DNA of 20,346 nucleotides from a virus. Location of the stretch: IMG/VR virus record IMGVR_UViG_3300042298_002291, positions 1-20,346 of that record. One strand, given 5' to 3'. How positions within the stretch are numbered: position 1 is the first letter of the stretch; each line of letters begins with the position of its first letter. This document shows positions 1-20,346 of the stretch, piece after piece. The translations under genes were made by a program, and so were the position numbers. The notes beneath the pieces were generated by a model that searched no databases, was not told the origin of the DNA, and worked only from the letters and a program-made list of their open reading frames with translations.

Positions 1-144
1 GAGCTTGCCCATGTGAACTTCGTGTGCGCTGACGAAACCCATGTCCGCGACCATGAGCGGTTGGTTTCGGTTGTCGCACGCTGGCTCGCCAACACGTTCA
101 CCGAGGGCAAAATCAGCATCGGCCAGCATAGGCGGGACAAATGA
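1..144 (+). CDS. C-terminal fragment of an unrecognised protein (partial)
   Basis: This frame is open from the left window edge and encodes the last 47 residues of a protein ending QHRRDK before a TGA at 142-144. The composition looks like real protein: alternating hydrophobic and charged residues (DHERLVSVVARWL) suggest a terminal amphipathic helix. The stop overlaps the next start as ATGA, which supports both reading frames. It runs opposite to the structural genes, so it probably belongs to a separate non-structural transcription unit. I cannot assign a family from 47 residues. Confidence 0.6.
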   Translation, partial: ELAHVNFVCADETHVRDHERLVSVVARWLANTFTEGKISIGQHRRDK

Positions 145-287
145 CCTTCTGGCCCCTCCTCGCCTGCACCGGGCTCTACGTCCTCACGGCGGCGGGCTTT
201 CTCCGCGACGGCAACGGGCCGATGGCCGTGGCGTTCGGCGGCTACGCGCTGGCGAATGTCGGCTTCCTGTGGCTGACTTGGCGATAG
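141..287 (+). CDS. Small two-segment membrane protein (48 aa)
   Basis: This short gene starts at an ATG that overlaps the preceding stop as ATGA and ends at TAG 285-287. The 48-residue product has a hydrophobic N-terminal stretch (TFWPLLACTGLYVLTAAGF), a short polar turn with RDGNGP, and a second hydrophobic stretch (VAFGGYALANVGFLWLTW). This is a hairpin of two possible membrane segments. Small inner-membrane proteins of this shape are common in phage accessory regions, but their role is mostly unknown. It is the last plus-strand gene before the convergent intergenic region. A holin-like role is possible, but a separate holin candidate sits in the lysis cassette, so I leave function open. 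Confidence 0.6.
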   Translation: MTFWPLLACTGLYVLTAAGFLRDGNGPMAVAFGGYALANVGFLWLTWR

Positions 288-308
288 TGTGAGTCCTCTT
301 TAACAAAT

Positions 309-410
309 GGCGGTGCGGCGTTGAAGGAAACGCAGCCGGACAGCGGAGCGTTACAAAATAACACACGAATATGTAACAAGAGCGGGTGTCGAGCCCCGCC
401 ACCGCCACCA
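309..410 (+). other. tRNA-like fold with 3' ACCA (degenerate tRNA or structured RNA)
   Basis: A 7-nt segment GGCGGTG at 309-315 is perfectly complementary to CACCGCC at 400-406, which is followed directly by ACCA at 407-410. Inside it, GCGT/ACGC (318-333) encloses an 8-nt loop containing GG, like a D-arm. GCGGG/CCCGC (382-399) encloses TGTCGAGC, like a T-arm with one extra base. No canonical anticodon arm is visible in the 48 nt between them; a 6-bp stem GTTACA/TGTAAC (350-377) occupies part of it. It could be a tRNA relic, an attachment-site remnant, a structured RNA or chance in GC-rich DNA. It lacks the usual tmRNA 5' sequence. Confidence 0.3.
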
Positions 411-517
411 ACGCCCCCGCTTTATACCCTAACGGGTCGCCGTTTCCGCGCCGTCTCTGTAGCCGTTTTGGCGCTATACCCGTGCGGGAACCTTTTCGAC
501 ACGTTGCCCGTGTCTTG

Positions 518-631
518 TTAAACGATACCGCCCCGCGCTTGAATAGCTGGCCGCGCTATTAAAGGTCCCGCAGGCGTAAGCACGCTTGAACTACCGCGCA
601 GATTGTATGCGTTTGGGGCGGGACCGGGCAT
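518..631 (-). CDS. Possible 37-aa peptide after the endolysin
   Basis: An ATG at 631-629 lies a few bases after the endolysin stop, preceded by GAGG at a usable distance. It opens a 37-codon frame ending at TAA 518-520. The product starts MPGPAPNAYNLRG and is rich in Pro, Gly, Ala and Ser, with no recognisable domain. A perfect 6-bp hairpin follows three bases after the stop. Its position and Shine-Dalgarno-like sequence favour translation, but the length and composition are also compatible with a chance ORF. Confidence 0.25.
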   Translation of the reverse strand: MPGPAPNAYNLRGSSSVLTPAGPLIARPAIQARGGIV

Positions 632-637
632 TGAACC

Positions 638-1240
638 TCACCCCTGCCAATCCGCGTTCTTCCCGCGAACGTCCACATGGACAAAGGTCTTATACTTGCC
701 CAGCCCGCCACGGAAAAGCCCCTCTGAGCGCATTTGAGTGAGGATCTTGTGCAAGGTGGCGGGCGAGCCGGACAAATCTAAGGCTCCGCCTAGCCGATGG
801 ATTGAATTTTTCGCGCCTCCGATGGCCCGATTGTAAGCCCCGTTGCGAAATGCGCTGTTGATCCGTAGCGGACGGCCAAGCCTGTGCCGCGCCTCGTCGG
901 CAACCTTTGTTACGGCCAGTAATGACGGCCACAAACTGCGCGGCGGGTCGGTGTTTAGTTGCAGCTTGGCATCCCGCGCACCACGAAAGAAAACCTCGTC
1001 CGCGTCGAAGTATCTGACGCCATGCTCATCGAGCAGTTTTTGGAAGTCGGCTTTTGCGCCTGTGAATGTCTTTCCTTTTTTCCGCTTCGCTGTGGATGCG
1101 GTCGTGGGCGGCGGAGGCAATGTCTGCGAGATCGGTGAGAGACAGTCGGCGCACAAGAGCGATGGCGATTGCGCGCCGATCTTCTGAAGGCCAGCCAGAA
1201 ATTGAACGAATGAGTTCTTGAACCATGTAGTTGCTTTCAT
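638..1240 (-). CDS. M15-family peptidase endolysin
   Basis: The C-terminal two thirds match the zinc peptidase M15_3 pattern. SIHRLGGALD gives His148 and Asp155 (numbered from the ATG at 1240), and FVHVDVRG gives His188 and Asp190. These are the expected metal ligands and catalytic residues. Upstream, INSAFRNGAYNRAIGG is the usual substrate-side segment. Such enzymes cut peptide cross-links of peptidoglycan, and phages use them as endolysins. It has no signal peptide or membrane anchor, so a holin would release it. The start is uncertain: residues 1-55 are Pro/Ser/Cys-rich and overlap a more protein-like frame (1026-1226). A TTG at 1120, or entry from that frame near the A6 run at about 1080, are alternatives. 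The catalytic domain itself is secure. Confidence 0.85.
   Translation of the reverse strand: MKATTWFKNSFVQFLAGLQKIGAQSPSLLCADCLSPISQTLPPPPTTASTAKRKKGKTFTGAKADFQKLLDEHGVRYFDADEVFFRGARDAKLQLNTDPPRSLWPSLLAVTKVADEARHRLGRPLRINSAFRNGAYNRAIGGAKNSIHRLGGALDLSGSPATLHKILTQMRSEGLFRGGLGKYKTFVHVDVRGKNADWQG
1026..1226 (-). CDS. Overlapping 66-aa ORF, possible true N-terminus or separate lysis gene
   Basis: This frame starts at ATG 1226, 14 bases inside the longest endolysin ORF and one frame away from it. Its first 50 residues look like a normal helical protein (LTDLADIASAAHDRIHSEAE), whereas the endolysin frame over the same bases is Pro/Cys/Ser-rich. After about codon 52 it becomes a basic tail and ends at TGA 1026-1028. 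The frames meet at a GGAAAAAAGG tract near 1074-1083. It may be a separate small lysis protein, a domain joined to the peptidase by a +1 or -2 shift, or a shadow. A homopolymer sequencing error could also have split one gene. Confidence 0.4.
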   Translation of the reverse strand: MVQELIRSISGWPSEDRRAIAIALVRRLSLTDLADIASAAHDRIHSEAEKRKDIHRRKSRLPKTAR

Positions 1241-1247
1241 CTGCTTG

Positions 1248-1427
1248 TTAAAATTCGACCCGCCCCCGCACCCCGATGAACGACAGTCCCCGGCGTCCGA
1301 AGCGGACGACAGGCTGAAGCGAGGAAAGAAGGCGTGTGAGCAAGGGCCGCGTGTCAGCCCGCTTTGGCTTGGTGAAGATTGCGCGCAATGCTTCTCCGTT
1401 GATCGTTACGACAGAACGCGACTTCAT
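1248..1427 (-). CDS. Small basic protein of the lysis region (59 aa)
   Basis: The ATG at 1427-1425 overlaps the stop of the lipoprotein gene as ATGA, and the frame ends at TAA 1248-1250, seven bases before the first endolysin start. The product begins MKSRSVVTINGEALRAIF and is rich in Arg and Leu (about 12 Arg), with a hydrophobic end around LSFIGVRGRVEF. It has no signal peptide or membrane segment. Tight coupling between a lipoprotein and an endolysin places it in the lysis cassette, but I do not recognise a family. The predicted fold would be a short beta start followed by a basic helix. Confidence 0.6.
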   Translation of the reverse strand: MKSRSVVTINGEALRAIFTKPKRADTRPLLTRLLSSLQPVVRFGRRGLSFIGVRGRVEF

Positions 1428-1642
1428 TCCGGCAGGACGATCTTGTCAGCAGCGATAGCAGCTTGCGCCTCAGCCGCGCCCCACGGCTTCCAGAACGTCA
1501 CGAACCAGACTTGCTTGTCGAAGTCAGCCCCGCCCGTGAACTGCCAGCCGCTCTTGCCGAGCGGCAGGCCAGTGCCGCTCATCTGCGGCATTGAGGCGCA
1601 GCCGGTGGCGTAAAGCGCCACGAGAGCGGCGATAAGGCGCAT
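1424..1642 (-). CDS. Small lipoprotein, spanin-like candidate (72 aa)
   Basis: The N-terminus MRLIAALVALYATGC is a lipoprotein signal peptide with lipobox ATGC and Cys15 as the expected lipidated residue. The mature part is about 58 residues and contains an aromatic cluster (DFDKQVWFVTFWKPWG). It follows the holin-like gene by two bases and overlaps the 59-aa gene by ATGA. In Gram-negative phages, small lipoproteins next to holin and endolysin genes often act as outer-membrane spanins of the Rz1 type. Unlike Rz1 this one is not proline-rich and no inner-membrane Rz partner is evident. Spanin is therefore an inference from position and lipobox; an envelope accessory lipoprotein is the alternative. 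Confidence 0.7.
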   Translation of the reverse strand: MRLIAALVALYATGCASMPQMSGTGLPLGKSGWQFTGGADFDKQVWFVTFWKPWGAAEAQAAIAADKIVLPE

Positions 1643-1645
1643 GGC

Positions 1646-1819
1646 CTAATTGTCCTTGCGGAAGACTTCGTAGAGGCCAACCACGCCAATCACCACGGCG
1701 GCGATAGCGGACCACTGCTCGGGATCGAGCTTCCATCCTGCGGCGGCAGTCAGGGCGGCTATGCCTGCCCAAGTCGATTTCTCTTTCAGTTTACCCAGCG
1801 CAGTTTGAAGCAAGTTCAT
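1646..1819 (-). CDS. Holin-like small membrane protein (57 aa)
   Basis: The start ATG at 1819-1817 is preceded by GAGG a few bases upstream, one of the clearer ribosome sites in the window. The 57-residue product has a short polar N-terminus (MNLLQTALGKLKEKS), a first hydrophobic segment (TWAGIAALTAAAG), a turn with KLDPEQW, and a second segment (AIAAVVIGVVGLYEVF) ending in a charged RKDN tail. This two-segment, charged-tail layout is typical of small phage holins. It is the first gene of a cassette with a lipoprotein and an M15 endolysin downstream. It would permeabilise the inner membrane and time lysis. The exact holin family is not determined. Confidence 0.75.
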   Translation of the reverse strand: MNLLQTALGKLKEKSTWAGIAALTAAAGWKLDPEQWSAIAAVVIGVVGLYEVFRKDN

Positions 1820-1841
1820 GCCCTCGCCGGGGTGTCAAAGT

Positions 1842-1891
1842 ATCGTTAAACGATGCTTGTTTGCCATTCGCGCAGGGCGAACTCACAAGCA
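1842..1891. promoter_or_regulatory. Palindrome plus nested hairpin upstream of the lysis cassette
   Basis: Between the 73-aa gene and the holin-like gene lies ATCGTT-A-AACGAT (1842-1854), a 6-bp palindrome. Next to it is a nested stem TGCTTGT/ACAAGCA (1854-1860 with 1885-1891) enclosing TTCGC/GCGAA (1867-1881). This 84-bp gap is the largest on the minus strand of the late region apart from the main intergenic region. The palindrome could be an operator, and the hairpin could be an attenuator or partial terminator controlling lysis genes. No T-run follows the stem on either strand. Function is inference from position. Confidence 0.4.
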
Positions 1892-1903
1892 ATGCTTACA
1901 AGT

Positions 1904-2125
1904 TCACCACAAACTTAGCTCACGCTCCGCGACAAACTCATGCAGCTTGTCTCGCGTGGCTTGCAACGCCTTGTCGGCCTCTTCGCTTAAGCCTTCCTCG
2001 TATTTAAGCCGCGAGCGCAAATGCTCGTCCAAGTCTTTTACCACAATCCGCCAATCTGCTCCCTTGCGGGCGAGGTCGAGGTCGTCGGCCTCCTCCGGCA
2101 GTTGAAAAGTCAGCGTGGCCGTCAC
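1904..2125 (-). CDS. Conserved-looking small phage protein, charged (73 aa)
   Basis: The start is GTG at 2125-2123, overlapping the stop of the upstream 31-aa gene as GTGA. The product begins TATLTFQLPEEADDLDLARKG in translation (with Met from GTG) and continues with long charged helices (LKYEEGLSEEADKALQATRD). The pattern of a short beta strand, LPEE, then helices with WRIVVKDLDEHLRSRLKY resembles a small cytosolic protein family often found near phage lysis genes. Its role is unknown. There is no signal peptide or membrane segment. It is the last gene before the structured gap upstream of the holin. Confidence 0.7.
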   Translation of the reverse strand: MTATLTFQLPEEADDLDLARKGADWRIVVKDLDEHLRSRLKYEEGLSEEADKALQATRDKLHEFVAERELSLW

Positions 2126-2217
2126 GGCATCAAGTCAGCCACAGCCTCCGCACTCGCCTCCGCAAAGGTCGCCTGCGGCTGGCCGAAAGACTCCTGTGGC
2201 GCGGGCACGGGATTCAC
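2122..2217 (-). CDS. Translationally coupled mini-gene (31 aa)
   Basis: A GTG at 2217-2215 shares its G with the preceding TAG stop (TAGTG) and opens a 31-codon frame ending at TGA 2122-2124, which overlaps the next GTG start. The product starts MNPVPAPQESFGQPQATF and ends in an Ala/Glu helix (AEASAEAVADLMP). Both junctions use the stop/start overlap typical of this operon, which is the main evidence that it is translated. It has no recognisable domain. It might alternatively be only a coupling leader between its neighbours. Confidence 0.5.
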   Translation of the reverse strand: MNPVPAPQESFGQPQATFAEASAEAVADLMP

Positions 2218-2498
2218 TATTGCCCTTCCTCCGAAGGCATTGCTGCCAGATATTGCTCCTGCGTGATTTCCACGGCATCGCCGCTTGCCAGCAGACCAGC
2301 GATGGCGCTGAAAAACGGCTCCATGTCGCAGTGGATGGTGCGGATGGCGATGAGAACTTGCCCATTGTCGTCTTTCGGCGCTCTCGCCAGCGGTTCGATA
2401 CTGGTTTCGCCAGCGGGGAATCCCCATGCGGCATCCACCGCCAAGCGGGTCTGCTCGTAGGCGGTTGGCTCGACTTGGAAATAACGTTGCTCGCTCAT
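2217..2498 (-). CDS. Small hypothetical phage protein (93 aa)
   Basis: I chose the ATG at 2498-2496 rather than one 15 bases upstream, because it overlaps the stop of the lectin-like gene as TAATG, the arrangement used repeatedly here. The product begins MSEQRYFQVEPTAYEQTRL and ends with an acidic helix containing ITQEQYLAAMPSEEG. It is acidic and cytosolic, with a segment LARAPKDDNGQVLIAIRTI that looks like a beta hairpin. The ITQEQY ending resembles tail-fibre assembly or small baseplate accessory proteins that lie after a receptor-binding gene. The family is not securely recognised, so a fibre-accessory role is only positional inference. Confidence 0.65.
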   Translation of the reverse strand: MSEQRYFQVEPTAYEQTRLAVDAAWGFPAGETSIEPLARAPKDDNGQVLIAIRTIHCDMEPFFSAIAGLLASGDAVEITQEQYLAAMPSEEGQ

Positions 2499-3331
2499 TA
2501 GGTGATGCCCCATTTGCGGCTGAAGTATGCGGCCATGGCGTTGCGCTGGGCGTCTGTGAAGGCAGTGGTGAAGGCGACGATTTCGTAGATTTTGCCGTTG
2601 TAATAGGTGGCAGCCACCAGATCAGCCCGTGCGCCAATAGTCGTCACTGTTCCAGCGTCACCCATAGCGGAGCCTGCGCCGCCTGCTCCCAAGACATTGT
2701 TGATGTAGCCCTTGGTGTCGGTGGTTGAAAACGCGGCAGAAAAAACATACGCCGTGTTAGCGGAAACGCTGCCCCAAGCCAGTGAGTTTGTGGATGTCTC
2801 CAATTGATTGTTCCGCGTGTTGAAGGTTGTGGAAGCCGAAAGTTGGTAGGCGTAGGTGCTGCCAAAAATGTGAGCAAATCGGCCCGTGTTGGCCGTGGTG
2901 TCTGGCTTGGCGACGACAAAGACAGTGAGCGGCGCATTGCCGACCGCTGTCGCGGTGTTTAGCGAATCGTTGGTGCCGTCGAAGTCTAGTCCGTCAAGGC
3001 CGTTGAGATCGGCGGCAAGGCGTGTTGGGCGATTGTTGGCGGTGGATTGCGTGACATGATTTGCGTTGCCGCTTTTGTCTTCCCATCGGGCCACGGTGTT
3101 GCCTGCGGTGACAAGCGAGCCGCCCGTGGTGGCATCGTAGAGCGTGCTGGCATCCGAAGCGTCCAGCCAAAACGCCACTGACGCAACATCGAGCGGGCTG
3201 TTAAAAAACAGAGGCCATTTGTTGTCACGCTGGAATGGTGCGTGGGCGCGGAGGTCCCACACGCCTTTGGCGCTGGCTTGCGAGGGCGCGGACAGCAGGC
3301 CCAAGATAGAACCGTTCCAGCGAAGCCCCAT
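2498..3331 (-). CDS. Concanavalin A/LamG-like adhesin (277 aa)
   Basis: The start overlaps the previous stop as TAATG. Residues 50-75 carry the signature of phage lectin-like proteins (VASVAFWLDASDASTLY), followed by VARWEDKSGNANH and then DGLDFDGTNDSLN, the jelly-roll start. Later strands include LTVFVVAKPDT and YNGKIYEIVAFTTAFTDAQR, with the usual C-terminal YFSRKWGI. Proteins of this type bind glycans and are often displayed on phage tails or capsids as adhesins. No catalytic residues of a glucanase are apparent. It is placed after the fibre and a small beta protein, consistent with a host-receptor or mucus-binding role. The first 45 residues are probably a virion-attachment segment. Confidence 0.8.
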   Translation of the reverse strand: MGLRWNGSILGLLSAPSQASAKGVWDLRAHAPFQRDNKWPLFFNSPLDVASVAFWLDASDASTLYDATTGGSLVTAGNTVARWEDKSGNANHVTQSTANNRPTRLAADLNGLDGLDFDGTNDSLNTATAVGNAPLTVFVVAKPDTTANTGRFAHIFGSTYAYQLSASTTFNTRNNQLETSTNSLAWGSVSANTAYVFSAAFSTTDTKGYINNVLGAGGAGSAMGDAGTVTTIGARADLVAATYYNGKIYEIVAFTTAFTDAQRNAMAAYFSRKWGIT

Positions 3332-3708
3332 TAGCTGATCTCCTCGTAGCTGACCACGATTTCCAAGTCGCTTGCCACGGCAGCGGTGGCTCCGAGCGAG
3401 GAGTCCTCGCGCAAGTAAAGCGGGGCGTCTTTACTGACCACCACCACGGTGGCGTCGGCGGGGACGCTGACGGTGGAGGCGATCTTGTAGGCGGTGCCGC
3501 CGATGTCGTCTTGGGTATAGTAGGCCACGGTCACATCGCAGGCGTTGGTTCCGTCCACGTTGGCGACATAGACGCTGTTCACCTTCATCAGCTTGCCCGA
3601 TGAGGCGGCGTTGTTGAGGATCGCCGTGGCGTTGGTTGAGGAGAGCGCCGTGCCCGCAGTGTATCCAGTGATGTTTTTGGTTGCATCGTTGATGTTTGGA
3701 GTTGCCAT
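3331..3708 (-). CDS. Small beta-rich virion protein (125 aa)
   Basis: The product is Ala/Thr/Val-rich and composed of short beta strands: KVNSVYVANVDGTNACDVTVA, then TASTVSVPADATVVVVS-like strands, ending LEIVVSYEEIS. This resembles a small protein common in phages next to tail fibre and lectin genes, generally annotated hypothetical. The sequence KDAPLYLREDSSL is typical of that group. A beta-sandwich decoration or fibre-associated protein is likely. It starts 18 bases after the fibre stop, without an obvious Shine-Dalgarno, and its own stop overlaps the lectin start. No signal peptide. Confidence 0.7.
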   Translation of the reverse strand: MATPNINDATKNITGYTAGTALSSTNATAILNNAASSGKLMKVNSVYVANVDGTNACDVTVAYYTQDDIGGTAYKIASTVSVPADATVVVVSKDAPLYLREDSSLGATAAVASDLEIVVSYEEIS

Positions 3709-3726
3709 AGTTTTGGTCTTTCTAAA

Positions 3727-6036
3727 TTAGTTGAGGACGAAGCCGACTGCGATGGACTGCATGATGGAGGAGCCACCGCCCGACGCCGCCGCCCACTTCA
3801 CCCCCAGCGTTTCCGCCGAATCGACTGTAAGCACATGGCCGTTCGTGCCGCCCACAGGGAGCCGTGCCGCCGTATCCGCCGCCGAGGCCACGATGAGATC
3901 GCCTTTGGCGTCGAGGAGGGTTGCAGGGATGCCCGCGCTCACTGTGGAAGACAACTCCCCCGCCGACAGACTCAAGCCCGAGCCGATTTGGATCTCCTCG
4001 ATGGCTCCTGTGCTGGCTGTCGTTCTTCCGAGGATGCGGGCGGTGGATTGGGTTAGGCCGCTGGTTGTGATGGAGCCAGAGGCGGCGGCTCCTGTTACGT
4101 CTGCGACAACGTGGGTGTGGTTGCCTGCGGCGACCTGTGTGCTGCCTGTGCCGACAGGGAGGCGCGCCACATCCAAGGTTCCCGAGGTGATGGCCGAGGC
4201 GGCGTGAGTGTGCGAAGCTGCCGCAAAGTCAGTTGTCGCTGCGGCTGCTGCGGTGCCGAGGGTCGGCTTGTTAAGGATCTGCGCGTCACCGCTCGATGCG
4301 TTCCAGTCGGCGTTGACGTTTACTTCCGCGCCACTTGCAATGCCGTCGAGCTTGGTCTTGTCTGCCGTGGAAAGAAATCCAGCGACAGACTGTGTGGCGT
4401 CCGAGTGCGTGTGCGAGCTTGCCGCCGCGCCGACATCGGACGGAGTTCCGTAGGTGAGCTTGTTGCTGGTATTGTTCCAATAGACAATCCGATCCGCGCC
4501 CGCATCGTCTGCCGAGATTGCGCCCGATGAGACGGAAAAGATGTCTGCGGCGGTTGTTTCGATGGAGACGGTATCGCCGCCTCCTCCACCGCTTTGCGCC
4601 TCCCAAACTATCGTGCCATCGCCCTGTGCCACGGGAACGTAGTCGGCGCTGATGCCTGTGGCGGCGAGGTCAGTAACTTCGGTCGGTATGTCGTCCGTCA
4701 GCGCGACGGTGCCGCTTGCTGCTGGGAAATCGTATTGAGCCTCCAGCCCGCCGTCTTTTAAGTATTGCGCGAACATTGAAGAGTCGGTTGCGCCAAACGT
4801 CATACCAAACGCTGATGATGAAACTTCAGCACTTGGGTCGTATTGCTCCGCGCTTCCGTAGCTTAAAATGCCAATAATCGGATCGCCCGCCGTGCTGACG
4901 CCAACGAAGCGACCTGTTGGCGAATCGCCGCCCAGTCCGAGCTTAAATTTATTTACGCCTCCAGACGGCTGAGAATCTAATTGACTTAAAATTACAGGAT
5001 CGCTTCCCCCTGCGGCGTGACTTGCGGCGTGTGCCAACGTGCTGCTTGGTGTCCTCGCATCACTCAACCGCGCATCATTCCCCTCGCAAAAGCTGCCTGC
5101 CGCCGTGCCGAATGCCCCCGCCTCGATGACACCGTTGGTGCCTGTGCGGAGCGGGAGGTTGGCGGTGGTGCCGACTTTGCCGTCGTTGGTTAGGTTGCCG
5201 TGGGTGTGGCTGGTTGGGGTGCGGCTGTCTGCAAGGCGGGTGTCGTTGCCGAGAACGACTTGCGTGCTGCTTGCGTTGCCTGTTTTTGCCGTTTTTAGCT
5301 CAATGATATTTGAAGCAGCAGCGTCCGAAACATCAAATAAATTGGATTGATCGACCTCGACGCTTCCGGTTTGAGGGCTCACCCCGCTCCATTGTCCTGT
5401 TGCCTGCCAAGGAAAGCTCGCGGTGCTGCTCTTTTCAAAAAGATTAACATCTGCCTTGCTGGTTAAAAACCATTTAGACAAGTCGCTGTCCCACCAGATG
5501 TAGTTTCGCGTGGAGGTGTTCTCATACACGGCGCGGCTGTTGTCGCTGCCGTTTCTAATGTAGATCCCGCCATGAGTGCCGCTGCCCCCGCTTTGGGTGA
5601 CAAAAGCCGCGTCGGCAAATACATCAGACGGTTGATGATCGTGGTTGGCGTTGGCTGCGTTGATTGAGGCGGGTGTGATTGTGATTGCGCCCGTTTGCTC
5701 GTTCACGCTGGTCACGCCGCTCGCCGGGGCTGCGCCCCATTCGGGGATTCCGCCGCTGGACACCCTGAGGATTTGGCCGCTTGTGCCGATCCCAAGGCGC
5801 AACGCCGTCGATGCCCCGCGATAAAGGAGGTCGCCTTGGGTCGTAAGCGTTTCAATGCCTGTCCCCGCTGGCCCCTGCGCCCCGGTCGCCCCTGTTGCGC
5901 CCGTGGCTCCCGTTGCCCCGGCTGGCCCCGCTGGGCCGATGGTCGGCACGACAACATTGACCGTCTGCGGCGAAGGCACGCCAACCTCAACAGCGCTGGT
6001 GTTTAAGCTGACCTCGACTTTGTGATACGCGGCCAT
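3727..6036 (-). CDS. Tail fibre with collagen-like and HxH motifs (769 aa)
   Basis: Residues 1-33 are a short beta attachment region. Residues 34-60 are nine Gly-X-Y triplets (GPA, GAT, GAQ) forming a collagen-like rod. Five HxH motifs (132/134, 277/279, 542/544, 609/611, 640/642) match the iron-binding HxH knots of T4-type trimeric fibres. GNDTRLADSRTP (263-274) and GNDARLSDARTP (319-330) are repeated shaft modules. A GDL...AARL...G..G.VL module near 709-751 echoes the one at 67-103. Two internal parts (about 165-255 and 355-440) are in lower-GC DNA and look like inserted cassettes. The protein should form a trimeric receptor-binding fibre. The gene follows the BppU-like gene by one base. 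No chaperone or endosialidase domain is visible at the C-terminus. Confidence 0.9.
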   Translation of the reverse strand: MAAYHKVEVSLNTSAVEVGVPSPQTVNVVVPTIGPAGPAGATGATGATGATGAQGPAGTGIETLTTQGDLLYRGASTALRLGIGTSGQILRVSSGGIPEWGAAPASGVTSVNEQTGAITITPASINAANANHDHQPSDVFADAAFVTQSGGSGTHGGIYIRNGSDNSRAVYENTSTRNYIWWDSDLSKWFLTSKADVNLFEKSSTASFPWQATGQWSGVSPQTGSVEVDQSNLFDVSDAAASNIIELKTAKTGNASSTQVVLGNDTRLADSRTPTSHTHGNLTNDGKVGTTANLPLRTGTNGVIEAGAFGTAAGSFCEGNDARLSDARTPSSTLAHAASHAAGGSDPVILSQLDSQPSGGVNKFKLGLGGDSPTGRFVGVSTAGDPIIGILSYGSAEQYDPSAEVSSSAFGMTFGATDSSMFAQYLKDGGLEAQYDFPAASGTVALTDDIPTEVTDLAATGISADYVPVAQGDGTIVWEAQSGGGGGDTVSIETTAADIFSVSSGAISADDAGADRIVYWNNTSNKLTYGTPSDVGAAASSHTHSDATQSVAGFLSTADKTKLDGIASGAEVNVNADWNASSGDAQILNKPTLGTAAAAATTDFAAASHTHAASAITSGTLDVARLPVGTGSTQVAAGNHTHVVADVTGAAASGSITTSGLTQSTARILGRTTASTGAIEEIQIGSGLSLSAGELSSTVSAGIPATLLDAKGDLIVASAADTAARLPVGGTNGHVLTVDSAETLGVKWAAASGGGSSIMQSIAVGFVLN

Positions 6037-6037
6037 G

Positions 6038-6403
6038 TTACAGCGGGGCGGTGCGCGTGGTTACGTCGGAGAGGACTTTCCACAGACCGCCGAAGAGCGT
6101 GTAGATTTTGTTGCTCGAGTCTTTCACTTGGACATCGTAGTAGCGCGTTCCTGCCGTGGCGTTGTCTGTGGTCAGAAGGTCAAAGTGAGAAATCCCGCCC
6201 GATGCGTTGCTGTGGCTGGTCACTTCTTTGCGAATGACGGCGGCGGAGTCCGCATCGGTCAGTGCGTTCTTCACTGTCAGAAACAGCGTGGCCCCGGTGA
6301 GGTTGTAGGCCGTGCCGTCCGCATCTTTGACCGAAACATCGAGCCGCCCGGAGTCGCCCCGCGTCCAGCACAGATCGGCTTGGGATGAAGTGCAGGCGCT
6401 CAT
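6038..6403 (-). CDS. BppU-like baseplate/fibre-anchor domain protein (121 aa)
   Basis: The 121 residues fit the immunoglobulin-like N-terminal domain found in phage baseplate upper proteins. The pattern is WTRGDSGRLDVSVKDADGTAYNLTGATLFLTVK, given here in parts: GDSGRLDV, then DGTAYNLTGA, then FLTVKNALTD. It continues GGISHFDLLTTDNATAGTRYYDVQV and ends with a strand LFGGLWKVLSDVT. The family anchors receptor-binding proteins to the tail tip. It precedes the fibre by one base, which supports a fibre-anchor role. It overlaps the upstream membrane-peptide gene as ATGA. Sequence-only identification at family level is moderate. Confidence 0.7.
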   Translation of the reverse strand: MSACTSSQADLCWTRGDSGRLDVSVKDADGTAYNLTGATLFLTVKNALTDADSAAVIRKEVTSHSNASGGISHFDLLTTDNATAGTRYYDVQVKDSSNKIYTLFGGLWKVLSDVTTRTAPL

Positions 6404-6585
6404 TTGTTGCGATCCTTCCAGACTTTGCGAGCGGACATCGCCGCGACAAACAGGCCGAGCGCCAAGGCGGACAGGCGCATCCCCGTTTCAAGGTGCGGCA
6501 AAAGCGAGACGATGACCGAGCCGAGCGAGGTGGTCACGCCGACGAAGGGACGAGAAAGAAAGTCGATGGGGTCGTGGAAACTCAT
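6400..6585 (-). CDS. Single-TM small membrane protein (61 aa)
   Basis: The gene overlaps both neighbours by ATGA. Residues 1-35 contain an amphipathic, moderately hydrophobic part (RPFVGVTTSLGSVIVSLL), and residues 37-52 form a clear membrane segment (LSALALGLFVAAMS) followed by a basic ARKVWKDRNK tail. This is the size and topology of a small holin or holin-like protein, but it sits among tail-fibre genes rather than lysis genes. A second holin candidate occurs at 1646-1819. It could instead be a membrane accessory protein. Function is not determined. Confidence 0.65.
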   Translation of the reverse strand: MSFHDPIDFLSRPFVGVTTSLGSVIVSLLPHLETGMRLSALALGLFVAAMSARKVWKDRNK

Positions 6586-6998
6586 GGATAGGAAACGCTA
6601 ACAATAATCCCATTAGAAATTGTAAGCTGAACCTCTTGCTCATTTACATCGAAAACATTGATGGTGCCGCTGTGGGGCTCATTGGTGTTCGTGCTGCCCG
6701 CCAGCGCCCGCATCGTGGTGACGTTGCTGGTGTTGGTCAGGGCGGGGAGCCCCAATCCAATCGCCGTGCGGAAATTCGTGACGTTGGTGTTAGTGAGCCA
6801 AGTGGAGCCGAGAGACAAATTCGTCCGCACCTGCGCGGCTACCGTGTTGGTCGAAAAGCTGAAGGCATTAGTCCACACCACATTGGTTGCAGCAACTACT
6901 TGCCCGTTTGTCGTGTTATAGGCGAGCGCCTTCATCGTCTGCCCGTAGCTGGTGGCCGCGCAGAGGGTGGCGAGGAGGATGGCGAGAAGGGTTTTCAT
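6582..6998 (-). CDS. Signal-peptide, Asn/Thr-rich fibre-like protein (138 aa)
   Basis: The N-terminus MKTLLAILLATLCAATSYG is a clear Sec-type signal peptide, with cleavage likely before Gln20. The mature protein is rich in Asn and Thr, with a loosely repeated pattern (LTNTNVTNFRTAIGLGLPAL, then LTNTSNVTTMRALAG) resembling beta-helical fibre shafts. It ends with short strands (EVQLTISNGIIVSVSYP). A secreted protein inside a virion operon is odd, because virion parts assemble in the cytoplasm. It may be an exported superinfection or surface factor, or a fibre protein with a retained leader. It lies two bases after the previous stop and overlaps the next gene by ATGA. Confidence 0.65.
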   Translation of the reverse strand: MKTLLAILLATLCAATSYGQTMKALAYNTTNGQVVAATNVVWTNAFSFSTNTVAAQVRTNLSLGSTWLTNTNVTNFRTAIGLGLPALTNTSNVTTMRALAGSTNTNEPHSGTINVFDVNEQEVQLTISNGIIVSVSYP

Positions 6999-7000
6999 GG

Positions 7001-8074
7001 TTATTGCTTGGTGGCGGTCATAATGCCGCTGTCATCAATCGACACCGCCCAGACCGATGAGTCTGGCGATTTGAGCGTGAAGCTCGTGCCCGCCACGCTC
7101 GACGGCGCTCCGGTGGCGTTGATCAAATCGTCGCCGAGGGTCGCGGTGCCTTGGAAAGTGTTTCGCAGGGTGCCGTTGCTGACCTGCACTTCCATTGTGA
7201 CTTCGCTCGTCCCTGCTGCGGCGAGGGCCGCGATTTCCACCGTGTCGAGGTTGAGTTGCCCGGCGAGTCCTGGCGCACCCGCCAAAGTCGAGGCCGTGAT
7301 GGCAACGATCGGCAGGGCGGCCCCCGCGTAAGCGCCTCCGTAAGTCAGCAGGTAATCGCTCGCGGTTCCGACAGCGGCGATTTCTTGCGTTCCTGATCCG
7401 GCTGCGGATGCCAGAGCGGCAGAGATTTCGATTGGGGTCGTGCCCGCTGCGAGCGGCGCGGTCGTATGAGTCGGAACCACCGCCGTCCCGCCGCCCGATG
7501 CAACGGAAGCCGTGATGGCCGTGCCGCCCGCCGTGTTGGCGATCATAAACCCGTCGCGGGTGCGGTCGCGGACAAAGTAAACCGATCCGTTGGAAAAACC
7601 AGATGGCGTGGAAAATCCGGTGAGCGTAACGGACTGGCCGTCGAGGATGGCATGGTAAGGCGCGGTGAAAATCGACGCCGCGACCGAGGACACCGTGACG
7701 TTGCGAGTCGGAAGCTGGAGCGAGTAATACCCCGTTGCGGGAGCAGGCGAAATTTGGACGCGCTGCACTTCGGTGATGCCCGACCCGCCCGTGATGGACA
7801 CCGAGGCGGTGATCGTCACGGAGGTCGAGATGGCCGAGAAGCTCGTGACGGTTGCCGCGACCGATCCGGAGCCGAGCGCAAAAGTCGCGGTCAGGGTAGA
7901 GTAATTGAGGTATCGATACGGCGTGGAGAAATCTCCCGTTGGTTCTAAGAAATACAATTGGATGTCCTCGACATCCTCCTCAAACACATTGAGCCCGCTG
8001 GCCGGGAGCGTGCTCGTCGGCTCGGCGACAAAGGCGCGGCTGGAAGTGTCGAGATAAAGTTTGCGGGCCTGCAT
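7001..8074 (-). CDS. Putative tail tip/minor tail protein, beta-rich (357 aa)
   Basis: The protein is Ala/Thr/Ser/Gly-rich and almost entirely beta-strand-like. Its N-terminus (MQARKLYLDTSSRAF, then EDVEDIQLYFLEPTGDFSTPY) looks like a defined attachment domain. The middle contains a module GQSVTLTGFSTPSGFSNGSVYFVRDR of the kind that recurs in phage structural proteins, and the end has VEIAALAAAGTSEVTMEVQV and WAVSIDDSGIMTATKQ. No enzyme motif is visible. Its place between the cysteine-rich tip proteins and fibre genes fits a baseplate or distal tail component. The family name is not certain. Confidence 0.65.
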   Translation of the reverse strand: MQARKLYLDTSSRAFVAEPTSTLPASGLNVFEEDVEDIQLYFLEPTGDFSTPYRYLNYSTLTATFALGSGSVAATVTSFSAISTSVTITASVSITGGSGITEVQRVQISPAPATGYYSLQLPTRNVTVSSVAASIFTAPYHAILDGQSVTLTGFSTPSGFSNGSVYFVRDRTRDGFMIANTAGGTAITASVASGGGTAVVPTHTTAPLAAGTTPIEISAALASAAGSGTQEIAAVGTASDYLLTYGGAYAGAALPIVAITASTLAGAPGLAGQLNLDTVEIAALAAAGTSEVTMEVQVSNGTLRNTFQGTATLGDDLINATGAPSSVAGTSFTLKSPDSSVWAVSIDDSGIMTATKQ

Positions 8075-8107
8075 CCTATCGGCCCATCAGTGTCAAAGCG
8101 GCAGTGG

Positions 8108-8329
8108 TTACGCTTGATCGGCGCGGTCGCAGCAACCCGACAGGCGCTGGCGGTTGGCGGGATGGGCGCGGTCGGCCTTGGCGTCGAAGGCGGCTTTGGC
8201 TTCTGGTGTGTTGGCTCCGCGCTTCATGCAATCAAGGCAGTTGCCCAGCCACGGGCGACCGCCATACCAGCCCAAGGCGCACGAAAATTGGCCTCGGTCG
8301 CGGGTGCGGGATTGGTGGGGGCAGGTCAT
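8108..8329 (-). CDS. Cysteine-rich tail-tip small protein (73 aa)
   Basis: I chose the ATG at 8329-8327 because it overlaps the upstream stop as ATGA; the longer ORF from 8437 would only read antisense-frame sequence inside the 225-aa gene. The product has Cys3, Cys17, Cys31, Cys34, Cys66 and Cys67, with CPH at the start and NCLDC in the middle. These could bind zinc or an iron-sulfur cluster. Between them is the aromatic/Gly segment ALGWYGGRPWLG. Lambda-type tail tips contain a cluster-binding protein (gpL), and small Cys-rich proteins often lie in this position. Metal binding is inferred, not shown. Confidence 0.7.
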   Translation of the reverse strand: MTCPHQSRTRDRGQFSCALGWYGGRPWLGNCLDCMKRGANTPEAKAAFDAKADRAHPANRQRLSGCCDRADQA

Positions 8330-9003
8330 GATACAGACCAAGTTCCTAATGAAATTGGGTCTTCGTAAGTGCCTGTAGGAGTATTTTGATTGCCCGTTTG
8401 TTTTGGTCCGTTTTGTTCCAAGAACGTCGAACGCCATACATTGCTATTTTGACCGAGAGCATCAAATCCGCCTCCTGCATAATACAAGACGGCTCCTTCT
8501 CCCTCCCATATGCAAAGCGAAATCCGAGTTACAGCAATAGACTCAAACCCATTAGATATCGTGTAAGTGTCTTCAAACCTATCAAATACCCATACGTTTG
8601 TTGTGCTAAGGCTGGGCGGATCGTCCGCCTCAAGCGTTTTGATAAGACAATCAGTTGAGGGGTCTAGCTGGAAGTAGCTAGTAACCCACTCATCGCCCGC
8701 AAAACTCCGTGCAATATACGCAGGGTCCGCCGACCCCTCGTCGGAAAGCTCCCCATAAGTGCCGTCTCCATTGTGGGCAACTATTGTTGGTCCGTCGAAA
8801 TTTACCCCATCAGAATAATACATCTCCAACTCGTCTGGTAAATCTTCCACCGTATAAATCCCATCAGTAAGACCCTGTGCCGAATACATACAGCACTCTG
8901 GCTCTTCGCAACACGAACAACTGACCCGGCGCTGGCCGTTGACTACTTTGGTAATAACCAGACGCTGCCCGGACTCGTCAACAGTGGTTTTGACCGTAGC
9001 CAT
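8326..9003 (-). CDS. Tail-tip protein with Cys cluster, AT-rich gene (225 aa)
   Basis: Residues 29-38 (CSCCEEPECC) form a dense cysteine cluster after a short N-terminal beta region (VDESGQRLVITKVVNGQRR). Further Cys occur at 119 and 164. The rest is acidic and aromatic (IYTVEDLPDELEMYYSDG, and NVWVFDRFEDTYTISNG). This part resembles a small beta domain that reports content on a surface, with no enzyme motif. GC in two sampled 60-base lines is about 40% (25/60 and 23/60), well below the roughly 60% of the capsid gene, which suggests recent acquisition. It lies next to another Cys-rich gene. Function is unknown; a metal-binding tip component is an inference. Confidence 0.7.
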   Translation of the reverse strand: MATVKTTVDESGQRLVITKVVNGQRRVSCSCCEEPECCMYSAQGLTDGIYTVEDLPDELEMYYSDGVNFDGPTIVAHNGDGTYGELSDEGSADPAYIARSFAGDEWVTSYFQLDPSTDCLIKTLEADDPPSLSTTNVWVFDRFEDTYTISNGFESIAVTRISLCIWEGEGAVLYYAGGGFDALGQNSNVWRSTFLEQNGPKQTGNQNTPTGTYEDPISLGTWSVS

Positions 9004-9009
9004 TTGCCA

Positions 9010-9294
9010 TTACTCACAGTCTTCGGTTGCAATCCATTGAATCGTGCCGTTGATGGCCCCCAACACGTGCGTGCCGCTGGCGGGCGGCTTTGGCAAAATG
9101 CGGGTAATGCGCGTCCCGTCCTTGGTGTATTCAACTTCGTAAAGTTTGGGATCGCCCTCACCTTCAAGCAGCGTGGTCATCTTCCAGTTTTCGTCGAGGT
9201 CTTTGCCCTTGATGGTTACCGGGTAATCCTTGCTTCCCTTGGCTGGTTTGTTTTTTGCCAGCCGCTCGAAATTGTGCAGTTCTGGAAGTGCCAT
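9010..9294 (-). CDS. Small tail-region protein (94 aa)
   Basis: The start overlaps the preceding stop as TAATG. The product begins MALPELHNFERLAKNKPAKG, continues with charged strands (DYPVTIKGKDLDENWKMTT, then LYEVEYTKDGTRITRILP) and ends GTIQWIATEDCE. It is a small soluble beta protein without signal peptide or membrane segment. It sits between two tail-tip genes, so a minor tail component is likely. The C-terminal Gly-rich strand and Trp look like a bounded beta domain. I do not recognise a family. Confidence 0.6.
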   Translation of the reverse strand: MALPELHNFERLAKNKPAKGSKDYPVTIKGKDLDENWKMTTLLEGEGDPKLYEVEYTKDGTRITRILPKPPASGTHVLGAINGTIQWIATEDCE

Positions 9295-10001
9295 TAGCTT
9301 AGTCGATATTCAGCGGTCACAATTTGAACGGTCGGCGTGATATACGAAAAGGACTCAAGCGGCTTTAGCGGCATCGTGTCGATATACCAACGATTGCCCA
9401 CATTGATAACCGGAGTGGCGAGAATGCTGGCCGGATTGTAAAACGGATGCAGGGCCACTAAATCGCGCCATGTAAAATTCGGAGTGCTAACAGACTGAGC
9501 CTTGCCCACCCTAACAAACTCAACCAACCGAATGCGTTCGGTAAATGAACTTAACTGCGCCCGCCCAAGCCTAAATATCGGCTGGCCTTCAACGAATTGC
9601 ACTCCCGGCGTTTGCGTGTATTCCGGTCCTGCTGGCTCATAAAAAAAGATTGTTTTGTCGGGCTCGTTTGCCTCGCGTAAAAAATACCCCTTGAAACCGG
9701 CCCGCTGCAACCCGCCCGCATAGCTGGCGTTGACCGTCGTTAGTCCGTTGGCGCGTGTCACCGTGCGGCTTTCCATGTAAAGGCGGTTGGTCACAAGCTC
9801 GCTGGGATTCACAACATCCGGCCAGATCGGCGGTGGCGCGTCTTGGTAAAAGCTGCGGCTAATGATGTCGTGCTTGCTGGAGGGGCCGACATAGGTTGCT
9901 TGCACGTTGACGAGGCCGTTGACCTGCTCCTGCGCGTCCTGCGCGGTGAGCACAAGGCCGCGCTGGTTCCATTCGTTGTTTCCTATGATCGTGGCGGGCA
10001 T
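9294..10001 (-). CDS. Distal tail/tail-tip protein (235 aa)
   Basis: This is the first gene after the tape measure, where siphoviruses usually encode the distal tail protein. GGAG lies eight bases before the ATG, a rare clear Shine-Dalgarno here. The product has beta-rich segments (NQRGLVLTAQDAQEQVNG, FKGYFLREANEPDKTIFFYE, RLGRAQLSSFTERIRLVEF) and ends FSYITPTVQIVTAEYRLS. No protease or glycosidase motif is present. Length is close to typical distal tail proteins (about 200-260 residues), but no signature motif was recognised, so the role is mainly positional. Confidence 0.6.
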   Translation of the reverse strand: MPATIIGNNEWNQRGLVLTAQDAQEQVNGLVNVQATYVGPSSKHDIISRSFYQDAPPPIWPDVVNPSELVTNRLYMESRTVTRANGLTTVNASYAGGLQRAGFKGYFLREANEPDKTIFFYEPAGPEYTQTPGVQFVEGQPIFRLGRAQLSSFTERIRLVEFVRVGKAQSVSTPNFTWRDLVALHPFYNPASILATPVINVGNRWYIDTMPLKPLESFSYITPTVQIVTAEYRLS

Positions 10002-10004
10002 GGT

Positions 10005-12137
10005 TTAGTCTCCGGGAACCAGGGCATGTTGCGGCAGCTTTTCGTCAATCGACGGCATATGCTTTTGCAGAAGAGAATGAATTTGGTTTATTATGCCTTG
10101 CTCGGTGTCTCCCCCGCCGCCGCGCGGAGCGTGTTTTTGACGCATTTCTTCTTCTTCGCGGGCGCGCTCTTCGGGGGTTTTGCTTAGGTCTTTGACCAAG
10201 CGATCTAGCGCGTCCCTGCGGTCCTCGCCCACTTCCCGGTCAATGCCCATGCGACTTAGGGCTTCGTCGGGCGTCATGCCTGCTAGGCGGGCATCGCGTT
10301 CAAAGTTTCGCAGGCTATCCCCAAGATTTTTCGCGCCGAAAAGATCGGACATTACGTCACGCTCGCGCTGGTTTTCCGAAATACGGTTGGCCGCGCGGGC
10401 GCCTGCTTCCATTGCTTGAGCGGCGGAACGGAATGCGCCACGATCCATAAACTCGCCCACGCGGCCCGTGCGCCTTTCGCGGGCGGCATCGGCGCGCATT
10501 TCGGCGACGGTTTGGTCTTGGGTGAGCGTGGGGCTGGAGGAGCCTCCGCCGCGCGGACCGTAAAGTGCGCGGGCGTTGTTTAATTCGTCGTCAATGCGGG
10601 CGCTTGAATTGATAATTGGCGGGGTTTTTGTGCCTCCTCCGCGTGTGTTTTTGGGAAATGGTGAATCAGCGTAATCGCCAGCCAAGCGGTCAACTTGCGC
10701 GTCGCGCATAGCTTGGCCGAAAGCCTTGGCATCAAAAGCTGCCGCGCGGGTTGCAGCCGCTACGCGCTCCATCTGATCGGCGGTTTCGGCAGCGCGATCC
10801 GTCATTTCAAACAAGGGCTGCTGCATATTGGCAGCATAAGAGCGCGCAAATTCTTGGGGCATTTCCGCCATGATGCTGCCCCATTCTTTTTTCAGATTAT
10901 CAGCCTCATAATACATGATGTTGCTAATATCTTTGACTGCCTGTTCGGCTTCTTTTTGGGCTTCGCGCACTGCTGATGCCGCTGCGTCCATAAATGGCAG
11001 TTTCTCCAGAACTGATGCCAAAGAGTCAAACACGCCAGAAGCGATTTTGGCTCCTAACATTTGGAAGCTGCCTTCGATAAACGCCATTGTGGTAGAGCCG
11101 GGGGAAAACAATTTTTTCAAAGCCGAACCGACCGTTTCAAGAGCCGCCCCCGCCGCCGCGACGATGTTATTGATGGCATTAAGCGCCGTATCGCGCGCCG
11201 TCATAAACATGAGCTTTAAGCCCTCGCCAAAGTTGCCGCTGGTGATGCCCTTGATTGCAACCTCAATTTGATTGATTGCGTCTTTCAGCTTAAAAGTTTC
11301 AGCAATCCACTCCACAGTGCGCTGCGCGTATTCGGAAAGTTTGGCCCCGAAGCCTGCGGCGTCGATGTTGGCAAGGCGCGTTGTGACATCGGCAATGGCC
11401 GGGGCAAGGTCTTTCATCAGACCAAGCATGAACTCCGTGCCTTTTTCGCCAATAGCGCCAAAGTTGTCTCCTATTGTGTCGAGCGTCTGTGCCGTTTCGT
11501 TAAGAATGGCTGGTGTGCTGCCAAGCTGGTTGCGCGCGGTTTCAAGCTCTACGCCCATTGCGCGGAACAAAGGAATAAGCTCGCCCCCGCTGCGACCCAA
11601 CAGCGACATGGCAATAGCCGTTCGTTCGCTGTCGCTGTTTACGCCTTGCAAGGCTTGCGCGACGGTTTGCAACTGCTCTATCGGAGTCTGCGATTTTAAC
11701 TTGTCGAGGTTTACGCCGAGCTTGGCAAATGTCTCGGCCTGCTCTTTGCTGCCTTCTCCCGCTGCTACAATGGCGCGCTGCAATCGGTTAATCGTCGGGC
11801 CAACCGCATCCGCCCCAGCCCCGGCGTTTTGAAACGCCCTTTGCAGGATTGCCAGATTGCCCGCCGTTTCCCCGGTGCGCGCTGACAGGTCATTGAGTTT
11901 GCCGCCCATGTCGATCGCCGACATGAAGGATTGCGCGACTGCGCGCACACCCAAGAAGGCGACTCCGATGGCGGCGACCTTGGCGGCCAAGTTTGCAAAG
12001 CCCTTGCCGATATTAGCCGCGCGCTCGTTGAACTTCGACAAATTCCCCTCAAACGCACCAAGGGATTTTTGCAGACGGTTGACCGTGGCCGAAAATGATT
12101 CGTCCTTGGCGGCAAATACTGTTGTTGAATCGGCCAT
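10005..12137 (-). CDS. Tape measure protein (710 aa)
   Basis: The protein has the features of a siphophage tape measure: an N-terminal coiled region (TVNRLQKSLGAFEGNLSKFN), a hydrophobic segment around residues 45-70 (LAAKVAAIGVAFLGVRAVA), a TMP-repeat-like domain (LNDLSARTGETAGNLAIL, GPTINRLQRAI, ERTAIAMSLLGRSG), another hydrophobic region near 310-350 and a long charged C-terminal part (RERRTGRVGEFMDRG). At about 0.15 nm per residue the tail would be roughly 105 nm. It sets tail length and is thought to be ejected with DNA. No lytic transglycosylase or peptidase motif is seen. The gene follows a basic tail gene and precedes tail-tip genes. Confidence 0.9.
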   Translation of the reverse strand: MADSTTVFAAKDESFSATVNRLQKSLGAFEGNLSKFNERAANIGKGFANLAAKVAAIGVAFLGVRAVAQSFMSAIDMGGKLNDLSARTGETAGNLAILQRAFQNAGAGADAVGPTINRLQRAIVAAGEGSKEQAETFAKLGVNLDKLKSQTPIEQLQTVAQALQGVNSDSERTAIAMSLLGRSGGELIPLFRAMGVELETARNQLGSTPAILNETAQTLDTIGDNFGAIGEKGTEFMLGLMKDLAPAIADVTTRLANIDAAGFGAKLSEYAQRTVEWIAETFKLKDAINQIEVAIKGITSGNFGEGLKLMFMTARDTALNAINNIVAAAGAALETVGSALKKLFSPGSTTMAFIEGSFQMLGAKIASGVFDSLASVLEKLPFMDAAASAVREAQKEAEQAVKDISNIMYYEADNLKKEWGSIMAEMPQEFARSYAANMQQPLFEMTDRAAETADQMERVAAATRAAAFDAKAFGQAMRDAQVDRLAGDYADSPFPKNTRGGGTKTPPIINSSARIDDELNNARALYGPRGGGSSSPTLTQDQTVAEMRADAARERRTGRVGEFMDRGAFRSAAQAMEAGARAANRISENQRERDVMSDLFGAKNLGDSLRNFERDARLAGMTPDEALSRMGIDREVGEDRRDALDRLVKDLSKTPEERAREEEEMRQKHAPRGGGGDTEQGIINQIHSLLQKHMPSIDEKLPQHALVPGD

Positions 12138-12143
12138 CTCGAT

Positions 12144-13022
12144 TTAGGCGGCTACCTGTTGACGTTGCCGTCTCAACTCTGCCCGGATGGTCGTGTTCAT
12201 GTATTTGAGAAAGTTTTCTTTGGCGAGGCGCAGCGAATCTTTTTTGGCGCTGTTGCTGAGAACCTGCGAAGTCCACGGCACGTTGTTGGTCATGCGGACT
12301 TGCGGATTACGTTTATCGCGGCTTTGATCGACAATGCTTCCGTTGCTTCCGCTTGCGTGACGAGTGACCCACGCCGGGATGCCTGTGGTTGAGCTTTGCT
12401 TTTGATCGACGCTGATTTGCTGCGCGCAAGACGCCCAGCCGGATTTTGCGATACCCACGCGCTTTTTGATTTTGTTGATGTAGGTAGTGATGGCCGTCTT
12501 GCGCCCACCCAGCACCATATACATTTGCCCTCGCCGCTTGCTGACTTTGCGCCTCGGACCAGATCGAGCTTGCTGGTGCAGAGCAGGATCAACTTCATCA
12601 ATGACGCCCTGCCAGTTAAAATCTTTGACGATTTTTCGCAACGCGGCCTTGTTCCCGCTGGAAATGTATCCATCCAAACGAGCGTTAAATTTCGACTTTG
12701 AATCTGCACTGCGTTTACTATTGGAAACGCGCTCTTTGATGGCGCGGGCAAAGCCGCCGGAATCTGGCGTGTAAAACACTTTGCTAATATCCACTTCAAC
12801 GGCTTTTTCACCCAGTGCCTTCCCCTGTTTTCCTTGGCTTTTGCCATCCTCCCCCTTGCCGCTGTAAGGCTGCGTAGCGTTGGCAAGATACACGCACGCC
12901 TTACGGGCAAACTGACGCACGGCTCCGGACATCTCGCGCCCAACAACAAGCTCAAACTCGCGCAGCTTAGCGCGGAGGTCGCTGGTGTCGGTTTTTACGC
13001 TAATTTTCACGGACTTTGGCAA
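12144..13022 (-). CDS. Basic tail-assembly or minor tail protein (292 aa)
   Basis: The best start is TTG at 13022-13020, preceded by a weak AAGAGA; a GTG four codons later is also possible. The N-terminus (VKISVKTDTSDLRAKLREFE) is followed by REMSGAVRQFARKACVYLANAT, a pattern like HK97 gp10-type neck/tail proteins. The middle is strongly basic (RSGPRRKVSKRRGQMY, NKIKKRVGIAKSG) and the C-terminus is helical and basic (RAELRRQRQQVAA). It overlaps the chaperone extension by 23 bases. Placing a large basic gene between the frameshift chaperone and the tape measure is unusual. The gp10-like assignment is tentative. Confidence 0.55.
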   Translation of the reverse strand: MPKSVKISVKTDTSDLRAKLREFELVVGREMSGAVRQFARKACVYLANATQPYSGKGEDGKSQGKQGKALGEKAVEVDISKVFYTPDSGGFARAIKERVSNSKRSADSKSKFNARLDGYISSGNKAALRKIVKDFNWQGVIDEVDPALHQQARSGPRRKVSKRRGQMYMVLGGRKTAITTYINKIKKRVGIAKSGWASCAQQISVDQKQSSTTGIPAWVTRHASGSNGSIVDQSRDKRNPQVRMTNNVPWTSQVLSNSAKKDSLRLAKENFLKYMNTTIRAELRRQRQQVAA

Positions 13023-13679
13023 GCGTCTCTTGCACTTGGGAAAAGATGTCCACCCCCCGCTTTTCTTCGCCTTTCATCGGCACAGACCATTGCATCGTGC
13101 GTCCCTCGCGCAGATCGTGCAGCAGCATGATTTGCAGGCCGAAAGCGACAGGCAGGCGGCGGTGAATGAAGTCGTAAGACCAGCCCGTGTGACGCGCTAT
13201 GATTGCGACATAGACCGCCTGCCAACACGGGCTGGCTTTTTTCCCGGCGTGGCGGGTTGAGCGTGCTTCGACGCGGCAGATTCGTTTTGCGCGGCAAAGT
13301 ATTCGCGCACCATTTCTTCGATGATCGGCAACGCCTCGTTGAGCATTTGCGGATCATTAAGAGGACCGCGCAGAAAGTCGCGCACGCGGGCCTTGAAGGC
13401 ACCGCTGTCCCAAATGACTTCGGCCACCTCGTCCATGTCGCCCGCGTGGATATAAACAAACTCAGCGGTGGACCATACGGGGTTGGAGTTGGTCGCTTGC
13501 GGCCCGCCCATCATGCCGCTCATGAAGAAGTTCTTCGTGTGCCAGAGGTAAGTCAGCGTCTCGCTGGTCATCGGGCGGATGGTCAACTCGCCCAGCTTGC
13601 GCCCTGCCGGGGCCGTGGAGCGCATGAGCGCGGCTTCGCGTGTGATGATTTCTTCGTCGGTGAGGATGTCGTCGTTCAT
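13000..13679 (-). CDS. Frameshifted tail-assembly chaperone (GT-like, about 226 aa)
   Basis: This is the predicted -1 frameshift product. The upstream frame reads CCG GGA AAA AAG at 13247-13236, which contains the heptamer A AAA AAG, the most efficient known bacterial -1 slippery sequence. A slip at residue 148 enters a frame open for 78 codons, ending at TAG 13000-13002, 23 bases inside the next gene. That extension begins ASPCWQAVYVAII and continues with helical, aromatic sequence (SYDFIHRRLPVAFGLQIM) and a charged end. Nearly all long-tailed siphophages make such a G/GT pair to load tape measure and tail tube. I did not verify a downstream stimulatory stem. Confidence 0.8.
13197..13679 (-). 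CDS. Tail-assembly chaperone, short form (G-like, 160 aa)
   Basis: The start overlaps the upstream stop as ATGA. The product begins MNDDILTDEEIITREAALM, has a beta part (LGELTIRPMTSETLTYLW), then helices (DEVAEVIWDSGAFKARVRDF and LNEALPIIEEMVREYFAA) and ends with a Lys/Arg-rich tail RVGRRSMSQS. An acidic N-terminus, helix-rich body and position two genes upstream of the tape measure match the G-type chaperone. The last 12 residues are produced only when no frameshift occurs. A -1 slip before them yields the longer product listed separately. Confidence 0.8.
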   Translation of the reverse strand: MNDDILTDEEIITREAALMRSTAPAGRKLGELTIRPMTSETLTYLWHTKNFFMSGMMGGPQATNSNPVWSTAEFVYIHAGDMDEVAEVIWDSGAFKARVRDFLRGPLNDPQMLNEALPIIEEMVREYFAAQNESAASKHAQPATPGKKPARVGRRSMSQS

Positions 13680-14119
13680 AGTTGTCTTTGGATTTGTCGG
13701 ATTTCTTCTTTGGAAGCGTCTTCACGAACAAAGCCCATCATCCCCGCGCCGTGAATAGCGACCATGCGGGGCGTGGCCTTCACGATCATCAAGGCAATGT
13801 CGCGCCACGCGGCGTTGATGTAGGCCGTTTTGACCGGATCGGGTTCCTCGCTCAACTCGCGCAGCCAAGTGATGCGGTTTTGTAAATCGGCGGGCGTGTC
13901 GGTGCCGGGGTCTTGCTCTTCAATCTTGAACCACTGAACCGCGTGCTTGCCGCAGTCCCCCGGCTCAAAGAGGAAGGTGACCACCGTGCTGCCATCGCGG
14001 CGAACTTGGCGTGTGCAGGGCGGGCGTTGCAGGGTTTCGCCCAAAGAGAGGAGCGCCGTAGCGAGGCGCGTGGAGGTTGTGACGAATACTTCGCCGCCCT
14101 TTTCCGTGTCAGTAGTCAT
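13676..14119 (-). CDS. Tail-region protein of unknown role (147 aa)
   Basis: The 147-residue product has a Thr-rich start (MTTDTEKGGEVFVTTSTRLA), a Leu-rich segment, then FLFEPGDCGKHAVQWFKIEE and two C-terminal helices (WRDIALMIVKATPRMVAIHG, DASKEEIRQIQRQ). Its stop overlaps the chaperone start by ATGA. It is soluble, without membrane segments. Genes in this slot, between the tail tube and chaperone, vary among siphophages. A tail-assembly or tail-tube-associated role is inferred from position only. No known family was recognised. Confidence 0.6.
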   Translation of the reverse strand: MTTDTEKGGEVFVTTSTRLATALLSLGETLQRPPCTRQVRRDGSTVVTFLFEPGDCGKHAVQWFKIEEQDPGTDTPADLQNRITWLRELSEEPDPVKTAYINAAWRDIALMIVKATPRMVAIHGAGMMGFVREDASKEEIRQIQRQL

Positions 14120-14174
14120 TTGTGATTTTAGACGGCGGGATTTACGCGCCCGCCGTGGCGCGTTGAAGGGAAGG

Positions 14175-14555
14175 TTATCCGGTGATCAGCGGGTATTGGC
14201 TGGCATCGACCGAGAAAGCCGCAAAGGCTTCGCTCGTTTGCGAGCGGGTCGTGCTGTTGACCAAGACCGAGCCGGAAGTAATGCCGTTGGCGCTGGTCGT
14301 GTTGTTGATCGTCAGCGCCACGCCGGGGGCCGCGAGGCCGAGGCCCGTGGTCAATCCATTGGCAACGCCTTCGATGGTGATTGCCGCCATCGGCTTGTAG
14401 TAAGAGACGGCTACGACATCGCCTTGATCGTTGGTCAGTTCGACCTTTTCGCGTGAAGTCGTGCGGGTGAAAGAATTGATGATGATGCCAGTTTCCGCTG
14501 TGCAGCCGAAAACAACGGCGGCAGACGAGGAAGAGGTAATGGTGATCGCGGGCAT
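14175..14555 (-). CDS. Putative major tail tube protein (126 aa)
   Basis: The product is rich in beta strands and Ser/Thr/Ala: AITITSSSSAAVVFGCTAET, then SREKVELTNDQGDVVAVSYY, PMAAITIEGVANGL and ALTINNTTSANGITSGSVLV. This is the appearance of a small virion ring protein. It lies after the tail-completion gene and before the chaperone, the normal slot for the tail tube protein. At 126 residues it is short but near the small tube proteins of gene transfer agents (about 135). No enzyme motif is present. The alternative is a separate neck or tail-terminator protein. Confidence 0.5.
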   Translation of the reverse strand: MPAITITSSSSAAVVFGCTAETGIIINSFTRTTSREKVELTNDQGDVVAVSYYKPMAAITIEGVANGLTTGLGLAAPGVALTINNTTSANGITSGSVLVNSTTRSQTSEAFAAFSVDASQYPLITG

Positions 14556-14577
14556 ACCTCGCCGCGCCTGTCAACCG

Positions 14578-15075
14578 TTACACCAGACGAGAAACGTGGA
14601 CGCTGAATCGGTAGCTGCGGACGGCGTGACGCTCTTGACGGCTAAACTCCATCGACCCTTGGCGAACCAAACCGTGCCAAGTGACCGAGGCGCGCGAGCC
14701 TTGCAAGACGGCCAGCAGTTGCGGGTCTTCGATTAAGGCCACGCAAGCCGACCAAAGCTGATCGGTAAATTCCTGCGGGGCTTTGTCGCACTGCTCCTCG
14801 TCTTGATCCGCAAGGGTTAGCTGACTAACCGTGACCTCGACCTCATAGACATCCCCGGTCGGGATCGACTCGCGCAAGCGGGCCGCGCGGATAACGATGG
14901 CGGGCAGTTCAAGATCGTCGCCGCTATCGCCACGCGCCACGGTAACGCCCGCCATGCCGTAGCCGCGCAGGGTGAAGCTAAACGTGTCGGCCACGCATTT
15001 CTCGACGGCCTCCTCCAGAGGTTCCGGGGCGCGGCGTTTGATCGACTGATAACTTAGCGGGACGGACTCTGGCAT
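14578..15075 (-). CDS. Putative tail terminator/completion protein (165 aa)
   Basis: The gene overlaps the preceding neck gene by 22 bases. The N-terminal helix (PEPLEEAVEKCVADTF) is followed by strands (ELPAIVIRAARL and GDVYEVEVTVSQLTL), a helix (FTDQLWSACVALIEDPQLLA) and final strands (SVTWHGLVRQGSMEF, SYRFSVHVSRLV). This alternation and length resemble tail-terminator proteins of siphophages such as lambda gpU, which cap the tube and join it to the head. Its place between a neck protein and the tube candidate supports this. The identification is structural-pattern and position based. Confidence 0.55.
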   Translation of the reverse strand: MPESVPLSYQSIKRRAPEPLEEAVEKCVADTFSFTLRGYGMAGVTVARGDSGDDLELPAIVIRAARLRESIPTGDVYEVEVTVSQLTLADQDEEQCDKAPQEFTDQLWSACVALIEDPQLLAVLQGSRASVTWHGLVRQGSMEFSRQERHAVRSYRFSVHVSRLV

Positions 15076-15377
15076 GAGAATATGAGTTCTTGCCCATCTT
15101 GGGCGCGTTCGATGCTGATGACGCGGTAGGTCTTAGTGACGCCCGCCGACAGGACTGTCAGCTTGCTCCCGACCTTGACCGCGCGGGTGTCGGTCGTGGA
15201 CTTAACGTGCAGGCCGATGTCGCGGGAAGGCATGAAACCACCTTCGGCAATGTCGCTTCCGACTGTTCCCTGTGTGACCGCCGCGCTAAACGTGGACGAA
15301 CCGAAAGTCACCGTTGCCGGAAGATCGGCAATGATGCTGTCGAGTTCGGTAGCGAGCCGCGCCGTGTCGAGGGCCAT
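15054..15377 (-). CDS. Head-tail joining/neck protein (107 aa)
   Basis: The product begins MALDTARLATELDSIIADLP, a helix, followed by strands (ATVTFGSSTFSAAVTQGTV, DIGLHVKSTTD, RAVKVGSKLTVLSAG, KTYRVISIERAQDG). A small beta barrel with an N-terminal helix is the fold expected for head-completion or joining proteins (lambda gpFII type). It begins just after the glycosyltransferase island and leads into the tail genes. No strong Shine-Dalgarno is present. The function is inferred from size, predicted strands and position. Confidence 0.55.
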   Translation of the reverse strand: MALDTARLATELDSIIADLPATVTFGSSTFSAAVTQGTVGSDIAEGGFMPSRDIGLHVKSTTDTRAVKVGSKLTVLSAGVTKTYRVISIERAQDGQELIFSCQSPSR

Positions 15378-15384
15378 GCTACGG

Positions 15385-16302
15385 CTACACTGTCAAGGCT
15401 TTGTCGGCGGCTTCTAAAAAGCGGCCAAATCCGACTTCGGCGCAGAACTCCCGGTGCGCCAAGGCGCAGCCCGCCTCGGCAATGCCGCGCAGCCTGTCGT
15501 AGTCAAGGGCGCGGATAAAGTCGCACAATTCAGCTTCCGGCAATCCTTGCGGAAACGTAACGCGATGCTGGCCGTCTAAGAAAAGCTCGTTGCCTTGGTC
15601 AAGCGGCTGGCACTCGACGATCAGCGACCCGCTTGCGGCAGCCTCGCAGCAACGGATGCTGTGAGCGCGCCCGTGCGCGGGCGGGCAAAGCACGGCGGAA
15701 AATTCGCGGAACAACGCGGCGACCCCATTGGCCCCGGCCAAGTTGCGCGGGGCGCTAAAGGCGCGCAACAAGCTCGCGCGATGCAGGATTTCCACAATGC
15801 GGATGCGCTCGGTTTTCCATGCGTTGTTGTGACCGATATAGCACAGTTCTTTTATGCGATTGTGCTGCGGGACGGCGGGGAACAGGTCGCTGGCAAACAT
15901 AATCGGGGCAAAGTCGGCCTTCATGTTCAAGGAACGAAACCACGCGACATCGCTTGTTTGCGCGGCGGCGTAGTAGTGCAGCCAGTTTTGTTCCGCGTGG
16001 AACTCCCGCCCGCCGGGGAAAACGTCATTGCCCGCAATCCATTCGGAAACATAGCCAAGCAGGGGTTTGCCCAGCGCCAGCAAGTCGGCATGATGGCGGC
16101 GAATAAAGTCCGCGTGCATATGCGGAGACACAAAGACCACGCAATCGGCGCTGCTTTGCCGCAAGATTTGCAGCACCCCGGCATGATCGTAGGGCATGGC
16201 AATGGCCGCGTTGCACATTCCATGCCGAAAAAGTTGCTGGCACAAACCGGAACCAAAGCTCACAGGCTCGTCGTGCCAGAAAACAATGTCGGCCACTTTC
16301 AT
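15385..16302 (-). CDS. GT-B-like glycosyltransferase (305 aa)
   Basis: I chose the ATG at 16302-16300 because it overlaps the upstream GT2 stop as ATGA; the longer ORF only adds shadow sequence. The C-terminal half has HSIRCCEAAASGSLIVE (214-230), the nucleotide-sugar binding signature of CgeB-like/GT4-type enzymes, with Glu220 in the E-x7-E-like region. The N-terminal half begins with a Rossmann-like strand (KVADIVFWHDEP) and contains CVVFVSPHMHADF and PLLGYVSEW. It would transfer a sugar to an unknown acceptor in the cytoplasm. It is the last gene of the glycosyltransferase island. Confidence 0.75.
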   Translation of the reverse strand: MKVADIVFWHDEPVSFGSGLCQQLFRHGMCNAAIAMPYDHAGVLQILRQSSADCVVFVSPHMHADFIRRHHADLLALGKPLLGYVSEWIAGNDVFPGGREFHAEQNWLHYYAAAQTSDVAWFRSLNMKADFAPIMFASDLFPAVPQHNRIKELCYIGHNNAWKTERIRIVEILHRASLLRAFSAPRNLAGANGVAALFREFSAVLCPPAHGRAHSIRCCEAAASGSLIVECQPLDQGNELFLDGQHRVTFPQGLPEAELCDFIRALDYDRLRGIAEAGCALAHREFCAEVGFGRFLEAADKALTV

Positions 16303-16874
16303 TTCTGAAGGGTGGTCTTGCTGCTGTCGTAGTTGTAGCGATGCAGGATTTGCGGGATGTGCGCTTCTGTCTCGGCCTCGGCCCAAAGGTGACGCAGCCA
16401 TAGCGCGTCCTCGTTGCGCCTCACTTGCGGCACGGCGTAAGCGCAGGCAAGTTCTCGCCGCCACGCGCACCAAAACCACGGCGGGCGTTTGGTCACGCCT
16501 CCGGGACGGAAGGGTTCGACCTCATGGCCGAGGCGGCAGTTGATGCGTCCCGTCTCGCCATCGACGCTGGCCCACTGGTCGTAAGTAATAACGTCCTTGT
16601 CGTGGCGGATGTTGTCGAGAACGAGGGTGAAGTAGCCTTCGCATAGAGCGTCATCATCGTCGAGAAAGGTGATATACTTGCCCCCTGCTGCGCGCAGGAG
16701 CTTGTTGCGGGCCTCCCCGATGCCGCACAGGAGGTTCTCGCGCAGCATTACTATCTCCACGTTGCGGCCTTTCACGCGAGCTTCCAGCGAGCGGAACAGG
16801 GCATTGGCCTCCTGCTCCCGCTCGGTGATGGTCGGGATAAGAACGGACAGGTCGGGCGTTGGTGCGCGCTTCAT
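16299..16874 (-). CDS. GT2 family glycosyltransferase (191 aa)
   Basis: The protein has the GT-A start LSVLIPTITEREQEANALF, GIGEARNKLLRAAGGKYITF and the metal-binding acid motif LDDDD (71-75), followed by the acceptor-side segments PWFWCAWRRELA and RRNEDALWLRHLW. These are the usual blocks of family 2 glycosyltransferases, with a short length (about 190) that lacks a C-terminal membrane anchor. The enzyme should use a nucleotide sugar in the cytoplasm. ATGA overlaps join it to both neighbouring glycosyltransferases, indicating co-translation. The acceptor is unknown. Confidence 0.85.
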   Translation of the reverse strand: MKRAPTPDLSVLIPTITEREQEANALFRSLEARVKGRNVEIVMLRENLLCGIGEARNKLLRAAGGKYITFLDDDDALCEGYFTLVLDNIRHDKDVITYDQWASVDGETGRINCRLGHEVEPFRPGGVTKRPPWFWCAWRRELACAYAVPQVRRNEDALWLRHLWAEAETEAHIPQILHRYNYDSSKTTLQK

Positions 16875-18559
16875 GAATGTTTCGCGTGGAACAATGTCTT
16901 AGCTCTTTCGTATTCCTCCGGATCGTTGCCGCGCTCATATGTTGCGTCCATCGACACTTTGCCGCCGAGCGGGTGAACGTGCTGAAAGACAAGATGCTTG
17001 GCGTCGATGATTGCCCCGGCCTTTTGCGCCCGCTGCGTGAGGTCGTTGTCTGAATAGACGTTGCGGAACGCCCCATCAAAGAGGCCGTGCGCCTCATACC
17101 AGCGGCGGGTCACAATCGCCATCGTGATCAGCCCGTCCTCGCGCAGCCCGTCCGAAACGCGCAAGACTTTAGGCGCGAACAAATCGCCGCCGAGTGCGTC
17201 GAGGATCAGCTTGTCCCAGCCGAGCGGCGGCTCGAAATCGTCGGCAATCTGAATCAGCACATCTCCGGTTGCGGCCTTGGCAGCGGTGTTCCAAGCGCCA
17301 ACCGAATAACCGCCCTCTGCGGCGATTACGTGGCGGAATCGGCTCAACTTCTCGCGGCTTTCGGTATCGTCCTCGTCAATGGCGAACCAATGCTCGACCG
17401 CCTCCGGGTTGCTGGCGCGGCCCAACCAGAGCGACATGGCGTTGATCGCCTTTGACCAGCGGCCACGGGTAGCGTGCAGGAGGCTAATGCGCGGCCTGCC
17501 GCCGTTTTCCAGCATCAAGTCCTCGACTTGCTTGGCCCTTGCCTCGTCTCCGTTGGCACGATGCGCCCATGCCATTGTGGCAAAACCCTTCCAGCCGTAG
17601 ATGTCGGGGCGGTGCGTCCATTCGTAGATTTTCGGTTCCTTGATTGTTAGGCAATGCTCGGCAGTCTTGACCGCTTCGGCGGTCTGCCCCGCGTCCATTT
17701 GCAAGAGTGCCAGCAAATGATGCGCCTCGCGCCGGGAGTCGCAGAGCTTGATCGCGCGTTGCAGCAAATCCTGCCCGTGTTCGTTTTTCTCGGCCATCAT
17801 GGCGAGGTTCAGCAAGACCTCGTAGCGATAGACGCCATCGAGGTTGTCGAGGCGTAGGGCTTGCAGTCCGTATTTGACCGCCTCTTCGCGCTTGCCGAGC
17901 AGGAAGAACTCATAGTGCAGATAGAAAGCGATGTGCTGCGTCTCTTGGTATCGCCAGAGCAGTATGTTGAGGTTGCGTTCCTGTGATCCGGTCTTGGCGT
18001 CGAGGGGTTGGTGAACAATGCGGATGTCCTTGCGGACGCGCACTTGCAGGGTGTCCTTGTCTTTGTCCTCCGTGACCGGGATGCACTTTTCGTGAACCCC
18101 GTTAAACCATGCCGCCGTGCCGCGCCGGAACAGGCGCTCGCGTAGGACGGACTTGCAGTGCTGCGGCAGTTCATACTCGGCCAGAATCCAATCCTCTTTG
18201 GTATCGGTGCAGGCTTGCTTGATCGTCTCGCCCATCCCTTCGGGCAGGGTATCGTCGCAGTCCATCCACATGAACCACTCGGCGGGCGTTACTGCGGCGA
18301 GGCGGAAGGCTTCGTTGCGGGCGGCGGCGAAATCATCCACGAAGGGCCACGATGCGGTGGCGGGGCTGTTGTGGTATTCCCCGACAATGCAACCGCGCTC
18401 ACGGGCAATCTGAAGCGATTTGTCGGGCTTCTGGCCCCCGATGGCACGAACGACAATAACGGTGTCGCTGACGGTGAAGGCGCTATCCAGCGCCCGTCCT
18501 ATAATCTCTTCCTCGTTGCCGCATATAAGGCACACGGCGACCTTCGACTGAATTTGCAT
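16871..18559 (-). CDS. Two-domain glycosyltransferase with TPR-like linker (562 aa)
   Basis: Residues 5-180 form a GT2 domain: VAVCLICGNEEEIIGRAL, a turn, then DFAAARNEAF (76-85) and WMDCDDTLPEG (98-108), the DxD metal site. Residues 205-345 are helical, TPR-like (REEAVKYGLQALRLDN, GQTAEAVKTAEHCL). Residues 355-562 form a second GT-A-like domain with RISLLHATRGRW, FAIDEDDTES (392-401), NTAAKAATGDVLIQIADDFE (424-443) and SDNDLTQRAQKAG. Such double GT-plus-TPR proteins occur in phage and bacterial glycan clusters. It is the first gene of the island, after the capsid terminator, and its stop overlaps the next start by ATGA. Acceptor unknown. Confidence 0.85.
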   Translation of the reverse strand: MQIQSKVAVCLICGNEEEIIGRALDSAFTVSDTVIVVRAIGGQKPDKSLQIARERGCIVGEYHNSPATASWPFVDDFAAARNEAFRLAAVTPAEWFMWMDCDDTLPEGMGETIKQACTDTKEDWILAEYELPQHCKSVLRERLFRRGTAAWFNGVHEKCIPVTEDKDKDTLQVRVRKDIRIVHQPLDAKTGSQERNLNILLWRYQETQHIAFYLHYEFFLLGKREEAVKYGLQALRLDNLDGVYRYEVLLNLAMMAEKNEHGQDLLQRAIKLCDSRREAHHLLALLQMDAGQTAEAVKTAEHCLTIKEPKIYEWTHRPDIYGWKGFATMAWAHRANGDEARAKQVEDLMLENGGRPRISLLHATRGRWSKAINAMSLWLGRASNPEAVEHWFAIDEDDTESREKLSRFRHVIAAEGGYSVGAWNTAAKAATGDVLIQIADDFEPPLGWDKLILDALGGDLFAPKVLRVSDGLREDGLITMAIVTRRWYEAHGLFDGAFRNVYSDNDLTQRAQKAGAIIDAKHLVFQHVHPLGGKVSMDATYERGNDPEEYERAKTLFHAKHS

Positions 18560-18588
18560 CTGCCCCGTGGCAGACTGTCAATCAAACG

Positions 18589-18613
18589 AAAAACCCCGCC
18601 CTTTCGGGCGGGG
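18589..18613 (-). terminator. Rho-independent terminator after the major capsid gene
   Basis: On the minus strand the 8-bp stem CCCCGCCC/GGGCGGGG encloses a GAAA tetraloop and is followed by five T residues (stem 18594-18613, T-run 18593-18589). It lies 28 bases beyond the capsid stop, in the leftward direction of transcription. It should end most transcripts that come from the head genes and lower expression of the glycosyltransferases behind it. Confidence 0.85.
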
Positions 18614-18641
18614 TCTTGCACACACACAGAACCAGCAAACT

Positions 18642-19604
18642 TTACGCGTAGGACGTGTCGATGCCGATAGCGCAGGAAGCGTCGATGAGCTTCTCCGAGG
18701 TATTGTGGCGGCAGCGGATGACGTTGGAGCGGCGGGCCTCGTCGCGATAAGTCTCGGTGACGAGCGGCGTCGGGCTATCCTCGTTCCACAACAGGGTGCG
18801 GCCAAGTCCACCAGCGGTGAACTCACCAGCGCCGAGCTTCGCCAGAACAATCTTGGAGTTGCCCCAGATGAAGGAACCGGAATAGCTCTGACCTTTCTTC
18901 GCGCCGTTCTTCGCGCCGCGGCCGATGAGGACGCGATTGACGTTGAGGGCGGCGGCAACTTCCTCGGCGGAAGCAGGACGGGCCTGCGCCACGTTTTTCA
19001 CGGGGCCGAAAAGGTTGTTGAGGAGCTTGGTCGTGCGACGAACGCGATTGAAGACCTGCAAGGACATGATGAGCGTGTCGGCCACCACGTTTTTCTTGGC
19101 GAGTTCGGTCATCGCGTCATCGACATCTTTGGCGAGGTCGAGCGTGTCGATCGAGCCAGCGGTGTAAGCGGCATTGGCGCTGATGGCGCTGATGCCAGAA
19201 CCGAAAACCAGATCAGCAACGCGCTGCTCATGCGAGATGAGGAGGCTGTTGTTGAGGAAGGTCGCGGACGAAACTTCCACATCGAAGTAGCGGCCAAGGT
19301 CGGCGCTCGTCTCATCCGGCAGCAACTCTTCCAACTCGTAGCTGGTGCAGGAGTAGTTGTCGGTGGTGAAGCGGCGGGTGACGCGCGAGCGGTCAGTGCC
19401 GGGAGCAGTCTTGAGCGCATCGGCGTTGTAAGCCTCACCGGGGCCGAGGTCGATCTTGACGTATTCGCCAGAGCGAGCCGGAACCGAATAGACGGGAAGA
19501 ACCTCAAGGCCGATGAACGGCAGGGCTGCGGAGTTCGACGCCGCCTCGAAAACCGCTTGCGAGATTTCCGCGCGGGGCAGGGCGTTAGAGTTTGAGTAGG
19601 CCAT
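18642..19604 (-). CDS. Major capsid protein (320 aa)
   Basis: The 320-residue protein follows a decoration-like gene and is followed by a strong terminator, consistent with high expression. The N-terminal region is helical (AEISQAVFEAASNSAALPFI), followed by a long strand/loop (YVKIDLGPGEAYNADAL), TTDNYSCTSYELEELLPDETS and a spine-like helix (RVADLVFGSGISAISA). The C-terminal half has DVDDAMTELAKKNVVADTLI, LNVNRVLIGRGAKNGAKKGQ, SYSGSFIWGN and ETYRDEARRSNVIRCRHN, a pattern shared by HK97-fold coat proteins of the Mu-like and related groups. No N-terminal delta domain cleavage site is evident. The start lacks a Shine-Dalgarno. Confidence 0.85.
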   Translation of the reverse strand: MAYSNSNALPRAEISQAVFEAASNSAALPFIGLEVLPVYSVPARSGEYVKIDLGPGEAYNADALKTAPGTDRSRVTRRFTTDNYSCTSYELEELLPDETSADLGRYFDVEVSSATFLNNSLLISHEQRVADLVFGSGISAISANAAYTAGSIDTLDLAKDVDDAMTELAKKNVVADTLIMSLQVFNRVRRTTKLLNNLFGPVKNVAQARPASAEEVAAALNVNRVLIGRGAKNGAKKGQSYSGSFIWGNSKIVLAKLGAGEFTAGGLGRTLLWNEDSPTPLVTETYRDEARRSNVIRCRHNTSEKLIDASCAIGIDTSYA

Positions 19605-19616
19605 AGTAGTAGTCGG

Positions 19617-19970
19617 TTAGAAGCTTTTCTTGGGAACGGCGATTTCCACGATGTCATTGGTCGTGCCCGCGTTAATCGCAAAGCCAACCGAAACACCGCC
19701 AGCCGAGGCAACCTTGCCGTCAGCAATTGCGTGCACGACAGCGCCAGCGGCAAGTCCTGCGCCGGAAACAGTTGCCAAGTAGGTCGGGTGGAAAAGTTTG
19801 ACGTTCACCGTGCCAGCCGCCGCAGCGTCCTCTTGGGTGAACCCGATGGCCGCACCGTTGGTGGCGGCGACAACCTCGTTCTCCGTAGTGTGGAGTTTGA
19901 CGAGGCGAAATGCGCTGATCGCGGCGTTGGCGACGAACGAGCGGTTTGTTGAATCAACTTGGGATGCCAT
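19617..19970 (-). CDS. Capsid decoration/head-stabilising protein (117 aa)
   Basis: The 117-residue protein is of the DUF2190-like small head protein type: helix/strand start (MASQVDSTNRSFVANAAISAF given in part: FVANAAISAFRLVKL), an Ala/Gly-rich middle (AIGFTQEDAAAAGTVNVKLF, SGAGLAAGAVVHAIADGK) and a final strand AINAGTTNDIVEIAVPKKSF. Such proteins form spikes or stabilise capsids and often sit between the scaffold/protease and the capsid gene. This is its position here. It has no Shine-Dalgarno and starts 14 bases after the previous stop. Confidence 0.75.
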   Translation of the reverse strand: MASQVDSTNRSFVANAAISAFRLVKLHTTENEVVAATNGAAIGFTQEDAAAAGTVNVKLFHPTYLATVSGAGLAAGAVVHAIADGKVASAGGVSVGFAINAGTTNDIVEIAVPKKSF

Positions 19971-19984
19971 AGTGGTTTAGTAGG

Positions 19985-20346
19985 TTAGAGATTGCGGATG
20001 CCGCTGTTGCGAGCAGCGAGGTAAAGCGCGGGATAACGGGCGATGACGGCCTTCGTGGCGGCGGAACCGCTCAAGCCTTCAGCCTTTACGACAGCAAGGG
20101 CTTCGCTGAAGTCGGTCGGCTCCTTGGCTTCGTCGGCTTTGGCCTCAACGGCGACCGCCGGGGCCACGGGCTTCGCGCCAAAATTGGTGACGAGGTTTTT
20201 GATTTCCGCGAGTTCGGCGGCGAGCTTGGCGTTCATGTCTTCCTTCTCCTCGTCTTCGGAAGCGGGCATTTCGCCGTCTTCCATCTTCGGGGCTTCCTCG
20301 TCTTCCGGCTTGTATTCCAGCGCGGCAAACTTGGTGGTGGCCTCGG
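19985..20346 (-). CDS. C-terminal part of a scaffold/prohead protease-like protein (partial)
   Basis: The frame is open to the right window edge, so the gene starts outside; the ATG at 20284 is internal. Upstream codons read EATTKFAALEYKPEDEEAPK in the same frame. The visible part is very acidic (GEMPASEDEEKEDMNA), then a helix (KLAAELAEIKNLVTNFGAKP), an Ala/Pro/Val-rich linker and a C-terminal helix (AVIARYPALYLAARNSGIRN). Acidic helical C-termini of this sort are typical of phage scaffolding or Mu gpI-type protease/scaffold proteins, upstream of decoration and capsid genes as here. The protease domain itself is not visible, so only the scaffold-like part is supported. Confidence 0.65.
   Translation of the reverse strand, partial: EATTKFAALEYKPEDEEAPKMEDGEMPASEDEEKEDMNAKLAAELAEIKNLVTNFGAKPVAPAVAVEAKADEAKEPTDFSEALAVVKAEGLSGSAATKAVIARYPALYLAARNSGIRNL

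Follow-up and report, generated by a model that had tools for sequence, protein, structure and literature searches.

Glycosylated phage particles have been established for a few mycobacteriophages and are otherwise rarely suspected, according to three papers on the subject (PMC12363180, PMC11600133, PMC11256854), through which we also cite the work of Freeman et al. 2023. These papers describe glycosylated proteins in Che8, Corndog and Myrna, with the capsid and the tail tube among the modified proteins, an O-methyltransferase gene together with three glycosyltransferase (GT) genes in the cluster O phages, and an essential GT of Che8 that is gp110, not gp108. They discuss phage glycan use mainly as a shield against mammalian antibodies. 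In the Chlorovirus PBCV-1, which encodes its own GTs and the protein A064R with a predicted methyltransferase domain, the major capsid protein carries methylated glycans (PMC5408694). In bacteria, the enzyme GmaR moves GlcNAc onto flagellin and its TPR part has been proposed to recognise this substrate (PMC9638930).

In this study, we analyse a 20,346-base IMG/VR virus record, referred to as the window in its whole length, in which three GT genes (GT1, GT2 and GT3) form an island beside the capsid gene. The group of phages bearing GT1 resembles the glycosylated mycobacteriophages in having tandem phage GT genes; an O-methyltransferase gene accompanies these in many relatives of the window but not in the window itself. 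We consider the island to be a virion-glycosylation cassette, with a probability of roughly 0.8, in which GT1 would start and extend a glycan, GT2 would extend it, and variable genes would cap or methylate it.

Results

Gene order and expression signals

The main genes of the window all lie on the minus strand and follow the order head, island, neck, tail-tube-like gene, tape measure and tail (Table 1). The head part comprises a partly cut ORF and the genes of a decoration-like protein and the capsid, and the island is followed by the genes of two neck-type proteins, the tail-tube-like protein, which is probably the tail tube, and, farther on, the tape measure (phrog_9483, 3.5e-22). The first-pass annotation had described three GT genes joined by ATGA overlaps, placed behind the capsid terminator and ahead of the neck genes, and the ORFs were indeed found at those minus-strand positions. 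The ATGA at 16871-16874 is common to the GT1 stop and the GT2 start, and that at 16299-16302 is common to GT2 and GT3, for which the longer GTG frame of the ORF list is not needed. The island is not a chance arrangement, because it recurs in relatives and its genes are under purifying selection (dN/dS of 0.09-0.21 for GT1 and 0.05-0.15 for GT2).

Table 1. Positions of the island, its neighbours and the candidate substrates in the window.
Feature	Coordinates	Strand	Description and evidence
GT1	16871..18559	-	562 aa; GT-A/TPR/GT-A; Pfam, AlphaFold, profile matches, capsid adjacency
GT1 first GT-A domain, residues 5-190	17990..18547	-	SunS/GmaR type; W-x-x-x-DDFAAARN, WMDCDD and VHEK motifs
GT1 TPR helices, residues 191-353	17501..17989	-	Helical repeats in model; TPR matches in Pfam and PDB
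GT1 second GT-A domain, residues 355-562	16874..17497	-	Alignment, VIA, Tribute gp34 homology
GT2	16299..16874	-	191 aa; GT-A; Pfam, mycobacteriophage and Gordonia phage homologues
GT3	15385..16302	-	305 aa from ATG; GT-B type; variable slot
Major capsid protein, candidate substrate	18642..19604	-	phrog_1005 1.6e-26
Decoration/cement-like small head protein, candidate substrate	19617..19970	-	phrog_673 9.4e-10; weak Phage_cement_2
Neck protein 1, first gene past the island	15054..15377	-	Position; conserved in relatives
Tail-tube-like protein, candidate substrate by analogy with mycobacteriophages	14175..14555	-	Upstream of tape measure; conserved in both relative groups
Intrinsic terminator in the capsid-GT1 spacer	18590..18617	-	Strong
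TTGACA hexamer directly after terminator	18576..18581	-	Putative; possible promoter element of GT operon

A strong hairpin was present in all 19 capsid-GT1 spacers inspected, and TTGACA followed it in 18 of these 19. A search for a complete sigma-70 promoter in front of GT1 found none. The terminator would largely stop transcription from the capsid gene, and the GT enzymes, with their translation coupled, would then be made in smaller amounts; we infer a separate and weaker transcription of these enzymes.

GT1 is related to protein glycosyltransferases

Pfam recognised two Glycos_transf_2 (PF00535) stretches in GT1 (2.5e-9) together with TPR matches. The AlphaFold model based on a 36-sequence alignment reached a pLDDT of 90.3 and a pTM of 0.84, and that based on 16 close sequences a pLDDT of 62. 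When the GT1 profile was compared with the PDB (E 0.001), the only GT matches were GmaR (1.1e-10), SunS (7.2e-10) and ThuS (7msk, 5.6e-6), the remaining match being a consensus TPR protein. The stretches common to GT1 and these three enzymes surround W-x-x-x-DDFAAARN, the acidic W-x-x-D-x-D-D and VHE. Foldseek ranked ThuS and SunS first (about 1e-13), and VIA aligned residues 1-294 of the model with SunS 7msp and ThuS 7msk at Z 20.9 and an rmsd of 3.2-3.3 A over 266-269 residues, which take in the TPR helices. For the second GT-A domain, the VIA matches were WrtF (Z 18.2), RmlT (17.3) and GalNAc-T2 (17.3), near-tied scores that express a general GT-A likeness. This domain is homologous to Streptomyces phage Tribute gp34, and DD 440-441, S503 and D504 are invariant in it; in the alignments of 16 and 36 sequences, neither GT domain shows any change in its acidic, catalytic-type motifs. 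No full-length GT1-like enzyme was found in cultured phages.

GT1 thus has a GT-A domain followed by TPR helices and is related to SunS and GmaR in both sequence and fold. GmaR, the Listeria flagellin O-GlcNAc transferase, shares with GT1 the N-terminal GT-A domain, the TPR part behind it and the common motifs, and its substrate is a multi-copy structural protein, which we count as a likeness to the role proposed for GT1. However, GT1 has a second GT-A domain where GmaR has an anti-repressor part. The glycocin S-glycosyltransferases SunS and ThuS, the closest fold match of residues 1-294, have small peptide substrates and a Cys linkage and, unlike GT1, are without a second GT domain. A GT-A/TPR enzyme can act on non-protein acceptors too, and a common fold is not a common function; fold likeness alone is therefore no proof, and we read GT1 as protein-acting because, among the GTs in the PDB, only enzymes that act on proteins are related to it at the sequence level. 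We propose that GT1 is a protein glycosyltransferase and the core gene of the cassette, and that its TPR part may be the substrate-docking part.

GT2, GT3 and the supply of sugars

GT2 matched Glycos_transf_2 (1.3e-10), and its homologues in cultured phages (57 records) all belong to Mycobacterium and Gordonia phages, among them Gordonia phage Forza gp93 (8e-25) and mycobacteriophage LittleE gp15 (1.5e-22). GT2 is also homologous to a GT of a phage whose capsid is reported to be glycosylated, namely the N-terminal domain of Che8 gp108 (29% over 184 aa, 1.5e-17; profile 2.6e-22). GT3 matched Glyco_trans_1_2 (PF13524, GT-B type) at 1.4e-4, under the curated cut-off, which a homologue in a relative (L016:10698-11615) clears with 29 bits against 25. 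Neither GT3 nor the Fringe-like GT described below had a counterpart in the cultured phages searched.

That the locus has no gene for sugar synthesis, as had been claimed from the letters, holds for the window, in which there was no NTP_transferase and no Epimerase match. Ten related records were likewise free of NTP_transferase matches, and only one of them (G006) had an Epimerase-family gene, whose best model, dTDP-glucose 4,6-dehydratase, scored 5.7e-48 but under the model cut-off. The sugar donors are therefore likely to be host nucleotide sugars.

GT1 is tied to the capsid gene

Viral contigs fetched by the capsid and by GT1 yielded about 30 close relatives with capsids 82-93% identical to that of the window, and a second group with capsids 51-55% identical was fetched by profiles. 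The scans cover the best 80 loci each, and the counts refer to the matches listed. GT1 was the next gene after the capsid gene, within 2 kb, for 56/56 distinct capsid alleles listed (capsid-fetched, with at least 1.5 kb downstream), and the capsid gene lay just upstream of GT1 for all 79 distinct GT1 alleles listed (GT1-fetched). When all listed loci were pooled, the capsid gene led to GT1 in 102/102 and GT1 to the capsid gene in 107/107, the interval containing an extra gene or a longer gap in seven. Where the capsids are about 51% identical, GT1 is still 43-48% identical, whereas neck protein 1 is only about 27% identical. With this strict linkage, GT1 has the behaviour of a core head gene, although the linkage by itself could reflect a stable gene order.

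Relatives without the island were sought, and there were none among the listed relatives with a capsid identity of at least about 51%. More distant phages, namely Jenst, TJ1 and Bise, whose capsids are 23-29% identical to that of the window or of the second group, have no annotated GT by the capsid gene. When capsid C-termini were compared for a common Ser/Thr tail, as in mycobacteriophages, the C-terminal Thr was seen in the GT-less Jenst as well and is thus not informative. The window and all its GT1-bearing relatives are metagenomic, and a capsid search of bacterial genomes for the host returned a single 3.5-kb contig from a Thermoleophilia MAG, which may be phage DNA binned there in error.

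Accessory genes are exchanged around a constant core

Two slots of the island hold extra genes in relatives, including methyltransferases that are absent from the window. In the close relatives, the GT1-GT2 slot is empty, as in the window, or holds a Methyltransf_24 gene (3.6e-21) or an FkbM-like methyltransferase (0.0008-0.0035, under the Pfam cut-off), and the slot after GT2 is empty or holds GT3, a Fringe-like GT (3e-6), or a methyltransferase with an inverted Fringe-like gene. An O-methyltransferase beside the GT genes is thus found in the GT1-GT2 slot of many relatives and, as a fusion, in Che8. A record search with PF05050 gave no match, because the FkbM-like genes score under its limits. 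The second-group islands contain DUF5672 proteins, GT-methyltransferase fusions, Methyltransf_23 and FkbM genes. Even relatives whose neck and tail-tube proteins are 97-100% identical differ in these slots. Three of them (L017, L018 and L022) are 98-100% identical to the window in neck 1, neck 2 and the tail tube and carry an FkbM-like gene without GT3, and two of these, L018 and L022, also have the Fringe-like GT. The GT3 copies of L007 and L012 are 97% identical to that of the window, with a dS of 0.09-0.11 against 0.56 for the capsid gene, which is a sign of recent GT3 exchange.

Discussion

We take the earlier proposal of action on a virion protein to be supported. Three observations favour such a target over DNA or a host polysaccharide: GT1 stays with the capsid gene over a wide divergence, the nearest relatives of GT1 act on proteins, and GT2 is homologous to GTs of mycobacteriophages that have the same layout or whose capsids are reported to be glycosylated. 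According to the mechanism we propose, GT1 would use its TPR part for guidance and its first GT-A domain to put the first sugar on Ser or Thr of a head-tail structural protein, Cys being a less likely acceptor side chain. The second GT-A domain and GT2 would lengthen the glycan, and GT3, or in relatives the Fringe-like GT and the O-methyltransferases, would add or cap the outer residues, all presumably with donors taken from the nucleotide sugars of the host. As a hypothesis, the capsid or the decoration protein is a plausible substrate, and by analogy with the mycobacteriophages the tail tube would be an equal candidate. Since phages exchange these outer genes, particles could differ in their surface glycans while being built of almost identical proteins.

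The virion could also be glycosylated on a tail or fibre protein, for example the collagen-like tail protein of the window (3727-6036, with GAT repeats). O-glycosylation is known from collagen-like proteins of bacteria, the collagen-like stretch of the window has Thr-bearing triplets, and a collagen-like protein directly follows neck 1 in many second-group phages. Nevertheless, we consider this target unlikely, since the collagen-like stretch of one relative (G007) consists of a few triplets without GXT and yet GT1 and GT2 are kept there, and since it is the capsid gene that GT1 constantly adjoins.

Modification of a host surface polysaccharide, as in receptor masking or serotype conversion, would make the place in the head module incidental, and we regard this as improbable. 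Genes of serotype conversion usually occur as patchy morons in changing places, whereas GT1 sits fixed by the capsid gene in all relatives examined, and the nearest relatives of its first half act on proteins. The island is without GtrA/GtrB-like membrane partners, and no membrane-anchor-like segment of the kind expected of Gtr-type enzymes was found in GT1-3 (maximum KD19 1.35). Against these observations stand the resemblance of the C-terminal domain of GT1 to the polysaccharide GTs WrtF, TarS and RmlT, an integrase-like protein in G007, which was assigned by reading its sequence and makes lysogeny possible, and the ability of temperate-phage GTs to alter the host serotype (PMC12619734, PMC10955285).

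We consider it very improbable that GT1 serves chiefly in scaffolding or assembly and that its GT domains are vestigial. Its TPR part and its fixed place by the capsid gene would suit such a role, and GmaR is a bifunctional GT and regulator (PMC9638930). However, the acidic motifs are invariant in both GT domains, and the turnover of the accessory GT and methyltransferase genes would be pointless unless glycans were made. Glycosylation of the phage DNA at hypermodified bases is the least credible reading, because, although DNA-modifying phage GTs exist and a PHROG matching the methyltransferase slot is labelled 'DNA methyltransferase', the GTs are fixed in the head module, no base-hydroxylating or modified-base companion gene was recognised in the window (a genome fragment, with the ORF list of G007 read by eye), and the methyltransferases are of the Methyltransf_24, _23 and FkbM types and not of DNA-methyltransferase families.

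Returning to virion glycosylation, we tentatively suggest, though with less than even confidence, that glycosylation of the capsid module is obligatory in this clade, that GT1 evolves with the capsid, and that swappable outer genes lead to a serotype-like surface variation on a nearly constant shell. A large group of environmental phages in which the capsid gene and a protein-type GT stay together, and in which the outer glycan genes are exchanged, would indicate that glycan coats matter to phages generally and not only in animals, and the GT1 island offers a defined enzyme and defined candidate substrates for testing this.

Comparison with known systems

The cassette resembles the capsid glycan system of PBCV-1 in that virus-encoded GTs and a methyltransferase would build capsid glycans. 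However, this is an analogy only, because PBCV-1 is an unrelated algal virus with N-linked glycans and other GTs. Among the mycobacteriophages, Che8 has its GTs near the genome end, whereas those of the window adjoin the capsid gene. The Che8 protein gp108 joins a GT2 domain to Methyltransf_24, a family that in the relatives of the window has a separate gene beside GT2. The layout of the window is closer to that of the Omegavirus LittleE, in which the order is capsid, GT, kinase, MTase-GT, GT, GT and head-tail connector; there, the GT2 homologue gp15 directly follows the capsid gene, the island ends at the head-tail connector, and a GT-MTase fusion is present as in the second-group relatives. 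Unlike the window, LittleE is without GT1 and has the kinase gene. The kind of system we propose is known from mycobacteriophages, and what is distinct here is the core enzyme, its strict linkage to the capsid gene and the exchangeable capping genes.

The capsid-GT1 spacer

The hexamer TTGACA lies immediately past the capsid terminator and is present in 18 of the 19 capsid-GT1 spacers compared, those of distant relatives likewise carrying it right behind the terminator. A -10 hexamer to pair with it was looked for, and none was found.

Gene content of the relatives

One second-group phage encodes a GT1 that is extended by an additional C-terminal part, and in another relative a Fringe-like glycosyltransferase gene is inverted within the island, behind a methyltransferase gene. 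A sugar-nucleotide dehydratase/epimerase gene, immediately preceded by an AAA ATPase, was observed upstream of the head genes in one relative (G006, the record of locus L022). Collagen-like stretches occur in a tail protein of the window and, in many second-group phages, in a protein encoded directly after neck 1. One capsid-GT1 relative is on a 3.5-kb contig (JAEMTW010000194.1) binned in a Thermoleophilia MAG from a bloom, and this contig is possibly mis-binned.

Coordinates of the features in the window and in related loci (L) or records (G)
Feature	Source	Position	Strand	Remark
TTGACA	window	18576-18581
Collagen-like tail protein	window	3727-6036	minus	GAT repeats
Collagen-like protein after neck 1	L104	8577-10061		example
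Dehydratase/epimerase	G006	17712-18431
Island Methyltransf_24	L003	12709-13251
Fringe-like GT	L021	9458-10123	minus
Extended GT1	L069	8403-10748		781 aa

Comparison with phrog_2675

In the PHROG comparison, the Methyltransf_24 protein of the island is matched by one part of phrog_2675, and the C-terminal part of GT1 is matched by a different part. Because phrog_2675 thus resembles, from its sequence matches, a family of glycosyltransferases fused to sugar-type methyltransferases, we consider its PHROG label, 'DNA methyltransferase', to be doubtful.
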